NCBI RefSeq assembly: GCF_003675875.1
Contig: NZ_RCDI01000002.1
Location: forward strand, 994,786 to 1,058,785
Direction: 5' to 3'
DNA: 64,000 nt
From: Halostella limicola
GTDB lineage: Archaea > Halobacteriota > Halobacteria > Halobacteriales > Natronoarchaeaceae
Under the pieces are notes generated by a model. The model was not told the DNA's origin, did no database searches, and saw only the letters and a program-made list of their open reading frames with translations. The position numbers and the translations under genes were made by a program. This document shows, piece by piece, positions 1-64,000 of the stretch; within the stretch, counting starts at the first letter, position 1, and each line of letters begins with the position of its first letter.

Positions 1-1
1 C

Positions 2-787
2 ACGGTCGCCGTCGAGCGGACCTGGGACGCCGCCCTCCAGAGCGCCGGGCTGGCGCAGTGGGCGGCCGAAGAGGCGCTCGCTGGAGCCGACGGCAGGGAC
101 ACGCCGTTCTCGATCGGTCGGCCGCCGGGCCACCACGCCGTCACCGACGACGCGATGGGGTTCTGCTTCGTGAACAACGTCGCCGTCGCCGCCCAGACCG
201 CGCTCGACGAGCACGACGAGGTCGACCGCGTCGGCGTCGTCGACTGGGACGTCCACCACGGCAACGGCACGGAGGAGATATTCTACGACCGCGACGACGT
301 CTACTTCGTCTCGACCCACGAGGAGGGGATCTACCCCGGCACCGGCGAGGTCGACGAGACCGGCGAGGGCGACGGCGAGGGGTATACGCTGAACGCCCCG
401 CTCCCCGCCGGCTCCGGCGACGCGGAGTTCGCCGCGGTCTTCGACGACGTGATCGCGCCGGCGCTGGCGGAGTTCGACCCCGACCTCCTGCTCGTCTCCG
501 CGGGGTTCGACGCCCACCGGCACGACCCCATCTCCCGCCTGCGCGTCTCCACAGAAGGGTACGGCGTCCTCACGGACCGCGTCCGGTCGATGGCAGACGA
601 GACGGACGCGCCGCTGGCGTTCGTCCTCGAAGGCGGGTACGGTCTCGACGTGCTCGCGGAGGGCGTTCGGATGGTCCACGAGGTGTTCGACGGGCGGAAG
701 CCGATGGAGACCGACGACGACGTCGACGACGACGTCCGGGAGCGGATCGCCGAGCTACGCGAGAATCACGGCCTCGGCGAGAAGTAG
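2..787 (+). CDS. Histone deacetylase / AcuC-family deacetylase (5' end missing)
   Basis: This is a zinc-dependent amide hydrolase of the arginase/deacetylase fold, the family of class II histone deacetylases, acetoin-utilisation AcuC and acetylpolyamine amidohydrolases. The reading frame is open to the left edge, so the N-terminus is missing; 261 residues are visible. Diagnostic motifs are RPPGHHA with the paired active-site His near visible residues 44-45, VDWDVHHGNGT with metal ligands Asp83 and His85, SAGFDAH with the third metal Asp near 170, and LEGGYGL near 210. These make an active enzyme likely. The substrate (acetyl-lysine, polyamine or another amide) cannot be told from sequence. 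Its last 22 bases overlap the 3' end of the convergent cca gene. Confidence 0.9.
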   Translation, partial: TVAVERTWDAALQSAGLAQWAAEEALAGADGRDTPFSIGRPPGHHAVTDDAMGFCFVNNVAVAAQTALDEHDEVDRVGVVDWDVHHGNGTEEIFYDRDDVYFVSTHEEGIYPGTGEVDETGEGDGEGYTLNAPLPAGSGDAEFAAVFDDVIAPALAEFDPDLLLVSAGFDAHRHDPISRLRVSTEGYGVLTDRVRSMADETDAPLAFVLEGGYGLDVLAEGVRMVHEVFDGRKPMETDDDVDDDVRERIAELRENHGLGEK

Positions 788-2121
788 CGCGCGAGCTCCG
801 CGCCGAACTCGCCGGCTAGCTCTCCGACCGCCTCGCCGACCAGCACCTCGTAGCCGTCGCGGAGCGTCTCCTCGACGGCCGCGCCGAGCCCCACGCCGAA
901 CAGCGCGTCGCTCGAGAGGAGGTCGGCGGCGCTCGTGAACGCCCGGTCGCGCTCGACGACGTACCGGTCGCCGTCGACGAACGGGCCGTAGTCGTCGGTG
1001 TCGGCGTACTTCTCGTAGAAGCCGGTCGCGTGCCCGCGGACGTGGACCGGCGGGCCGTCGTGGCGCTCGACCGTCGGGAGCTCCGCGACGGCGAGTTCGA
1101 CGAACAGCACCGCGTCGCCGTCGGCGAACGCCGCGGCGCGCAACACGTCGAAGCCGCGGCGGTCGAGCTTCTCGGTCACGCCGGACAGCGACTTGCGGAG
1201 CTGGGGGTAGAGCTGGTCCTCGACGACGTCGGGCGCGTCGAAGCGGACGGCGAGCGGCGTCGTCCCGCGCTCGGCGACGTGCTCGCGCACCGCAGCGGCC
1301 GACAGCGGCTCCGGCGAGTCGGGAAAGAACAGGTCGGGCCGCGGGTCGTCGAGCAGTTCGCGAGCGTAGTGCTGGACGCGGGCGACGTTGTCGGGCGACA
1401 GCACGGCGGCGACGTTGCGCTCGGGGTCGGTCGGGTCGATGACGACCAGCGGGTCGTCGAACGTCGCCGCGCCGTGGTCCTCGGGGTCGAGGCGGACCGG
1501 CGGGTGCCAGTCGGCGGCGGCCTCGAGGAGCGCGCGGAAGCCGCCGTACTCCAGCACGAGGAGTTCGGTGAGGTAGCCGCTGAACCCGCGCGTCCGGAGG
1601 TCGCTCCCGTACGCGCCGATCCCTTTGAGGAACTGCTTGGCGAGGCGCACGTCGGCGGCGCTCTCGTCGTCCAGCCGCTCGCGGAGGTACTGCGTGTGAA
1701 ACGGGGTCCGGTCGACGGCCGACTGGATCCGCGTCGCGTCGGCCACGTCGTAGCAGGGGACGAGGTCGACGTCGAACCCCTCGTACTCGCCGGTGACGTA
1801 CGGGTGCTCGGCGTACTCCTCGCGGCCCTCCGGGAGCACCGCGTCGCCGACGCGGAGGCCGTACTCCTCCAGCGTCTCCCGGTCGAGGTCGGCAGGGAAC
1901 CGGACGAACACGTCGATGTCGCGGTCGCCGCTGACCCAGGTCCCCCGCGCCGTGCTGCCGACCAGCAGCGCGTCGGCGTCCACGTCCAGGTCGGCGACGG
2001 CGTCCTCGGCGCGTTCGATCAGGTCCTCGGCGGCCGCCGAGAGGCGCTCGCGCTCCTCCGGGTCCGGGTCTATCTCCTCGCTGACCGCCCGAACGGCGGC
2101 GTCGAACGCGTCGTCCGTCAT
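766..2121 (-). CDS. cca: CCA tRNA nucleotidyltransferase, archaeal class I
   Basis: This enzyme adds CCA to the 3' end of tRNAs from CTP and ATP without a nucleic-acid template. The 451-residue length is normal for the archaeal class. The nucleotidyltransferase signature is complete: Gly55-Ser56 in LLVGSTARGTW, catalytic acids Asp68 and Asp70 in the DRDIDVF stretch, and a third acid at Asp119 (FDVDLVPCY). A basic and aromatic central region (FLKGIGAYGSDLRTRGFSGYL) matches the tRNA-binding domain. Need for the enzyme is visible next door, since the tRNA genes at 2230 and 2389 do not encode CCA. It is transcribed away from them and collides with the deacetylase gene, sharing 22 bases. Confidence 0.96.
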   Translation of the reverse strand: MTDDAFDAAVRAVSEEIDPDPEERERLSAAAEDLIERAEDAVADLDVDADALLVGSTARGTWVSGDRDIDVFVRFPADLDRETLEEYGLRVGDAVLPEGREEYAEHPYVTGEYEGFDVDLVPCYDVADATRIQSAVDRTPFHTQYLRERLDDESAADVRLAKQFLKGIGAYGSDLRTRGFSGYLTELLVLEYGGFRALLEAAADWHPPVRLDPEDHGAATFDDPLVVIDPTDPERNVAAVLSPDNVARVQHYARELLDDPRPDLFFPDSPEPLSAAAVREHVAERGTTPLAVRFDAPDVVEDQLYPQLRKSLSGVTEKLDRRGFDVLRAAAFADGDAVLFVELAVAELPTVERHDGPPVHVRGHATGFYEKYADTDDYGPFVDGDRYVVERDRAFTSAADLLSSDALFGVGLGAAVEETLRDGYEVLVGEAVGELAGEFGAELARYFSPRP

Positions 2122-2229
2122 TGCCGGTCGGTTCTCGCCGTCGCGCCGAAAGGGTGTCGGTGCCGCCGCCCTGCGGCGAAAACGAAAGCCCTATCAAATA
2201 CCCCACCACTACAGATGAGTGACGCCAGT

Positions 2230-2302
2230 GCCGCCGTAGCTCAGTTGGTAGAGCACCTGGTTGTTACCCAGGTTGTCACAGGTTCGAGCCCTGTCGGCGG
2301 CG
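2230..2302 (+). tRNA. tRNA-Asn (GTT)
   Basis: A full cloverleaf is visible. The acceptor GCCGCCG pairs with CGGCGGC, followed by discriminator G. The anticodon stem CCTGG/CCAGG carries loop TTGTTAC with anticodon GTT, and the T arm is ACAGG-TTCGAGC-CCTGT. It has no intron and no encoded CCA. An AT-rich stretch around 2191-2201 (TATCAAATA) is the likely TATA element about 30-40 bases upstream. It lies divergent from cca. Confidence 0.96.
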
Positions 2303-2388
2303 CTTTCCTTCCGACGCTCACCTCGGTAGACAGCCGTCCGCCGTCGCTTCAAAAGACTTGAAAAGCACCCCGTCCAATCCACTACCGA

Positions 2389-2463
2389 GGGCCCGTAGCT
2401 AAGTCTGGTAAAGCGCCCGGCTCATAACCGGGCGATTCCTTGGTTCGAATCCGAGCGGGCCCA
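2389..2463 (+). tRNA. tRNA with CAT anticodon (elongator Met or Ile2)
   Basis: The acceptor GGGCCCG pairs with CGGGCCC, followed by discriminator A. The anticodon stem CCCGG/CCGGG carries loop CTCATAA with anticodon CAT, and the T arm is CTTGG-TTCGAAT-CCGAG with one T-G pair. G1-C72 argues against the archaeal initiator, which normally has A1-T72. Known haloarchaeal elongator tRNA-Met genes carry an intron; none is present here, so tRNA-Ile2, whose CAT anticodon is modified to read ATA, is a real alternative. There is no encoded CCA. Its 3' end is repeated twice downstream. Confidence 0.9.
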
Positions 2464-2842
2464 TACGAGTACCGCGCGCGACAGCGAAACGGTCAAGTGT
2501 TACGCCGCGAGGATTCTCACCCAGCAAGTCGCGCGCAGCGAGCGACGCGAGCGAGTACGCCTTGCTTCGGTTCGAATCCGAGCGGGCCCACTTCTGCGAC
2601 GAACGGACGCGAGGAGCAAATCGCTCACGCCGCGAGGCTTCGAACGAGAGAACGCCGGAGGCGTTCGCGTTGTTCGAATCCGAGCGGACCCACGTCTGTG
2701 ACGAGCGGATCCCCGCCGCGACCGACCGCGACGGACCACCGCCCTCACCCCGTCCTATCGCGACTCCAAGACTTATTACGACGACGGGCTTGGATCGAAT
2801 AACTACCGGCCGGCGTCCCCGCACCGGCCGAGGAGCCGAGCA
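2464..2842 (+). repeat. Two downstream copies of the tRNA 3' end in a non-coding spacer
   Basis: This 379-base spacer has no supported gene. Bases 2569-2590 repeat exactly the 22 bases at 2442-2463 (T arm plus 3' acceptor strand of the CAT tRNA), and 2671-2692 repeat them with two mismatches. The DNA after each extra copy is also alike (CTTCTGCGACGAACG versus CGTCTGTGACGAGCG). A second shared block, ACGCCGCGAGG, occurs at 2502 and 2627. The pattern is a decayed ladder with steps of about 127 and 102 bases. It could be remnant attachment sites of elements that integrate at tRNA 3' ends, or local duplication. The other tRNA arms are absent, so the copies are not tRNA genes. Confidence 0.8.
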
Positions 2843-5449
2843 ATGGCCGGATCACCCCCTGAGGACCGACAGGACGCGTCGAATAGCGCCGCGACCGACG
2901 ACCGCGACCTCCGGACGGCGGCGCTCGCGATCTGCTGCGCGCTCGGGCTCGCCGTCGCCGGGACGGCGCTGCCGGCGCTCGCGGCGCCGCTTGCCGGCGG
3001 GAGCCTCGGTGAGGGGCTCTTCGACCCGTCCGGCGGCGCGCCGGGCGGGCAGGCCGGCGGGGGAGAGGGGCCCGGCGGCGGACTCGGCGCACTGAACCCC
3101 GGCGACCGGACGAGCGTCGGCGGGTCGCTCGGCGGGCAGGACGGCGGGTTGCGCAACCAGTCCGCGGCCACGCACTTCTACGTCGAGAGCGAGGAGCCGG
3201 CGTACTGGCGGACCGGCGCGTACGGCGTCTACACGGGCGACGGGTGGGAGTCCGGCGCGACGAGCGGACTCGGCCCGGGGCGGTACGACGGCGGTCGGCA
3301 GGTCGAACAGACCGTCGAACTCGAACGGCCGGCGACGGCGCTGCCGGCGGCCTGGCAGCCGTACGACGTCGAGGTCGACGCGGAGGTGCGGGCCGAGCGG
3401 CTCGGCCTCGCCGTGGAGGACCCGCTGCCGGCCGGAACCGAGTACACCGTCTCCAGCCACCGAAAGGACACGGATCCGTCGACGCTCCGGGCGGCCGGGG
3501 ACAACTACCCGTCGGCCGTCGAGCGGTTCACGCGGCTGCCGGACTCGACGCCGGACCGGGTCGGGGAGTTCACCGACCGGCTGACGGCCGACGACGAGAC
3601 GAACTACGACAGGGCGCGGACCATCGAGCGGTGGTTAGAGGAGAACCGCGGCTACTCGCTGAACGCCTCGCACGACCCGAGCGGCGACGTCGCCGACGAG
3701 TTCATCTTCGAGATGGAGCAGGGCTACTGCGAGTACTTCGCGACGGCGATGACGGTGATGCTCCGCTCGCAGGACGTCCCGGCGCGGTACGTCGTCGGCT
3801 ACAGCCAGGGCGAGCCCGTCGGCGAGAACCGCTATCAGGTGCGGGGGATGAACGCCCACGCCTGGGTCGAGGTGTACTTCGAGGGCGTCGGCTGGGTGAA
3901 GTTCGATCCGACGCCGGCCGCGGACCGCCAGACCGCGGAGCAGCAGGCGCTCGAGGAGCAGACGAACGAGAGCGAGACGTACGCCCACGAGGTACAGACG
4001 GGGCCGAACGAGACGTTCGACCCGGGCAACGACAGCATCTCGAATGCCGGGCCGCCGTACGACGTCGAGGTGTCCCCCGACCCCGCGCCGGGCCGCGAGG
4101 TGACCGTCACCGTCACGAAGGCTGACACCCCCGTCGAGGGCGTGGTCGTCTCCTTCGACGGCGAACGCGTCGGCGTCACGGACGAGAACGGCGAGGTGAC
4201 GGGGACGGTGCCCTACGAGGAGACGTTCGAGGTGAGCGTCAGGCCGCGGGCGAACGAGTCGGCCGACGGGTTCGCGTTCGGCGCGCCCCCGGCGCAGGCG
4301 GCGGACAACGAGACGCGGACGTACGAGGTCGACACGAACGTCTCCGTCGAGGTCGCGGGGACGCCCACGCCCGGCGCGACGGTCGACCTCCTCGCCACCG
4401 CCGGCGGCGAGCCGATGCGGAACGCGACCGTGCGCGTCGACGGCGACCGCGTCGGCGAGACGGACGAGGACGGAGTGATCACGGTCACCGTACCCGAGGA
4501 CACGGGTGACGAGATGCGGGTGGCGGTCGAGCGCGGGTCGGTGGACGGCGAGGCGATCGTCGAACTCGGCGAACTCGACGTGCGCGTCGACGGACTCGCG
4601 GTCGCGGGCCGGCCCGCAACGGTCGTGGTGACGGTCGGCGACGAGCCCGTACCCAACGCTTCGGTGGCCGTTAACGGCGAGGCGGTCGGGCGGGCCGACG
4701 CGAACGGCGAACTGACGGCCTCGCTCCCCCTCTCGAACGAGGCGACGCTCGTCGCGTCGGTCGACGGGCGCGAGACCGAGACGGCGCTCGACTGGCTGTT
4801 GGTCCCGCTGGCCGGCGGCGTCGCCGTCGCCGTCGGTGCGCTCGCGGGCGTCGCCGCGCTGGCGCGCCGGCGGGACGTGACGCTCGCCGACGTGCGGGTG
4901 CGCCTGCGGTGGCTCGCCGGCGCCGCGGTCGGCGGACTGCTCGCGCTGAGCGACGGTCTCGACGAGGCGGCGCGACTCGCCCGGCGAGCGCTGGCCCGCT
5001 TCGACTGGGTGCCCGAGCGCCTCCGGACGCTGGCGGCCCGCGTCGCCGCCGTGAACGCGGTTTCGACGGCGGTCGCGGCGGTGCGCCGCGTCCTCCAGCT
5101 GTTCGGCGTCGGCGCGGGCGGACGAGCCGCCGGAGAGGCGGCCGCGAACGGGCGCGGTGACGACCGCGTCCGCGCGACGACCGACGAGCCCGCGACCGAA
5201 GAGCAGCGGTCGCTCCGGCGGTTCTGGCGGCAGTTCGTCCGGATCGTCTCGCCGGGAGACTGGCGGACGCGGACGCCGGGCGAGGTCGCGCGGGCGGCGG
5301 TCCGCAAGGGGTTCCCCGACGGACCGGTGTACCGGCTGACGGAGGCGTTCCGGCGCTCGGAGTACGGCGAGGACCCGCCGGACGAGGAGCGCCTCTCGAC
5401 CGCGAGACGGGCGCTCGACCGACTGCGGGACCGGACGGAGGACCGATGA
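2843..5449 (+). CDS. Membrane-anchored transglutaminase-domain protein with DUF4129-like tail
   Basis: The 868-residue protein has an N-terminal membrane segment (about residues 25-48), a Gly-rich linker, and a transglutaminase-like papain-fold domain with the expected triad: Cys296 in YCEYFATAMT, His339 in NAHAWVEV, Asp355 in KFDPTPA. Repeated beta-sandwich-like segments follow (about 405-640), then a second membrane helix (about 650-672). A C-terminal segment (about 790-868) rich in Trp and Arg resembles the DUF4129 domain often fused to such proteins. The catalytic domain should face the outside. The start is preceded by GAGGAG and overlaps no other gene. It heads an operon with the next three genes, joined by ATGA/TGATG overlaps. 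In many prokaryotes this domain travels with DUF58 and MoxR proteins; the substrate is unknown. Confidence 0.85.
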   Translation: MAGSPPEDRQDASNSAATDDRDLRTAALAICCALGLAVAGTALPALAAPLAGGSLGEGLFDPSGGAPGGQAGGGEGPGGGLGALNPGDRTSVGGSLGGQDGGLRNQSAATHFYVESEEPAYWRTGAYGVYTGDGWESGATSGLGPGRYDGGRQVEQTVELERPATALPAAWQPYDVEVDAEVRAERLGLAVEDPLPAGTEYTVSSHRKDTDPSTLRAAGDNYPSAVERFTRLPDSTPDRVGEFTDRLTADDETNYDRARTIERWLEENRGYSLNASHDPSGDVADEFIFEMEQGYCEYFATAMTVMLRSQDVPARYVVGYSQGEPVGENRYQVRGMNAHAWVEVYFEGVGWVKFDPTPAADRQTAEQQALEEQTNESETYAHEVQTGPNETFDPGNDSISNAGPPYDVEVSPDPAPGREVTVTVTKADTPVEGVVVSFDGERVGVTDENGEVTGTVPYEETFEVSVRPRANESADGFAFGAPPAQAADNETRTYEVDTNVSVEVAGTPTPGATVDLLATAGGEPMRNATVRVDGDRVGETDEDGVITVTVPEDTGDEMRVAVERGSVDGEAIVELGELDVRVDGLAVAGRPATVVVTVGDEPVPNASVAVNGEAVGRADANGELTASLPLSNEATLVASVDGRETETALDWLLVPLAGGVAVAVGALAGVAALARRRDVTLADVRVRLRWLAGAAVGGLLALSDGLDEAARLARRALARFDWVPERLRTLAARVAAVNAVSTAVAAVRRVLQLFGVGAGGRAAGEAAANGRGDDRVRATTDEPATEEQRSLRRFWRQFVRIVSPGDWRTRTPGEVARAAVRKGFPDGPVYRLTEAFRRSEYGEDPPDEERLSTARRALDRLRDRTEDR

Positions 5450-6126
5450 CGTACCGGCGACGGACCGTCGTCGCGCTCGGCGCCGCGGGCCTGCTCGTCG
5501 GCGTCGGCCTCGCGTTCGCGCCGGAGGCGGTGCCGCGCGCGGTGCGCGAACCGGCGCGGAGCGCGGTCGAGTCGCTCGGCGACGACCTGACCGCCGCGGC
5601 GGTCTCGCTGGTCGGTCTCGCCGCGGCGCTGTGGATCGCCCGGTCGTCGGACGGTGACGCCGCCGGGGCCGAGCCGCTGACCGCGACCCCGCCGGAAGCG
5701 GCGACGGCGGAGACGACCGTCGCCGGCGGCGAGTTCGACGCCGCGGTCGAGCGCGTCGGCGAGCGCGACCTCGCGGCGGGGGCGGTCGAGCGCGGGGAGC
5801 CGGCGACCCGCCTCCGCGAGACGGCGCGGACGGTGCTCTCGCGGACCCGTCCCGACGACGCGGACGTCGAGGGGATGATCGCGGCCGGCGCGTGGACGGA
5901 CGACCGGGTCGCCGCGGCCTTCCTCGGCGACGAGCGGGCGCCGGGGTGGACGTTCCGGGAGCGCCTGCGGGCGTGGCTGGCTCCGGAGCGAGAGACCGAG
6001 CGCCGGGCGGCGCGGACCGTCGCGGCGCTCGGGCGGGAACTGGAGCGCCACGAGCAGCGGTGGCACCGGCGACCGAGCGACGGGACGGGCGACGAGGCGC
6101 GTGACGCCGGGGAGGTGCGTCGCTGA
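5446..6126 (+). CDS. Small membrane protein of the transglutaminase/DUF58 operon
   Basis: The 226-residue protein has two hydrophobic segments near the N-terminus (about residues 8-26 and 46-63). A soluble domain rich in Arg and Glu follows, predicted to lie in the cytoplasm by the positive-inside pattern. No enzymatic motif is visible. Its ATG overlaps the stop of the transglutaminase gene (ATGA), and its own stop overlaps the start of the DUF58 gene by one base, so translation is probably coupled. Proteins of this size are seen at the same position in other haloarchaeal clusters (a DUF7269-type family, from memory and unverified). A scaffold or assembly partner for its neighbours is inferred from position only. 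Confidence 0.75.
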   Translation: MTYRRRTVVALGAAGLLVGVGLAFAPEAVPRAVREPARSAVESLGDDLTAAAVSLVGLAAALWIARSSDGDAAGAEPLTATPPEAATAETTVAGGEFDAAVERVGERDLAAGAVERGEPATRLRETARTVLSRTRPDDADVEGMIAAGAWTDDRVAAAFLGDERAPGWTFRERLRAWLAPERETERRAARTVAALGRELERHEQRWHRRPSDGTGDEARDAGEVRR

Positions 6127-7424
6127 TGCGGTCGGTCCCACGGTGGGGCGGCCCGGCGGCCGGGAGCGCCGCGCTAGCGACGGCCGGCGTGGCGAGCGGC
6201 GAGCAGGTCCTGCTCGCGGCGGCGGTCGTCCCGCTCGTGTTCGTCTGCTACGGCGCGCTCGCGACGACGCCGCCCGCGGAGAGCGTCCGCGTCGAGCGGT
6301 CGGTCCGCCCCGACGCGCCGATGCCCGGCGAGACGGTCCGGGTCGACCTGACCGTGACTAATCCGACGGACCGGCCGCTCCCGGACGTGCGCGTCGTGGA
6401 CGGCGTCCCCGACCCCCTCCGCGTGGTCGCGGGGACGCCGCGGGGCGGGTTCGCGCTCCGGCCGGGCGAGTCGACGACGCTGTCGTACTCGGTCGTCGCT
6501 CGCCGCGGCGAGTACGCCTTCGACGCCCCGTCGGTGCGGACCCGCAACGTGAGCGGGACCCGGTACGACACCACCGCGATTCCGGTCGCGGGCGCCGCGC
6601 GGATCACCTGCGAGGTAGGCGTCGACGAGGTGCCCCTCCACGAGCAGACGACGGGCGTCACCGGGCAGTTGCCGACCGACACCGGCGGCAGCGGCGTGGA
6701 GTTCTACGCCACCCGCGAGTACCGGACCGGCGACCCGCCGAGCCGTATCGACTGGCGGCACCTCGCCAAGAGCGGGTCGCTGACGACCATCGACTACCGC
6801 CGCCAGCAGGCGGCCCGCATCGTGGTGGTCCTCGACGCCCGGGCGGCGAGCGACGTGGCGCGGCGGTCCGGCTCCCCCACCGGCGTCGACCTCGGTGTCT
6901 ACGCCGCGGCGCGGCTGGTCGGAACGCTCGCGGACGCGGACCACCAGGTCGGCGTCGCGACGGTCGAGGACGGCGAGGCGGGACCGCGGATCGCCTGGGT
7001 CGAGCCGTCGAGCGGCCCGGAGCTCCGGGCGCGCGCCGAGCGCCTCTTCGACAGCGTGCTTGACGCGCCGGCCGAGGAGCGAAGCGTCGCGGACGGGGGA
7101 GGCGCTCCCGGCGACGGAGCGGCGTCGGACGCGCTCACCGAACTGCGCCAGCGCCTCGGCGGCGACGCGCAGGTGCTGTTCGTCAGCCCGTTCGCGGACG
7201 ACTACCCGGCCGAGGTGACGCGCACGCTGTCGGCCCACGGTCACGCGGTGACGGTCGTCTCCCCGGACGTGACGGGCGCGGACACGACCGGGAGGCGGAT
7301 GGCGGCCGTCGAGCGGGAGGTCCGGCTCGCCGACGTGCGCGACCGGGGGATCCCCGTCAATGACTGGCACCCCGACGCGCCGCTGGCGACCGCGCTGGCC
7401 GACGCGCTGGAGGGGGTGCGATGA
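6126..7424 (+). CDS. DUF58 domain protein
   Basis: The 432-residue protein starts with two closely spaced hydrophobic segments (about residues 12-45), then an immunoglobulin-like beta region. The DUF58 signature follows near residues 190-230, a G-x-E-F-x-x-x-R-E-Y-x-x-G-D pattern leading into RIDWRHLAKSG. Its C-terminal part has a Rossmann-like fold pattern ending in repeated VVLDAR, VLFVSPFADD and TVVSPDVTG strands, like the von Willebrand A folds that work with MoxR ATPases. The start overlaps the previous stop (TGATG) and the stop overlaps the next start (ATGA). A MoxR ATPase lies 3.4 kb downstream on the same strand. The likely role is an adaptor in a MoxR-dependent envelope machine. Confidence 0.88.
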   Translation: MRSVPRWGGPAAGSAALATAGVASGEQVLLAAAVVPLVFVCYGALATTPPAESVRVERSVRPDAPMPGETVRVDLTVTNPTDRPLPDVRVVDGVPDPLRVVAGTPRGGFALRPGESTTLSYSVVARRGEYAFDAPSVRTRNVSGTRYDTTAIPVAGAARITCEVGVDEVPLHEQTTGVTGQLPTDTGGSGVEFYATREYRTGDPPSRIDWRHLAKSGSLTTIDYRRQQAARIVVVLDARAASDVARRSGSPTGVDLGVYAAARLVGTLADADHQVGVATVEDGEAGPRIAWVEPSSGPELRARAERLFDSVLDAPAEERSVADGGGAPGDGAASDALTELRQRLGGDAQVLFVSPFADDYPAEVTRTLSAHGHAVTVVSPDVTGADTTGRRMAAVEREVRLADVRDRGIPVNDWHPDAPLATALADALEGVR

Positions 7425-8938
7425 GCGTCCCCTTCGTCACTCCGGAGTCGGCGTCGAACGGCGACGCGACGCCCCCGCGAACGAGCCGGGTGCTCGTCAC
7501 CGCGGTCGTCGGCCTCGGCGTCCTGTTCGTCGGGTCGTCGACGGCCGTGCTCGGACAGGTGATAGAGAGCGCGCTGACCGGGCTGGTCGTCGCGGCGGCG
7601 CTGTCGCTGCTGAACGACGACGACCCCGAGTCGCTCGCGGCAGGCAGTCTGCTGCTCGCGCCGGCCGCCGCGTCGCTCACCGGCGACCTGATCGCCATCG
7701 CGGGCGGGCCGCCGGTGCGGGCGCTCCGGGCGGTCGCGCTGGTCGTCGCGTCGTTCGGCGTCGCCGCGTGCTGGACCGGCATCGTCGGGAACAGAACGCT
7801 GACCGTCGGCGCCTCGCGGTTTGGCTACGCGCTGTTACCGCTGTCGCTCGCCGCGCTCGCCGCCATGGTGTCGAACGTCGGCACCGACGCGGCGGCGGCC
7901 GCGGGCGGGCCCGTCCTCGACGCGCTGTGGCGCGAACTCGTCGCGCCCACGGCCCCGGCGCCGCGGATCGCCGACTTCCTCCTCCTGCTCGCGGTCGGCG
8001 GGTTCGCCGTTCGCGCGGCGCTTGAGCGCCTGCCCGTGGCCGAACTCGCGAGCAAGCGCGACACCGCCCGGCGGGCGGCGCAGGTAGAGCGCACCGTCGA
8101 CGTCCTGCGGACGACCTACCGGGTCTGCGCGCCGGCGGGGCTCGTGCTCGGTGTCCTCCACCTCGCCGGCGCGGGGCCGTACGGCGCGCTCCCCGGCGGG
8201 CTGGTCGACCTGCTCGCGGGCGTGGCGAAGACGGAGGTCCTCCGGGTCCTGCTCGTCGCGGCGGCGGTCGCCGGATCCGTCGCCGCGGTCGCCGTCGAGG
8301 CGGTGCTGTGGGCGCGAACCGCCGCCGCGTCGGACGTCGCGCCCCGGGTCGTCCCCTTCGCGTCCGGCGTCGCGCTCATCGGCGGCGTGTGGGCGTTCAC
8401 CGACCTCGTACTCGGGCGGGTTCGGTCGCGGATCCCGTCCGTCGCCGCGCCGGCGCTCGAGGAACTCGTCGGCGTCGTCGGCGAGACGCCGGTCGCCCTG
8501 CTCGTCGTGGCCGGGACGCTGGTGCTTTTCGTCGCGCTCGTCGGCGTCCTCACGCTGCTAGGCCGGTGGGGCTTCCTGACCGACCGGGTCGCCCCCGTCG
8601 CCCTCGCCAGCGCCGGCCTCTTCCTCGCCGGGACCGTCTCCGGCATGGTCGGGGACGGCCCCCTCGTCGTGTTCGGCGGCGTCGCCGCCGCGACGGTCGC
8701 CTGGGACCTCGGCGAGTACGGCGTCGGCGTGGCGGAGGGGCTCGGCCGCCGCGCCCGGAGCAGGCAGGGCGAACTCGCCCACGGGCTGGCGAGCGTCGCC
8801 GTCGGCGCGGCGAGCGTCGCCGCGGCGTTCGCCCTCCTCGGCGTCATGCGGCGGACGGTCCCGGAGGCGTCGCTCGTCGCCGCCGGCGCGTCGGCCGCGT
8901 TCGTCGGCACGTTACTCCTGCTGTCGCGGTTGCGGTGA
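7421..8938 (+). CDS. Polytopic membrane protein of the DUF58 operon
   Basis: This 505-residue protein is almost entirely hydrophobic, with at least ten predicted membrane segments rich in Ala, Val and Leu, separated by short loops. I see no transporter or enzyme signature. It is the last gene of the four-gene operon, starting inside the stop of the DUF58 gene (ATGA). Haloarchaeal databases hold a comparable family at this position (DUF7519-type, from memory and unverified). It could form the membrane core on which the transglutaminase and DUF58 proteins act; this is inference from operon context. Confidence 0.75.
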   Translation: MSVPFVTPESASNGDATPPRTSRVLVTAVVGLGVLFVGSSTAVLGQVIESALTGLVVAAALSLLNDDDPESLAAGSLLLAPAAASLTGDLIAIAGGPPVRALRAVALVVASFGVAACWTGIVGNRTLTVGASRFGYALLPLSLAALAAMVSNVGTDAAAAAGGPVLDALWRELVAPTAPAPRIADFLLLLAVGGFAVRAALERLPVAELASKRDTARRAAQVERTVDVLRTTYRVCAPAGLVLGVLHLAGAGPYGALPGGLVDLLAGVAKTEVLRVLLVAAAVAGSVAAVAVEAVLWARTAAASDVAPRVVPFASGVALIGGVWAFTDLVLGRVRSRIPSVAAPALEELVGVVGETPVALLVVAGTLVLFVALVGVLTLLGRWGFLTDRVAPVALASAGLFLAGTVSGMVGDGPLVVFGGVAAATVAWDLGEYGVGVAEGLGRRARSRQGELAHGLASVAVGAASVAAAFALLGVMRRTVPEASLVAAGASAAFVGTLLLLSRLR

Positions 8939-8985
8939 GCGGCCGTCCGCCGGGCGAGCGGCGACCGGCACCGACCGCGGTCGGC

Positions 8986-9672
8986 TCACTCCTGGAACTC
9001 GCGCACTCGCTTCCCGCGGGCCGACCACGCCGTGACGAGGATGACGACCGCGTAGAACACTCCCACGACCGCGACGACGACCTCCCCCGGAACGACGACC
9101 ATCGACGCCGTCTGTTGCCACGACTCGGACGGTTCGAAGACCGTGACCCGGGCGACCCACGCGGCGAGCAGGATCAGCAGCAGCGGGAGGTACGACCGCC
9201 GGAGCCGGTGTGTGAGCGCCTCGCGGAAGGAGATGTTGAACGTGGGTTCGCCGAGCTCTTCGCTGAGCTGTTCCCGCCAGTCCCGGTCGCTCGTGCTGAG
9301 CACCGTCTGGTCCGGCGAGTACATCTCGGCGTACAGGTCCTTCTGCAGGATGCGGACCCGGTTCCGCCAGACGTCGTACTCGCGGTAACGGGTCGCCTCC
9401 ATGATCAGGAACGCGGTGACGCCGAACATCCCGATGATCATCACGTAGTGAGGGTTGTCCGGGCTGGAGAAGGCCCACGTCAGTATCGCCGCGACGACTA
9501 CCACGGCCCAGTTCGTCGTCTGGTCCAGTCGAGCGCGCCAGGACGCCGTCCGGTCGACCTCGCCGCGGTAGAACTCCCCGGTCAGCCCCGCGAACGCGGT
9601 CCGGTCGTCGGAGATGCCGAGGTCCGCCTCGTCTGCGGCGTCCGATGCCCGTTCCGAGTCGCTTTCAGCCAT
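8986..9672 (-). CDS. DUF2270-family membrane protein
   Basis: The product has 228 residues if it starts at the ATG giving MAESDSERAS. A longer open frame reaches further upstream, but its composition is basic and Thr/Pro-rich, unlike real haloarchaeal protein, so the short start is preferred. After an acidic head there are paired hydrophobic segments near residues 55-90, a soluble middle containing the conserved-looking RILQKDLYAEMY stretch, and two more segments near the C-terminus. This matches DUF2270, a family of unknown function common in haloarchaea. It faces the DUF58 operon, with 47 bases between the two stops. Confidence 0.8.
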   Translation of the reverse strand: MAESDSERASDAADEADLGISDDRTAFAGLTGEFYRGEVDRTASWRARLDQTTNWAVVVVAAILTWAFSSPDNPHYVMIIGMFGVTAFLIMEATRYREYDVWRNRVRILQKDLYAEMYSPDQTVLSTSDRDWREQLSEELGEPTFNISFREALTHRLRRSYLPLLLILLAAWVARVTVFEPSESWQQTASMVVVPGEVVVAVVGVFYAVVILVTAWSARGKRVREFQE

Positions 9673-9740
9673 GTCCACCGGACTACGACGGCGACGCGCA
9701 AATGCGCGGGGTCGGAGCGAGGGGGACGACGCGGCGGAAC

Positions 9741-9749
9741 TATTTATAT
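9741..9749 (+). promoter_or_regulatory. TATA box of the CPBP protease gene
   Basis: TATTTATAT stands out in G+C-rich DNA. Transcription would begin about 25-30 bases downstream, near 9770, which is where a 15-codon open frame starts. Confidence 0.6.
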
Positions 9750-9771
9750 TAGAGAACGAGAACGCCGGAAC

Positions 9772-9819
9772 ATGTCGCGTCCGATCCGACCCCCGCGATC
9801 GGTGATGAGCGATGGCTGA
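9772..9819 (+). CDS. Possible 15-codon leader ORF before the CPBP gene
   Basis: The frame starts with ATG at the position expected for the 5' end of a leaderless transcript from the TATA box at 9741. It encodes MSRPIRPPRSVMSDG, and its stop lies inside the start region of the protease gene at 9812 (ATGGCTGA). This arrangement would allow translational coupling. The peptide is basic, unlike normal haloarchaeal protein, so it may have no function of its own. It is listed as a possibility only. Confidence 0.25.
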   Translation: MSRPIRPPRSVMSDG

Positions 9820-10705
9820 CCCCGACCGCGGACGCCTCGGGCTGTTCTTCGGCGTCCTGGTCAGCCTCGCGGCCGGGTTCGTCGCATTCTCGCTGCTCGC
9901 GGACGTGCGCATGGTGACGCTCGCGGCGCTGTACATGTTCACGCCGATGGTCGCCGGGCTGGTCGTCTGTCTCGTCCGGGGCGTCCCGCTGTCGACCGTC
10001 GGCCTGCGAGTCGGCCGGGCGCGCTGGCTCGCCGTCGCGGCGCTGGTCGCGCTCCCGCTGGTCGCGATCGCCCTCGCGGTCGCAGTCGCGGTGCCCGGCG
10101 TGGCGTTCGACCCGAGCGTCGATCCGCTGCCGGGCGTCGCGCTCCCGTCGGGGCCGCTCGGCGTCGCGGCGACGTTCGGGATCGCACTTGCGCTGGGCGC
10201 GACCGTCAACGCCGTCTTCGCTTTCGGCGAGGAGTTCGGGTGGCGCGGCTACCTGCTGTGGGAACTCGCGCCGCTGGGGTTCTGGAAGGCGTCGACCGTC
10301 ATCGGCGTCGTCTGGGGGCTCTGGCACGCGCCGATAATCCTGGACGGCTACAACTACCCCTCGTTCCCGGTGGTCGGCGTCGCCGCCATGACGGTCGCCT
10401 GCGTCGCGTTCTCGCCGCTGTACACCTACCTCGTCCTCCAGGCGGAGTCGGTGCTCGCCGCGGCGCTGCTCCACGGCGTGTTCAACGGGTCGGCGGGGCT
10501 CGTCGTCGCCCACGCGGTCGGCGACGGCGCCGCGCTGGAGGAACTGGTCGCCAGCCCGGTCGGCGTCGCGGGCGTCGTCGCGTTCGGCCTCGCCGCCGCG
10601 GGCATCGCCGCCGTCGGCGCGCCGTCGCTCACCCGCGAGTTCGCGGGTGGTGAGCGCCGCACCGCGGACGAGCCGCCGCGGCCCGGCGGCGACCCCGCCG
10701 AGTGA
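9812..10705 (+). CDS. CPBP-family intramembrane metalloprotease (CAAX protease-like)
   Basis: This 297-residue membrane protein has about seven or eight hydrophobic segments and the motifs of the CPBP/Abi family. These are EEFGWRGYL with the paired Glu and Arg near residues 140-147, a second motif VWGLWHAPII with His near 171, and a later His in LLHGVFN. These residues form the intramembrane metal site of Rce1-like proteases. Family members cleave prenylated proteins or act in peptide maturation and immunity; the target here is unknown. It lies between the DUF58 operon and the moxR gene on the same strand, with its own promoter. Confidence 0.9.
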   Translation: MADPDRGRLGLFFGVLVSLAAGFVAFSLLADVRMVTLAALYMFTPMVAGLVVCLVRGVPLSTVGLRVGRARWLAVAALVALPLVAIALAVAVAVPGVAFDPSVDPLPGVALPSGPLGVAATFGIALALGATVNAVFAFGEEFGWRGYLLWELAPLGFWKASTVIGVVWGLWHAPIILDGYNYPSFPVVGVAAMTVACVAFSPLYTYLVLQAESVLAAALLHGVFNGSAGLVVAHAVGDGAALEELVASPVGVAGVVAFGLAAAGIAAVGAPSLTREFAGGERRTADEPPRPGGDPAE

Positions 10706-10843
10706 CCGTGCTCGTCGGCGTCTGCGGTCGGCTAGCCCTCCGGCCGTCGCTCGTCGATCGTAGGCTGTGGCTCGTCGGTCGTCGGCCGTCGCCCGATAGG
10801 TCAAGCCGAACACATACGTAGGGGCCGCCGCTATGGGGAGGTG

Positions 10844-11818
10844 ATGAGCGACGCCCCGCAACTCACCGTCGACGAGGCCGCGTCGGAGTGCGCCGCCGTC
10901 CTCGACGCGGTCCACGACGCCGTCATCGCCGACAGAGAGTTCCTCCGCACCGTCCTCCTCGGCGTGCTCGCCCGCGGCCACGTCCTGCTCGAGGACGTGC
11001 CCGGGACGGGCAAGACCCTCACCGCCCGCTCGATGTCGGAGGCGCTCGGCCTCTCCTTCAACCGCATCCAGTTCACGCCGGACCTCCTGCCGAGCGACAT
11101 CACCGGCACGCACGTGTACGACGAGACCGACGGATCCTTCGAGTTCAACGAGGGGCCGGTGTTCGCGAACGTCGTGCTGGCCGACGAGATCAACCGCGCG
11201 CCGCCGAAGACCCAGGCCGCCCTGCTGGAAGCGATGGAAGAGGGGCAGGTGACCGTCGACGGCGACACCCACGACCTCCCCGACCCCTTCTTCGTCATCG
11301 CGACCCAGAACCCCGTCGAGCAGGAGGGGACGTTCGAACTGCCCGAGGCCCAGCGCGACCGCTTCGTCGTGAAGACGGCGATGGGCTACCCCGGCCGCGG
11401 CGGCGAACTCCAACTCCTCAAGCGCCGCGCGAACCGCCACGAGCAGGCCCCCTCCGTGACGCGGGTGATCGATGACGCGGACGTGACGGACCTGCAGGCG
11501 GTGCCCGAGACGGTGACCGTCGAGGACAAGGTGCGGGGGTACGTCGTCGACCTCTGCCGCGAGACCCGCACCGACCCGCGCGTCGAGGTGGGCGTCTCCC
11601 CGCGCGGCGTCCAGCGCCTGTTCGAGGCGGCCCGCGCCCACGCCGTCCTCTCGGGCCGGGAGTACGTCGCGCCGGACGACGTGAAGCGGGTCGCCCACCC
11701 CGTGCTCGACCACCGCCTCGTCCTCACGACCGAGGCGTCGGTCAACGGCGTCGAGAAGGGCGCCGTCGTCGCCGACGTGCTGGACCGCGTCGAGGTGCCG
11801 GCGATGGCGACCAGTTGA
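10844..11818 (+). CDS. MoxR-family AAA+ ATPase
   Basis: A chaperone-type ATPase of 324 residues. Walker A is EDVPGTGKT (about residues 49-57) and Walker B is VLADEINRA (about 110). The sensor region IATQNPVEQEGTFELPEAQRDRF is the usual MoxR signature (written here with the gap-free family spacing at about 145-165), and a C-terminal lid domain follows. MoxR proteins remodel or activate partner complexes, classically with von Willebrand A or DUF58 proteins, which fits the DUF58 gene at 6126. The ATG at 10844 is preferred over the GTG three bases earlier because GGGGAGG lies directly before it. A 135-base spacer separates it from the CPBP gene. Confidence 0.93.
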   Translation: MSDAPQLTVDEAASECAAVLDAVHDAVIADREFLRTVLLGVLARGHVLLEDVPGTGKTLTARSMSEALGLSFNRIQFTPDLLPSDITGTHVYDETDGSFEFNEGPVFANVVLADEINRAPPKTQAALLEAMEEGQVTVDGDTHDLPDPFFVIATQNPVEQEGTFELPEAQRDRFVVKTAMGYPGRGGELQLLKRRANRHEQAPSVTRVIDDADVTDLQAVPETVTVEDKVRGYVVDLCRETRTDPRVEVGVSPRGVQRLFEAARAHAVLSGREYVAPDDVKRVAHPVLDHRLVLTTEASVNGVEKGAVVADVLDRVEVPAMATS

Positions 11819-11894
11819 GGCCGTTCGCGCGCCCGCCGAGCCGCCGTACGGCGGATCCGGGAGACTGAAGGGGGAGTCGCGAGTCCCCGACGCT

Positions 11895-12608
11895 ATGAGC
11901 GACACGCACCCCGGAACGCCGACGGTCGGACAGGTGACGTTGATCGCCCTGTTCGTCACGGCGCTGGTGACGGCGCAGTTGACGGCCACGAAGATCCTCG
12001 CGTTTCAGATCCCCCTCTCGCTGCCGGTGACCGGCGCGACGCTCGTCCTGCCGGGCGCCGCCCTCGCCTACGCGGTGACCTTCCTCGCGAGCGACTGCTA
12101 CGCCGAACTGTACGGGCGACGGGCCGCGCAGATCGTGGTCAACGTTGCCTTCGCGATGAACTTCGTTGTGCTGGCGCTGGTGTGGTCGACCATCGCCGCG
12201 CCGGCCGCCGCCTCGGGCGTCGACCCCGACGTGTTCGAGACGGCGCTCGGCGCGAGCACGAACGTCGTCCTCGGGAGCCTGCTCGCGTACGTCGTCTCGC
12301 AGAACTGGGACGTGGTCGTCTTCCACCGCATCCGCGACTACACCGACGGCGACGCGCTGTGGCTCCGCAACGTCGCGTCCACGGCGTCGAGTCAGGCGAT
12401 CGACACGGTCATCTTCGTCGCCGTGGCGTTCCTCGTCGCGCCGACCGTCCTCGGCGTCGGCCAGGCGCTGCCGCTCGCGGTCATCGCCCAGTTGATGGTC
12501 GGCCAGTACCTGCTGAAACTCGCCATCGCCGTCGTCGACACGCCGTTCGTGTACGCCATCGTCGGCGCGGTCCGCGAGCGCGAGGGCGACCGCGTCGCGC
12601 CCGCCTGA
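11895..12608 (+). CDS. VUT-family (YhhQ-like) deazapurine precursor transporter
   Basis: This 237-residue integral membrane protein has about six helices and matches the YhhQ/DUF165 vitamin-uptake-type transporter family. Typical features are the early ATKILAFQIP stretch, the FLASDCYAELYGRRAA segment near residues 60-75, and the helix with QNWDVVVFHRIRDYT near 135-150. In bacteria the family imports queuosine precursors such as preQ0. In archaea the same compound feeds archaeosine in the tRNA D loop, so uptake of preQ0 is likely but not shown. It stands alone, following the moxR gene by 76 bases. Confidence 0.88.
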   Translation: MSDTHPGTPTVGQVTLIALFVTALVTAQLTATKILAFQIPLSLPVTGATLVLPGAALAYAVTFLASDCYAELYGRRAAQIVVNVAFAMNFVVLALVWSTIAAPAAASGVDPDVFETALGASTNVVLGSLLAYVVSQNWDVVVFHRIRDYTDGDALWLRNVASTASSQAIDTVIFVAVAFLVAPTVLGVGQALPLAVIAQLMVGQYLLKLAIAVVDTPFVYAIVGAVREREGDRVAPA

Positions 12609-12687
12609 CCCCGCACAATCGTCCGGTTTCGGACCGGTCGAGCGACTGACTGCGACCCTTTTGCCGCTTCACGTGGGAGGACGACCC

Positions 12688-12957
12688 ATGGCCGACACCC
12701 CGAGCATCGATACGGTCGAGGAGGGCGACGACTACTACCACGTCCGGTACCGCGACCCGGACGACTTCGACACGATCCGCACCCCGGACTGGGCGGAGGA
12801 GGCGTCCGACTCCGTCTCGGAGGGGAGCGAGGTCCGCACCGGGAAACGGCAGGGCAGCGACGACTGGGAGGTCCAGAGCGTCCTGATCAAGAAACAGGCC
12901 GGCGAGGACAAGGCCCGCGAGCAGGCAGAGGAGATAGTCGAGAAGATCGAGTCCTGA
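12688..12957 (+). CDS. Conserved-looking small acidic protein, 89 residues
   Basis: The product is strongly acidic, soluble, without cysteines or membrane segments, and ends in an amphipathic Lys/Glu helix (about residues 67-89). The start at 12688 follows GGGAGG by about 9 bases; an in-frame GTG/TTG-type extension upstream gives a basic, unlikely head. Codon use and acidity fit a real haloarchaeal gene. I do not recognise a functional family. It sits between the transporter and the zinc operon. Confidence 0.75.
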   Translation: MADTPSIDTVEEGDDYYHVRYRDPDDFDTIRTPDWAEEASDSVSEGSEVRTGKRQGSDDWEVQSVLIKKQAGEDKAREQAEEIVEKIES

Positions 12958-13051
12958 GCGTCGGTACCGTCGGTTTTTCGCGCTCGTCACGCCGAGACTA
13001 CCGGGTAGCGCTCGCGACGGCTGTTTAATATCGGATAGCAATTCGATAGCA

Positions 13052-13062
13052 GTATTTATTAA
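13052..13062 (+). promoter_or_regulatory. TATA box of the zinc ABC operon
   Basis: GTATTTATTAA lies about 28 bases before the znuA start, so the mRNA is probably leaderless. Just upstream, GATAGCA occurs twice 11 bases apart (13034 and 13045), about one helical turn, which could be a tandem regulator-binding site. No palindrome like that of the second metal operon is present. Confidence 0.55.
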
Positions 13063-13084
13063 CTTCTACCCCAGTCTTAATACC

Positions 13085-14125
13085 ATGACGAACGAGCTAA
13101 CGCGACGCGACGCGCTGAGAGCGGGCGTCGGAACCCTCGCGGCTGGCGTCGCCGGCTGTCTCGGCGCCGTCTCGGGTGGAAGCGAGAGCGACGGAACGGC
13201 GGTCCAGTCCTCCTTCTTCGTGCTGGGGGACTTCGCGGACAGGGTCGCCGGCGACGCGGCGGACGCGAACACGCTGGTGCCGGTCGGCCAGCACGGCCAC
13301 GGGTGGGAGCCGTCGGGGCAGCTCCAGCGCGACGTGCTGACGGCTGACGCCTTCGTCTACGTGGGCGAGGGGTTCCAGCCGTGGGCCGACGACATCGTCG
13401 CGAACGTGCAGTCCGACGACGCCGACGTCGAGCCGATCGCGGCGTGGGAGAACGTCGACCTCCTGCCGGTCGACGGGGACCACGAGGGGGATACTGACCA
13501 CGAAGACGGCCACGAGGAGGACCACAACGAGAGCGAGGGAGGCCACGAAGACGCACACGACGAGAGCGAGGACGACCACGACCACGGCGACGCCGATCCG
13601 CACTTCTGGCTCGATCCGACCCGAGCGGCCACGGCGGTCGAGACCATCGCCGAGGGAATGGCGGCCGTCGACCCGGACAACGAGGAGACGTACGCCGAGA
13701 ACGCCGAAGCGTACCGGGAGGAACTCGCGGCGCTCGACGAGCGGTTCGAGTCGACGCTGTCGTCGACATCGCGCGACGCCGTGCTCGTCGCGGGCCACGA
13801 CTCGTTCGGGTACCTCGCGCGGCGGTACGGGTTCGAGGTGCACGCGCTGACCGGTCTCTCGCCGGACGACTCGCCCTCGCAGCGCGACGTCCGCGAGGCG
13901 CAGGAGGTGGTGGACGCCCACGGGATCGAGCACGTGCTCGCCCCGGTGTTCGAGTCCGACCGCGCGGCGGAGCAGCTCGTCGAGGAGACCGACGCGACCG
14001 AGGTGCTTCCCGTCACGGCGTTGCCGGGGCAGCGCGAGGACTGGGCGGCGGACGGCTGGGGTTACGTCGAGGTGCAGGAGAACCTGAACCTGCCGTCGCT
14101 GGCAACGGCGCTGGGGGCCGAATGA
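13085..14125 (+). CDS. znuA: Zinc ABC transporter substrate-binding lipoprotein
   Basis: The 346-residue cluster A-I metal-binding protein starts with a twin-arginine motif (Arg7-Arg8 in TRRDALRAG) and a lipobox ending at Cys25 (VAGC), so it is a Tat-exported lipoprotein. Metal ligands of the family are in GQHGHGWEP (about residues 62-70), DPHFWLDP (about 175-182) and the GHDSFGY stretch (about 238). Between the first two is a long His/Asp/Glu-rich loop (about 132-175), typical of zinc-specific ZnuA proteins. It is the first gene of an operon, overlapping the ATPase start by ATGA. A paralogue without the His-rich loop is encoded at 59093. Confidence 0.94.
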   Translation: MTNELTRRDALRAGVGTLAAGVAGCLGAVSGGSESDGTAVQSSFFVLGDFADRVAGDAADANTLVPVGQHGHGWEPSGQLQRDVLTADAFVYVGEGFQPWADDIVANVQSDDADVEPIAAWENVDLLPVDGDHEGDTDHEDGHEEDHNESEGGHEDAHDESEDDHDHGDADPHFWLDPTRAATAVETIAEGMAAVDPDNEETYAENAEAYREELAALDERFESTLSSTSRDAVLVAGHDSFGYLARRYGFEVHALTGLSPDDSPSQRDVREAQEVVDAHGIEHVLAPVFESDRAAEQLVEETDATEVLPVTALPGQREDWAADGWGYVEVQENLNLPSLATALGAE

Positions 14126-14865
14126 CGGCGGTCGTCGACGTCGAGGACGCCACGTTCGGCTACGGCGACCGCCCCGTCGTGGAGGACGTGTCGCTGTCCG
14201 TCGAGTCGGGGGAGTTCCTCGGGCTGGTCGGGCCGAACGGCTCCGGCAAGAGCACGCTCCTGTCGCTCGTGCTCGGCCTGCGTCGACCCGACAGCGGATC
14301 GGTCCGCCTGTTCGGCGAACCCGCCCACGAGTTCGGCGACGGCGAGCGCGTCGGCTACGTCGCCCAGAACGTCGGCGGGACGCCCGCCCGGATGCCGGTG
14401 ACGGTCCGGGAGGTCGTCACGATGGGTCGCTACCCGCGCGTCGGGGTCGGTCGCCTCTCGGACGCCGACCGCGAGGCGGTGCGGCGCGCGATGGCGACCG
14501 TCGGCGTCGACGACCTCGCGGACCGGCCGATCGCCGACCTCTCCGGCGGTCAACGACAGCGGGCGTTCATCGCCCGGGCGCTCGCCGGCGAGGCGGACCT
14601 GCTCGTGCTCGACGAGCCGGCCGTCGGCGTCGACGCCGAGTCGCGCTCGGCGTTCTACGACCTGCTCGCGGGGCTGAACGACGAGGGGCTGACGATCGTC
14701 CTCGTCGAGCACGACATCGGCGTGGTGACCGGCCACGCGACGAGCGTCGCCTGCATCAACTGCTCGCTGCGGTACCACGGTGACCCGGAGGGGTTCGTCG
14801 AGAGCGACGCCCTGTCGCGTGCGTACGGCGCGAATCAGCGGCTCCTCCAGCACGACCATGATTGA
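14122..14865 (+). CDS. znuC: Zinc ABC transporter ATPase
   Basis: The 247-residue ABC ATPase has Walker A GPNGSGKST (about residues 38-46), a Q loop in GYVAQNVGG, signature LSGGQRQR (about 141-148), Walker B LLVLDEP and the switch His in VLVEHD. Length and motifs match the single-domain ATPases of ZnuABC/TroABCD systems. Its start overlaps the znuA stop (ATGA) and its end overlaps the permease start by 8 bases, so the three subunits should be made together. Confidence 0.95.
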   Translation: MTAVVDVEDATFGYGDRPVVEDVSLSVESGEFLGLVGPNGSGKSTLLSLVLGLRRPDSGSVRLFGEPAHEFGDGERVGYVAQNVGGTPARMPVTVREVVTMGRYPRVGVGRLSDADREAVRRAMATVGVDDLADRPIADLSGGQRQRAFIARALAGEADLLVLDEPAVGVDAESRSAFYDLLAGLNDEGLTIVLVEHDIGVVTGHATSVACINCSLRYHGDPEGFVESDALSRAYGANQRLLQHDHD

Positions 14866-15709
14866 CCTCGTCGAGATGCTCGGCTTCCGGTTCATGCAGC
14901 GGGCGTTCCTGGCAGGGATCTGCGTCGGGGTCGTCGCGCCGCTGGTCGGCACCTTCCTCGTCCACCGCGAGATGGCGATGATCGGCGAGACGCTCGCCCA
15001 CACCGCGTTCGCCGGCGTCGCGATCGGGCTGTTCGTCGGCTCGGCGTTCGCGGTCCCCGTCTCCCCGGAGCTGTCCGCGCTGGTGGTCGCCGTGCTCTCG
15101 GCGCTGCTGATCGAGGCGATCGCCGAACGCACGGACGCCTACGGCGACGTGTCGATGGCGATCGTCCTCTCGGGCGGGTTCGCGCTGGGAAGCGTCGTCG
15201 TCAGCCTCGGCGGCGGGATCTCCGTCGGGATCAAGCAGTACCTGTTCGGCAGCCTCGCCACCGTCACTGAGGAGAACGTCCGCCTCCTGGTCGCGCTGAC
15301 CGTGCTCGTCACGGCGGTCGTCGGGGTGACGTACAGACAGCTCACCTACGTCACGTTCGACGAGACGGCGGCCCGGGTCGGGGGTATCGACGTGACGCTG
15401 TACAACCGCCTGCTCGTCGCGCTGACGGCGGTCGTCGTCGTCGCGGCGATGCAGATCATGGGGATCATCCTCGTCGCCGCGATGCTCGTGGTGCCCGTCG
15501 CGGCCGCCGCGCAGGTCGCGCGGACGTTCAAGGGGTCGCTCGTCCTCTCGGTCGTCGCGGCCGAGATAGCCGTCCTACTCGGCGTCACCGTCTCGTACGG
15601 CTACGGGACGGCCGCGGGCGGCACCATCGTGCTGGCCGCCATCGGCGTCTACGGGGCCGCGGTGGTCGCCGGGCGGGTCGGCGTTCGGCCGTCGTTCGGC
15701 GGTCGGTGA
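14858..15709 (+). CDS. znuB: Zinc ABC transporter permease
   Basis: The ABC-3 family permease has 283 residues and about eight hydrophobic segments. The opening FRFMQRAFLAGICVG, the GETLAHTAFAGVAIG motif near residues 46-60 and the C-terminal MQIMGIILVAAMLVVP stretch are family hallmarks. The ATG at 14858, which overlaps the end of znuC, is chosen because upstream in-frame sequence belongs to the znuC gene and would give a basic, non-hydrophobic extension. It closes the zinc operon. Confidence 0.94.
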   Translation: MIDLVEMLGFRFMQRAFLAGICVGVVAPLVGTFLVHREMAMIGETLAHTAFAGVAIGLFVGSAFAVPVSPELSALVVAVLSALLIEAIAERTDAYGDVSMAIVLSGGFALGSVVVSLGGGISVGIKQYLFGSLATVTEENVRLLVALTVLVTAVVGVTYRQLTYVTFDETAARVGGIDVTLYNRLLVALTAVVVVAAMQIMGIILVAAMLVVPVAAAAQVARTFKGSLVLSVVAAEIAVLLGVTVSYGYGTAAGGTIVLAAIGVYGAAVVAGRVGVRPSFGGR

Positions 15710-15835
15710 CGCGGTCTTCGCGCTCCGGCGCCCGGTAGCCCGCGCCGCGATCCGAACGCTAACGTTCCGGGGGACGCTACACGTTGTCATGCAACCGTTC
15801 GGGACGCCTGCGACGAGTTCTGGAGGTGTGGCGGC

Positions 15836-18800
15836 GTGACGGCGAGTCACGGCGACCTCGACGCGTCGGGGCCGGACCCCCGCCGCGACGGCCGCGCCGA
15901 CTACGACTATCAGGGCGGCGAGGTCGACCGCCCGGGGCTCGTCGACGACCTGGAGAAAGTCGTCGACGGCGAGGTCCGGTTCGACGAGTACAGCCGACAG
16001 CTGTACGCGACGGACGCCAGCGCCTACGAGATGACGCCGATCGGCGTCGTCTTCCCGGTGTCGACCGCCGACGTGTCGGCCGTCGTCGAGTACTGCGCCA
16101 TGCGGGAGATCCCGGTCCTTCCGCGGGGCGGCGGTACCAGCCTCGCCGGGCAGACAGTCAACGAGGCGGTCGTCCTCGACTTCACGAAACACATGGACGC
16201 CGTGATCGAGACGGACCCGGAGGCCCGCCACGCCCGGGTCCAGCCCGGCGCGGTCCTCGGGGACCTCAACGCGCGGCTGGAGCCCCACGGCCTGAAGTTC
16301 GCGCCCGACCCCGCGTGGGGCGACAAGAGCGCCATCGGCGGGGCCGTCGGCAACAACTCGACGGGCGCGCACTCGCTGCAGTACGGCAAGACCGACGCCT
16401 ACGTCGAGTCCGCCGAGGTCGTGCTCGCCGACGGGACCGTCACCCGGTTCGGCGAGGTGACCGTCGAGCGGGCCCGCGAACTCGCCGGCGAGGGGGACCT
16501 CGAATCGCGGATCTACGCCGAGGTCCTGCGGATCATCGACGAGGAGGCCGACGAGATCGACGCGCGCTACCCCGAACTCAAGCGCAACGTCTCGGGGTAC
16601 AACCTGAACGTGCTCGCCGACCAGTCGGAGGAGGGCGTCGTCAACGTCGCGAAACTGCTCGCCGGGAGCGAGGGGACGCTGGCGGTCGTCACCGAGGTCG
16701 AGGTGAGCCTCGAACCGATCCCCGAGACGAAGAGCCTCGCGCTGCTCTCCTACGGGAGCGTCGTCGACGCGATGGAGGACGTCGCGCCCATCCTCGAACA
16801 CGGCCCCGCGGCGGTCGAACTCGTCGACGACGTGCTGATCGATCTGGCGCGGGACACGGCGGAGTTCGAGGACGTCGTGACGATGCTCCCCGAGGGGACG
16901 AACGCCGTCCTGCTGGTGGAGTTCTACGCCGAGGACGAGGCCGAGGGGCGCGAGAAGGTGGCCGGTCTGCTGGCGGACCGCGTGCCGGGTGCGGAGGCGA
17001 GCGCCCCCGTCCCCGACGACGCGGCCGTCACGGACGCCGACCCCTACGCCGTCGACGCGCTCGAAGCGCACGACGAACCCGACCGCGCGAGGTTCTGGAA
17101 GCTCCGCAAGTCCGGCCTGCCGATCCTGCTATCGCGGACCTCCGACGAGAAGCACATCAGCTTCATCGAGGACTGCGCGGTGCCGCCGGAACACCTGCCG
17201 GAGTACGTCGCCGACTTCCAGGAGATACTGGCGGACCACGACACCTTCGCCAGCTTCTACGCCCACGCCGGTCCCGGCGTGCTCCACATCCGGCCGCTCA
17301 TCAACACGAAGACCGACCTCGGCGCGGAGACGATGGAGTCCATCGCCGACGACGTGACCGACCTCATCGTCGAGTACGGCGGGAGCGTCTCCGGCGAGCA
17401 CGGCGACGGCCGCGCCCGCACCCAGTGGAACCGCAAGCTGTACGGCGAGGCGCTCTGGCAGACGTTCCGCGACCTGAAGTCGGCGTTCGACCCCGACTGG
17501 CTCCTCAACCCGGGCAACGTCTGCGGCGACCACGACATGACGGAGCACCTCCGCTACGGCGGCGACTACGAGTTCGACGCCGGCTTCGACCCCGACCTGA
17601 ACTGGGAGAACGACAACGGTTTCCAGGGGATGACCGAACTCTGTCACGGCTGCGGCGGCTGTCGCGGGTTCCAGGACACCACCGGCGGCGTGATGTGCCC
17701 CACCTACCGCGCCGAGGACGAGGAGATCCTGAGCACCCGCGGCCGGGCGAACGCGCTCCGGCAGGCGATGAGCGGCGACCTCGACGGGGCCGACGCCGCC
17801 GCGTCGGACCGGAACGAGAGGTTCGCGGCCGAGGAGGACGACGAGGCGGACGCCGCGGAACAGCTCTCCGACGAGTTCCTCGACGAGGTGCTCGACCTCT
17901 GTATCGGCTGCAAGGGCTGCGCGAAGGACTGTCCGAGCGAGGTGGACATGGCGAAGCTGAAAGTCGAGGTGACCCACCAGAAGCACCAGCGCGACGGGGC
18001 CGGCCTCCGCGAGCGGGCGTTCGCGAACGTCGACGCGCTCTCGGCGCTCGGCAGCGCGACCGCGCCGGTGTCGAACTGGCTCACGAAGGTGCCCGGCGCG
18101 CGCTTCGCCATGGAGAAGGCGGTCGGCATCGCCCGCGAGCGCTCGCTCCCGACGTTCCGCCGGGAGACGCTGCGGGACTGGTTCGACGAACGCGGCGGGG
18201 CGGCGGTGCCCGAGTCCGAGGCGGAGCGCACGGCCGTCCTCCTGCCGGACACGTTCACCAACTACAGCTACCCCGAGCGCGGGAAGGCGGCCGTCCGCGT
18301 GCTCGAAGCCGCCGGCGTGCACGTCGATCTGGCGGAGACCACCGACAGCGGGCGGCCGGCCCACTCGAAGGGCTTCCTCGACGCCGCGCGCGAGGCCGCG
18401 CGCGACGCCGTCGACGAACTCGCGCCCCGCGTCGCGGACGGGTGGGACGTGGTCGTCGTCGAGCCCTCGGACGCCGTCATGCTCCAGTCGGACTACCTCG
18501 ATCTGCTCTCGGGCAGCGGGAGGCAGAGCGCCTCAGTGAGCGCGAGCGGTGACGCACCGCGGTCGCCCGTCGAGGCGGTCGCCGCGAACGCCCACGGCGT
18601 CTGCGAGTACCTCGACGCGTTCCGCCTCGACGACGCGCTCGACGCCGACGCCGGCGGCGCCCTCACCTACCACGGCCACTGCCACCAGAAGGCGACGAAG
18701 AAGGACCACCACGCCGTCGGCGTCCTCCGGCGCGCGGGCTACGACGTGGACCCGCTCGACTCCACCTGCTGCGGGATGGCCGGCTCGTTCGGCTACGAGG

Positions 18801-18976
18801 CCGAGCACTACTCGATGAGCCAGGCGATCGGTTCCATCCTGTTCGACCAGGTCGAGGACAGCGACGGCGAGGAAGTCGTCGCCCCCGGCGCGTCCTGCCG
18901 GACGCAGTTGAAGGACCGCGACGGCGGCGAGGCGCCGGCCCACCCGGTCGAGAAGCTGGCGGCGGCGCTGGAGTAG
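15836..18976 (+). CDS. FAD-linked oxidase / 4Fe-4S protein fusion (D-lactate or glycolate dehydrogenase type)
   Basis: The 1046-residue fusion corresponds to bacterial GlcD plus GlcF. Residues about 45-230 form the PCMH FAD-binding domain (RGGGTSLAGQ, GAVGNNSTGAHS), and about 250-540 the FAD-oxidase C-terminal domain (SGEHGDGRAR). Two Fe-S cluster motifs follow, CHGCGGCRGF (about 602) and CIGCKGCAKDCP (about 689), then two CCG-type motifs, HGHCHQKA (about 946) and CCGMAGSFG (about 978). It should oxidise a 2-hydroxy acid such as D-lactate or glycolate and pass electrons to the respiratory chain. The start is GTG at 15836, preceded by GGAGGTG; no in-frame ATG fits. Substrate is not determined by sequence. 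Confidence 0.92.
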   Translation: MTASHGDLDASGPDPRRDGRADYDYQGGEVDRPGLVDDLEKVVDGEVRFDEYSRQLYATDASAYEMTPIGVVFPVSTADVSAVVEYCAMREIPVLPRGGGTSLAGQTVNEAVVLDFTKHMDAVIETDPEARHARVQPGAVLGDLNARLEPHGLKFAPDPAWGDKSAIGGAVGNNSTGAHSLQYGKTDAYVESAEVVLADGTVTRFGEVTVERARELAGEGDLESRIYAEVLRIIDEEADEIDARYPELKRNVSGYNLNVLADQSEEGVVNVAKLLAGSEGTLAVVTEVEVSLEPIPETKSLALLSYGSVVDAMEDVAPILEHGPAAVELVDDVLIDLARDTAEFEDVVTMLPEGTNAVLLVEFYAEDEAEGREKVAGLLADRVPGAEASAPVPDDAAVTDADPYAVDALEAHDEPDRARFWKLRKSGLPILLSRTSDEKHISFIEDCAVPPEHLPEYVADFQEILADHDTFASFYAHAGPGVLHIRPLINTKTDLGAETMESIADDVTDLIVEYGGSVSGEHGDGRARTQWNRKLYGEALWQTFRDLKSAFDPDWLLNPGNVCGDHDMTEHLRYGGDYEFDAGFDPDLNWENDNGFQGMTELCHGCGGCRGFQDTTGGVMCPTYRAEDEEILSTRGRANALRQAMSGDLDGADAAASDRNERFAAEEDDEADAAEQLSDEFLDEVLDLCIGCKGCAKDCPSEVDMAKLKVEVTHQKHQRDGAGLRERAFANVDALSALGSATAPVSNWLTKVPGARFAMEKAVGIARERSLPTFRRETLRDWFDERGGAAVPESEAERTAVLLPDTFTNYSYPERGKAAVRVLEAAGVHVDLAETTDSGRPAHSKGFLDAAREAARDAVDELAPRVADGWDVVVVEPSDAVMLQSDYLDLLSGSGRQSASVSASGDAPRSPVEAVAANAHGVCEYLDAFRLDDALDADAGGALTYHGHCHQKATKKDHHAVGVLRRAGYDVDPLDSTCCGMAGSFGYEAEHYSMSQAIGSILFDQVEDSDGEEVVAPGASCRTQLKDRDGGEAPAHPVEKLAAALE

Positions 18977-19034
18977 CGGCGCAACGGCGAGGCGACGACG
19001 CACGGACCGCGCTCTATGCGTCCCCCGCCTCGCG

Positions 19035-19817
19035 TCAGACCGCGTCCCGGATCGTCGGCAGCACCTCGGTGACGTCCCCGCGGAAGACGTGGTCCGCCCG
19101 GTCCTCGACCGATGTGGGGTCGTGATTGACGACGGCGAGCGTCGCGCCGTCGTCCACCCGCCGCGGCAGGCTCGCCGCGGGCTCGACAGTGAGCGACGTG
19201 CCCGCGACGAGCACCGCGTCAGCCTTCCCGACGAGCATCCGCGCCTCCGCGTGCGCCGCCTCCGGGAGCCGCTCGCCGAAGAGGACGGTGTCGGGCTTCA
19301 GGAGGCCGCCGCAGTCACAGCGCGGCGGCGTCTCGCCGTCCGCGCGGGACGAGTCAGAGTCCGATGAGCGCCGCTCGGCGGCGTCGGCGACGCGCTCGAC
19401 GACGGCGTCCGTGTCCTGTGTCGCGCCGCAGTCCCGACAGACCGTCCGGTCGCCGCTGCCGTGGAGTTCGATCACCCGCTCCGACCCCGCGTCGCCGTGG
19501 AGGCCGTCGACGTTCTGCGTCACGACGGCGTCGAGGTGGCCGGCCGCCTCCAGGTCCGCGAGCGCCTCGTGGGCGGCGTTCGGCGCCACGTCGCCCCGGA
19601 TCTCGGCGTGCAGGTCGAGCCAGTCCTCCCAGAACGGTCCGGGCTCCGCGAGGAAGCGCCGGACGTGGAAGTCGTCCGCGTCGTAGCGCTCCCAGAGGTC
19701 GTCGTCCCCGCGGAAGTCGGGGAGGCCGGAGGCGGTGCTGACCCCCGCACCGGTCAGCGCGACGGCGACGTCGGCGTCCGCGAGCGCGCGAGCGACCGCG
19801 TCGACCCGTTGGTTCAT
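19035..19817 (-). CDS. Sirtuin, NAD-dependent protein deacylase
   Basis: The 260-residue sirtuin has GAGVSTASGLPDFRG (residues 23-37) for NAD binding, TQNVDGLHGDAG and the catalytic His in IELHGS near 117. A zinc-binding Cys set follows (CRDCGA and a later CDCGG), then GTSLTVEPAA and NHDPTS for the ribose/nicotinamide pocket. An acidic, Ser-rich insert separates the Cys pairs. It removes acetyl or other acyl groups from lysine, consuming NAD. The ATG at 19817 is chosen because the long frame upstream belongs to antisense sequence of another gene. It lies downstream of an acyl-CoA dehydrogenase on the same strand. Confidence 0.94.
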   Translation of the reverse strand: MNQRVDAVARALADADVAVALTGAGVSTASGLPDFRGDDDLWERYDADDFHVRRFLAEPGPFWEDWLDLHAEIRGDVAPNAAHEALADLEAAGHLDAVVTQNVDGLHGDAGSERVIELHGSGDRTVCRDCGATQDTDAVVERVADAAERRSSDSDSSRADGETPPRCDCGGLLKPDTVLFGERLPEAAHAEARMLVGKADAVLVAGTSLTVEPAASLPRRVDDGATLAVVNHDPTSVEDRADHVFRGDVTEVLPTIRDAV

Positions 19818-19879
19818 GCGCGCTCGTAGGCGCGCAATCCGAAAAAATCCGGCGGCGCCTCTCCTCGGGGCGCTCGGGC

Positions 19880-21106
19880 CTACCCGTCGTAGCGCGTGAC
19901 GCCCTCGATGGCGGACTCGTCGACGTCGGCGAAAGCGTCCCGCGCGATCACCCGGCGGTGGACCTCGTCGGCCCCGTCGATGATGCGGAACGCGCGGACG
20001 TTCTCGTAGAAGTCGGCCAGCGGGAGGTCCTTCCCGATGCCGTTGCCGCCGCAGAGCTGGATCGACTCGTCGATGGCGTGCTGGACGGTGTTGGCGGTGA
20101 ACACCTTCGACATGGCGACCGGGACGCGGGCCTCCTCGCCCTCGGCGATGGAGCGGGCGGCGTGGCGCACCATCGACCGGGCGGCGTGCAGTTCCATCTC
20201 CACGTCGGCGACGCGGTGGCGGATCGCCTGCTTCTCCGCGATGGGGCCGTCGAACGCCTGCCGTTCGCTCGCGTACGCCTTCGCGACGTCGAGGGCCCGC
20301 TCGGCCATGCCCGAGAAGCGCATGCAGTGGGTGAGCCGGGCGGGGCCCAGCCGCTGCTGGGCGATGGCGAACCCGGCGTTCTCCGCACCGAGCAGGTTCT
20401 CCTCGGGCACCCGGACGCCCTCGTACTTGATCTCGGCGTGGCCCGTCCCCGTCACCTCGCCGCCGACGTGCGGGATGTCGCGCACGACGTTCACGCCGTC
20501 CGCGTCGGCGGGGACGAGGATCATCGAACAGCCCTCGTATGGGTGGGCGTCCTCGTCCGTACGGGCCATCACGATGAGCACGTCGGCTTCGGTGCCCTGC
20601 GTCGTCCACCACTTGTGACCGTCGATGACCCACTCGTCGCCGTCTCTCTCGGCGGTCGTCCGGATCATCTTCGGGTCCGAGCCGCCGCCCTGCATCGGCT
20701 CGGTCATCGAGAAGCCCGACCGGATCTCGCCCTCGGCGAGCGGGCGGAGCCATCGCTCCTTCTGCTCCTCCGTGCCGACGAGTTCCAGCGTGTGCATGTT
20801 GCCCTCGTCTGGGGCGTCGCAGCGCAGCGCCGTCGCGCCGAGCAGGCTGCGGCCGGCCGCCTCGAAGATGGGGAGCATCTCGCGGAAGTCCAGCCCGAGG
20901 CCGCCGTACTCCTCGGGGATCTGCGGGCCGTACACGTCGTACTCGCGGGCCCTCTCCCGCAGGTCGGCGACCGTCGACTCGTCGACGGGACCGTTCCCCA
21001 GCAGCTCGCGCTCGACCGGGATCACTTCCTCGTTCACGAACTCGCGCGTCCGCTCGGCCACTTCGCGCCCGCGCTCCGGGTCGTGGTAGTCCATGGCACT
21101 TGCCAT
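19880..21106 (-). CDS. Acyl-CoA dehydrogenase
   Basis: The 408-residue flavoprotein of the acyl-CoA dehydrogenase family has the N-terminal helical domain, a middle beta domain with FSMTEPMQGGGSDP and WVIDGHKWWTT (FAD/substrate loops), and a C-terminal helical domain. The latter contains RQAFDGPIAEKQAI and the ending segment IQLCGGNGIGKDLP with the following DGADEVHRRVIAR. It catalyses alpha-beta desaturation of an acyl-CoA, passing electrons to ETF. The chain-length preference is unknown. It is divergent from the R2-like gene and precedes the sirtuin gene by 62 bases, but operon membership is uncertain. Confidence 0.92.
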   Translation of the reverse strand: MASAMDYHDPERGREVAERTREFVNEEVIPVERELLGNGPVDESTVADLRERAREYDVYGPQIPEEYGGLGLDFREMLPIFEAAGRSLLGATALRCDAPDEGNMHTLELVGTEEQKERWLRPLAEGEIRSGFSMTEPMQGGGSDPKMIRTTAERDGDEWVIDGHKWWTTQGTEADVLIVMARTDEDAHPYEGCSMILVPADADGVNVVRDIPHVGGEVTGTGHAEIKYEGVRVPEENLLGAENAGFAIAQQRLGPARLTHCMRFSGMAERALDVAKAYASERQAFDGPIAEKQAIRHRVADVEMELHAARSMVRHAARSIAEGEEARVPVAMSKVFTANTVQHAIDESIQLCGGNGIGKDLPLADFYENVRAFRIIDGADEVHRRVIARDAFADVDESAIEGVTRYDG

Positions 21107-21252
21107 GGGAAGCGCGATGTAAAAACTTTCCCCGGATTGCCTGTTTCAGGCGCTGCGGCGTGCTGGTCAGCGGCGGCGCACCTCGCGTCGCGAGCGCTGG
21201 CCGCCGCTGGGTTGCATCGGGATTTATTTCGGTAGGTGGTAACGAGTAACGC

Positions 21253-22137
21253 ATGGCGCGATCCCCGAAGCTCTCCCTGGACCCGGACGACCGGAGCTAC
21301 CGGTACTACCGGAACGCCGTCGAGCGACATTGGGACCCCGGCGAGATCGACCTCTCGACCGACCGCGAGCGGGTCACCGAACTCTCGGAAAGCGGCCTCA
21401 CCGACCTCCGGCGGACGCTCGCGCTGTTCGGCGCCGGCGAGCAATCCGTCACCGAGGACCTGGCGCCGCTGGCCGCCGCGCTCGACGACCCGAACGACCA
21501 GGCGTTCGTGGCGAGCCAGATCTACGAGGAGGCCAAGCACGCGGACTTCTTCGACCGGAACTGGCGACGGGTGATCCGGCGCGCGGAGGACGAACTCGGC
21601 GTCAAGCGGAGCGACCCGTCGGACCCGCGGTGGTTCTCGGACGCCTACGTGGAGCTGTTCGACCGCAACGAGCGCGCGATGGCGCGCCTGCTGACGGACG
21701 ACTCGCCGGAGGCGCGGGCCGACGCGTACTGCCACTACCACCTCACCATCGAGGGGATCCTGGCCCAGACGGGCTACTACGGCGTGCAGACGAACTTCGG
21801 CGGCGACGTGGCGGAGCTACCGACCCTCCCCGGTCTCGTGGAGGGCTTCTCGAACATTCGGAGCGACGAGGGGCGCCACGTGGGGTTCGGGATGGCGAAG
21901 CTGAAAGGCCTCGTCGGCGACGGGAGCGTCTCGGTGGAACGGCTCTGGGAGACGGTCGGCGAACTCGTCCCGCTCACCCAGTCTATCGTCAGTGCGTCGG
22001 CCGACGATGACTCGGCCGGACTCGGCGAGGACGAACTCGTCACGTACGCCGCGGAGCGCCACACCGACCGCATGGCACAGATCGCCGATAGCGACGCCGA
22101 GCTGCCGAGCGTCGGGGAGCTGACGCGGATCGAGTAG
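21253..22137 (+). CDS. R2-like di-iron ferritin-fold protein
   Basis: The 294-residue protein carries the full ligand set of the ribonucleotide-reductase small-subunit superfamily. There is a Glu in FGAGEQSVTED, ExxH in YEEAKHADFF (near residue 95), a Glu in LTIEGILAQTG (near 165), and ExxH in SDEGRHVGFG (near 205). It is shorter than a normal class I R2 and has no large-subunit gene beside it, so an R2-like ligand-binding oxidase is more likely than a working reductase subunit. A TATA-like GATTTATTTC stands at about 21220-21229. Confidence 0.8.
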   Translation: MARSPKLSLDPDDRSYRYYRNAVERHWDPGEIDLSTDRERVTELSESGLTDLRRTLALFGAGEQSVTEDLAPLAAALDDPNDQAFVASQIYEEAKHADFFDRNWRRVIRRAEDELGVKRSDPSDPRWFSDAYVELFDRNERAMARLLTDDSPEARADAYCHYHLTIEGILAQTGYYGVQTNFGGDVAELPTLPGLVEGFSNIRSDEGRHVGFGMAKLKGLVGDGSVSVERLWETVGELVPLTQSIVSASADDDSAGLGEDELVTYAAERHTDRMAQIADSDAELPSVGELTRIE

Positions 22138-22165
22138 GATTATCAGTCGGAAAAACTACACCAAA

Positions 22166-22177
22166 ATTTAATATTTA
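22166..22177 (+). promoter_or_regulatory. TATA box of the MTH865-like gene
   Basis: ATTTAATATTTA lies about 27 bases before the start codon at 22197, pointing to a leaderless or near-leaderless mRNA. A short CCCCGAAGGGG stem sits between the box and the ATG. Confidence 0.6.
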
Positions 22178-22196
22178 TGCCCCCGAAGGGGAGCGT

Positions 22197-22448
22197 ATGG
22201 CAGACGAACAAGAGATCCGACAGCAGATGATCGACGCGTTCGAAGGCGCAGACTACCCCATCTCCAGCCCGATGGACCTCGTCCCCGCGCTCCCCAACGG
22301 CCCCGGGACGAAGTTCGAGTCCGGCGACTTCTCGATGACGGCGATGGAACTGAACACGAAGCTCCCCGGCGGCGACTTCCCGTACGACTCGCCCGAGGCG
22401 TTCGTCGACGACGTCATCGAGAACCTCAAGGACGAGGACTACATCTAA
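22197..22448 (+). CDS. MTH865-family small protein
   Basis: The 83-residue acidic protein resembles the MTH865-like family of archaeal helical proteins (structure known, function unknown). Recognisable parts are the amphipathic start EIRQQMIDAFEGADYPI, the middle GPGTKFESGDFSMTAMEL and the ending FVDDVIENLKDED. A strong TATA box and GGGGAG immediately before the start suggest good expression. The metallo-hydrolase gene follows after 10 bases, so the two probably share a transcript. Confidence 0.82.
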   Translation: MADEQEIRQQMIDAFEGADYPISSPMDLVPALPNGPGTKFESGDFSMTAMELNTKLPGGDFPYDSPEAFVDDVIENLKDEDYI

Positions 22449-22458
22449 GGCGACCTCG

Positions 22459-23319
22459 ATGGTCGAACCGACCGACGGGCGCACCGACGTGTACACCGTC
22501 GACACCGAACTCCTCGGCTCCCCGGGGCTGATGGCCGCCTACGTCGTCGACGCGGAGCGACCCGCCGTCGTCGACCCCGGCGCGGCCACCGCCACCGGTC
22601 CCGTTCTCGACGCGCTCGACGAACTGGACATCGACCCCGAGAGCGTCGCGTACCTGATCCCGACGCACGTCCACCTCGACCACGCCGGCGCGGCGGGCTC
22701 GCTCGCCGACGCCTGCCCGAACGCGACCGTGCTGGTCCACGAGCGAGGCGTGCCGTACCTGATCGATCCCGAGAAGCTCGACGCCCTGTTCGAGAGCGCG
22801 AAGCGGGCCGTCGGCGAGGTCGCGGCGGCGTACGGCGAACCCGACCCGGTTCCGCCGGAGCGGTGCGAGACGCTGGGGGACGGCGACGTCGTGGACCTCG
22901 GCGACCGCAGCCTCGAAGCGATCGACGCGCCGGGACACGCGCCCCACCAGCACGCGTTGCTCGGCGACGACGGGACGCTGTTCGCGGGCGACGCCGCGGG
23001 CGCGTGGCTGGGCGGGCAACTGTTCCCGACCACGCCCGGCCCCGACTTCGACCTGGAAGACGCGGTCGACACCGCCGAGCGCCTGCGCGACCGCGACCCC
23101 GACGCCGTGCTGTACGGCCACTTCGGCGCCCGCGAGGACGCGATCGACGCCCTGAACGAGTACGCGGCGATCCTCCCGGAGTTCGTCGACGCGGTCGACG
23201 AGCTGCGAGAGGAGCACGGCGACCCCGACGACGTCGTCTCGAACCTGCCGTCGCGGTGGGCGTCAAGCCCGACGATAGCGGGCGACGTGCGCGGCGTCCT
23301 CCGCTACCTGCAGAGCTGA
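22459..23319 (+). CDS. MBL-fold metallo-hydrolase
   Basis: The 286-residue metallo-beta-lactamase-fold protein has the metal motif THVHLDHAG (about residues 69-77). Further ligands are a His in APGHAPHQH (about 158), an Asp in LFAGDAAGAW (about 177) and a late His in LYGHFGARED (about 220). The spacing is that of glyoxalase-II-like hydrolases, which act on thioesters or related bonds. The substrate is unknown. It follows the MTH865-like gene by 10 bases. Confidence 0.88.
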   Translation: MVEPTDGRTDVYTVDTELLGSPGLMAAYVVDAERPAVVDPGAATATGPVLDALDELDIDPESVAYLIPTHVHLDHAGAAGSLADACPNATVLVHERGVPYLIDPEKLDALFESAKRAVGEVAAAYGEPDPVPPERCETLGDGDVVDLGDRSLEAIDAPGHAPHQHALLGDDGTLFAGDAAGAWLGGQLFPTTPGPDFDLEDAVDTAERLRDRDPDAVLYGHFGAREDAIDALNEYAAILPEFVDAVDELREEHGDPDDVVSNLPSRWASSPTIAGDVRGVLRYLQS

Positions 23320-23503
23320 TCCGGGTCCGCGCCCGTGGCCGACGAACCGCCGGACGCCCGTCGAGCCCGGAACCCGCATCGCGCCGAGCGCGCGGCCGGA
23401 CCTGCAGAAGCGATCCTGCAGGGAAGATCGTCGTGAAGTTCCGTTCGATGGTTCGCTTCGGTAATGTAAGCGGAGAGGACCATACCCGCAACGAATAAAT
23501 CAT

Positions 23504-23524
23504 GCGTGAGTGTCTCACTCATGC
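23504..23524. promoter_or_regulatory. 21-base palindrome, probable operator
   Basis: The palindrome has arms GCGTGAGTG and CACTCATGC around TCT, all nine pairs matching if one G-T is allowed. It lies directly after AATAAAT (23494-23500) and covers the position where transcription would start (about 23521), a typical repressor location in archaea. The regulator is not identified. Confidence 0.6.
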
Positions 23525-23608
23525 CACCACAAGTTTTACTTTCCCAACCGTTCACAGGTTGAATTACATCGCACGCCCGGTACTCCGGGCGACACAGGGT
23601 GACTCACG

Positions 23609-23773
23609 ATGACCATCGCACTACCATCACGGACGGCCGCTCCCGCGACGAGCGGCGCGTTCACTCCCGCCGGGTATGCCGACCCGGTCGTCGCCGGCGA
23701 CGGCGAGGCGGGCCGTGATGGGTGCGTCGTCGTGACTCGCCCGCGCGCTCGGTCCGGCACCCTCGCCGCGTAA
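23609..23773 (+). CDS. Possible 54-residue ORF in the regulated unit
   Basis: The frame runs from an ATG at 23609 to TAA at 23771. The protein has an acidic middle (YADPVVAGDGEAGRDG) but a basic end, and its third-position G+C is high but below that of clear genes. It lies downstream of the palindrome and upstream of the stem with T-run at 23866. It may be a small protein, or the transcript may be non-coding. Confidence 0.25.
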   Translation: MTIALPSRTAAPATSGAFTPAGYADPVVAGDGEAGRDGCVVVTRPRARSGTLAA

Positions 23774-23865
23774 GGCGTCGCCGAGGGGCGGACCGTTTCT
23801 CCGGGACTCCACGTCGCCGGGGGAGAGTCCGTCCCCGACGGGTGTCGGGGCCGAGCGCGGTTCTC

Positions 23866-23883
23866 CGACGCATCCGTCGTTTT
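23866..23883 (+). terminator. Possible terminator hairpin with T-run
   Basis: CGACG-CATC-CGTCG is followed directly by TTTT. Archaeal termination depends mainly on T-runs, and such runs are rare in this DNA, so this could end the transcript starting near 23521. Confidence 0.4.
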
Positions 23884-24127
23884 CGGTGGCACCTTACCGG
23901 CGAGACCCGGGCACGCGATGATCGTCGCGGGGACGCCCCGCGACGCAGCCCGCGTCCCGCTGACGCCCCGACCCCGGCGGCGTTCTCCGCGCCGGCGGGG
24001 TGGTACGGCAACGGAGAGAGGCATCGCTACCGATATCGCAGACGACCGATCCGCCCCCGCCGCGGCCCAGACCGCGGCGGACCGTCGCCTCGCGCGACGG
24101 GCGCGTTCGACTCGCGCCGGGGGCCTC

Positions 24128-24436
24128 ATGCAAGCACAACGAACGCCCACGGTCACCGCCACCGCCGAGGTGGAGATCCGGGTGCCCCGAGACGGCGACG
24201 CCCTGGAGCGCGACGCCGAGACCGTCCTCGAACGGCTCGACGCCGTCGACCGCGCGGAGGTCGACGGGCTCACCGGCGTCACGCCCACGCTGAACGACCT
24301 CCAGGTCGGCGCGAACGTCCGGCTGACGCTCCGGCTCGACGGCGCGGGCGACCCCGCGGCGGCGACCCGCGAGGCGCTCGCCGACGGCTTCGGCGTGCGC
24401 GAGGTGTCGGTCGTCGAGGTCCGCGATCCCGCGTGA
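24128..24436 (+). CDS. Unrecognised acidic protein, 102 residues
   Basis: From ATG 24128 the protein has normal haloarchaeal character: acidic, with alternating strands and helices (TVTATAEVEIRVP, ERDAETVLERLD, LQVGANVRLTLRL, VREVSVVEVRD). This pattern suggests a compact alpha/beta fold. The in-frame sequence upstream is Arg-rich and is rejected as coding. No known motif is seen. It is 104 bases upstream of another small unknown gene on the same strand. Confidence 0.6.
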   Translation: MQAQRTPTVTATAEVEIRVPRDGDALERDAETVLERLDAVDRAEVDGLTGVTPTLNDLQVGANVRLTLRLDGAGDPAAATREALADGFGVREVSVVEVRDPA

Positions 24437-24540
24437 CCCGACGACCGCTCCGGCGCCGCCGTCGCGCCCCGACCCGCCGAACGGCAGTGACCGACCGCGC
24501 AGACGCACCGCCTCCCGACAGACAGATCAGACCCAGAACG

Positions 24541-24879
24541 ATGTTACGAGAACTCGCCCACTCGGTCGCCGAAGCCGAGTGGTCCGACAGTGTCGCATCG
24601 GCTTCCGAACGCGCGTCCGCCGCCGCGGCGGACGCGTACTCCCGCTCGCCGCTGGCCGAGCGCCGGCCGCCCCCGGTGCCGGACAGCGTCGTCGCCGCCG
24701 CGCTCGTCGCCGCGCTGTTCGGCGCGGCCGCGGCGTCGGCCGTCGCCGTCGCGCTGGCGGTGTTGCCCGCGAACCCCGCGTTGCAGGCCGTCGTCGTGGC
24801 GCTGGGCGCCGCCAACGTCTTCGTCGGCCTGCCGCTGGTCGCGGTCAAGGCCGCCGAGGTCGTCGCGCAGCGCCTCTAA
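24541..24879 (+). CDS. Small membrane protein of unknown function, 112 residues
   Basis: The protein has a soluble N-terminal half (MLRELAHSVAEAEWSD and an Ala-rich helix) and two membrane segments in the C-terminal half (about residues 50-70 and 78-100). The start at ATG 24541 gives a sensible acidic/amphipathic head, whereas the upstream extension is Arg-rich. It overlaps the convergent enoyl-CoA hydratase gene by 4 bases. It may form a unit with the 102-residue gene before it; no family recognised. Confidence 0.65.
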   Translation: MLRELAHSVAEAEWSDSVASASERASAAAADAYSRSPLAERRPPPVPDSVVAAALVAALFGAAAASAVAVALAVLPANPALQAVVVALGAANVFVGLPLVAVKAAEVVAQRL

Positions 24880-25670
24880 CGCCCCTCGAACTCGGGGGAT
24901 CGGCCCTCCATGAACGCCTCCGCGCCCTCGCGGTGGTCGCGCGTCTCGAACACCGCGCCCTGGGCGTCGGCCTCGCACTCCATCGCCTCGCGGAGCGACC
25001 GTTCGAGGCCGCGGTTGATCTGGCGCTTCGACGTGCGGAGCGCGACCGTCGGCCCGGACGCGATCTCCTCGACTAACTCCGCGGTCGACTCCTCGAACTC
25101 GTCGTCCGGGTAGACCCGGTTGACGAGGCCGATATCCTCCGCCTCCGCGGCGGAGATGCGCTCGCCCGTGAACACCAGTTCCTTCGCCACGTTCTCGCCG
25201 ACGATCCGGGGAAGGAGATACGACGTCCCGGAGTCGACGGCCAGCCCGACCTGCCGGAAGCCGAAGCTCAGCGACGACGACTCGCTGGCGACCTGCAGGT
25301 CGCAGGCGATGGCGAGGTTCGCGCCGGCGCCGAACGCCGCGCCGTCTATCTTCGCGACCGACGGGAGCGGGCACTCCGCGACGCGGGCGACGGCGCGGCT
25401 CGTCTGCTCGATGACCAGCCGCACCTTCTCGTCGGTCGGCACGTCGCCGGTCAGCCCCTCGATCATCGAGTTGATGTCGCCCCCGGCGGAGAAGGTGTTC
25501 CCCTCCCCCTCGACGACGAGACAGCGGGCGTCGCTGTCCTCCACCTCGTCGATGGCGTCGATCAGCTCGCTCGATATCTCGTGAGTGAGCGCGTTGCTGG
25601 TCCCGGGCTGGTCCAGCGTGATCCGCGCCACGTCGTCCTCGTAGGTGAGGTGGACCGCCTCGTCGCTCAT
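24876..25670 (-). CDS. Enoyl-CoA hydratase/isomerase family protein
   Basis: The 264-residue crotonase-fold protein has the oxyanion-hole segments FSAGGDINSM (about residues 59-68) and DGAAFGAGANLAIACD (about 104-119), and a C-terminal helical trimerisation region. The catalytic Glu pair of true hydratases is not obvious: the position after the second oxyanion loop reads FRQVGLAVDSGTSY. An isomerase or other crotonase activity is therefore possible. Its start overlaps the stop of the acyl-CoA synthetase gene (ATGA), so the two are co-translated. Confidence 0.9.
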   Translation of the reverse strand: MSDEAVHLTYEDDVARITLDQPGTSNALTHEISSELIDAIDEVEDSDARCLVVEGEGNTFSAGGDINSMIEGLTGDVPTDEKVRLVIEQTSRAVARVAECPLPSVAKIDGAAFGAGANLAIACDLQVASESSSLSFGFRQVGLAVDSGTSYLLPRIVGENVAKELVFTGERISAAEAEDIGLVNRVYPDDEFEESTAELVEEIASGPTVALRTSKRQINRGLERSLREAMECEADAQGAVFETRDHREGAEAFMEGRSPEFEGR

Positions 25671-27229
25671 TCCTCGGCCTCGCGCAGTTCGAACTTCTGG
25701 ACCTTGCCGGTGGTCGTCCGCGGCAGTTCGTCGACGAACTCGACCTCGCGGGGGTGCTTGTACTCCGCGAGGTTGCTCAGGCAGTACTCCTTGATCTCCT
25801 CGGCGGTCACGTCCGCGTCCGGCGTCGGGACGATGAACGCCTTCACCGTCTCGCCGCGGCGCTCGTCCGGGATCCCCACGACGGCGGCGTCGGCGACGGC
25901 GTCGTGCTCGAACAGCAACTCCTCGACCTCCCGCGGGTAGACGTTGTACCCGCCGGTGACGATCATGTGCTTCTCGCGGTCGATGACGTAGAAGAAGCCG
26001 TCCTCGTCGTGGTACCCGATGTCGCCGGTGTGGAACCACCGCTTGCCGTCTTTCTCCGTGAACGCCTCCTCGTTGGCCTCCGGAAGCCCGGAGTAGCCTT
26101 TCATCACGTTCGGCCCGCTGACGACGATCTCGCCGGTGATATCGTCGAGATTCACGGACTCCTCGTCGACGGGACCCTCCTCGACCGGCGCCACCTCCTC
26201 GAAGTCCACGTCGACCACCATCGAGTCGACGCCCGGCAGCGTCTTGCCGATGCTGCCGACGCGGCGGCCCGCCTCGGGGCTGTTGAAGTGCGTGACCGGG
26301 CTGGTCTCGGTGAGGCCGTACCCCTCGTAGATCGTCGCGTCGTACAGCTCCTCGAACCGCCGGAGCACCTCCACGGGGATGCCGGCGCCGCCGACGCCGC
26401 AGAGCCGCAGCGACGAGAGGTCGAACGACTCGGCGTCTGGCTGGTTGATAATGTCGTTGTACATCGCCGGCACGCCGTGCATCAGCGTCAGCCCCTCGGA
26501 CTGGATGAGACCGACGGCCTGCTGGGCGTCCCACTCCGGGAGCGGGTAGTACGCGCCGCCGCTGAACAGCGTTGCGTTCATCACGACGGTCATCCCGTAG
26601 ATGTGAAACAGCGGGAGGACGCCGAGTTGCTTGTCGTCCGGACGGATCCCCTCGGGCACCAGGTCCGCGGCGACCTCCGCGTTCGACTTGAGGTTGTTGT
26701 GGGTCAGCTGGACGCCCTTCGGCTGACCGGTCGTCCCGCTCGTGTACGGCTGAACGGCGAGGTCGTCGTCGCCGCGCTCGACCGCGTCCTTGGTCCCCTC
26801 GGCGAGGAACTCCTCGAACGGCGTGCCCGTCTCCGCCTCGCCGCCGACCGTGATCAGGTGTTCCACCTCAGTCTCGTCGCGGACCTCCTCGACGAACGGC
26901 GCGAGGTCGGCCAGCGCCACGACCGCCTTGGCCCCGCTGTCGCCGAGCAGGTGACTGATCTCCCGCGACTTGTACTGCGGGTTCATCGGTACCACGACGC
27001 CGCCGGCCCGGAGCGTCCCGTGGAACGCGGTGACGAACTGCGGCAGGTTCGGCAGGTACACGCCGACCGCGTCGTCGGGTTCGATCCCGTGGTCGGCCAG
27101 CGCCTGCGCGAACTGTCCGGTGCGCTGCCAGAGCGCCCCGTAGGAGACGTCCGTCCCGTCGAAGTGGACGGCCGTCCCCTCCGGCCGCTCCTCCGCTACC
27201 GCGCCGACGTTCCTGACAAGATTTGTCAT
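25667..27229 (-). CDS. Long-chain acyl-CoA synthetase (AMP-forming)
   Basis: The 520-residue adenylate-forming enzyme has the P-loop-like YTSGTTGQPKGVQLTH (about residues 163-178), the motif YEGYGLTETSP (about 300), the WFHTGDIGYHDEDG segment (about 395-408) and a final catalytic Lys in TTGKVQKFEL (about 510). It activates a fatty or related carboxylic acid to its CoA thioester via an acyl-adenylate. The following gene, overlapping by 4 bases, is an enoyl-CoA hydratase, which supports a role in fatty-acid breakdown. AT-rich sequence at about 27255-27265 may hold the promoter. Confidence 0.93.
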   Translation of the reverse strand: MTNLVRNVGAVAEERPEGTAVHFDGTDVSYGALWQRTGQFAQALADHGIEPDDAVGVYLPNLPQFVTAFHGTLRAGGVVVPMNPQYKSREISHLLGDSGAKAVVALADLAPFVEEVRDETEVEHLITVGGEAETGTPFEEFLAEGTKDAVERGDDDLAVQPYTSGTTGQPKGVQLTHNNLKSNAEVAADLVPEGIRPDDKQLGVLPLFHIYGMTVVMNATLFSGGAYYPLPEWDAQQAVGLIQSEGLTLMHGVPAMYNDIINQPDAESFDLSSLRLCGVGGAGIPVEVLRRFEELYDATIYEGYGLTETSPVTHFNSPEAGRRVGSIGKTLPGVDSMVVDVDFEEVAPVEEGPVDEESVNLDDITGEIVVSGPNVMKGYSGLPEANEEAFTEKDGKRWFHTGDIGYHDEDGFFYVIDREKHMIVTGGYNVYPREVEELLFEHDAVADAAVVGIPDERRGETVKAFIVPTPDADVTAEEIKEYCLSNLAEYKHPREVEFVDELPRTTTGKVQKFELREAEE

Positions 27230-27347
27230 AGTCCATCGTGAACATGTGGGGCATGTCTATAAAACATTCCGCTCGTTGGGTGTTTCTGCCGATGCGGGGT
27301 CGACGTCGATCGCCGGGTCTTTTCACACCTCCGGCGACAGCGGTGGT

Positions 27348-28454
27348 ATGGACGACCGAGTGCACGAGCACGCCGAAGTGCTCGTCGACTGGAGCGCGCG
27401 CATCGAGGAGGGCGATGACGTCGTCGTCGACGTCGGCCCGGACGCCCACGACCTCGCCGTCGCGGTCGCCGAGAAGCTCGGCGAACGCGGGGCGAACCCC
27501 GTCACGCTGTACAGTTCCGGGGAGGTGACGCGGGCGTATCTCCGCGCCCACGGCGGCGACTTCGACGAGGACCCCGACCACAAGCTCGCGCTGATGGAGA
27601 ACGCCGACGCCGTCCTCTCGCTCGGCGGCGGGCGCAACACCGCCGCCACCGCGGACGTGCCGAGCGAACGCCGGCAGGCGAGTCGGAAGGCGGAGCGGGG
27701 CGTCCGCGAGGCGTACATGGACGCCGACTGGGTGTCGACGGTCCACCCCACGCGGTCGCTGGCCCAGCAGGCCGGGATGGCGTTCAAGGAGTACCAGGAC
27801 TTCGTCTACGACGCCGTGCTCCGCGACTGGGAGGAACTGGCGGAGGAGATGGCGAAGATGAAGGAAATCCTCGACGAGGGGAGCGAGGTCCGCCTCGTGA
27901 AGGAGGACACCGACCTCACGATGTCCATCGAGGGCCGTACCGCGGTCAACAGCGCGGCCTCCGTCGCGTACGACTCCCACAACCTCCCCAGCGGCGAGGT
28001 GTTCACCGCGCCGTACGACACGGAGGGCACCGTCTACTTCGACGTGCCGATGACGCTCCAGGGGTCCGCCGTCCGCGGCGTGCGCCTCACCTTCGAGGGC
28101 GGCGAGGTCGTCGACTACGCCGCGGAGCAGGGCGAGGCGGTCGTCGGCGACATCCTCGACACCGACGAGGGGGCGCGTCGGCTGGGCGAACTCGGCATCG
28201 GGATGAACCGCGGCATCGACCGCGTCACCGACAACATCCTCTTCGACGAGAAGATGGGCGACACGGTCCACCTCGCTCTCGGCCGGGCGTACGACAGCAA
28301 CCTCCCCGAAGGCGAGTCCGGCAACGACAGCGCCGTCCACGAGGACATGATCACCGACGTGAGCGAGGACTCCCGGCTCGAAGTCGACGGGGAAGTGGTC
28401 CAGCGCAACGGGACGTTCAGGTGGGAAGACGGGTTCGAAGAGAGCGAGGGCTGA
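27348..28454 (+). CDS. M29-family metallo-aminopeptidase
   Basis: The 368-residue protein matches the thermophilic aminopeptidase (AmpS/PepS, M29) family. There is an N-terminal domain followed by a metal-binding core with LPSGEVFTAPYDTEG (about residues 210-225; Glu ligand) and HLALGRAYDSN (about 307-317; His ligand), then HEDMITDV with His and Asp near 328-333. It should release N-terminal residues from peptides in the cytoplasm. The ATG at 27348 is chosen because upstream in-frame sequence is not acidic and runs through the promoter region of the divergent synthetase gene. Confidence 0.88.
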   Translation: MDDRVHEHAEVLVDWSARIEEGDDVVVDVGPDAHDLAVAVAEKLGERGANPVTLYSSGEVTRAYLRAHGGDFDEDPDHKLALMENADAVLSLGGGRNTAATADVPSERRQASRKAERGVREAYMDADWVSTVHPTRSLAQQAGMAFKEYQDFVYDAVLRDWEELAEEMAKMKEILDEGSEVRLVKEDTDLTMSIEGRTAVNSAASVAYDSHNLPSGEVFTAPYDTEGTVYFDVPMTLQGSAVRGVRLTFEGGEVVDYAAEQGEAVVGDILDTDEGARRLGELGIGMNRGIDRVTDNILFDEKMGDTVHLALGRAYDSNLPEGESGNDSAVHEDMITDVSEDSRLEVDGEVVQRNGTFRWEDGFEESEG

Positions 28455-28511
28455 GCGGAGCGTCGCGTGCGCCGCGGAGGAGGGACGAGCGGGCGGAGCG
28501 AGCGCGAACGA

Positions 28512-29288
28512 CTACGCGGACATCGTCTTCGGCCCGCGACGGACGGCGTTCACTGCCGCGCCAAGCAGTATCACGATGCTGCCGAAGTAGAGCCACGTGA
28601 CGAACAGCAGGACTGCACCGATGACGCCGTACGCCTGGTAGCTCCCCGCGTTGGCGGCGTAGATCCGGAAGCCGATCTGCAGGAGGACCCACCCGACGGC
28701 GGCGACCACCGTCCCGGGCAGCACCTCCTTCACCGACACCTCGACCGGCGGAAGCACGTAGTAGATGGGCAGGAAGGCGAGCGTCAGCACGGCCACCAGC
28801 ACCACCGTTCCGAGGACGTTGATGAACGGTATCTGGAGGTTCAGTATCGATAGCGCCGCACCGACCGCGACCACGAGGCCGACGGCGAGCGCGATGCCGA
28901 CCACGACGACGAGAGCGTCTTTAACCTGGTCCAGCAGGGAGGCTTCCATCTCGTCCGCGTACACCTCGTCGAACGCCTGGTCGAGGCCGCGGAAGAGCTT
29001 CAGGGCGCTCCAGGTTAGTGCGACGAACCCCACGATCGACGCTCCGGCTCGGCCGCTCGTGGCCGTCAGCGCCTGCGTCACGATGTCCTGCCCCGCGGAC
29101 GAGAGCTGCTGGCTGAGCATGCTGACCACGCGTTCGGCCAGCGCCTGTCCGCCCACGAACGACGCGACCGCGACCGCCAACAACACTATCGGAATTATCG
29201 ATACGAACGCGTAGTAGGCGATCCCCGCCGCCAGATAGGTCAGGTTCCGATCCCGCGCGAGGTCGATGACGGAGCGAGCGGTTGACAC
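28512..29288 (-). CDS. YihY/UPF0761-family inner membrane protein
   Basis: The 258-residue membrane protein has about six helices and the family features LTYLAAGIAYYAFVSIIP at residues 16-33, the long amphipathic stretch near 90-120 (LKLFRGLDQAFDEVYAD), and the C-terminal AYGVIGAVLLFVTWLYF. Older annotation called this family ribonuclease BN, which is incorrect for the membrane protein. Function is unknown, possibly transport. The start is GTG at 29288; no closer ATG fits the conserved N-terminus. Confidence 0.88.
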   Translation of the reverse strand: MSTARSVIDLARDRNLTYLAAGIAYYAFVSIIPIVLLAVAVASFVGGQALAERVVSMLSQQLSSAGQDIVTQALTATSGRAGASIVGFVALTWSALKLFRGLDQAFDEVYADEMEASLLDQVKDALVVVVGIALAVGLVVAVGAALSILNLQIPFINVLGTVVLVAVLTLAFLPIYYVLPPVEVSVKEVLPGTVVAAVGWVLLQIGFRIYAANAGSYQAYGVIGAVLLFVTWLYFGSIVILLGAAVNAVRRGPKTMSA

Positions 29289-29337
29289 GCGCGCTGTACA
29301 ACGTCCACGGGGTCGTTCGTTTGGTTCTAAGGCCGTG

Positions 29338-30324
29338 TTACCGCCACCACTCGCCCCGGCGGTCGTCGCCCTCGGCGTCGCGGAAGGGAGAGGGCCACTC
29401 CGCCTCCTCGGTGAAGCCGAAGCCGTACCCGAGCCAGTACCCCGCGTGCCAGCCGACCGCCTCGGTGTCGACGCCCGACACCGTGATCCGCAGGCGGTCG
29501 TAGCGCTCCAGTTCGCCGTCCTCGTCCACGTCGACGCCGCCACGCGTGCCGCAGGAGCCCGTGCCGTCGTCGCAGGGCAACTCGTCGGCGAAGTCGATCA
29601 CCACGTCCGCCGCCGACCGGTTCTCGACGAGGCGGAACGAGACGTTCTCAGGCACCGTGCCCTCGGCGCCGCCCTCGTAGTAGTCGAGGGCGCGGCGGAC
29701 CTGCTCGCGCGCGCCGTCGGGGTCCGACGCGTTCTCGGCGTCGACGGCGACGGTGAGCGTCGAGTCGTTCCACGGGAGCGCGCGTTCGGTCGCGTTCGGT
29801 TTCGGAACCGTCGCGAGCGTCGTCTCGTGGGCCATCACGTCCTGCGGGTCGTCGTCGTGGGTGAGCCCCAGGACGTGGCCGAACTCGTGTTTCGTCACGA
29901 ACACCGCCGAGTCGTTCGAGAGGTCCGACTGCACCTCGACCGTGAGCGGCGCGTCGACCCGGTCGTCGGCCGACAGCCGCGGCGCGCAGCCGGCCGGACC
30001 CTGCACGTCGCCGCACTCCCCGACCTCCGGAACGAAGTCGACGACGAGGTCGGGGTCTTCCGCGTCGGGCCTCAGGACGAACTCCGCGTCGTACGTCGCG
30101 TACTCGCTCCCGTTGGCCTCCCAGTACTCGATGGCCTCTCGAACGAAGGACGTGTAGTTCCGATCGCCGTGGCCGTCGACGGCGACGACGATCGGTCCGT
30201 CGCCCCACGCGTCCGCCGTCGATCCCTCGCTCTCGAAGTCCGTCACGTCCCCGACGCCGGCGACGCAGCCCGCGAGAACGATCACGAGAGCGAGGGCCCA
30301 GGCCCGATGCATCTGACGAGCCAT
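29338..30324 (-). CDS. Secreted lipoprotein with metzincin-type protease motif
   Basis: The 328-residue protein has a short N-terminal hydrophobic segment ending in a lipobox with Cys20 (VLAGC), so it is predicted to be anchored outside the cell. The zinc motif HEFGHVLGLTH (His146 to His156) is the complete HExxHxxGxxH signature of metzincins, followed eight residues later by a Met in DPQDVMAH that fits the Met-turn. It is therefore probably a matrixin-like protease. Two Cys pairs in the chain may form disulphides. The sequence after residue 185 is acidic, Asn-rich, and looks like a second small domain. It lies directly downstream of the RNase P RNA gene on the same strand. Confidence 0.85.
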   Translation of the reverse strand: MARQMHRAWALALVIVLAGCVAGVGDVTDFESEGSTADAWGDGPIVVAVDGHGDRNYTSFVREAIEYWEANGSEYATYDAEFVLRPDAEDPDLVVDFVPEVGECGDVQGPAGCAPRLSADDRVDAPLTVEVQSDLSNDSAVFVTKHEFGHVLGLTHDDDPQDVMAHETTLATVPKPNATERALPWNDSTLTVAVDAENASDPDGAREQVRRALDYYEGGAEGTVPENVSFRLVENRSAADVVIDFADELPCDDGTGSCGTRGGVDVDEDGELERYDRLRITVSGVDTEAVGWHAGYWLGYGFGFTEEAEWPSPFRDAEGDDRRGEWWR

Positions 30325-30370
30325 AAAACGCTCTCCGATATGAACCTTGTCGCTCCGCACGGAAACTGGC

Positions 30371-30779
30371 AGAGAGGAGTAAGCCCCCTTCTGTTCGGTC
30401 CGGCATTCGGCTGAGCGTCCGCGCCGCGTCCGGGCTACCTTGTGGCGCGGACTTGCACCGGTGAGGTTTCGCCGTTCCATCGCTCCTCGGCCCAGGGGAC
30501 GGCGTGTGCCGCCCGGAGCGCGGTCGCAATTGCGACCGCGCGGCCCTCGGCGGGTTAGCTCCCCTCCCTTGCGGTCGGGTTCGCGCGCCTCATCGGTCGG
30601 GCCGAGACGTGTCGTTTCTGTTCCAGAGCCAGCGGTCTCCCGCTCCGGACTTGCGTCCGGTCACCTGCCCAGACGGTGGGGGGACTTTCCTCGCGGGCGC
30701 GGGTCGCCCCGAGGGGCGATCCCGCGTCGTGCGAACGGGTCGTTTCCGACCCGAACGCCGCGGCGGCCGGACTCTCTCT
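30371..30779 (-). ncRNA. rnpB: RNase P RNA
   Basis: Read on the minus strand, the transcript has the conserved CR-I block GAGGAAAGTCCCCCC near its 5' part (30679-30693). Its 3' block is ACCGAACAGAAGGGGGCTTA (30380-30399), the universal ACAGAA...GGCTTA signature of RNase P RNA. AGAGAG at the 5' end (30772-30779) pairs with CTCTCT at the 3' end (30371-30376), forming helix P1. The region between is rich in strong hairpins, e.g. CGGTCGCAATTGCGACCG. Total length of about 410 nt is normal for archaea. A TATA-like CTTAACC lies about 25-30 bases upstream, near 30805-30813. Confidence 0.93.
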
Positions 30780-31089
30780 ACCGGTTTTACCTAGGTCGCT
30801 CCCGTGGTTAAGTGGATCGGTCACCCCTTCGCCCGAGTGCGGGTAGCAAGAGATTACCCGCAGTAGTGAAGCGTTTCTCTCCTGATACGCGGGTAACGGT
30901 GGCTTTCCCAGCCGGTGCTCTGGCGGATGCGGTGGCGTCGGAGAGAGGTGTATCGACGGCGTCGCGCCGCCGCCGAAACGGGTTGGGAAAGCCGAACGTT
31001 CTCGTTTCGGACCCTCTATCGGTCGAATTATGTAATCTCTGACCGGTAGAAGGGAAGGGTTGAAGGTCGTCCTACCCCTTGGGAGTTGT
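30780..31089. other. 310-base spacer with nested inverted repeats
   Basis: The stretch between rnpB and the AMMECR1 gene has no supported protein gene. It holds the rnpB promoter on the left. GCGGGTA occurs at 30839 and 30889, with its inverse TACCCGC at 30855. GGCTTTCCCA (30901-30910) pairs with TGGGAAAGCC (30984-30993), enclosing GGCGG/CCGCC and CGTCG/CGACG in nested order. A folded RNA or several regulator sites are possible. The bases from about 31000 are AT-richer and probably include the AMMECR1 promoter. Confidence 0.5.
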
Positions 31090-31692
31090 ATGTCTCAGGT
31101 ACAGAGCGTCGATCTCTCGTACGAAGACGGCGCCCGAGCGGTCGAACTGGCGCGGGAAGCCGTCGAATCGTACGTTCGCAACGGACAACGTGAGCAGCCG
31201 GGCAGCATGCGCGACGCCTTCTACGCGCGCACCGGCGCGTTCATTCGTCTGGAGTCGACGCGGGGGCGGGGGAGCCTTCGAGGGTGTTCCGGCGGGTATC
31301 AGGAAGACGACCAGCTCGGCCACGTCATCGTCGACTCCGCCATCCGCGCCGCGAGCGACGACTCCTGCGGATCGGAGGTGACACCCGCGGAGCTGTCGAA
31401 CCTCACCGTCTCCGTCTGTGCGGTCCGTAACGTCGTGCTGACCGACGACCCCGTCGCCGATATGGATCTCGGCACCCACGGCGTCGCGGTCGACGCCGGC
31501 GGCGACAGCGGCTGGCTCTACCCGACGGTCCCCGTCGAGAACGACTGGTCCGAGGCCGAGTACCTCGCGCGCGTCTGCCGCAAGGCCGGCCTCAACCCCA
31601 CCGCCTGGCAGGACGACGACGTGATGGTGACGCTGTTCGAGGGCCAGATCTTCCGCGAGCGCGAGCCCGAAGGCAGCATCGAGGAGCTGTAA
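31090..31692 (+). CDS. AMMECR1-domain protein (TIGR00296 type)
   Basis: The 200-residue protein belongs to the AMMECR1 family, conserved from archaea to humans. The family core is RGSLRGCSGGYQ (about residues 58-69), which contains the hallmark LRGC, and VSVCAVRNV and THGVAVDAGGDSGWLYP follow. The biochemical function is not established; a link to RNA or protein modification has been proposed because of neighbourhood in other archaea. The start at ATG 31090 gives MSQVQSVDLSYEDG, typical for haloarchaeal members; GGGAG lies 5 bases upstream. Confidence 0.9.
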   Translation: MSQVQSVDLSYEDGARAVELAREAVESYVRNGQREQPGSMRDAFYARTGAFIRLESTRGRGSLRGCSGGYQEDDQLGHVIVDSAIRAASDDSCGSEVTPAELSNLTVSVCAVRNVVLTDDPVADMDLGTHGVAVDAGGDSGWLYPTVPVENDWSEAEYLARVCRKAGLNPTAWQDDDVMVTLFEGQIFREREPEGSIEEL

Positions 31693-31714
31693 GACGACCT
31701 TTTACGCTGCGTGT

Positions 31715-31750
31715 TTGCGAACGGTCCGCCAGCGGCGGACACGTTCGCAA
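31715..31750 (+). terminator. Long hairpin after the AMMECR1 gene
   Basis: TTGCGAACG-GTCCGCC pairs with GGCGGAC-CGTTCGCAA, giving a 16-pair stem with loop AGC and one bulged A. It begins 23 bases after the stop codon. A CCTTTTAC run precedes it at about 31698. It could mark transcript termination or processing between the convergent genes at 31692 and 31919. The rest of the 226-base spacer has only repetitive CTTCGC/GCGCTACGC sequence. Confidence 0.5.
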
Positions 31751-31918
31751 GAGTCGGCAAAAGCTCCACCAGAATCACTCCTCCTTCACTTCGCTACGCT
31801 CCGTTCAGTCGTCGGACCGATCGTTCGCTCTTCGCGGCGCTACGCGCCGCGTCCGTTCACTCGCGGGTGCAGTGCTTGCGGGACAGCCTGCGCTCCCGGC
31901 CCTCGTGATGGACTCTCC

Positions 31919-33067
31919 TCACTCGAAACCGACCTGCTCGGCGTCGGCCTGCGCTCGCGCCGCCGCCTCGTCGATGTCGAACTCGCGGACGATCTCGCCG
32001 TCGCGGACGAGCGGCTTCAGGAGCGCCTCGCCGTCCTCCGGGCCGTCCCGGTTCGCGAGGCCGACGTGGTGGGTACCGTCCGGCGTCCGGTACACGTCCT
32101 TCACGCCCGAGAGCTTGCCGCGCTTGGCGATCGGCTCGCCGTCGACCTCCACGATGTCGAGGCCGAAGTCGAGCGGGTCGGCGTCCGTGACGTAGCTCCC
32201 GATGCCGAAGCCGTCGGCCACGTCCCGGAGGTTGCGCAGTTCGACGGGCGTCAGCCCGCCGGAGAGGAAGATGCCGACGTCCTCGCGGCCGCGGGCGTCG
32301 AGCTCCCAGCGCACCTCGCGGACGATGTGTCGGAAGTCGCCGCGGCGCGACCCCGTCGTGTCGAGGCGAACGCTGTCGAGGGCGTCGCCCAGCGTCTCTG
32401 CGGCGCGGATCGTCTCGTCTTTCTCGTCGGTGAAGGTGTCACAGAGCGCGACGCGGGGGACGTCCTCGTCGACGGCCTCGTCGAACGCCGCCCACGCCGC
32501 CTCCTGCTGGCCGCGGCCGAAGCAGATGATCAGGGCGTGGGGCATCGTGCCGCCGGCCTCGCGGCCTAACACCTCGCCGGCGGCGACGTGGGAGAAGCCG
32601 TCGAGGCCGGCGATCAGGCCGGCGCGCTCGACGACGGGGGTGATCGCGGGGTGGACGTGGCGCGCGCCGAACGAGAGGACGAGCGACTCCGGCGCGGCCT
32701 TCCGTGCGCGCAGCGCGTTCGTCGTGAACGCGCTCGCCTGCGAGAGAAAGCCAAGCAGGGAGGTCTCGAAGCGCGCGAACTCCAGATACGCCCCCTCGAT
32801 GCGGAGGACGGGACCGCCGTCGAACAGCTGTCCCTCGGCCAGCGCGTCCACGTCGACGGCCCGCCCCTCGAACAGGTGCGCGACGTCCTTGACGCCGCCG
32901 AAGACCTCGAACTCGCCGGTCGGGAACTGGTCGGCCGTCACCTCGGCGACGACGTGCGGGTTCCTGTCGGCGTGTTCGAGCGTCCGCTCCGTGCGCTCGA
33001 AGTAGGCGTCAGTCGCCGTGCCGTCGAGGACGGCCTCTGCCGACACCGTGTCGAACGGGTTCGTCAT
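31919..33067 (-). CDS. pncB: Nicotinate phosphoribosyltransferase family protein
   Basis: The 382-residue enzyme of the type II phosphoribosyltransferase family makes nicotinate mononucleotide from nicotinate and PRPP for NAD salvage. Family features are the N-terminal GTATDAYFERTERTL, LSFGARHVHPA (about residues 130-140), the VALCDTFTDEKDE stretch (about 207-219), DTTGSRRGDFRHIV and SGGLTPVELRNL (about 268-279). A nicotinamidase-like enzyme is encoded 3.2 kb to the right, completing the salvage route. It is on the same strand as the two surface protease genes upstream, 30 bases away, though a functional link is not evident. Confidence 0.9.
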   Translation of the reverse strand: MTNPFDTVSAEAVLDGTATDAYFERTERTLEHADRNPHVVAEVTADQFPTGEFEVFGGVKDVAHLFEGRAVDVDALAEGQLFDGGPVLRIEGAYLEFARFETSLLGFLSQASAFTTNALRARKAAPESLVLSFGARHVHPAITPVVERAGLIAGLDGFSHVAAGEVLGREAGGTMPHALIICFGRGQQEAAWAAFDEAVDEDVPRVALCDTFTDEKDETIRAAETLGDALDSVRLDTTGSRRGDFRHIVREVRWELDARGREDVGIFLSGGLTPVELRNLRDVADGFGIGSYVTDADPLDFGLDIVEVDGEPIAKRGKLSGVKDVYRTPDGTHHVGLANRDGPEDGEALLKPLVRDGEIVREFDIDEAAARAQADAEQVGFE

Positions 33068-33097
33068 ACCGGCGATAGCCCGCCGACTTCGAAAAAG

Positions 33098-34414
33098 CTA
33101 CTCGTTGCGGCTCGCGTGGACGCCGTCTACGTCCTCGACCGTCGGCGCGTTGACGACCTCGACGGTGCGCCCGTCGCGGACGACCCGGAACGCGTCGTCG
33201 AACGCGCTCTCCTCGGGGACGCGGTAGGTGTTCTCGCCGACTGCCTCGGCGCCGTGCTCGTCAAGTAGTTCGAGGTACGCCGCCCGGAACTCGCGGGCGT
33301 CCTCGACGGTGTCCCACTTCGTCCGGAACACGTACCCCCTGTCGTCGCCGTTCCGGTAAGGGACGACCCGGTCGCCGGCCCACCCATCGGTGATCGGGTG
33401 GGAGTAGTTGTACCGCCGCTCGTCGGACCGGAGGTGGTCCTCGGGGATCACGCCGTTCTGCCAGAACGTCGCGTACAGCGCCCCCTCGCCGAGCGTCTCG
33501 CCGCCGCGGTCGAAGCGCTCCCAGTCGTCGGACGACCGGTCGGGAACCGTCACGTTCGCGGGCGTCTCGTCGGGATACCGCTCGGGGTGGATCACCTGCT
33601 CGGTGCTCGCCGGGTAGTCCTCGAACGCGTCGTCGACGGCGTCCCACCCGCCGCGGTCGCGCAGGTCGCCGACCAGTTCCGGCCCCTCCGAGTACGGCAG
33701 GTACGTGACGAGGAAGAGCCCCCGGTTGTACGACCGGTCGCTCGCCGTGCGGGGGACCTGCTCGATGCAGTCCCACTCCGCCTCGCAGCGCTCCTGGTAC
33801 CGGTCCATCACGTAGTTCGCGTCGCCCTCGACGACCGACGTGACGGCCTTGCGCCCGTCGAAACTGCTCCGACGCTCCCCGAGGTTGAGCTGCTGGGCCT
33901 GGAGCGCGTGGACGAGTTCGTGCACCAGCGTCGCGCGGTCGACCGCCACCGCGTCGGGGTCGTCGGCGACGAGGACGATCTGACCGCCGGCGTAGTACCC
34001 GGTGACGGACCCGCCGTACACCTCGCCGAACGCCTCGCCGGCGGTCGTCTCCTCGCCGACGAGAAACGCCGCCTCCCACACCTGGTCGTCCCACTCGCCG
34101 TAGCTCCGGCCGAGGCCGCCGCCGGAGCGGAACTCCTCCCGCGAGACCACCTGGACGGACACCGAGTCGGTGAACTCCAGGCCGCGGATGACCTCTATCC
34201 GCGCCATCGCGCGCGAAGTGACCGCGCGCAGTTCCGAGCGGTTCGCGCCGTCGCTCGCGTCGACCGCGACGCTGCTGTTGTGCCAGTAGCCGTCCTCCCA
34301 GCCGAGGGGGTCCTCGTCGTGGTCCGGCGGGGCCGCCGGGCCGGTCGTTCCGGTCGGGGCGGTACAGCCGGCGATAGCGAGCAAGCAGACGACGGCCAGC
34401 GCTCGGAGACGCAT
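33098..34414 (-). CDS. Hvo_1808-family surface lipoprotein with HExxH motif
   Basis: The 438-residue secreted protein has a signal peptide ending in lipobox Cys17 (IAGC). The family-typical GWEDGYWHNSSVAVDASDG follows near residues 38-56, then a putative zinc-protease motif HELVHALQ (about residues 164-171) and a downstream EGDANYVMDRY segment that would supply the third ligand. Cys residues near 210-220 (RCEAEWDCIEQ) may form a disulphide. Haloarchaea carry several such surface proteins, of unproven activity. It lies 38 bases downstream of a paralogue of the same family, with the same overall order of motifs, and so is a tandem duplicate. Confidence 0.87.
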   Translation of the reverse strand: MRLRALAVVCLLAIAGCTAPTGTTGPAAPPDHDEDPLGWEDGYWHNSSVAVDASDGANRSELRAVTSRAMARIEVIRGLEFTDSVSVQVVSREEFRSGGGLGRSYGEWDDQVWEAAFLVGEETTAGEAFGEVYGGSVTGYYAGGQIVLVADDPDAVAVDRATLVHELVHALQAQQLNLGERRSSFDGRKAVTSVVEGDANYVMDRYQERCEAEWDCIEQVPRTASDRSYNRGLFLVTYLPYSEGPELVGDLRDRGGWDAVDDAFEDYPASTEQVIHPERYPDETPANVTVPDRSSDDWERFDRGGETLGEGALYATFWQNGVIPEDHLRSDERRYNYSHPITDGWAGDRVVPYRNGDDRGYVFRTKWDTVEDAREFRAAYLELLDEHGAEAVGENTYRVPEESAFDDAFRVVRDGRTVEVVNAPTVEDVDGVHASRNE

Positions 34415-34452
34415 CGTGCCTACGGGAGGCCCGCGAGAAAATAAAGGTGGGC

Positions 34453-36129
34453 TTACGCCCGGCGGCCGATCAGCACCGCGGCGACCAGCGCGACGAGCGC
34501 CGCGCCGACGCCGAAGCCGGGCATGTCCTCGGCGGACTCGCCGTCGTCGGTGTCGTTACCGTCTACGTCGGTCGATTCTCCGTCCGTCGTCTCGCCGTCG
34601 GACGACTCGCCGCCGTCGCCGGCGGACCAGTCGGACTCGCTCACGTCGGGCGCGGCGCCGTGAACGGCGCTCAGGTCGTCGAGCGTCGGCGCGTTCACGA
34701 CGACGACGCGGTCGCCGCGCTGCTCGACGTAGAAGGCGTCGTCGAACTCCCCGTCGTCCGGGATCCGGTAGACGCCCTCGTAGCCCTCGACGGACTCCGC
34801 GCCGCGGTACTCCAGCAGCTCGCGGTAGCCGGTGGCGAACTGCTCGGCGTCGGCCTCAGAGTCCCAGACGGAGGCCCAAACGTAGCCGGTCTCGTTCGTC
34901 TCCGCGGAGTCGTCGGCGACGTACGGCACGAGCCGGTCGCCGTCCCAGCCTTCCGTGTACCGGTGGGTGTAGTTCAGCGGGTCGATGGGGTCGAGCTCCT
35001 GCGAGCCGTCCTGGAAGTTGAAGAACGAGCGCGCGTCGATGAGCTGATCGCGCTGGTTGGACTCGTAGTACGGGTACATGAACATCGTGAACATGCCCGC
35101 CTCACCGAACGAGGCGTAGTCGATGCTCCCGTTCAGTTCGAGGACGCCCCACTCGTCGGAGCTCCGGTCCTCGACGGTGACGTTCGTCGGCGAGTCCTCC
35201 AGATACCGGTCTGGGTAGATGACCTGCTCGGTGCTCTCCGGCGTCGCGTCGTACACCTCGTTGACGGCCTCCCAGCCGCCCTGCTCGTAGCGGTGCTGGA
35301 CGAACGCGGCGCCGTCGCTGTAGGGCTGGTAGGAGACGAGATACAGGCCGAAGTTCGCCAGTTCGCCGCCCTGTTGACCGGAGCGGCTGTCGAGGCAGTC
35401 CCACTCCTCGCCGCAGCGCTGCTCGTAGCGGTACTCGACGAAGCTCGCGTCGCCCTCGATGAGGCCGCTGTTGGCGTTGCTCCCGTCGGTGGTGTTCGCG
35501 CGGATGGACGAGAGGTTGTACTGCTGGTCCTGGAGCGCGTGGTGGAGTTCGTGTCCGAGCGTCAGTTCGCCCTCCAGTCGCGGGGAGGTCTGGTTCTCGG
35601 AGACGATGACCATGCGGTCCTCTTCGGGGCTGTAGAAGCCGAGCACGCTCGACCCGAAGTTCGCCGACTGTACCTCGACCGCGTCGGTGCTCTCGTTGAC
35701 GAAGAACGTCGCCTCCCACTTCACGTTCTGGTGGAGGCGCTCGTCCGCGGTCATGTTCCGGAACCGCTCCATGGAGACGTTCCGGTACTCGTCGCGGGAG
35801 ATCACCTCGATGGGAACGTCTTCCTGAAACTCCAGGTCGCGGATCTCCTCGACGCGAGCCATCGACCTGTTGACGACCTTCCGCCGCTCGCTCTCGTTCA
35901 GGCCGTCGCTGCGGTCGACGTCGACGCTCTCGTTGTGCCAGTAGCCGTTCTCCCAGCCGATCACGTCCTCGTCGGGGTCGGCGGGGGCGGTGTCGTTGTC
36001 CTCCTGATCGAGCGCCGGCGACGCGTCCGCGGTCGCCGTCGTCGGCTCGGGCGACGCGGCGGCCGCGGCGGGGGTCGCGGCCGACGCGACCAGCAGGCCG
36101 GTGATCAGTAGGGTGATGATAGTTCGCAT
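34453..36129 (-). CDS. Hvo_1808-family surface protein with PGF-CTERM anchor
   Basis: The 558-residue paralogue of the neighbouring lipoprotein has a Sec-type signal peptide (residues 1-25), then GWENGYWHNESVDVDRSDG, a zinc motif HELHHALQ (His193 to His197) and the downstream EGDASFVEYRY. The rest follows the same pattern, including RCGEEWDCLD. It lacks a lipobox; instead the C-terminus has an Asp/Gly/Ser/Thr-rich linker and ends in MPGF plus a hydrophobic helix and RR, the PGF-CTERM signal processed by archaeosortase with lipid attachment. It is thus anchored at the other end of the chain. Many NxS/T sites suggest N-glycosylation. The start at 36129 gives the clean signal peptide. Confidence 0.9.
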   Translation of the reverse strand: MRTIITLLITGLLVASAATPAAAAASPEPTTATADASPALDQEDNDTAPADPDEDVIGWENGYWHNESVDVDRSDGLNESERRKVVNRSMARVEEIRDLEFQEDVPIEVISRDEYRNVSMERFRNMTADERLHQNVKWEATFFVNESTDAVEVQSANFGSSVLGFYSPEEDRMVIVSENQTSPRLEGELTLGHELHHALQDQQYNLSSIRANTTDGSNANSGLIEGDASFVEYRYEQRCGEEWDCLDSRSGQQGGELANFGLYLVSYQPYSDGAAFVQHRYEQGGWEAVNEVYDATPESTEQVIYPDRYLEDSPTNVTVEDRSSDEWGVLELNGSIDYASFGEAGMFTMFMYPYYESNQRDQLIDARSFFNFQDGSQELDPIDPLNYTHRYTEGWDGDRLVPYVADDSAETNETGYVWASVWDSEADAEQFATGYRELLEYRGAESVEGYEGVYRIPDDGEFDDAFYVEQRGDRVVVVNAPTLDDLSAVHGAAPDVSESDWSAGDGGESSDGETTDGESTDVDGNDTDDGESAEDMPGFGVGAALVALVAAVLIGRRA

Positions 36130-36238
36130 GCGGTAATTAGGGGTTTTCGCCGACGTGTAAAAAAGATTGGAAACCTGATCCCACCGGGGACAGGTTGGCG
36201 ACGTAACCGTTTTTGAGCGCCCGCGAGTAGCGTCGGAC

Positions 36239-36811
36239 ATGGAACTCGATCCGGACACCACCGCGATAGTCGTGGTAGACATGCAGAACGGCTTCGCGCA
36301 CCCGGACGGGAGTCTCTACGCCCCCGCGAGCGAGGAGGCGATCGAACCGATCGGCGAACTTGTCCGGCGCGGCAGCGAGGCCGGCGCGACGGTCGTGTTC
36401 ACCCGCGACGTCCACCCGCCGGAACAGTTCGAGGACGCCCACTACTACGACGAGTTCGAGCGCTGGGGCGAGCACGTCGTCGAGGGGTCCTGGGAGGCCG
36501 AGATCGTCGAGGACCTCCCTACCGAGACGGCCGACCACGTCGTCGAGAAGCACACCTACGACGCGTTCTACGAGACGGAGCTCGACGGGTGGCTGTCGGC
36601 CCGCGGGATAGACGATCTGGTGATCTGCGGGACGCTGGCGAACGTCTGCGTCCTCCACACCGCCGGCAGCGCCGGGCTTCGGGACTACCGGCCGGTCCTC
36701 GCCGAGGACGCCGTCGGGTTCATCGAGGAGGACCACCGGGCGTACGCGCTGGACCACGCCGACTGGCTGTTCGGCGAGGTCGCGGAGCGCGACGAGATCG
36801 AGTTCGCCTGA
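36239..36811 (+). CDS. Isochorismatase-family hydrolase, probable nicotinamidase
   Basis: The 190-residue cysteine hydrolase has the Asp-Lys-Cys triad of nicotinamidases: Asp14 in VVVDMQNGF, Lys104 in VVEKHTYDAF and Cys137 in NVCVLHTA. The metal-binding DVHPPEQFEDAH stretch lies near residues 56-67. It would convert nicotinamide to nicotinate, the substrate of the phosphoribosyltransferase encoded at 31919. Other isochorismatase-type activities cannot be excluded. Its stop abuts the stop of the convergent sensor kinase gene with no spacer. Confidence 0.88.
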   Translation: MELDPDTTAIVVVDMQNGFAHPDGSLYAPASEEAIEPIGELVRRGSEAGATVVFTRDVHPPEQFEDAHYYDEFERWGEHVVEGSWEAEIVEDLPTETADHVVEKHTYDAFYETELDGWLSARGIDDLVICGTLANVCVLHTAGSAGLRDYRPVLAEDAVGFIEEDHRAYALDHADWLFGEVAERDEIEFA

Positions 36812-39184
36812 TCACTCGACGGCGACGCCGGTGATCTCGAAGCGAGCGCCGCCGGAGAGGTCCCGACCGTCCCCGCCGGCCGAAGGCTCGTCGCCCCCGT
36901 CGGCGTCCGCGATCCGCACCGACCAGCCGTGCGCCTCCGCGATCTCGCGGACGATGGCGAGGCCGAATCCCGTCCCATCGCTCGTCGAGGAGTACCCCCA
37001 CTCGTAGACCGCGTCCCGCTCCGACGGCGGGATCCCCGGCCCGTCGTCCTCGACGTAGAACCCGACAGGGGAGCTTCGGTCCGCCGAGGACCGTGAATCG
37101 ACGGCCCGCTTGCCCGATAGCACGCCAACGGTGACCGAAAGCTCGGCGGCGGCGGCGCTCGCGCCGTCACCGACGGCCCCCTCCGCCGCCGCGTCGTCCG
37201 AGAGTGGCCCGTCTGCGGTCCCCCGGCTCGTCGCGTCGTCCGCCGCGGATCGGTAGAACGTGTCCTCACCGATGGCCTCGGCGGTCTCTTCCGGCGCGCC
37301 GTGCTCCACCGAGTTGCGAAACAGGTTCTCGAACAGCTGCAGGAGGCGGCGGCGGTCAGCCCGGACGGCAGCGTCGCCCCGGACGTCGAGGCGGGCGCCG
37401 CCGGTGTCGACGTTCTCCCACGCTTCCGCGGCCGCGTCGGACAGCGACACCGCCGCCGGATCGGTGACGACGCGTCCCGACCGGGCGAGTTCGAGGAGGT
37501 CGTCGGTCAGGCGTTCCATCCGGTCTATCGCGTCCGCCACCTGGTCGAGCGCGTCGACGTCGCCCTCTTCGCGAGCCAGTTCCAGGTAGCCGTCGGCGAC
37601 GGAGATCGGGTTACGGAGGTCGTGGCTGACGACGCTCGCGAACTCGTCCAGTTGTTCGTTCTGGCGCGCCAGTTCGCGCTCGCGCTCCCGGAGCTCCGCC
37701 TCGCGCTCGGCCCGGGTCAGCGCCGCCGCGGCGTTGTCGGCCAGCACCGACGTCAGCCGGACGAGCGCGTCGTCGGGCTCGAACGGCTCGGTCGACGCGG
37801 CGCCCAGCGTGCCGCGGTCACCGAGGGGGAACACCGCCACGCCACGGACCGGCGTCTCGTCGTCGCGGAGGGCGTTCGTCTCCCGAACGTCGCCGTACAC
37901 GATCGGTTCGCCCGTCTCGAACACCGATCCCTGTAACCCCTCGCCGACGTCGAAGGCGGGGACGGGGTCGTACAGATCGAGCACCGCGTCGGTGTACGCG
38001 GCGGGACGCAGTTCGCCGTCCTCGGCCAGATGGATCGCCGCGTATTCGAGGTCGAGGACGTCGCGGACCGCGTCGACGGTGTGCTCGGCGACGGCGTCGG
38101 GCGTCTCCGCCCGCATCAGGTCGCGGCTTGCCGACTGTATCGCCTCTAGCGACTGCTCCCGTTTCCGCCGCCGCGTAACGTCGCGGAGGATGACGACGGC
38201 GCCCTGCCCGTCGTCCAGCGGCGTCACCAGCGGTTCGAAGTACCGCACGCCCCCGCCGGAATCGAACGCGACCACCTCGTTCGTCGTGGCCGCGTCGACG
38301 TCGACGGCGGCGGCCACTTCGGGGAACGCCTCGAGAAACTGCCGACCGAGCGGGGCGGTGAGGGCCGACAGATCGCGCGCCGCGGGGTTGACGTCGACGA
38401 CGTGCTCGCCGCCGTCGACGGCGACTACCGGATCGTCCATCCGGTCGACGACCGCCGAGCGGGCGACGGGCGAGAGGTCGAACAACCGGTAGTCGTACAG
38501 CGCCCAGAACACCACGACGCCGTTGACGACGAAGCCGAACGGCGTCAGGTCGAGGTGCGGCACCGGCGAGACGCCGAGGTGGTACGAGGCGTTGGCGACG
38601 CAGGGCGCGACCGACGCCCCGAGGACGAGCAGTGACTGCTTCCGATAGAGCCCGGACGACCGGACGGCGACCCCCGCGATGAGGATCATACCGGCGGTGA
38701 CGAAGAGGTAGCTTGCGGCGACACTCACCCACCAGCCGACGCCGTACTCGACGACAAGAAGCCGAAACGGTCCCTCGGTGACCAGCGCGGCGTCCGACCA
38801 GAACTGCCCGTGGATCGGGTTAGTGAACGAGAGCGTTGCGGTGACAGTCGCCGGGAGGGCGACCGCGGCGACGACGAGCGGGGATATCCGATCCTCGTAG
38901 TCCGCGTACTCCAGAGCGAACAGCGTCCACAGTGCCGGGACGAACGCGATGACGGCTGATCGCCACCGGAACCACGAGAGCGCGGCCGCCAGGTCCGTCG
39001 CCGTGATTTCGGCCGCGAACCCGAGGAGCCACAGCGCGTTCACGGCCATCATCGCGGCGAAGTAGCGGCCACCCCGGCGTTCGCGACGCTTCCAGGTGAC
39101 CGCCGCGAGACCACCCGCCAAGAGCGTCGCGGCGAGAGTGCCCGCCAGAAGAGCGGCCACCGCGGGAGAGTAAACTACCAGCAA
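36812..39184 (-). CDS. Sensor histidine kinase (7TM-PAS-GAF-HisKA-HATPase)
   Basis: The 790-residue kinase has an N-terminal seven-helix membrane domain of the 7TM histidine-kinase type (residues about 5-230), a PAS domain (about 250-350) and a GAF domain (about 365-510). The dimerisation helix follows with phospho-acceptor His521 (VVSHDLRNP), then an ATPase domain with N box LFENLFRNSVEHG and G boxes DDGPGIPPSERD and GTGFGLAIV. Between the N and G1 boxes sits a long Ala/Ser/Asp-rich insertion of about 60-70 residues, unusual for this domain. No response regulator is encoded next to it, so its partner is elsewhere. The ligand is unknown. Confidence 0.92.
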   Translation of the reverse strand: MLVVYSPAVAALLAGTLAATLLAGGLAAVTWKRRERRGGRYFAAMMAVNALWLLGFAAEITATDLAAALSWFRWRSAVIAFVPALWTLFALEYADYEDRISPLVVAAVALPATVTATLSFTNPIHGQFWSDAALVTEGPFRLLVVEYGVGWWVSVAASYLFVTAGMILIAGVAVRSSGLYRKQSLLVLGASVAPCVANASYHLGVSPVPHLDLTPFGFVVNGVVVFWALYDYRLFDLSPVARSAVVDRMDDPVVAVDGGEHVVDVNPAARDLSALTAPLGRQFLEAFPEVAAAVDVDAATTNEVVAFDSGGGVRYFEPLVTPLDDGQGAVVILRDVTRRRKREQSLEAIQSASRDLMRAETPDAVAEHTVDAVRDVLDLEYAAIHLAEDGELRPAAYTDAVLDLYDPVPAFDVGEGLQGSVFETGEPIVYGDVRETNALRDDETPVRGVAVFPLGDRGTLGAASTEPFEPDDALVRLTSVLADNAAAALTRAEREAELRERERELARQNEQLDEFASVVSHDLRNPISVADGYLELAREEGDVDALDQVADAIDRMERLTDDLLELARSGRVVTDPAAVSLSDAAAEAWENVDTGGARLDVRGDAAVRADRRRLLQLFENLFRNSVEHGAPEETAEAIGEDTFYRSAADDATSRGTADGPLSDDAAAEGAVGDGASAAAAELSVTVGVLSGKRAVDSRSSADRSSPVGFYVEDDGPGIPPSERDAVYEWGYSSTSDGTGFGLAIVREIAEAHGWSVRIADADGGDEPSAGGDGRDLSGGARFEITGVAVE

Positions 39185-39234
39185 TATGAGGCAAACCAGA
39201 CGCTCTCACCCTATAGCGATAACGGCCGCTCCGT

Positions 39235-40095
39235 TCAGCGCCGGATCGCGACGGTCACGCGCTCGCCCTCGGGAAACGATGCGTCGGGACAGATCAGCTT
39301 CGCGCCGAACCCCGCGTCCCGCGCGAGAAACAGCGAGAGGCCGGTGATCGGCTCGCCGTTCGCCAGCACGGTGACGTCGTCCCAGGTGACGGTCCGTCCG
39401 TTCGCGACGCCGACGCGCGAACCGAGCAGCGCAACGTCTCGCTCGTCATCGGGCGGACTACCGCGGTTCGCGGCCAGCAGTCCGCCGCCCGCGTAGTGCG
39501 GGAGACCGCCGTCGAGGACCCGGGCGTCGTCTCCCGCCGGCCCGACTGCGTCCGCAGCGATGCCGGCGAAGTACGCGCCGGGGTCGGGGTGGCGGGGCGC
39601 GTCGAGCACCGCGTACGTCTCGCCGGTCCCGACGACGGTACCGGTGCCGTCCCACGGGAGCGCGCGGAGGTCGGCGTCGACCTCGATCCGGAGTGACCCC
39701 GACGCCCGGTACGGGTTCGCGTCCGGGTCGCGGAAGCCGAGGTGGACGTGGTTGTCGACCCACGGCGCGAAAAAGCCCGAGCGCACCATCTCGCCCAGCG
39801 AGTCGCCGACCGCTACCTCATCGCCGGCCGAGACTGCGGGGTGGACGTGGAGGACGCGGGCGATCCGGTCCCCGCAGTCGATCAGGATCAGGTGGTCGTG
39901 CTCGACGGCGTAGGGTTTCTCGGGCGCGGTGACGGTCCGGGTGTCGATCACCTCGCCGGCGACGGGGCTCGGCGCGTCGTTCGACTCGGGGTAGAGGTCG
40001 ATCGCGCATCCCTCGTCGTGGGCGTCGTACGGCGAGTTGTACAGCGAGAACCGCGGGTACCGCTCGACGACGGACTCCGGCAGCGTGACGGCCAT
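39235..40095 (-). CDS. M23-like (LytM-fold) protein without signal peptide
   Basis: The 286-residue protein resembles the M23 peptidase/LytM beta fold: GCAIDLYPES supplies the Asp ligand position (about residue 32), SPVAGEVIDTRTV the first strands, and NHVHLGFRDPD the HxH position (about 115-125). The turn AGDEVAVGDSLGEM between them is also family-like. M23 enzymes usually cleave peptidoglycan, which haloarchaea lack, and no export signal is present, so the substrate must be different or the site inactive. The C-terminal half (about 150-286) is an acidic unknown domain. It is 50 bases from the sensor kinase start on the same strand. Confidence 0.65.
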   Translation of the reverse strand: MAVTLPESVVERYPRFSLYNSPYDAHDEGCAIDLYPESNDAPSPVAGEVIDTRTVTAPEKPYAVEHDHLILIDCGDRIARVLHVHPAVSAGDEVAVGDSLGEMVRSGFFAPWVDNHVHLGFRDPDANPYRASGSLRIEVDADLRALPWDGTGTVVGTGETYAVLDAPRHPDPGAYFAGIAADAVGPAGDDARVLDGGLPHYAGGGLLAANRGSPPDDERDVALLGSRVGVANGRTVTWDDVTVLANGEPITGLSLFLARDAGFGAKLICPDASFPEGERVTVAIRR

Positions 40096-40147
40096 CGCTC
40101 TCGCCTTCGGTCCGAGGCGTTTAGTCGCCTCGGGTTCACGCCCCGGT

Positions 40148-40825
40148 ATGCGCGTACTCCGGGGCCGCGCGGCGTCGATCGACGCCGACCGCGAGGTGAC
40201 GGCCGAGATGCTTTCCGCAGTCGGAGAGGACGGCGACGCCGCGGTCCGCGTCTGGACGCCCCACCGGCAGGTCGCCTTCGGCCGCCGCGACGCCCGCGAG
40301 GACGGGTACGAGGCAGCCCGCGAGGCGGCCAGCGACCGCGGGTTCCCGCCGGTCGAGCGCAGCGTCGGCGGCCGCGCCGTCGCGTACGCCGGGACGACGC
40401 TGGCGTTCGCGCTCGCGGAACCGATCGACGACCTGCGCGAGGGCCTCGACGAGCGCTACGAGCGCGCGACGACGGCCGTCGAGCGCGCGCTCCGCGAGGT
40501 CGGCGTCGAGACCGAACGCGGCGAACCCGACGACTCGTTCTGCCCCGGTACTCACTCCCTGCAGCGCGACGGGAAGATCGTCGGCATCGCCCAGCGCGTC
40601 CGGCAGGACGCCGCGCTCACTGCCGGCGTGGCGATCGTCGACGCACGCGACGAGATCGCCGCCGTCCTCGACGACGTGTACGATGCGCTCGGCGTCCCGT
40701 TCGACCCCGACTCCGTGGGCAGCGTGGCCACCGCTGGCGGCACCGGCGACCCCGAAGCGGTCCAGCGAGCGATAGAGCGGGCGTTCGTCGGCGACGCCGA
40801 CGCGGCCGTCGAGCGCGTGGACTGA
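40148..40825 (+). CDS. Lipoate-protein ligase / BPL-LPL family protein
   Basis: The 225-residue protein of the biotin/lipoate ligase fold has the conserved FGRRDAREDGYEAAREAA segment (about residues 40-57), the RSVGGRAVAY motif (about 75-84) that binds the adenylate, and the SLQRDGKIVGIAQRVR segment (about 138-153) with the likely catalytic Lys. It should attach lipoate or octanoate to acceptor domains, but the C-terminal accessory domain is short, so a transferase role or another acyl group is possible. The ATG at 40148 follows the promoter shared with the divergent M23-like gene. Confidence 0.85.
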   Translation: MRVLRGRAASIDADREVTAEMLSAVGEDGDAAVRVWTPHRQVAFGRRDAREDGYEAAREAASDRGFPPVERSVGGRAVAYAGTTLAFALAEPIDDLREGLDERYERATTAVERALREVGVETERGEPDDSFCPGTHSLQRDGKIVGIAQRVRQDAALTAGVAIVDARDEIAAVLDDVYDALGVPFDPDSVGSVATAGGTGDPEAVQRAIERAFVGDADAAVERVD

Positions 40826-40860
40826 TCGGGGCACTTACGCCCGGATCGCGTCGAGTGAGC

Positions 40861-40941
40861 GTACTGTCGGTCGTAACTGTTTACGCGGATTCGCCGCAAC
40901 GTACCGGAGAACCCTTTTCTCTGACGTACGACCGACAGTAC
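40861..40941. repeat. 14-base perfect inverted repeat around the dihydroorotase promoter
   Basis: GTACTGTCGGTCGT at 40861-40874 is exactly inverted at 40928-40941, ending directly at the ATG of pyrC. The 53 bases between contain AT-rich stretches (AACTGTTTAC, CCCTTTTCTC) that would serve as the promoter. A repressor bound to both arms, or a cruciform, could control initiation of this leaderless-type gene. Confidence 0.75.
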
Positions 40942-42207
40942 ATGCTCATCGGCGATGCGACCCTGCCTGACGGTCGCGAGCGAGACGTACGCATCGAGGA
41001 CGGGACCATCGCGGCGGTCGGCGACGACCTCGGCGATCCGGACGTGGACGCGACCGGAAAGCGGCTGTTCCCTGGCGCGATCGACGTTCACGTCCACTTC
41101 CGCCAGCCCGGCTTCCCGCACAAGGAGACGTGGGAGACTGGCAGTCGGAGCGCCGCCGCGGGCGGCGTGACGACGGTTGTCGACCAACCCAACACCGACC
41201 CGCCGACGGTTACGGGCGAGGCGTTCGACGAGAAGGCGGCCCTCGCCGAGGCGTCGCTCGTCGACTACGGCGTCAACGGGGGCGTCACGCCGGACTGGGA
41301 CCCCGACGCGCTGTTCGAGCGACCGCTGTTCGCGCTCGGCGAGGTGTTTCTCGCGGACTCGACCGGCGACATGGGGATCGACGCCGACCGCTTCGCCGAC
41401 GCTGTCGTGCGGGCGGGCGCGGAGAACGTGACCGTGACCGTCCACGCAGAGGACGCGACGCTCTTCGACGAGGGAGCGAGAGAGCGCGACGACGCGGACG
41501 CGTGGAGCGCCTACCGGACCGCCGAGGCCGAGGCCGCGGCGGTTGAGCGCGCCGTCGAGGTCGGCGCGGACGCTGACGCCGCCCTGCACATCGCCCACAC
41601 CAGCACGCCGGAGGGGATCGACGCGGCGAGCGACGCCGGCGTCACCTGCGAGGTGACGCCTCACCACCTCTTCCTCTCCCGCGAGGACCTGCCGGACCTC
41701 GGGACCTTCGGTCGGATGAACCCGCCGCTCCGGAGCGAAGCGCGCCGCGAGGCGGTGTACGAGCGCGTCGCGGACGGCACCGTCGACGTGATAGCGACTG
41801 ACCACGCGCCTCACACGCGCGCGGAGAAGGACGCGAGCGTCTGGGACGCCCCCAGCGGCGTCCCCGGCGTCGAGACGATGCTCCCGCTCCTGCTGGAGGA
41901 GGCGCGACAGGGACGCCTCTCCTACGAGCGAGTCCGCGATCTGGTCGCCGCGAACCCCGCCGCGATCTTCGACCTGCCGGCGAAGGGTCAGATCGAGGAG
42001 GGACGCGACGCCGACCTCGTCCTCTTCGACCCCGACGACGCCCGAGAGATCCGCGGCGAGGACCTCCACTCGAAGTGCGGGTGGACGCCGTTCGCGGGCC
42101 GGACCGGCGTGTTCCCGGAGCTGACGCTGGTTCGGGGCGAGGTCGTCTACGACGCGCGCGACGGCGAGTCGTTCGGCGACGCCGTCGGCGAGAACGTGCG
42201 CGAGTAG
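40942..42207 (+). CDS. pyrC: Dihydroorotase
   Basis: The 421-residue amidohydrolase closes carbamoyl-aspartate to dihydroorotate in pyrimidine synthesis. Metal ligands are visible in DVHVHFRQPG (about residues 50-59), HAEDATLF (about 166), HIAHTSTPEG (about 215-224) and ATDHAPHTR (about 287-295). The proline-rich GRMNPPLRSE segment (about 255) binds substrate. The ATG at 40942 gives MLIGDATLPDG, the normal start for archaeal members; the long frame upstream is antisense to other genes. A 14-base inverted repeat abuts the start codon. Confidence 0.93.
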   Translation: MLIGDATLPDGRERDVRIEDGTIAAVGDDLGDPDVDATGKRLFPGAIDVHVHFRQPGFPHKETWETGSRSAAAGGVTTVVDQPNTDPPTVTGEAFDEKAALAEASLVDYGVNGGVTPDWDPDALFERPLFALGEVFLADSTGDMGIDADRFADAVVRAGAENVTVTVHAEDATLFDEGARERDDADAWSAYRTAEAEAAAVERAVEVGADADAALHIAHTSTPEGIDAASDAGVTCEVTPHHLFLSREDLPDLGTFGRMNPPLRSEARREAVYERVADGTVDVIATDHAPHTRAEKDASVWDAPSGVPGVETMLPLLLEEARQGRLSYERVRDLVAANPAAIFDLPAKGQIEEGRDADLVLFDPDDAREIRGEDLHSKCGWTPFAGRTGVFPELTLVRGEVVYDARDGESFGDAVGENVRE

Positions 42208-42315
42208 CGAGCAGGCGACGCTGGAGAACCCGCGGCGACGCGTCGCGCGACCGCTGACCGCCGCGGGGCGGCGTTCAGATCACGACGGACGGTGGCCGCG
42301 GCTTCTCTGATAAAC

Positions 42316-42654
42316 CTACAGCCACGCCGTCGCCAGCGACGCCGCGAGCATCGCGCCGAGGCCGAACCCGGTAACTCTGCTCATCGCCCGCCGGGAGTCC
42401 GCTTCGGTCCAGTTCGATCCGGTCTCCATGTACCGCTGCATGTTCTCGATGCCGCGGCCGGCCATCACCGACCCCGACCAGCCGAGCAGCCCGACGCCGA
42501 AGGCGAGCGCGCCAAGCGCGAATGTCCGCTCGGTCGCCGTCCGCAGGCCGGCGTCGGCGGTGAAGGCGACGACGCCGACAGCGCCGAGACCGGCCCCGAC
42601 CGCGCCGGCGACGACGAAGCGACGGGTCGCCGCGACGAGGCGGTCGGGCGCCAC
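42316..42654 (-). CDS. Small membrane protein at the end of the peptide ABC operon
   Basis: The 112-residue protein has two or three hydrophobic segments (about residues 12-32, 43-64, 92-110) and a soluble stretch between (IENMQRYMETGSNWTEAD). No family signature is recognised with certainty. It begins with GTG one base after the dppC stop, so it is probably co-transcribed and possibly translated by re-initiation, but a role in peptide transport is not implied by its sequence. Confidence 0.72.
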   Translation of the reverse strand: MAPDRLVAATRRFVVAGAVGAGLGAVGVVAFTADAGLRTATERTFALGALAFGVGLLGWSGSVMAGRGIENMQRYMETGSNWTEADSRRAMSRVTGFGLGAMLAASLATAWL

Positions 42655-42655
42655 G

Positions 42656-43612
42656 TCAGTCGACCGCTTCCCGCATCCGCGGGTCCAGCGCGTCGCGCAT
42701 GCCGTCGCCGAGGAGGTTGAACCCGAGGACGGTCACCGCGAGGAACAGTCCGGGGAAGAACGACCACCACCACTGCCCGGTGAGCAGGCCGTTGTCGACG
42801 CCGTTGGTCAGCATCAGCCCCCACGACGGGGTGCCGGCCTGCGCGCCGAAGCCCAGAAAGGAGAGGGCGGCGAGGTCGATGATCGCCAGCCCGAAGTTCA
42901 GCGTGCTCTGGACGGTGATGGGAGCGAGCGAGTTCGGCAACACGTGGCGGACGAGCACGCGGGCGTCCCGCGCGCCGAGCGCCTGTGTGGCGTCGATGTA
43001 CTCGTCCTCCAGCACTTTCAGCGCCGCGCCGCGGACGACGCGGGCGAACCGCGGCGTGTAGACGAGCGTCAGCGCGATGACCGCCTTCCAGAGTCCGACG
43101 CCGAAGATGGCCACCAGCGCGAGCGCCAGCAGCAGCGACGGGAACGCGAGCAGGACGTCCATCGTGCGCATGATGACGTTGTCCTGCCACCCGCCGTAGT
43201 ACGCCGCGACGATGCCGAGGCCGACGCCGAGCACCGTCGAGGCGGTGACGATGATGGTGCCGTACTTTATCGCCAGCCAGGCCCCGTAGACGGTCCGGAG
43301 GAAGATGTTCCGCGCCTGGATGTCGGTGCCGAACGGGAACTGGCAGGAGCCGACGTTGCCGAGCGCGCCGAGGACGGTCGGGTCCCCGCAGGGGCCCGCG
43401 AGGCGCGGATTCGTCGAGAGCTGCGTCGTCGCGAGCGCCGCGGGATCGAGGAACAGACGGGCGTAGACGGCCATCGCGACCATCGCGAGGATGATGCCGA
43501 GGCCGAAGACGGCGAGGCGATTCGACAGGAGTTCGGTGAGGAACGGCGAGGCCCGCAGCCGGTCCAGCAGGCTGCGACTCGCACGCTCCTCGGCGGCGGT
43601 TTCCGTGCTCAT
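42656..43612 (-). CDS. dppC: Dipeptide/oligopeptide ABC transporter permease (DppC type)
   Basis: The 318-residue permease has six membrane segments; the first is near residues 31-50 (LAVFGLGIILAMVAMAVYA). The long extracytoplasmic loop contains two Cys, probably bridged. The EAA-type cytoplasmic motif is LGARDARVLVRHVLPNSL (about residues 215-232). The size and the N-terminal soluble head are typical for the C-type subunit of peptide/nickel permeases. Start and stop overlap or adjoin both neighbours, with ATGA overlap to the dppB gene upstream. Confidence 0.92.
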   Translation of the reverse strand: MSTETAAEERASRSLLDRLRASPFLTELLSNRLAVFGLGIILAMVAMAVYARLFLDPAALATTQLSTNPRLAGPCGDPTVLGALGNVGSCQFPFGTDIQARNIFLRTVYGAWLAIKYGTIIVTASTVLGVGLGIVAAYYGGWQDNVIMRTMDVLLAFPSLLLALALVAIFGVGLWKAVIALTLVYTPRFARVVRGAALKVLEDEYIDATQALGARDARVLVRHVLPNSLAPITVQSTLNFGLAIIDLAALSFLGFGAQAGTPSWGLMLTNGVDNGLLTGQWWWSFFPGLFLAVTVLGFNLLGDGMRDALDPRMREAVD

Positions 43613-44622
43613 TGTTGGATCCTCGGGTCGAGGTAGGAGTAGGTCAGGTCCACGAGCAGGTTCACCAGCGTGAAGACGAACGCGAACACTAGGACGGTGC
43701 CCTGCACGATCGGGTAGTCCCCGTCCTGGATCGCGTCGACGAGCAGGCGGCCGATGCCGGGGATCGCGAAGACGGTCTCGGTCAGCACCGCGCCGCCGAG
43801 CAGGCTCCCGAACTGGATGCCGATGACGGTGACGACGGGGATGAGCGCGTTCCGAAACCCGTGTTTCATCAGGGTGATCTTCGCGCCCTGTCCCTTGGCC
43901 CGCGCGGTCCGGATGTAGTCCTGCCGGACGACCTCGAGCATCGACGAGCGCATCATCCGGGAGATGAGCGCCATCGAGTAGATGCCGATGACGAGCGACG
44001 GCAGGAACAGGTGCTTCGCCGCCGAGACGAACGTGCCGTACCGACCGAGCAGCAGCGCGTCGACCGTCAACAGCCCCGTCAGCTGCGGCACCGCGTACTC
44101 AGATCCGATCCGGCCGCTCGTCGGGAACCAGCCCAGTTCGACCGCGAACAGGAGGATCACGAGCGGGCCGCTCCAGAAGATCGGGACGCTGATGCCGGTA
44201 AGCGCTCCGAACCGGCCGAGGTGGTCCGTGATCGTGTCCTGCTTGACGGCGCTGATGATCCCGATCGGGATGCCGAAGAGGATGCCGGCGAGTTGCCCGA
44301 AGACCGCGAGTTCCAGCGTGATGGGGAACTTCCAGCGCAGGACGCTGGAGACGGGCTGCCCGCGGCGGATGATGTACGATTCGCCGAAGTCGAGGTGGAG
44401 GAGGTCCCAGAGGAACCGGCCGTACTGCACCCAGATCGGGTCGTTGAGCCCGAGCTGGCGCTCGATCTCCCGGACCGCCGCCTTGCTGGCCCGCTCGCCG
44501 GCGATCACGCGCGCGGGGTTACCGGGCGAGAGGTGGAGGATCGAGAACACCAGCGTCGCCACTCCGACCAGAACCGGAATCAACAGCAGCAGCCGCTTCA
44601 AGACGTAGCGCTTGCTAATCAT
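43609..44622 (-). CDS. dppB: Dipeptide/oligopeptide ABC transporter permease (DppB type)
   Basis: The 337-residue permease starts with the B-subunit pattern: a first helix at about residues 9-30 and a soluble domain with GNPARVIAGERASKAAVREI (about 34-53), which contains the P-x-x-x-x-G-E motif. The inner-membrane core has the EAA-type segment ARAKGQGAKITLMKHGFRNA (about 238-257). It forms the transmembrane channel with the DppC subunit, whose gene starts within its stop (ATGA). The binding-protein gene ends 18 bases upstream. Confidence 0.92.
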   Translation of the reverse strand: MISKRYVLKRLLLLIPVLVGVATLVFSILHLSPGNPARVIAGERASKAAVREIERQLGLNDPIWVQYGRFLWDLLHLDFGESYIIRRGQPVSSVLRWKFPITLELAVFGQLAGILFGIPIGIISAVKQDTITDHLGRFGALTGISVPIFWSGPLVILLFAVELGWFPTSGRIGSEYAVPQLTGLLTVDALLLGRYGTFVSAAKHLFLPSLVIGIYSMALISRMMRSSMLEVVRQDYIRTARAKGQGAKITLMKHGFRNALIPVVTVIGIQFGSLLGGAVLTETVFAIPGIGRLLVDAIQDGDYPIVQGTVLVFAFVFTLVNLLVDLTYSYLDPRIQQ

Positions 44623-44640
44623 CGAGAGAGATCGGGAGAG

Positions 44641-46287
44641 TTAGCTCAGCTGGACCTGGTCAAGGAAGGGCCCCCCGACGAGTTCGACGGTGTAGTTGCT
44701 GACGTTCGGCCCGACGCCGCGGATCTCCTCGGCGTGGACGAGCGGCACCCAGGGACACTCTTCGTGGAAGATCTCGGCCGCCTGCTGGTAGATCTCCGCT
44801 CGTTCGCTGTCTTCGTAGGTCGCCTGCCCTTCCTCGATGAGCTGCATGAACTCGTTGTTGGCCCAGGCCGCGCGGTTGGAGGTGTTGTACCCCTCGGCGT
44901 CCCAGTCGGCGAAGTCCTGGTCCTCGGGGACGTCGATCTGGGGGTGGAGCAGGGCGTAGTAGAAGTTGTCCGGGTCGCCGTTGTCGGTCATCCAGCCGAG
45001 GAAACAGGCGTCGTGGCGGCCCTCGCCCGTGTAGCTGAGGTAGGTCTCCCACGTCTTCTGCTCGATGGTGGCGTCGATGCCGACCTCCTGCAGGTACGAG
45101 CGGATGGTCTCGGCCGCCTGCACCGGCGAGGGGTTGTACGCCCGCGGGTTCTGGAACGTCGCGAGTTCGAGCTCGAACCCGTCGCCGTAGCCCGCCTCCT
45201 CCAGTAGCGACTGCGCCTGCTCGGGGTCGTGCGGGTAGGGGTCGAGGTCCTCGTTGTAGCCGAGGATGTCCTCCGTGATCGGCTGGCTCGCCGGCGTGGC
45301 GATGCCCTGGTAGATGCTGTTCGCCAGCTCCTCGGTGTTTATCGCGTAGTTCATCGCCTGCCGGACGCGCTTGTCCTGGAACGGCTCGAACTGCGCGCCG
45401 TTCAGCGCCATGTAGCCGACGTTCATCCCGTCGATCCGGCGAACCTCGGCGTCGCCGTCCTCGACCTGCTGGACGGTCTGGGAGTCGAGACCGTCGATGA
45501 TGTCGAGTTCGCCCGCGTTGAGCGACTGTGCGCGCGTCGAGTTCTCGCCGACCACACGGAAGACGACCTCGTCGACGTGCGGGCCCTCACCGTAGTAGTC
45601 GTCGTAGGCGGCCAGACGGATGCGGCCGCTCCCCTCGTCCATGTTGTCGAGCTGGAACGCGCTCGTGCCGACCATCTCCGTCGCGAAGTCGGTCCCGGAC
45701 TCGATCTCGGACTTGGGAAGGACGGCCAGCGCGAACACGGCCAGGTTCGCCAGGAACGGCGCGTAGCGCTTCTCGATCTCGAACGTCAGCGTGTAGTCGT
45801 CATCGGCGCTGACGTCGTCGACGTAGCCGAGCAGGTACGGGCCGTAGATCGACCCGTCCTCGTTGTAGTACTCGTAGTCCTCGTCGAGGTACCGGCGGTA
45901 CGTGGCGATGAAGTCGTCGGCGGTGAAGTCGTCGCCGTTGTGGAACGTGGCGTCCTCGCGGAGCTCCAGGGTCGCCGTCGTCCCGTCGAGTTCGAAGCTC
46001 GTCGCGAGCGACTCGACGAGCGCGGCCCCGCCCGGTTCGAACCCGATCAGCTGGTCGTACACCTGGTTCGTCACCTTGGCGACCTCGCCGCTAGTAGAGC
46101 CCTGCGGGTCGAGGGTGTCCGACGCCGCCCCGCGGCCGTAGGTGAGCGTACCCCCTTCGCCGCCGCCGTTGCCGTCGCCGTCGCCCTCCCCGACGAGACC
46201 GGAGATGCAGCCGGCAGTCATCGACGTCGTTACCGTGGCGGCGCCCGCCGCCTTCAGAAAGCTTCGGCGATCAATGTCACGCGGCAT
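44641..46287 (-). CDS. dppA: Peptide ABC transporter substrate-binding lipoprotein (DppA type)
   Basis: The 548-residue family-5 solute-binding protein has a twin-arginine motif in DRRSFLKAAGAA (residues 5-16) and a lipobox Cys near 27 (TAGC), so it is exported folded and lipid-anchored. An Asp/Gly-rich linker (about 33-45) is followed by the binding domain, with LTYGRGAASDTLDPQGST (about 47-64) and REDATFHNGDDFTADDF (about 110-126), both family hallmarks. It should bind peptides or similar cargo. A strong TATA box 25-37 bases upstream gives it its own promoter inside the cluster. The ATG at 46287 is used since the upstream in-frame ATG lies in the promoter. Confidence 0.93.
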   Translation of the reverse strand: MPRDIDRRSFLKAAGAATVTTSMTAGCISGLVGEGDGDGNGGGEGGTLTYGRGAASDTLDPQGSTSGEVAKVTNQVYDQLIGFEPGGAALVESLATSFELDGTTATLELREDATFHNGDDFTADDFIATYRRYLDEDYEYYNEDGSIYGPYLLGYVDDVSADDDYTLTFEIEKRYAPFLANLAVFALAVLPKSEIESGTDFATEMVGTSAFQLDNMDEGSGRIRLAAYDDYYGEGPHVDEVVFRVVGENSTRAQSLNAGELDIIDGLDSQTVQQVEDGDAEVRRIDGMNVGYMALNGAQFEPFQDKRVRQAMNYAINTEELANSIYQGIATPASQPITEDILGYNEDLDPYPHDPEQAQSLLEEAGYGDGFELELATFQNPRAYNPSPVQAAETIRSYLQEVGIDATIEQKTWETYLSYTGEGRHDACFLGWMTDNGDPDNFYYALLHPQIDVPEDQDFADWDAEGYNTSNRAAWANNEFMQLIEEGQATYEDSERAEIYQQAAEIFHEECPWVPLVHAEEIRGVGPNVSNYTVELVGGPFLDQVQLS

Positions 46288-46311
46288 AAACGAGGTATGC
46301 GGTGACACCCC

Positions 46312-46324
46312 GTATAAATATAAC
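46312..46324 (-). promoter_or_regulatory. TATA box of the dppA gene
   Basis: On the minus strand the sequence is GTTATATTTATAC, an excellent haloarchaeal TATA element. It is about 25-37 bases before the ATG at 46287, so the mRNA is probably leaderless. It implies that binding protein and permeases can be made in excess of the ATPase encoded upstream. Confidence 0.75.
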
Positions 46325-46380
46325 GGACTTGCGGCACAAATTGCGAAAAGAAAGTGGGCGGGCGTTCACTACGAGAATAG

Positions 46381-48885
46381 TTAACTGTCGGGGTATAAGT
46401 GGCAGGCCGCCGGGTGGCGGTCGCGACCGAGTTCGGGCGACTCGCGCTCGCAAACGCTCTCGAAGTTGTCGCAGAGGAGTTCCGCGGCCCGGTCCCACTC
46501 CTCGTCGACGACGAGGCGGAGCGACTCGTCTACCACGTCGCCGGCCTCGCCGCGGGGCGGCCTGTCGAACAGGCGCTCGCGGAGGTCGGCGACGGTCGAC
46601 GCCCGCGTCGCGTCGGTTTCAGCGGGTTCGACCGGGGTCTGTCCGCCGTCGGTCGCCGCCTTGGCGTCGGCCACGTCGGCGGAGGAGGCCTCGATGGCCT
46701 CGACGGGGATGGCCTCGTCCTCGACGCGCTCGCGGTAGTCCATTATTTCGCGGTACGTCGCCTGGTCGACGTCGAGGTCCTCCGGCGGGATGACCTCGGG
46801 ACACCGCGTCCGGAACCGGCAGCCGCTCGGCGGGTCGATGGGGCTCGGCACGTCCCCCTCCAGGATGATCCGGTCGTCGGTGTCGGCGAGCGGGTCGGGC
46901 TCCGGGATGGAGGAGAGCAGTGCCCGCGTGTAGGGGTGTTTCGGGTCGGCGAACAGCTCGTCCGTCTCCGCGACCTCGACTATCTTCCCGAGGTACATGA
47001 CGGCGACGCGGTCGCTGATGTGCCGGACGACGGAGAGGTCGTGAGCGATGAACAGGTAGGTCAGGTCGAACTCCTCCTGGAGGTCCTCGAGCAGGTTGAG
47101 GATCTGGGCCTGCACGGAGACGTCGAGCGCCGAGACCGGTTCGTCCGCGACGATGAAGTCCGGGTCGACTGCGAGCGCCCGCGCGATGCCGACGCGCTGG
47201 CGCTGGCCCCCCGAGAGCTCGTGGGGGTAACGGTCCCGCTGGTCCGGGTCGAGGCCGACGGCCTCGATGAGCTCGTCCACCCGCTCCTGACGCGCCCGTC
47301 GCTCCGATCGGTCGCCGTGCTCGCTCTCCTCCGGCAGGTCGTGGATCTTCAGCGGCTCCATGATCGTCTGGGCGACGGTCATGCGCGGGTCGAGCGAGGA
47401 CAGCGGGTCCTGGAAGATCATCTGCATGTCCTTGCGGCGCTCGCGGAGGGCGTCGTCGTCGAGCGTCGCGAGGTCGTCGCCGGCGTACAGCACCGTGCCG
47501 TCCGTCGGCTCGACGAGGCGCAGCAGCGCCCGGCCCGTCGTGGACTTGCCGCAGCCCGACTCGCCGACGAGGCCGAGCGTCTCCCCCTCGTAGAGGTCGA
47601 AGTCGACGCCGTCGACCGCCCGGACCGCCTGTGGCTCGTCCGCGAGCCACTTGTCGAGCAGGTCGTCGGCCTGCGAGAAGTGCTTTTTCAGGCCGTCGAC
47701 CGAGACGAGCGGGTCGCCGGTGAACACCTCGCTCTCGGCGCTGACGCCCGCCCCGTCGTCGCCGTACTCGGACGTGTCGAACTCCTCGAGGACGCACTTC
47801 GCGCGGTGGTTCACGTCGTCGGGGCCGTGCTGGAGGTAGGGGATCTCCCCCTCGGTGCACTCGGGCTGGGCCCAGGGGCAGCGCGGGGCGAAGTTGCAGC
47901 CCGGCGGCATGTCGATGAGGTCCGGGACGTTGCCCTCGATCGGCGTCAGGCGGTCTTTGTCCTCGCTCGGGATCGACTCCAGAAGCGTGTAGGTGTAGGG
48001 GTGGCTGGGGTTGTGGAATATCTCCTCGACGGGGCCCTCCTCGACGATCTCGCCGGCGTACATCACCGCGACGCGGTCGCACGTCTCGGCGACGACGCCG
48101 AGGTCGTGGGTGATGAAGAGTACGGACATCCCGAACTCCTCCTGCAGGTCGTTGATCAGGTCGAGGATCTGGGCCTGAATGGTCACGTCGAGCGCGGTCG
48201 TCGGCTCGTCGGCGATCAGCAGTTGGGGCCGGCAGGCGAGCGCGATGGCGATGAGCACGCGCTGGCGCATCCCGCCGGAGAACTCGTGGGGGTAGTCGTC
48301 GAGACGCGCCTCCGGCTCGGGGATGCCCACCTCGGCGAGGATCTCCGCCGTCGCGTTCAGCACCTCCTCGCTGATGCCGCCGCCCCGGAGCGAGGGGAGC
48401 GTCTCCCTGACGGCGTTCCACCAGTTGTCGGGTTTGCGCCCGCCGTACTGGTGGAGCTGCAGGCTCTCGGCGACCTGCTCGCCCACCGTCAGCGCCGGGT
48501 TGAGCGACGTCATCGGGTCCTGGAAGATCATGCTCATCTCGCCGCCGCGGACGCTCCGCATCGCGGCCTCGGGCGCGCTCGTGAGGTCGACGACGCCCTC
48601 GCTCCGGTCGACGAACTCGTCGGCGCGGCCTGGATACTCCTCGGCGAGGCGGCGCGCGAGATCGGGGTCGTGGAACTCGACCTGCCCGCCGACGACCTCG
48701 CCGGGGTCGTCGACGAGGTCCATCGCGGACAGCGCCGTCACGCTCTTGCCGGACCCGCTCTCGCCGACGAGACCGACCGTCTCCCCTTCGCGGATGGTCA
48801 GGTCGATCCCGTCGACCGCCTTCACGCGGCCGCGGTCCGTGGCGAACTGCGTACGCAAGTCTGAGATGGACAGTAGATCTGGCAC
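46381..48885 (-). CDS. Fused DppD-DppF ABC transporter ATPase
   Basis: The 834-residue fusion has two complete ATPase halves. Half 1 has Walker A GESGSGKS (41-48), signature FSGGMRQR and Walker [13 protein letters not shown]. Half 2 has Walker [10 protein letters not shown] (about 438-446), signature LSGGQRQR and Walker [13 protein letters not shown]. Each half carries the peptide-transporter C-terminal extension with clustered Cys ([24 protein letters not shown]), a possible Fe-S site. About 110 acidic residues follow the second half. Bacteria use separate D and F proteins; the fusion makes a 1:1 ATPase pair. The start is GTG at 48885; the frame upstream opens with TTG only. Confidence 0.9.
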
Positions 48886-48986
48886 TATTTGCCAATTCCC
48901 ACCCCGTGGCGTCAAATAACTTTCTACACGATTAACGGCGGGAGTTGACGGGAACGTTTTTGGCGGTCCGCCGTCGCCGTACCGGT

Positions 48987-49469
48987 ATGGCGAGTAGCGG
49001 GACGGACGACAGCGTGCTGGAGTTCTGGGACGAGGTCGTCGACGACATGGAGGCGACGGCCGAGGAGTACCGCGAGAACGGCTGGAACCCGATCGAGCTT
49101 CACCCGGGCGACGTGACGGCGCTCCCGCCGGACCACGAGCGGTTCGGGCTGGACGTGCTGGTGCCCGACGACGAGTACGAGACCGTGCGCGAGGCCGTGG
49201 AGGCCGAGAAAGCGGCGTTCGACGACGTGGAAGTGTTCCGCGCGGCGACCGCCGGCACGGTCTTTCTCGTCGTCGCGGTGCGGGACGAGGCCACCGGCCG
49301 CGTCGTGCTCGTGCCGGCGTTCTACGGCGTCCGCGAGGCCCAGGAGACGATCGACGGCGCGCGCGAACGGGGCTCGCTCCCGGTCCACCTGCGGACGCTG
49401 TCGAACGAGGAAGTCGTCACCTTCGAACCGGACGACCCGACGCCGCTGTTCCCGCCGAGCGGGGAGTAG
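48987..49469 (+). CDS. Unrecognised acidic protein, 160 residues
   Basis: A soluble acidic protein with a helical N-terminal half ([20 protein letters not shown] at residues 9-28) and a mixed alpha/beta second half ([17 protein letters not shown] near 88-104). The ending [14 protein letters not shown] is distinctive. Composition and codon use mark it as real; similar proteins occur in haloarchaea (DUF7529-type, from memory and unverified). The ATG at 48987 is preferred to an upstream start that would add a basic head. It is divergent from the ATPase gene. Confidence 0.78.
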
Positions 49470-49545
49470 GTGGACGGGGATCCGAAACGCGTCGTTCCGT
49501 GCGACCGCGGTTCTCGGAGCGCTCGACGGGTAACGCGGTCCCGAT

Positions 49546-49695
49546 CTACGCCGCGCCGGTCTTGGCGTCGGCACCTGATCGTCGGTCGTGTGCGCGGCGT
49601 CGGGCGTACATCAGGGCCGGCCCCGCGAGAACGCCCGCAGCGGTCGTGATCGCGAGCACGAACCCGACGAGGGTACGTGCCGTCGCCGCGATCAC
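49546..49695 (-). CDS. Possible 49-residue single-span membrane protein
   Basis: The GTG-initiated frame encodes a protein with one hydrophobic segment (about residues 7-31, LVGFVLAITTAAGVLAGPAL), followed by a cluster of Arg and an acidic/polar tail. The positive-inside rule would put the tail in the cytoplasm. Third codon positions are mostly G/C. An in-frame stop lies 12 codons upstream, so GTG is the only start. It fills most of the 288-base gap between two convergent genes. Confidence 0.4.
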   Translation of the reverse strand: MIAATARTLVGFVLAITTAAGVLAGPALMYARRRAHDRRSGADAKTGAA

Positions 49696-49757
49696 GGCTT
49701 GCCCACGAGGGTAGGGCCGCCACTTCGATCACTGTTCACCCATACAGGGCTCACCGA

Positions 49758-50456
49758 CTAATCGTCGGCAGCGATCTCCTCTCCGCAGTGCGGACACTCC
49801 GTCCCCTCGTGGCGCAACTGCTCGCTCGACTCGCGCACCTCGCGCATGACCGCCGAGATGCGGTCCTCGGCCTCCAGTTCCTCCTCCACGGAGAGGTCGA
49901 CGCCCTCGACTTCGAGCAGGAACTTCGCGACCTCGGTCGTCTCGTACATCACCTCGTCGAGTTCCTCCGCGGTGAAGAAGTCGCTCATCGCGCCGTAGAG
50001 GAAGGTCGCGCCGGCCTTTCGGACCTTCTCCTCGAACGAGGCGCGGGCCTGGTTGACCGCCTGCGGGGTGTAGGTGTCGGTCATGAACGGCACGAGCTCC
50101 GGCAGGTTCTCGCCGATCTTCGTCATCTCGACGCCGGTCTCGGTTCGGAAGTCCGCACAGAGCCGCGCGATGGCCCACTCGCGGGCCGTGATGTACGTGC
50201 GGTCCCGCAGGAACTCGTTGGCGCGGTCGTACTGCGCGCCGTCCATCTTCTGGAAGCGGTCGTACTTCCGCACGTCGTCCGGGACGCGGGGTTGCGGGTC
50301 GTCGTCGGTCGCGCCGTCGTCCTCTGGCGCGTCCGGCCGGGGGTCCTCGGTCGACGCCTCGTCCGCGGCCGATCGCTCGCGGTCCCGCGAGCGAGGGTCC
50401 GACGAGCGTCGGTCGTCGTCTCCGTCGGGAGTCGTCTTCGGCGCGTCGTCGCTCAT
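49758..50456 (-). CDS. DUF5806-like protein with C-terminal CxxC
   Basis: The 232-residue protein starts with about 70 very acidic, Arg/Ser/Asp-rich, probably disordered residues. A compact helical domain (about 80-200) has RDRTYITAREWAIARLCADF and FFTAEELDEVMYETTEVAKF, and a short end carries CPHCGEE, half of a zinc-binding site that could pair in a dimer. It is widespread in haloarchaea (DUF5806, from memory). Function unknown. The ATG at 50456 is preferred over the GTG nine bases upstream. Confidence 0.8.
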   Translation of the reverse strand: MSDDAPKTTPDGDDDRRSSDPRSRDRERSAADEASTEDPRPDAPEDDGATDDDPQPRVPDDVRKYDRFQKMDGAQYDRANEFLRDRTYITAREWAIARLCADFRTETGVEMTKIGENLPELVPFMTDTYTPQAVNQARASFEEKVRKAGATFLYGAMSDFFTAEELDEVMYETTEVAKFLLEVEGVDLSVEEELEAEDRISAVMREVRESSEQLRHEGTECPHCGEEIAADD

Positions 50457-50608
50457 GCCGCTCACTTACCAAGCGGCCGGCAAAAGGATTGCCACGCCGG
50501 GCGATCGTGCTCGTTGCCGTTCAGCCGGCGCGTCGAACGGGGAACGCGCCGGGAGAGCGGTGTGAACGGTCCCAACTGTTTTGAAACACCGCGCGGAACA
50601 CGCTCGTC

Positions 50609-50977
50609 ATGAACGTACTGCTGGGCATCGCGGGGAGCGAGGAAAGCGACGACGCGCTCCGGGAGACGGTCGACAGAGCGGCCGAGGCGGGCGACGACCT
50701 GACGATCGCGATCCTCGAAGGGGCCGACCACGACCGGTCGGCGGACGACCTGGAGTCGCAGGCGCGGGAGATGGTCGACGACGCGGGGATCGACGCGACC
50801 ATCCGCCGGGTCTCCGGGGATCCGGGGAGCGAACTGGTCGAGATCGCCGAGCGCGAGGCATTCGACCGACTCGTCATCGGGGGCGGCCAGCGGAGCCCGA
50901 TGGGCAAGATCCAGCTCGGGTCGATCACGGAGTTCGTCCTGCTGAACGCGCAGGTGTCGGTGACGCTGGTACGATGA
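50609..50977 (+). CDS. Universal stress protein family, short form
   Basis: The 122-residue UspA-fold protein begins MNVLLGIAGSEES instead of the usual VDGSE pattern and ends with GGGQRSPMGKIQLGS followed by VSVTLVR. The phosphate-binding Gly pattern is present in altered form. It is shorter than most family members because the loop after the second strand is reduced. The acetyltransferase gene starts inside its stop codon (ATGA), so the two are co-translated. Confidence 0.85.
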   Translation: MNVLLGIAGSEESDDALRETVDRAAEAGDDLTIAILEGADHDRSADDLESQAREMVDDAGIDATIRRVSGDPGSELVEIAEREAFDRLVIGGGQRSPMGKIQLGSITEFVLLNAQVSVTLVR

Positions 50978-51507
50978 GCGGCGACCGGATCTATCCCGAC
51001 GAGACGACCGGGGGGTTCGAGCCGCCGCCGCTGTCGTTCGAGGACCGCGAGGGCCGCGATATCGAGATCCGCGCGTTCGAGCCGGACGAGCTCGACGCCG
51101 TCACCGAGATGTACGCCGACTTCGACCCCGCCGACCGCGCGCAGGGCATCCCGCCGACGGGCGAGGACCGGATCGAGACCTGGCTGGAGACGCTCATCGG
51201 CGAGGGGCTGAACGTCGTCGCCTGGCACGGGGACCGGGCCGCCGGACACGCGACGCTGGTCCCGGACGGCGACGACGGCGAGACGTACGAACTCGCCATC
51301 TTCGTCCTGCAGGAGTACCAGGAGGCCGGCATCGGGAGTCAGTTGATGGAGTGTCTGCTCGGACACGGCGAGGAAAACGACGTCGAGCGCGTGTGGCTGA
51401 CCGTCGAGCGCTGGAACCGCGCCGCCGTCGGCCTCTACGAGAAGATGGGGTTCGAGACGAGCAACGCCGAGAGCTTCGAGCTGGAGATGTCGCTCCGCCT
51501 ACACTGA
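50974..51507 (+). CDS. GNAT-family N-acetyltransferase
   Basis: The 177-residue GNAT protein has the acetyl-CoA binding loop in VLQEYQEAGIGSQLMECLL (about residues 109-127, Q/R-x-x-G-x-G/A type), and the C-terminal strand pattern VWLTVERWNRAAVGLYEKMGF (split here as helix and beta-bulge, about 140-160). The N-terminal part has the IRAFEPDELDAVTEMY helix typical of the family. It may acetylate protein N-termini, lysines or small molecules. Translational coupling to a stress protein gene is notable. It overlaps the convergent stress protein gene by 9 bases. Confidence 0.9.
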   Translation: MSGDRIYPDETTGGFEPPPLSFEDREGRDIEIRAFEPDELDAVTEMYADFDPADRAQGIPPTGEDRIETWLETLIGEGLNVVAWHGDRAAGHATLVPDGDDGETYELAIFVLQEYQEAGIGSQLMECLLGHGEENDVERVWLTVERWNRAAVGLYEKMGFETSNAESFELEMSLRLH

Positions 51508-51975
51508 GAGGACGGGCTGGCTCGCGTACAGCAGGACGTACTCGGCGGCCTTCGACAGTATCTCTCCCTCCTCGCCCGACAGCGGTTCGCGCGGGACGAC
51601 GATGAAGTCCGCGTTCACGTCGTCGGCGGTGTCGAGGACGACGCTTCCCGGGTGGGTCGTCTTGCTCGTCGGGGAGAAGCCGTACGCCGAGGAGTTCGTC
51701 AGCTCGACGCCGTGTTCGGCCACGAGGTCGCGGACGTCGTCGATGAACGACCGCGCCTCTGCGGCGGCCTCGTCCTCGTCGACCGCGCCGGACTCTATCG
51801 CCCGGACCATCTCCTGCCCGTGGACGTACACCGCGTGAACGGCGGCGTCGTAGCGGTCGGCGACCGCGCCGGCGTACTCGACGGCCCGCTCCGACGACTC
51901 GCTCCCGTCGACGGGGACGAGCACCGTCTCGACCGTCAGCGGCCCGTCGCCCTCGGAAACCGAATCCGTGCTCAT
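51499..51975 (-). CDS. Universal stress protein family, without ATP-site glycines
   Basis: The 158-residue UspA-fold protein has the normal start VETVLVPVDGSESSERAVEYA (strand and loop at about residues 15-34). The usual G-x2-G-x9-G-S/T nucleotide motif is degenerate here (REPLSGEEGEILSKAAEYVLL), so it probably does not bind ATP in the canonical way. The remainder (VVPREP, ASQPVLSV) fits the family fold. It overlaps the convergent acetyltransferase gene by 9 bases. Confidence 0.87.
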   Translation of the reverse strand: MSTDSVSEGDGPLTVETVLVPVDGSESSERAVEYAGAVADRYDAAVHAVYVHGQEMVRAIESGAVDEDEAAAEARSFIDDVRDLVAEHGVELTNSSAYGFSPTSKTTHPGSVVLDTADDVNADFIVVPREPLSGEEGEILSKAAEYVLLYASQPVLSV

Positions 51976-52056
51976 ACCTCACCGTGCGGAGGCGGGGAGC
52001 AAAAACCCTCTCCCTTCGAAGAGGGGTTTATTGTCCTCGGCGGGGACGTGTCGCAC

Positions 52057-52500
52057 ATGCGACGTGCGCTCGTCGTCGTCGACGGTCAGGAATCGACGAA
52101 GGAACTCGTCCGCGAGGCCGGGGAACTCGCCGCCGGGGTGGACGCGGAACTGCTGTTGCTACACGTGACCAGCGAGGAGGAGTTCGCCGACCGGCAGGAG
52201 TCCCTCGCCCAGATAAGCGGGTTCGACGCCACCTACGGTATCGGGCAGGCGGAGGAGGGTGCGACGCAGTTCGCCCGTGAGATCGGCCGCGAGGCGCTGC
52301 CGGAGGGCGTCGACTTCGAGGCGATCGGCCGCATCGGCGACGAGGTGAGCGTGATCCTCTCGACGGCCGCCGAGCGGGAGTGCGACCACGTGTTCGTACA
52401 GGGGCGGCAGCGCTCGCCGACCGGAAAGGCCCTGTTCGGCGACCGTGCCCAGCGGGTCGCGCTGGAGTTCGATGGACCGGTGACGGTCCTGACCGCGTAG
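52057..52500 (+). CDS. Universal stress protein family, divergent form
   Basis: The 147-residue UspA-like protein starts MRRALVVVDGQESTKELV and ends with VQGRQRSPTGKALFGDRAQ followed by GPVTVLTA. The RQRSPTGKALFG pattern is like the short member at 50609, but the final Gly-Ser of the phosphate loop is Gly-Asp. The two form a subtype different from the classical one at 52706. The ATG at 52057 is preceded by the promoter-like GGTTTATTG at about 52024-52032. Confidence 0.82.
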   Translation: MRRALVVVDGQESTKELVREAGELAAGVDAELLLLHVTSEEEFADRQESLAQISGFDATYGIGQAEEGATQFAREIGREALPEGVDFEAIGRIGDEVSVILSTAAERECDHVFVQGRQRSPTGKALFGDRAQRVALEFDGPVTVLTA

Positions 52501-52705
52501 TACCGGCCGTCGCGGTCGGCGGCGACCGCTTCTCACAGAGGCGGACGCGCCGGCGTTCGGCCGCGACGGCCCACGCTGGTCCGCAACGCCGGCGACGGCC
52601 TCGGTCGCCGCGACGACCCGTATGAATTTGGGAAGAAATAGTTCATAGTTCTTTTGGAGCGGCGCAGTCAGAGGTTTAAAGCCCCGGCCCGGGGAAACCA
52701 CGGGT

Positions 52706-53131
52706 ATGATCGAGACGGTTGTCATCGCCACGGACGGTTCCGAGAGCGTCGAGCGGGCCGTCGACGTCGCGCTGGATCTCGCTCGGCGGTTCGACGCGGC
52801 CGTCCACGCGCTGTACGTCGTCGACGAGAGCGAGGTCGGCTCCTCGCCCGAGGCGATCCGGGAGGACATGCGCGAGGCGCTGGAGGAGAGCGGTGAGGCG
52901 GCGCTCGACGACGTCCGGGAGCGCGCGGGCGGCGAGGTGGAAACCGTCGTCCGGGAGGGGCGCCCGGCCGCGGAGATCTGTACCTACGCCCGGGAGAACG
53001 ACGTCGACCTCGTCGCGACCGGCACCCGCGGCCGCCACGGCGAGAACCGGTTTCTCATCGGAAGCGTCGCCGAGCGGGTCGTCCGCTCCTGCCCCACCCC
53101 GGTGCTGACGGTGCGGCAGCTGGGCGAGTAG
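52706..53131 (+). CDS. Universal stress protein, canonical ATP-binding type
   Basis: The 141-residue protein has the classical features: IETVVIATDGSESVERAV at the start, DLVATGTRGRHGENRFLIGS with the intact G-x2-G-x9-G-S nucleotide motif (about residues 107-122), and TPVLTVR at the end. It should bind ATP and form dimers. The TATA-like TTTAAAG at 52674-52680 is about 28 bases upstream, followed by a CCCCGG-C-CCGGGG stem before the start. It is the only one of the four family members here with the full motif. Confidence 0.93.
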   Translation: MIETVVIATDGSESVERAVDVALDLARRFDAAVHALYVVDESEVGSSPEAIREDMREALEESGEAALDDVRERAGGEVETVVREGRPAAEICTYARENDVDLVATGTRGRHGENRFLIGSVAERVVRSCPTPVLTVRQLGE

Positions 53132-53189
53132 GCGAGGGATCCGGTCGCCGGATCGGCGGGTTCTTGCCTCGCGGGACGGACCGTCACGT

Positions 53190-54458
53190 ATGGACGATTC
53201 GCTCATCGACTCGGAGGACCTCTCGCTCGGACGCAAGTCCGTCATCCCGGGCGAGGGCTTTTTCGTGCCCGATTCGCTGGAGGAGAGCCACGAGGAGGAG
53301 GCCGCCGCGGAGGCCCTCGACGGCGCGAGCGTCGCCGTCGTCGCGGACCCCGACGCCGACGGCCTCGCCTGCGTCGCGCTCGTCAGGGAGCTGTACGGCG
53401 ACGATCCGCCAGAAGAGACGGCGGAGACCGCCGAAGGGACCGAAGCGGGCGAACCCGCCGACGAAACGGACGCCGACGATGACTCCGAGGCGGGCCTCGC
53501 CGCCGACGTGGACGTCGTCGACGACGTTCCCGACCGCGTCTCGCGCGACGTAGCGCTCGTGCCGGCGGGCCCCCACGACCTCGAAGAGGGCATCGAGTAC
53601 GTCGCGGAGTACGGCGCGGAGGGGATCGACCTGTTCGTCTGCGACCTCTGTCCGGACCGCTACGAGTACGTCGAGGACGAACTGGAGGCCGCCGTCGAAC
53701 GGGCCGATACGGTCCGGTGGTTCGACCACCACCAGTGGGACGACGAGGTCGCAGAGCGGGTGCGCGAGGCGGGCGTCGACCTCGTGGTCGGCGACAGCGA
53801 CGAGGAGTGCTCGGCCGACGTGGCCCTGCGCTCACTCGACCACGACTTCCCGCGGCGCTACAAGGAGCTCGCGTCCGTCACCCGCGACCACGACCTCTGG
53901 ATCCGCGAGGACCCCCGGAGCGACGACCTCGCGGACTACTCCTACTGGAGCGGCGCCGGCGAGTACGTCGACACCGTGATGCGCCACGGCCCCGACCTGC
54001 CCGAGGACGTGCTGGCGTTCGTCGAGGAGCAGCGCGTCGAGAAGCAGGCGCTCATCGACCGCGCCGTCGACCGCGCCGACATGCGTGAGGTCGGCCCGTG
54101 GACGGTCGGCGTCACCTACGGTCGCTGCTCGCAGAACGAGGTCGCCGAAGCGCTCCGCGAGCAGGGAGCCGACGCCTCCGTCGTCGTCAAACCCGCGGGG
54201 AGCGCGAGCATCCGCGGCACCGACGCGTTCGAGCGCTGCCACGAGGTCGCCAGGCAGGTCAACGGCGGCGGTCACCCGAAGGCGGCTGGCTGCAAGCCCG
54301 ACATCTACGACGACATGCTCGACTACGCCAACCACTGGACCACCCGCGGCGCGGTGACGAAGCAGGTGATCCTGGAGGCGTTCCTCGAGCTGGTGCCGGA
54401 AGACGGCGACGAGGAGGACAGCGGCGAACTCGACGACGACATCGAGACGACGGAGTGA
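53190..54458 (+). CDS. DHH/DHHA1-family phosphoesterase
   Basis: The 422-residue protein has the DHH-family N-terminal motif VVADPDADG (Asp53, 55, 57), a DHH triad in WFDHHQWDD (about residues 177-185), and the DHHA1 C-terminal motif VNGGGHPKAAGCK (about 355-367). This combination hydrolyses short oligonucleotides or cyclic dinucleotides, or acts as a RecJ-like exonuclease. An acidic insert (about 75-110) lies between the first motifs. The very acidic C-terminus has no motif. It follows the stress protein gene by 58 bases. Confidence 0.9.
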   Translation: MDDSLIDSEDLSLGRKSVIPGEGFFVPDSLEESHEEEAAAEALDGASVAVVADPDADGLACVALVRELYGDDPPEETAETAEGTEAGEPADETDADDDSEAGLAADVDVVDDVPDRVSRDVALVPAGPHDLEEGIEYVAEYGAEGIDLFVCDLCPDRYEYVEDELEAAVERADTVRWFDHHQWDDEVAERVREAGVDLVVGDSDEECSADVALRSLDHDFPRRYKELASVTRDHDLWIREDPRSDDLADYSYWSGAGEYVDTVMRHGPDLPEDVLAFVEEQRVEKQALIDRAVDRADMREVGPWTVGVTYGRCSQNEVAEALREQGADASVVVKPAGSASIRGTDAFERCHEVARQVNGGGHPKAAGCKPDIYDDMLDYANHWTTRGAVTKQVILEAFLELVPEDGDEEDSGELDDDIETTE

Positions 54459-54495
54459 GGGGCGCGACGACCCCCGGTCCGCGCGGCCGGCCGCC

Positions 54496-54780
54496 TCAGC
54501 GCGGCTTGCGGAACTCGTAGGAGCGGTCGCCGCCCTCGATTCTGATCCTTCCCCCGTCGTGGTCGACGTAGAGCGCCTCGACCCCGCCGTCCTCGAACTC
54601 GTGGAGCGGCATCCCGGCCTCGACGCGACCGTCGCGCGTGACCGTGAGCCGGGCGCTCCCGACCGTCACGGCGACGCCCTCGTCGCTGCGGGAGAGCTCG
54701 CCGCCCTCGGCGAACCGCCGGAGGTGGTCCTCGACCGCTGCCCAGTCCGCTATCGGGACTCGCTCGTAGTCGTCGAGCAT
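54496..54780 (-). CDS. Unrecognised acidic protein, 94 residues
   Basis: A compact soluble protein with mostly beta-strand pattern (VAVTVGSARLTVTRDGRVEAG at about residues 34-54; ALYVDHDGGRIRIEGG near 70-85) after an N-terminal helix (WAAVEDHLRRFAEGG). There are no cysteines. The ATG at 54780 gives the acidic start MLDDYERVP. Codon use is typical. No family is recognised. It is downstream of the DUF5807-like gene with a 47-base spacer. Confidence 0.72.
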   Translation of the reverse strand: MLDDYERVPIADWAAVEDHLRRFAEGGELSRSDEGVAVTVGSARLTVTRDGRVEAGMPLHEFEDGGVEALYVDHDGGRIRIEGGDRSYEFRKPR

Positions 54781-54827
54781 AGCGGTGGTTGGGTGCGAAC
54801 GACCAAAACGGAGCGGGGCCGCCGGCC

Positions 54828-55259
54828 CTATCGCTCGCCGGCGACCCACTTCTGGGAGTACGCCGTCCCGCACTCGCACTGGGCGTAGGCGTGGATGACG
54901 TCGCCCTCGGCGTAGAGGCCCCCGACCTCCTCGTTTCGCTCCTCGGCGAACGCGAAGACGAACCGCGCGCCGTGCTCGGGGCCCTCGCCCTCCGGACAGT
55001 CGCCGCCGGTGAGCGTCGTACTGATGACGCCCTCTTCGGCCATCGCCTGCTTGGCGAACGCCATCGGGTCCTTGCCCGTCGCCGCCTGGAACGCGTTCCG
55101 GCCGTTATCGCCGTCGACGACGATGACGATGCCGCCGGGGACCGACTCCCCGTACTCCTCCAGCTTTCCCAGGTCGTCGACCGCGTCCTCCGCGAGGTAG
55201 AAAGCGACGTCCTCGGGGCGCTCGCCCGCGAGGAACGCGTCGCGCTTCGAATCGGTCAT
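54828..55259 (-). CDS. DUF5807-like protein
   Basis: The 143-residue acidic protein has an N-terminal amphipathic helix, the strand-rich VPGGIVIVVDGDNGRNAFQ (about residues 40-58), and a C-terminal CECGTAYSQKW with Cys pair near 131-133. One further Cys (about 105) gives a possible metal or disulphide site. Matches a haloarchaeal family of unknown function (DUF5807, from memory). It lies in a run of five leftward genes ending the S6e region. Confidence 0.78.
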   Translation of the reverse strand: MTDSKRDAFLAGERPEDVAFYLAEDAVDDLGKLEEYGESVPGGIVIVVDGDNGRNAFQAATGKDPMAFAKQAMAEEGVISTTLTGGDCPEGEGPEHGARFVFAFAEERNEEVGGLYAEGDVIHAYAQCECGTAYSQKWVAGER

Positions 55260-55326
55260 ACGCTCGATTGCCGGGCGAGCGGGAAAAAGGGCGCGTTAGA
55301 GCGCGGACGGCGCGAGGCGAGCGCGG

Positions 55327-55770
55327 TCACCGGCCCTCCAACTGCTCCGCGATCGACGCCAGGCTGTCGTCCGGCGACTCCGTCGCCTCATACACGACGC
55401 GCTCGCCGGACTGGCGGACGCCGTACTTGAACTCGTCCTCGATCACGTCGAGCAGCACTGAGCCGCCGACGGAGACGTCGGCGCTCTCGATCCACTCCAG
55501 CAGGCGGTTCGTCGCGTCGCCGGGGGACCGGGCGAACCGGGGGGAGTCGTACGCGCCGGCGACGACGCGGGTGTCGTCCGTCAGCGCCGTCTCGACGCGG
55601 GCGTGGTACTCCGTCCCGTCGACGACGAGGCGAACGACCTCGTCGGCGGGGAAGCGGTCGGCCTCGTCGGCCGGGATCTCGACGCGGGGACGGCGCGTGG
55701 ACCCGGCGGTCGCGAGCACGGCGCGGACGGTGTGCACGGAGTCGTGGTCGCTCGGAACGCGGTCTGCCAT
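55327..55770 (-). CDS. Unrecognised conserved-looking protein, 147 residues
   Basis: A soluble acidic protein. The first part suggests a DNA- or protein-binding beta barrel with ADEVVRLVVDGTEYHARVET (about residues 42-61), and the second part is helical (RLLEWIESADVSVGGSVLLD near 87-106). The YGVRQSGERVVYEA stretch follows. No family is recognised with confidence. It is 51 bases downstream of the S6e gene on the same strand and could be co-transcribed with it. Confidence 0.75.
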   Translation of the reverse strand: MADRVPSDHDSVHTVRAVLATAGSTRRPRVEIPADEADRFPADEVVRLVVDGTEYHARVETALTDDTRVVAGAYDSPRFARSPGDATNRLLEWIESADVSVGGSVLLDVIEDEFKYGVRQSGERVVYEATESPDDSLASIAEQLEGR

Positions 55771-55821
55771 ACGCGGACCAAGGGCTGGGGAGTTCGTATA
55801 TCCGGCGGAAAGAAAGGGAGC

Positions 55822-56214
55822 TTACTCCTCGTCGCCGTCGCCGAACAGGTCCTCGACGGACTGGTCGCCGCGATCGGTGATCTTCGCGTTGATCTGGGAG
55901 ACGGCCTCGCTGACCTCCGCGCCGCGGACGGTGACGCGCTTGCGCTCGCCCTCGCGGGTGGGGCGGAAACCGGTGCCGCCGTCGGAGAGGATCTCCTGCA
56001 GGTTCGGGCCGGGGACGTCGCCGCGCATCGGGCGGCCGGCGTCGTCGGAGCCGCCGGTGATCTCGAGCGTGTAGCCGTCGAGGCCGACGGCGCCGCCGTC
56101 GACCTCGTCGCCGATGGATCGGCCGATGAATCGGTTCGCGTCCTGGTCGTCCGCGTCGCGCTGGTACGTCTCGCCCGACTCGGGGTCCGAGACGACGACT
56201 TTGAAGCTTGCCAT
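55822..56214 (-). CDS. rps6e: Ribosomal protein S6e
   Basis: The 130-residue protein of the small ribosomal subunit is found in archaea and eukaryotes. Family landmarks are [15 protein letters not shown] at the start, [30 protein letters not shown] (split: about residues 34-63), the loop [19 protein letters not shown] and [17 protein letters not shown] near 88-104. The length is normal for haloarchaea, with the usual acidic tail. The ATG at 56214 is the conserved start; the longer frame adds basic residues. Confidence 0.95.
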
Positions 56215-56360
56215 GCGTCGAACCAGTCGGTCGCGCCTAAAAAGCACATCGAAAAGGAGCGTCTCCGGGAGCGCCGCGAGGTCCCCGCGCAGGGCGTGGA
56301 GTTAGGCCGCTGACACGTCTGAGCGGGAGACTCAAGCCCCGGGGGTCCGTACGGCGGCGT

Positions 56361-56651
56361 ATGGAACGCGAGGTATTGATGCTTCACCTGCGCCAGGCGT
56401 TCGGCGGCACGCCGGCCGAGCGCCGGACGGTCGCCCGCGCCGCCACGGACCTGGCGGACTCGGGGAAGATCGCCGACGACCGCGGCGAGGAGCTGACGGC
56501 CGACGTCGTCATCGAGAACCTCGCGGACTGCCGGGAGGGGTCGCCCGCCGAGCGGTGGAACTGGTGGATGGGGGCGCTCGAAGCGGCCCACGGCGACTAC
56601 GAGCAGTTCGTCGTCCAGCGCTGGAACGAGGAGGACGCGCCGAACGCCTGA
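56361..56651 (+). CDS. Unrecognised small protein with Trp-rich motif, 96 residues
   Basis: This is a soluble, mostly helical protein. An unusual RWNWWMGALEAAHGDY stretch lies near residues 65-80, and a second Trp is close to the end. Codon use and acidity are typical of real genes. Similar small proteins occur in haloarchaeal genomes, but I cannot name a function. It is convergent with the response-regulator gene, with one base between the two stops. Confidence 0.72.
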   Translation: MEREVLMLHLRQAFGGTPAERRTVARAATDLADSGKIADDRGEELTADVVIENLADCREGSPAERWNWWMGALEAAHGDYEQFVVQRWNEEDAPNA

Positions 56652-56652
56652 C

Positions 56653-58332
56653 TCACTCCGACTCGCGCGTCCCGTCGAGGGACCGTCCCAGCCCCGCGAC
56701 GCCGACGACCTCGTCGTCGTCCTCGACGGGGACGCCGAAGAACTCGTACGGGCGCGTCTCCCCGCACCTCGCGACGAGGTCGCCCCGCACGGTGACCCGC
56801 TCGCCCCCCTCGACGACCCGCGAGAGCGCAGCGTCGACGCGCTCCGCGTCCTCCCCCTCGAAGAAATCGACTACCGTGCGGCCAACTATCTCCTCGGCGT
56901 CGTAGCCGGTCGCCGACTCGAACCGGTCGTTCCAGCGCAGGACGGTCCGGTCCCGGTCCAGCGCGTAGAACGCGTCGTCGAGCGCGTCGACCGTCGCCGT
57001 CAGGAACCGCTTCTCCCGGGCGAGTTCGCGCTTTCGCTCGCGCCGGTCGCGGTTGTTCAGCGCGTGCAGCACCTGGTCCGCGATCTCCGCGCCGAAGCGG
57101 ACCTCGTCGTCGCGCCACGCCCGCGGCTCGCCCACGTGCTCGTGACAGACGACGCCGACCGTATCGCCGCCCGAGCGCACGGTCGAGTCGAGCAACGACG
57201 CGACGCCGTGTTCCTCGGCGTACGCCGCGAGTTCGCTCGTCCGGGGGTCCGCGAGGACGTCCGCCGCGCCCACGGAGCGGTTGCTCTCCAGCGCGTCGAA
57301 GTAGGCGGGGTACTCGTCGGCGTCGATCGTCATCCCCGACGAATACTCGCCCGCCGCGCGGTCGTAGAGAACTTCGCACCGGAGTTCCGTGCCCGCCTCG
57401 TTCAGCAGCCACACGCCGACGCGCCGGACGTCGAGGGTCTCCGCGGCCCGCGCCGTGACCGTCTCCAGCGCCGCCGGCACGTTTCCCCTGATAACGTCCT
57501 CGTCGTGGGCGAGTTCGATCAGCGCCTCCTGCTGGCGCTCCTGTCGGCGCTGCTTGCGGTACTCCTCGGTGACGTCCCGGAACACCACGACGACGCCGAC
57601 GACGTTCCCCTCGTCGTCCTCCATCGGCGTGCCGCTCTCGGCGACGTGGCGCTCGTTCCCGTCCCGGTCCACGAGCAGCGTCTCCTCGGCGAACGAGACC
57701 GTCGCGCCGTTCGCGAGCACCGTCCCGGCGGGGCCCTCGATGGCTTCTCCCGAATCGCCGTCGCGGACGGTGAACACCTCGTCCAGCGGCTTTCCGACCG
57801 CGGCCGCCCGGTCCCACCCCGTCAGTTCCTCGGCGACGCCGTTCAAGCGGGTTATCACCCCGTCCGCGTCGGTGGCGACGACCGCCTCGCCGATCGATTC
57901 GAGGATGATGCGGAGGTTCTCCTCCCGCTCCTGCAGGCGCTGCTGGGTCCGGTAGTGGCCGACCTCCTGCTCGATGCACCGGGCCAGCATCCCGTACTGC
58001 GAGGACGGGTCGCCGCCCTTCTGGAGGTAGCGGTCCGCGCCGAGGTTGAGCGCCTCCATCGCGACGTCCTCCCGCCCCTTCCCCGTGAAGACGACGAAGG
58101 GGATCGCCGACCCCAGGTCGTTCCGGACGGCGTCTAACAGTTCGAGGCCGTCCATCTCGGGCATCTGGTAGTCGGAGACGACCGCGTCGTACCCGTCGCC
58201 CTCGACGCGCGAGAGCGCTTCCCGCGGGTCCCGGACCGTGTCGACCGAGAAGTCGTCGTTTCGGGTCTCCAGGAACTCCTTCGTGAGACCGAGGAGGCTC
58301 GGGTCGTCGTCGACGTAGAGGACTTGGATCAC
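56653..58332 (-). CDS. Receiver-PAS-GAF-PAS signalling protein without kinase domain
   Basis: The 559-residue protein starts with a receiver domain (residues 1-120) with acidic pocket Asp8-Asp10, phospho-acceptor Asp54 (VVSDYQMPEMDG) and Lys near 105 (FTGKGRED). A PAS domain follows (about 140-260, IITRLNGVAEELTGWDR type), then a GAF domain (about 290-430) and a second PAS domain (about 440-550, VLRWNDRFESATGYDAEEI). No histidine-kinase, DNA-binding or other output domain follows. It may relay signals by protein contact. The start is GTG at 58332. It has no kinase gene beside it. Confidence 0.9.
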   Translation of the reverse strand: MIQVLYVDDDPSLLGLTKEFLETRNDDFSVDTVRDPREALSRVEGDGYDAVVSDYQMPEMDGLELLDAVRNDLGSAIPFVVFTGKGREDVAMEALNLGADRYLQKGGDPSSQYGMLARCIEQEVGHYRTQQRLQEREENLRIILESIGEAVVATDADGVITRLNGVAEELTGWDRAAAVGKPLDEVFTVRDGDSGEAIEGPAGTVLANGATVSFAEETLLVDRDGNERHVAESGTPMEDDEGNVVGVVVVFRDVTEEYRKQRRQERQQEALIELAHDEDVIRGNVPAALETVTARAAETLDVRRVGVWLLNEAGTELRCEVLYDRAAGEYSSGMTIDADEYPAYFDALESNRSVGAADVLADPRTSELAAYAEEHGVASLLDSTVRSGGDTVGVVCHEHVGEPRAWRDDEVRFGAEIADQVLHALNNRDRRERKRELAREKRFLTATVDALDDAFYALDRDRTVLRWNDRFESATGYDAEEIVGRTVVDFFEGEDAERVDAALSRVVEGGERVTVRGDLVARCGETRPYEFFGVPVEDDDEVVGVAGLGRSLDGTRESE

Positions 58333-58411
58333 GGTATCGTTCCCGACGTTCGTCTACGGAGTGATTTTTTCAAGACACGTAAGAACTTATCGGCCGTTCG
58401 AGAGGAAACCC

Positions 58412-58758
58412 TCACGCGACGACTTCGTCGCCGACGGCGGGCGCCGACGCGGCGAACCCGTCGTCGGCCAGCGCCGCCGCGAAGTCCGTACACCGGTCGC
58501 CGTGGTTCACCAGCACGCGAGCGTCCCGGTAGTCGTCGAGGAGCGAGCGCAGGCCGTCGCGGTCTGCGTGAGCCGAGAAGTCGAACCACTCGACGCCCGC
58601 GCTCACCGCATCACGCGGCCGTCTATCTCGCACCGTCCCGATTCGAGCAGCTCGCGGCCCGGCGTCCCCTCGACCTGATAGCCCGTGAGCACGATGGCGT
58701 TCGTCGGGGTCGACCGTACCGCGGGGACGTACGTCATCGCCGGGCCGCCCGAGAGCAT
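58412..58758 (-). pseudogene. 3' fragment of a beta-CASP ribonuclease gene, frameshifted
   Basis: Translated in two frames, this matches the last 115 codons of the intact gene at 63228. First MLSGGPAMTYVPAVRS and TGYQVEGTPGRELLESG to EIDGRVM, then, after a one-base deletion near 58604-58608 that creates a stop, VEWFDFSAHADRDGL, VLVNHGDRC and the end. Homology stops sharply at the Met codon at 58758, and unrelated lower-G+C sequence follows. The fragment is 347 bases against 348 for the matching part of the intact gene. It keeps high G+C and is diverged from the other copy, so it is the probable remnant of a resident gene. Confidence 0.88.
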
Positions 58759-59056
58759 CGGAAACGAAAATGTGCAAGTAGTCTGCCGGCGATCGCGATC
58801 CTACCCTGTTACCCGATTCGCCAGCTACGTCCGGGAGTCACAACTGTATCTCGCGTAGTTGTCGAGTGTCTCCTCAAAGTATCCGGATAACTGTCAAGAG
58901 AGGCGGAAGCATAGTCCCCCACGAACCTGCCGTCGTCGCCGGTTGTGTAGCGGTGTCTAGCCGCACTGGACAAGACAGCATCCCTCTGGTGGTCGTGCCT
59001 CCCCTACTACTGTTTTTGAGGACGCAAGATATAGGTGTGGCCAGGGAAAACTATGG
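58759..59056. other. Spacer between the beta-CASP fragment and the second metal operon
   Basis: The composition changes at 58759 to visibly lower G+C than the DNA on its left. Only short open frames are present. On the minus strand a short stretch near 58818-58875 reads SGYFEETLDNYARYSCDSRT before a stop; it looks like the end of a decayed gene, but I cannot assign it. The last 40 bases (CTGTTTTTGAGG..., AGATATAGG at about 59028-59036) probably hold the operon promoter. Confidence 0.5.
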
Positions 59057-59079
59057 ATTAGACGCACCTAATCAATTAG
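59057..59079. promoter_or_regulatory. Candidate DtxR-type operator before the second metal operon
   Basis: ATTAG (59057-59061), CTAAT (59068-59072) and ATTAG (59075-59079) form two overlapping inverted repeats. The core TTAG-N6-CTAA resembles the outer part of DtxR/IdeR boxes (TTAGGTTAGCCTAA). It lies 14 bases before the first gene of an operon whose last gene encodes a DtxR-family regulator, so autoregulated, metal-dependent repression is a reasonable inference. Confidence 0.6.
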
Positions 59080-59092
59080 TTTGGGAACCCCC

Positions 59093-60175
59093 ATGTTATC
59101 AGATATACGCAACGAACGACCGGTGACGCGACGGGACGCGCTACGGGCCGGCGGTGCGACGGCGCTGGCGGGGCTGGCTGGGTGCACGGCGCTGCCGAGC
59201 CCACCGGTAGAGGCCAGGAGTGACAGTGATGACGAAAACGACGGGCCGGTTGCCGTGGCCTCGTTCTTCAGCTTCTCCGACTTCGGCCGGCAGATCGCCG
59301 ATGGGTCCCCACTGACGGTGGAGAACCTCGTCCCGGCGGGCCTGCACGGCCACGGTTGGGAGCCCAACGCCAGTATCACACAGCGCATCATCGAGGCAGA
59401 CGCGTTCGTCCATGTCGGTGAGGACTTCCAACCCTGGGCCGACCGCGCCATTCAAACAATCAAAAGTGACAACATCGATACGGCACTCATCAACGCCCGC
59501 AAGGACATCGACCTAGTGGACCTCGCCGCGACCCTCGACCGCGACGAGGAGGGCGTCGGCGCTCAGCGCGGAAAGGATCCGCACTTCTGGCTGGACCCCC
59601 GGCGTGCAAAGCAGTCTGTCGACAACATCGCCGACGGGTTCGCCGAGGTTGTCCCCGAGTACGCCGACGTGTTCCGCGAGAACGCCGAGACGTACAAGTC
59701 AGAGGTACTCGACCGCATCGACGCAGATTACGAGGCCATCTTCGACCGAGCCGAACGCGACATCGTTCAACTGGCTGCGCACAATGCCTTCCAGTACATC
59801 GGCGTCAGATACGGCGTTCGGATGAGACCATTGGTGACGAACCTCGCGGCGAGCGGCGACGTCAAACCCGCGGACATCCGCGAAGCGGAGGCGGTCATCC
59901 GCGAGAACGACATCGAGTACATCGCCAACGGTGTCTTCGAATCCCAGCGTCCGGCCCAACAGCTCGTCCGTGAGACGGCCGTGGAGGCGTACTTCCCCGT
60001 GACGCCGTACGCCGGCGTCCGCGAAGAGTGGGTCGAGGAGAACTGGGGCTACGAGGAGATCGCCTACCAGATCAATATGCCGACGTTCGAGATCGTCGTC
60101 GGGAACGAGACGCCCCAGGAGGCGGCCCCGTCGGAGGGGTGGGTCGAACAGTGGCGGAACTTCAAACCAGTATGA
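59093..60175 (+). CDS. Metal ABC transporter substrate-binding lipoprotein (second system)
   Basis: The 360-residue cluster A-I metal-binding protein has a twin-arginine motif (TRRDALRAGG, about residues 11-20) and a lipobox Cys near 31 (LAGC). Family ligand segments are present: GLHGHGWEPN (about 83-92), KDPHFWLDPRR (about 162-172), AAHNAFQYIG (about 225-234) and the late GVFESQRPAQQ. Unlike the protein at 13085 it has no His-rich loop, which weakens the case for zinc and leaves manganese or iron(II) open. The ATG at 59093 is used rather than an upstream TTG. It starts a four-gene operon. Confidence 0.92.
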   Translation: MLSDIRNERPVTRRDALRAGGATALAGLAGCTALPSPPVEARSDSDDENDGPVAVASFFSFSDFGRQIADGSPLTVENLVPAGLHGHGWEPNASITQRIIEADAFVHVGEDFQPWADRAIQTIKSDNIDTALINARKDIDLVDLAATLDRDEEGVGAQRGKDPHFWLDPRRAKQSVDNIADGFAEVVPEYADVFRENAETYKSEVLDRIDADYEAIFDRAERDIVQLAAHNAFQYIGVRYGVRMRPLVTNLAASGDVKPADIREAEAVIRENDIEYIANGVFESQRPAQQLVRETAVEAYFPVTPYAGVREEWVEENWGYEEIAYQINMPTFEIVVGNETPQEAAPSEGWVEQWRNFKPV

Positions 60176-60996
60176 GAATGCAGGACACTGGCCCCACGAC
60201 GGCGGCTGGCACCGGCGAGCAGGCATCCAGCGAGACTAACCTGGACACCACGGCAAGCGAGCCCGTTATCGACCTCACGGACGTCACCTTCGGCTATACG
60301 GCGACACCGGTGGTCGAGGACATCTCGCTGACCATCGAGCCAGGTGAGTACGTCGCCGTCGTGGGGCCGAATGGATCGGGAAAGTCGACGCTGATGCAGC
60401 TGATGTTGGGGCTGCTTAAGCCCGACGCGGGCACAGCTAATCTGTTCGGCGAGCGCGCTGACCGCTTCGACGATGGCGAACGGGTCGGCTACGTCGCTCA
60501 GCAGGCCAGCGCCGCGAAGGAGATGCCTATCACCGTCCGCGAGGTGGTGAAGATGGGTCGGTTCCCGCACGTCGGGTTTGGCCGCCTGTCGAGCGAGGAC
60601 TGGGCCATTGTCAACGACGCACTCGCGACCGTCGGGATGAGCGCGTTCGCCGATCGGCGCGTCACGCAGCTCTCGGGTGGCCAACGCCAACGCGCATTCA
60701 TCGCGCGGGCGCTGGCGAGCGAGGCCGACCTACTCGTGCTGGATGAGCCAACCGTCGGCGTCGACGCCGAGTCGGTCGACGCCTTCTACGATCTGCTGGC
60801 AGCGCTCAACGCCGAGGGCATCACCGTCCTCCTCATCGAGCACGACCTCGGGGCGGTCGTCGAGCACGCCGACCGCGTCGTCTGCCTGAACCGCGAGGTC
60901 TACTTCGACGGTCCGACCGACGAATTCGTCGAAAGCGACGCGCTGGCACGGGCATTCGGAACCGAGGCACGGTTTCTCACGGGGGTGGGCGAATGA
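60172..60996 (+). CDS. Metal ABC transporter ATPase (second system)
   Basis: The 274-residue ABC ATPase has an N-terminal extension of about 35 polar residues not seen in the zinc operon's ATPase. The standard Walker A GPNGSGKST (about residues 64-72), signature LSGGQRQR (about 167-174), Walker B LLVLDEPTVGVD and switch His in LIEHD follow. It is clearly a paralogue of the ATPase at 14122. The ATG overlaps the stop of the binding-protein gene (ATGA), and the permease gene overlaps its stop in the same way. Confidence 0.93.
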   Translation: MRMQDTGPTTAAGTGEQASSETNLDTTASEPVIDLTDVTFGYTATPVVEDISLTIEPGEYVAVVGPNGSGKSTLMQLMLGLLKPDAGTANLFGERADRFDDGERVGYVAQQASAAKEMPITVREVVKMGRFPHVGFGRLSSEDWAIVNDALATVGMSAFADRRVTQLSGGQRQRAFIARALASEADLLVLDEPTVGVDAESVDAFYDLLAALNAEGITVLLIEHDLGAVVEHADRVVCLNREVYFDGPTDEFVESDALARAFGTEARFLTGVGE

Positions 60997-62078
60997 GCGC
61001 AGACGGGGCAGCCACGCTCATGGCGAGTATTCTTGCCACCGTGGACCCGTCGTTCGTGCTCCCACTACAGAGCGGGCTAGGCGCCGTCAGCGACTTGGTC
61101 TTCGGCATCCTCTTGTGGTTTCTGGAGCAGTGGTACTGGCTGATGGACTGGGTGTACTACTTCACGGGTCTGGAGATGCTGAATCCGCGCTACCGGTTCA
61201 TGCACCGGGCGATACTCGTCGGGCTCTGCGTCGGCGTGATGGCGCCGCTCATCGGGACGTTCCTCGTTCACCGACAGCTCGCGCTCATCGGAGACGCACT
61301 AGCTCACACCGGATTTGCCGGGGTAGCCGTCGGGCTGTTCCTGAATGCCGTCATCGACCTTGGGGTGTCACCCTACCTCACCGCAGTCATTGTGGCGATG
61401 GTCGCCGCGCTATTCATCGAGCTCATCTCTGAGGTCACGGACGCCTATAACGACGTCTCGATGGCGATTGTCCTGTCGACGGGATTCGCGCTGGGGACGA
61501 CGCTCATCAGCCTCAACGCGGGCGGGCTCGCCGTCGGCGTCAACCAGTTTCTCTTTGGCAACCTTTCCACGGTGTCGCCCCAGAGCGCGGCCATCCTCCT
61601 GGTGCTGTTCGCCGTCATCGTTGGGACAGTGGCCGTGACGCGCAACCAACTCCTGTACGTAACCTTCGACGAGACCGCGGCCGCTGTCTCCGGTCTCTCC
61701 GTCAACTGGTACAACCGAGTGATGGTGATGCTGACGGCGATGGTCGTCGTCGGCGCGATGCAGATCATGGGCGTCATCCTCGTCGCGGCGATGCTCGTGG
61801 TTCCAGTAGCGGGCGCGACTCAGGTGTCCAGAAGTTTCTCCGAATCGCTTGTTGTTTCGGTCGTTCTCGCGGAACTCGCGGTGTTGCTAGGTATCGCCGT
61901 CGCCTACTACGGCGGTGTCACGGCTGGAGGAGTCATTGTCCTCGTCGCCGTGGGGATCTATATCTGCGCCGTCGTGCTGGGCAAGATCCAGTCCATCCGT
62001 GGTGAACAGGCCACGCCCGACATGGGCAGCATTGAGGCCGACAGCGCCGATGTCGGCACCGGGAGAGGGGATGACTGA
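60993..62078 (+). CDS. Metal ABC transporter permease (second system)
   Basis: The 361-residue ABC-3 permease is longer than the 283-residue one at 14858. It has an additional N-terminal part of about 65 residues with extra hydrophobic segments (WYWLMDWVYYFTGLE near 47-61) before the shared FMHRAILVGLCVG start of the core. The core includes GDALAHTGFAGVAVG and MQIMGVILVAAMLVVP. About 25 polar residues form the tail. It overlaps the ATPase stop (ATGA) and shares its last base with the regulator's ATG. Confidence 0.92.
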   Translation: MSADGAATLMASILATVDPSFVLPLQSGLGAVSDLVFGILLWFLEQWYWLMDWVYYFTGLEMLNPRYRFMHRAILVGLCVGVMAPLIGTFLVHRQLALIGDALAHTGFAGVAVGLFLNAVIDLGVSPYLTAVIVAMVAALFIELISEVTDAYNDVSMAIVLSTGFALGTTLISLNAGGLAVGVNQFLFGNLSTVSPQSAAILLVLFAVIVGTVAVTRNQLLYVTFDETAAAVSGLSVNWYNRVMVMLTAMVVVGAMQIMGVILVAAMLVVPVAGATQVSRSFSESLVVSVVLAELAVLLGIAVAYYGGVTAGGVIVLVAVGIYICAVVLGKIQSIRGEQATPDMGSIEADSADVGTGRGDD

Positions 62079-62842
62079 TGGTCGCAGCCAGCAATGGCGA
62101 TTCGCCAGACGACGGTTGCACCCGAAGCAACAAGGGAAGTCAGCCGAATGTATCGACAGGAATGCTGAGCGCGGTCATGGAGGACTACATCAAGACGATC
62201 TACGCCATTGAGAGCGACAGCGACGGGCGGGTGTCGACCTCAGCCCTCGCCGACCATCTCGAGGTCACGGCGCCGACCGTCTCCTCCATGCTGAAAAAGC
62301 TCGAAGAACGCGGCCTGATCGACCGCGAGGAGTATAAGGGTGTGACGCTCACAGACGAGGGCGAACTCGTCGCTCTCGAGATCCTTCGGCACCACCGTCT
62401 TCTCGAAGCGTTCTTGACCGAACTGCTTGACTACGACTGGGCCGACGTCCACGACGAGGCCGACAGACTTGAGCACCACGTCTCCGAGGAACTGACCGAT
62501 CGCATTGCCGAGGCGCTGGGCAACCCCCCAGTCGATCCGCACGGCGATCCGATTCCCGACGCCGACCTGTCCTTTCCCGATGAGAGCGAAACCACCCGCC
62601 TCGCCGACGCCGACAAGGGCGAGCACGTAACCGTCCGGCGTATTCGCAACCAAGGAGATGCGGAACTACGTTACCTCGCCGACGCCGGCGTCCGTCCGGA
62701 GGTCGAACTCACGGTAGTCGACATTGCGCCGTTCGGGATGGTGACCGTCGAGACGCAGGCGGGCGAGCAAAGCCTCCCGAAGGAGATCGCCCAGCACATC
62801 GAGGTCGCCCCAGCGGCCGCCGCGGACGGTGGCGAGGCATAG
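62078..62842 (+). CDS. DtxR/MntR-family metal-dependent transcriptional regulator
   Basis: The 254-residue regulator has an N-terminal polar tail (1-30) and a winged helix-turn-helix (about 33-95) with the recognition region VTAPTVSSMLKKLEERGLI. The metal-binding dimerisation domain follows (about 96-165) with ALEILRHHRLLEAFLTELL, DEADRLEHHVSEEL and candidate ligands His, Glu and Asp. A C-terminal SH3-like FeoA domain (about 175-245) completes the typical order of DtxR/IdeR/MntR proteins. As the fourth gene of the metal operon (TGATG overlap) it likely represses that operon through the palindrome at 59057 when its metal is sufficient. Confidence 0.92.
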   Translation: MVAASNGDSPDDGCTRSNKGSQPNVSTGMLSAVMEDYIKTIYAIESDSDGRVSTSALADHLEVTAPTVSSMLKKLEERGLIDREEYKGVTLTDEGELVALEILRHHRLLEAFLTELLDYDWADVHDEADRLEHHVSEELTDRIAEALGNPPVDPHGDPIPDADLSFPDESETTRLADADKGEHVTVRRIRNQGDAELRYLADAGVRPEVELTVVDIAPFGMVTVETQAGEQSLPKEIAQHIEVAPAAAADGGEA

Positions 62843-63227
62843 GGCGGGTCACACCTCCAAGAAGGAACCCTGACGGATTCGACTTCTGTATTTAGCAACC
62901 GTTCCTTTTGATTCACGGATACTCGCACTCCTCGTGAGAAATGGCGACACTTCGTTCGAGATGTGAACGACATACTTGATGACAAGTTTGCGGAACTGCT
63001 TCGTCGCAGCCTCTTAGCTACATATCCGAACCATCTGAGAGTCCAATCGGGATGTCCACGAGGAGTAGGTCGGCGTCGTCATGTCTGTCGCACACTGCCT
63101 GAAAAGACGGTTCAGTCGCAAAACTGAGTGTGCTATCACGCTCCTCGACTGTAACCCATCTCTTCCCTCCTCAGTCTACACCAACGAATGTACCCATACA
63201 AGTCGGATTTTTGCCCAGGTTGATTAC
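62843..63227. other. 385-base spacer with a possible decayed gene
   Basis: The DNA is of lower G+C and has no convincing gene. In one forward frame after a stop at about 62908, a stretch reads PREKWRHFVRDVNDILDDKF and then AELLRRSLLATYPNHL before degrading into Arg-rich sequence and a stop near 63128. It has the look of real protein but lacks a start codon and an identifiable family, so it may be a gene remnant carried with the island. Confidence 0.4.
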
Positions 63228-64000
63228 TCACATGGTCTCTACAGAGCCGACTTCAGGCGCAGTTGCCTCAAAGCCGGCCTCCTGAAGTTCAGTAGCAAAC
63301 CGCTCGCAACGGTCGCCGTGGTTTATCAGGATGCGAGAATTTTCGTACGAGTCGAGAAACTCAAAGAGCCCATTGCGATCAGCGTGTGCTGAAAAGTCAT
63401 ACTGCTCTACCTTCGCGCTGACAGGCATTACGCGACCATCGATCTCAGCGCTGCCTGACTCTATGAGGTTCCTCCCGGGAGTCCCTTCAACCTGATAGCC
63501 AGTCATCGTGACTTTGTTCATTGGATTCGATCGAATCTCAGGAATATAGGTCATGGCAGGGCCCCCAGACAGCATTCCACTGGTGGTGATGATTGCTGCT
63601 TTCTGGTCGGTAATCCGCTTCCGCTGACCGTTTCGCCCGGTAACGAACCGCGCGTGGGATTTCGCTCGTCGAAACGCGTCTTCGTCGCGAACGAACTCAG
63701 GATACTGCCGAAGCATCTCGGTGACTTGCTTCCCCATCCCGTCGACATAACACGGGATGTCGTACTCCTTACAGATGAGCATCATCTCCTGTGTCCGGCC
63801 GATTGCGAACGCGGGCACAACGACCGTCCCACCTTCCCAGAGGGTTGTCTTCACGCTCTCGGCGAATCGTTCCTCTATGACGGACCGGTTTTCGTGCTCG
63901 ACATCAGAGTAGGTGCTCTCACAGATGACGACGTCGGCGGCAGGTCGTGCAGTAGTTCTCGAGACCAGTTGCTGGTCGTCGGTGTGAAAGTCGCTAGTGT
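63228..64000 (-). CDS. beta-CASP metallo-beta-lactamase ribonuclease (5' part beyond the window)
   Basis: The frame is open to the right edge, so only the C-terminal 256 residues are visible. It contains the beta-CASP landmarks ICESTYSDVEHE, VVVPAFAIGRTQEMMLI (motif A-like), SGMLSGGPAMTY (motif B region) with TGYQVEGTPGR, and the final FSAHADRNGL and ILINHGDRC, which supplies the last metal His. Archaeal members are RNA-processing endo- or 5'-3' exonucleases of the CPSF73/RNase J group. G+C and third-position G/C are lower than in genes left of 58.7 kb. A frameshifted copy of its 3' end lies at 58412, bordering the other end of the metal operon block. Confidence 0.92.
   Translation of the reverse strand, partial: TSDFHTDDQQLVSRTTARPAADVVICESTYSDVEHENRSVIEERFAESVKTTLWEGGTVVVPAFAIGRTQEMMLICKEYDIPCYVDGMGKQVTEMLRQYPEFVRDEDAFRRAKSHARFVTGRNGQRKRITDQKAAIITTSGMLSGGPAMTYIPEIRSNPMNKVTMTGYQVEGTPGRNLIESGSAEIDGRVMPVSAKVEQYDFSAHADRNGLFEFLDSYENSRILINHGDRCERFATELQEAGFEATAPEVGSVETM

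Follow-up and report, generated by a model that had tools for sequence, protein, structure and literature searches.

In mitochondria, tRNAs or tRNA mimics (the t-elements of plant mitochondria) act as punctuation, marking the cleavage sites between messages. The MALAT1 mascRNA/MEN-beta element is a eukaryotic tRNA-like processing signal in a longer transcript, located at the 3′ end of a long non-coding RNA. In tmRNA, the tRNA-like domain is built from the 5′ and 3′ ends of the RNA and the resume frame has no start codon. Leaderless mRNAs arise from a promoter placed at the start codon. Haloarchaea have many of these mRNAs, as stated in PMC4574771. RNase P and tRNase Z of Haloferax cleave tRNA-like elements, which have also been used in engineered crRNAs (PMC4326828, PMC4946936). 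A natural t-element of Haloferax volcanii precedes 5S rRNA (Hoelzle et al., 2008; Hoelzle et al., 2012, both as cited in PMC4326828).

The window, meaning the whole stretch of 64,000 nucleotides that was analysed, comes from Halostella limicola (W) and was compared with four other Halostella genomes (G001-G004) and with fetched loci (L-numbers); the same locus is also present in Halostella pelagica DL-M4. A first-pass annotation had flagged a small transcription unit here. The unit is real but was misread in its anatomy and limits, which leaves the observation partly confirmed and its interpretation partly supported. The main object is outside the flagged coordinates and is a conserved tRNA-like element that ends the leader. 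By sequence, the locus consists of a promoter-like block, a kept reading frame and a tRNA-like element, with covariation, conserved spacing and a spread across haloarchaea. Its features are the following.

23504-23524, no strand: imperfect palindrome, the operator of the first-pass annotation (8/10 positions symmetric; absent in 4/4 congeners)
23532-23553, + strand: conserved promoter-like block AGTTTTAYTTTCCCAACCGTTC, with TATA-like TTTTACTT at 23534-23541 (alignment, genome search)
23575-23590, + strand: leader hairpin GCCCGG-TACT-CCGGGC (from the sequence; W, G002 and G004, shortened in G001 and G003)
23598-23602, + strand: GGTGA, Shine-Dalgarno-like, ahead of the 54-codon frame (from the sequence; also in the 4 congeners)
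23609-23773, + strand: 54-codon leader frame (uORF) ending ...GTLAA-stop (53-55 codons in 5/5 Halostella)
23750-23795, + strand: candidate helix P1, 23750-23756 with 23789-23795, enclosing the uORF stop codon (helix search)
23774-24052, + strand: structured non-coding leader from the uORF to the tRNA-like element (conserved blocks, indels of many lengths)
24053-24124, + strand: tRNA-like element (pairs, minimum-energy cloverleaf, five-genome consensus fold)
24053-24059 with 24118-24124, + strand: acceptor of the element (7/7 pairs)
24060-24077 and 24082-24100, + strand: two arms between acceptor and T-arm
24101-24117, + strand: T-arm, GCGCG-TTCGACT-CGCGC (5/5 stem pairs)
24128-24436, + strand: gene for a 102-residue protein (MQAQRTPT...), probably ferredoxin-like, function unassigned (conserved family, third-position excess)
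24541-24879, + strand: small hydrophobic protein, probable next cistron and probably a two-helix membrane protein (frame; no Pfam match)

In look and placement, the element resembles a t-element. The Haloferax volcanii 5S t-element is also tRNA-like and haloarchaeal, and lies immediately ahead of a mature 5′ end, t-elements being substrates of tRNase Z and RNase P; here, in contrast, the element stands before a protein start codon and after a leader with a small frame, is spread over 35 genera, and would be cleaved by proposal. The position before an mRNA start codon, the leader frame and the spread would be new relative to known t-elements. Among the papers listed in literature searches, none was seen to describe a tRNA-like element ahead of this gene, with Hoelzle et al. 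(2012) outside the comparison. Unlike mitochondrial punctuation, the arrangement is archaeal and places a dedicated mimic before one gene family, sometimes with a second after the gene. The mascRNA-menRNA model (RF01684) matches the element of one locus, L085, at 31 bits (E 0.019), short of the gathering score of 42.5, and has no match in the window; no homology is claimed. Leader-peptide (uORF) attenuators also have a short frame ahead of a structured leader, and a helix across the stop occurs in some of our loci, but the likeness covers frame and leader and does not extend to a terminator/anti-terminator switch. A tmRNA, which similarly joins a short frame ending ...AA-stop to a tRNA-like domain in one RNA, was rejected: here the frame has its own ATG after GGTGA, the tRNA-like domain is self-contained downstream (24053-24124), and ARAGORN calls no tmRNA in the window.

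An acceptor and a T-arm with a TTCRA loop, the structure by which a t-element is recognised, are both present in the window with every position paired (7/7 and 5/5), and the element ends 3 nt ahead of the ATG at 24128. Its minimum-energy fold is a cloverleaf of -50.7 kcal/mol, which 3 of 200 shuffles equalled or bettered, and the consensus fold of the five Halostella sequences includes the element, with one compensated acceptor pair. A search of region 22300-24700 against Rfam 15 gave no match up to E 1, and the window element alone gave two weak matches, a tRNA-Sec fragment at 12 bits (E 5.5) and an unrelated one at 6.7 bits. We regard the element region as a candidate new RNA family.

The family of the downstream gene was found in 172 of 391 sampled genomes of the class (48/86 genera). 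A subset of the matches, 80 regions (60 fetched for genus diversity and a further 20, of which 18 belong to family f7), was combined with the window and the four other Halostella loci into a set of 85, selected via the protein and not the RNA; a first set comprised 64 of these. Among the upstream sequences listed from other genera, a tRNA T-arm was seen ahead of the gene's ATG. The T-loop, TTCRANY, lies 21-24 nt ahead of the ATG in 74 of the 85 loci, in 35 of 40 genera and 6 families (52 loci of the first 64), and also in 12/12 loci from a second listing, some of which are the same records as among the 85. At least four of the five T-stem pairs form in 73 of the 74 T-loop loci. The exception is L181, whose gene start is misassigned inside the element, the correct T-arm and ATG being a few bases further; it was retained in all counts. 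The five T-stem positions are paired in 64, 74, 74, 74 and 73 of the 74 loci, three of them showing at least two Watson-Crick types, and G53-C61 is G-C in 73. Taken over the 52 T-loop loci among the first 64, the T-stem has 254 of its 260 cells paired, compared to a mean of 189 and a maximum of 207 in shuffles that, as for the acceptor, treat the loci as unrelated and ignore kinship.

A T-arm with at least 4/5 stem pairs precedes 52 of the 64 genes of the first set, compared to 1 of 766 ATGs in the window, which is 24128 itself. For the remaining ATGs in the loci the figure is 9 of 2074, and in seven of these cases a second T-arm follows the gene, again before an ATG, 360-442 nt past the gene's start (L024, L025, L069, L077, L115, L122 and L123).

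Acceptor strands picked by complementarity (49/64 loci) are biased and provide no evidence beyond the window; therefore, the 5′ acceptor strand was set by the D-arm motif in 17 loci. With this register 109 of 119 acceptor cells are paired, exceeding all 1000 shuffles (mean 99, maximum 106). L181, one of the 17, pairs at 1/7 positions because of its wrong start. Plain folding of positions -95 to -1 gave T-arm and acceptor together in 15/52 loci. The acceptor ends 2-5 nt ahead of the ATG in the 74 T-loop loci, L181 being counted with its misassigned start. Conservation of the acceptor, T-arm and spacing while the other arms vary fits a processing signal.

In 11 of the 85 loci the T-loop is absent or non-canonical. 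These are L066-L068, from one genus, with a degenerate loop CTCGGAC in L066; L107 and L116, from one other genus, with an ARAGORN tRNA call nevertheless present at the L107 site; and L074, L079, L081, L082, L112 and L118, all of which, except L112, we judge by eye to be a different family branch. A canonical T-loop is missing from all three loci of g19 despite a similar promoter, leader and frame.

The 54-codon frame, noted in the first-pass annotation, is conserved as 53-55 codons in 5/5 Halostella genomes. In the Halostella alignment its gaps are of 3 nt, except for a 1-nt gap column at the stop codon, and gaps 3′ of it have many lengths. Across the 10 Halostella genome pairs the frame shows no third-position excess, and changes are commonest at codon position 2 in 10/10. 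Per pair, 2-7 changed codons are synonymous and 9-30 non-synonymous, a ratio of 2 to 15 (W and G001 differ by 24 non-synonymous and 2 synonymous codons), whereas the downstream gene shows the excess and its ratio is 1 to 2.4. Non-synonymous changes outnumber synonymous ones in 10/10 pairs for the frame and also in 9/10 (one tie) for the gene, and the contrast between the two rests on the third-position excess that the gene has and the frame has not. It seems that the frame is kept and its amino acids mostly are not. Because it has no third-position excess and a higher non-synonymous ratio than the gene, it resembles a translated leader more closely than a conserved small protein; a small protein as the conserved functional product is unsupported for Halostella, given the missing excess.

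For other genera, a candidate frame was defined as an ATG-initiated frame of 34-80 codons with an AT-rich 9-mer 38-90 nt upstream. This rule gives 69 candidates in 65 of the 85 loci, a count to be read with caution, as chance frames this long are expected to be common in such G+C-rich DNA and the rule yields some false candidates, such as that of L079, which has no element, and the second candidates in L067, L092, L119 and L179. The last residue is Ala in 49 of the 69 and the last two are Ala-Ala in 38; an SD-like sequence precedes 37. As for a uORF attenuator, the frame is kept within Halostella and has candidates in 65/85 loci, yet the third-position excess is missing.

Between the uORF and the tRNA-like element lies a structured RNA of ~280 nt, and the fold of 23560-24131 beats 100 of 100 shuffles (z -6.2). 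Helix P1 in the window is not significant, with 0.49 of shuffles equal or better. Helices of this type reach at most 0.05 of shuffles in 26 of the 69 candidate frames, and no overall probability is given because the loci are related. In L084, GTCCGCGTCC pairs with GGACGCGGAC, and in L090, GTCCGTCCG pairs with CGGACGGAC. A helix placed at the end of the frame suggests that translation of the frame could affect folding of the leader. By eye, a TTCTCCG-like motif recurs 3′ of the leader frame (23861-23867 in the window), and a short motif like AGAGGCATCGCT stands ahead of the tRNA-like element in several families (24017-24028 in the window).

We consider it fairly probable that the element is a haloarchaeal t-element that is cut by RNase P and tRNase Z and turns a leadered transcript into a leaderless mRNA. 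A single transcript would start ~25 nt after the TATA-like box at 23534-23541, and the flagged stretch would be the 5′ part of a long mRNA leader carrying the translated frame 23609-23773, the last codons of which may pair with RNA just past the stop (P1). The structured leader would be followed by the t-element (24053-24124), abutting the ATG at 24128. Its excision would fall to RNase P and tRNase Z, both of which accept such elements in Haloferax; a leader RNA with the small frame would be freed, and the message of the downstream gene would be leaderless, with 2-3 nt ahead of its ATG. A TATA-like sequence at -36 to -19 occurs in 0/74 T-loop loci, so a leaderless 5′ end would need processing. 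An SD-like tetramer precedes the ATG in 29 of the 74 loci with the element, where it can derive from the acceptor strand itself, and in 5 of 6 tested loci among the 11 that lack the T-loop. Since a TATA-like sequence at leaderless distance is missing and a Shine-Dalgarno sequence mostly so, the gene would obtain a usable 5′ end only through RNA processing. That the locus is transcribed and the RNA cleaved, that the gene is translated without a leader, and that translation of the frame exerts any control are inferences from sequence. If this is correct, leaderless messages would have a second origin in processing at a conserved tRNA mimic, the enzymes of tRNA maturation would gain a role in mRNA expression, and these loci would provide a natural, testable set of mRNA t-elements.

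The same acceptor strand could serve translation directly. It has the form GGGAG/GGGGG on its 3′ side and could be a Shine-Dalgarno sequence hidden in a stem and opened with the help of ribosomes on the leader frame, with no cleavage involved. Such a switch would make use of the SD-like tetramer in 29/74 loci, an acceptor stem that abuts the start codon, and a widespread leader frame with a stop-enclosing helix in some loci. We think it unlikely, as 45/74 loci have no such tetramer, the distance from SD to ATG is short, and the kept T-loop TTCRA and G53-C61 pair (G-C in 73/74) are left unexplained.

The protein encoded from 24128 is probably ferredoxin-like, its AlphaFold2 model (pLDDT 85.8) having the order beta-alpha-beta-beta-alpha-beta. 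Neither Pfam, searched with the window protein, nor NCBIfam, searched with the five Halostella proteins, gave a match. Structure searches returned common ferredoxin-like matches only (Foldseek best E 0.012; VIA-align Z up to 7.5), and we therefore claim no function; MTH889/SSo6206-type proteins and EF-1 beta, which are in the fold-match lists, prove nothing in this respect. Short hydrophobic proteins similar to that of 24541-24879 follow the gene in G001, G003 and G004, and none is listed for G002, which makes 4/5 Halostella loci.

In L105 and L108 the next gene carries an archaeal Pus10 THUMP domain, and similar proteins were recognised by eye, outside the domain scan, in L106, L109, L113 and L120. 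Pus10 modifies the T-loop of tRNA. This neighbour is a possible functional link to the tRNA-like element, and it is conceivable that the T-arm, the best-conserved part of the element, is a binding site for the ferredoxin-like protein or for a tRNA modifier such as Pus10, through which the operon would sense tRNA or its modification status. The Pus10 domain in two of these loci and the similar proteins in the other four speak for this, as do the ferredoxin-like folds of RNA-binding proteins among the structure matches (Z under 8, weak). We nonetheless hold it to be distinctly unlikely, because Pus10 is not next to the gene in the Halostella loci and was recognised in family f5 only, and the 102-residue protein has no known domain in Pfam or NCBIfam. 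More elaborately, there could be a lineage-wide haloarchaeal device whose leader RNA, with its own ATG and a usually Ala-ended peptide, carries at its tail a tRNA mimic that can be freed by tRNase Z, CCA-tailed and perhaps charged, so that the downstream operon (with pus10 nearby in some lineages) would report the state of tRNA processing or T-loop modification; this idea is speculative and, in our view, quite doubtful.

Other neighbours vary. An MTH865-like gene (PF07747) lies at 22197-22448 in the window, and the neighbourhood is partly kept, since the same family recurs downstream of the gene in L125 and, by eye, L088. The upstream metallo-beta-lactamase gene (22459-23319 in the window) has no alignment at this place in G004, G001 and G003, and in G001 and G003 other sequence replaces this stretch.

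At the 5′ end, the likely TATA box is 23534-23541, because the conserved block there, AGTTTTAYTTTCCCAACCGTTC, has one match per genome in 5/5 Halostella (0-2 mismatches in a search that allowed up to 3) and a match in 0/4 genomes from two sister genera of the family (up to 3 mismatches). The first-pass annotation had instead taken an AATAAAT further upstream as TATA; this sequence is present, but the conserved box is elsewhere. It had also proposed that a 21-base palindrome covers the start point and acts as an operator. The palindrome exists at 23504-23524, imperfect and symmetric at 8/10 positions, but is absent from 4/4 congeners, and it does not cover the start point, because the conserved promoter-like block 23532-23553 is downstream of it. 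It is not exceptional, as 147 of ~64,000 21-mers in the window score at least 8/10, and its 15-base core occurs once in the window. Being neither conserved in the five-Halostella alignment nor rare, the palindrome was rejected as an operator, and both the operator and the TATA box of the first-pass annotation are probably wrong sites. Its 13-codon frame (23521-23562) can be read in the sequence and overlaps the TATA-like box, but is not kept in the four congeners. The hairpins and the stem with a TTTT run are likewise present: GCCCGG-TACT-CCGGGC recurs in W, G002 and G004 but is shortened in G001 and G003, and the TTTT stem is not conserved as a terminator. The 3′ limit placed near 23883 is wrong, since conservation in the five-Halostella alignment extends to 24127.

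These observations bear on the model that came with that annotation, in which 23520-23890 would be a self-standing unit, a small RNA or a small-protein mRNA, repressed via the palindrome. A conserved unit with a small frame does exist, and the 54-codon frame, its SD and the promoter-like block are conserved in 5/5 genomes, but the model misses the tRNA-like element that joins the unit to the gene at 24128. With a palindrome that is unconserved and upstream of the TATA-like box, no conserved terminator, conservation that runs on to 24127 and a frame devoid of third-position excess, we consider an independent unit very improbable.

The relation of the element to genuine tRNAs differs among loci. 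ARAGORN makes no tRNA call at the element in the window. Of 12 loci picked for their tRNA-like look, 9 receive a tRNA call at the element, and seven anticodon readings are represented: Glu(UUC) in L086, L087 and L115, Ser, Asp, Ala and Arg in L107, L182, L183 and L185, respectively, and an undefined anticodon in L094 and L097. These calls end 0-2 nt ahead of the ATG, on the gene's strand. None of 29 other loci was called at the element site. Of 20 loci scanned with Rfam, L086 and L087 have a match of the tRNA model to the element, at 59 bits; the tRNA-Glu of L115 (1109-1181) has no listed match in the Rfam scans. A decoding tRNA gene was rejected on the missing ARAGORN call in the window and the variation of anticodon readings across loci. 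Because the anticodons vary and tRNA or mascRNA models match in few loci, the element looks like a tRNA mimic, which in some lineages is still near tRNA-Glu and for which the anticodon is no longer important. The least probable reading, and one we find hardly credible, is that of a neutrally decaying relic of a tRNA gene that once preceded the gene and lost decoding, as the differing anticodons and odd anticodon loops of the ARAGORN calls might indicate, because 74/85 loci in 35 genera retain the T-loop, G53-C61 and a spacing of 2-5 nt while the rest changes, the stems covary, and in 7 loci of the first set the gene is followed by another T-arm arranged alike.

A pattern search for the same arrangement at other Halostella genes gave 17 matches in G000, the genome of the window, and 69 in four genomes. 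Thirty-five of these were checked; a full T-stem is present in five, which all belong to this locus or its second element, and 4/5 T-stem pairs in five more. Four further regions, picked by hand, comprise one mimic before a different gene, one sequence like a genuine tRNA gene, and two with 3/5 pairs. The mimic, L193 (G001 C7, minus strand, around position 1009 of the reverse complement), is a minimal tRNA-like element, GCCCCG ... CCGCGG-TTCGACT-CCGCGG ..., before the ATG of a different gene, and the device may thus extend beyond one gene family.
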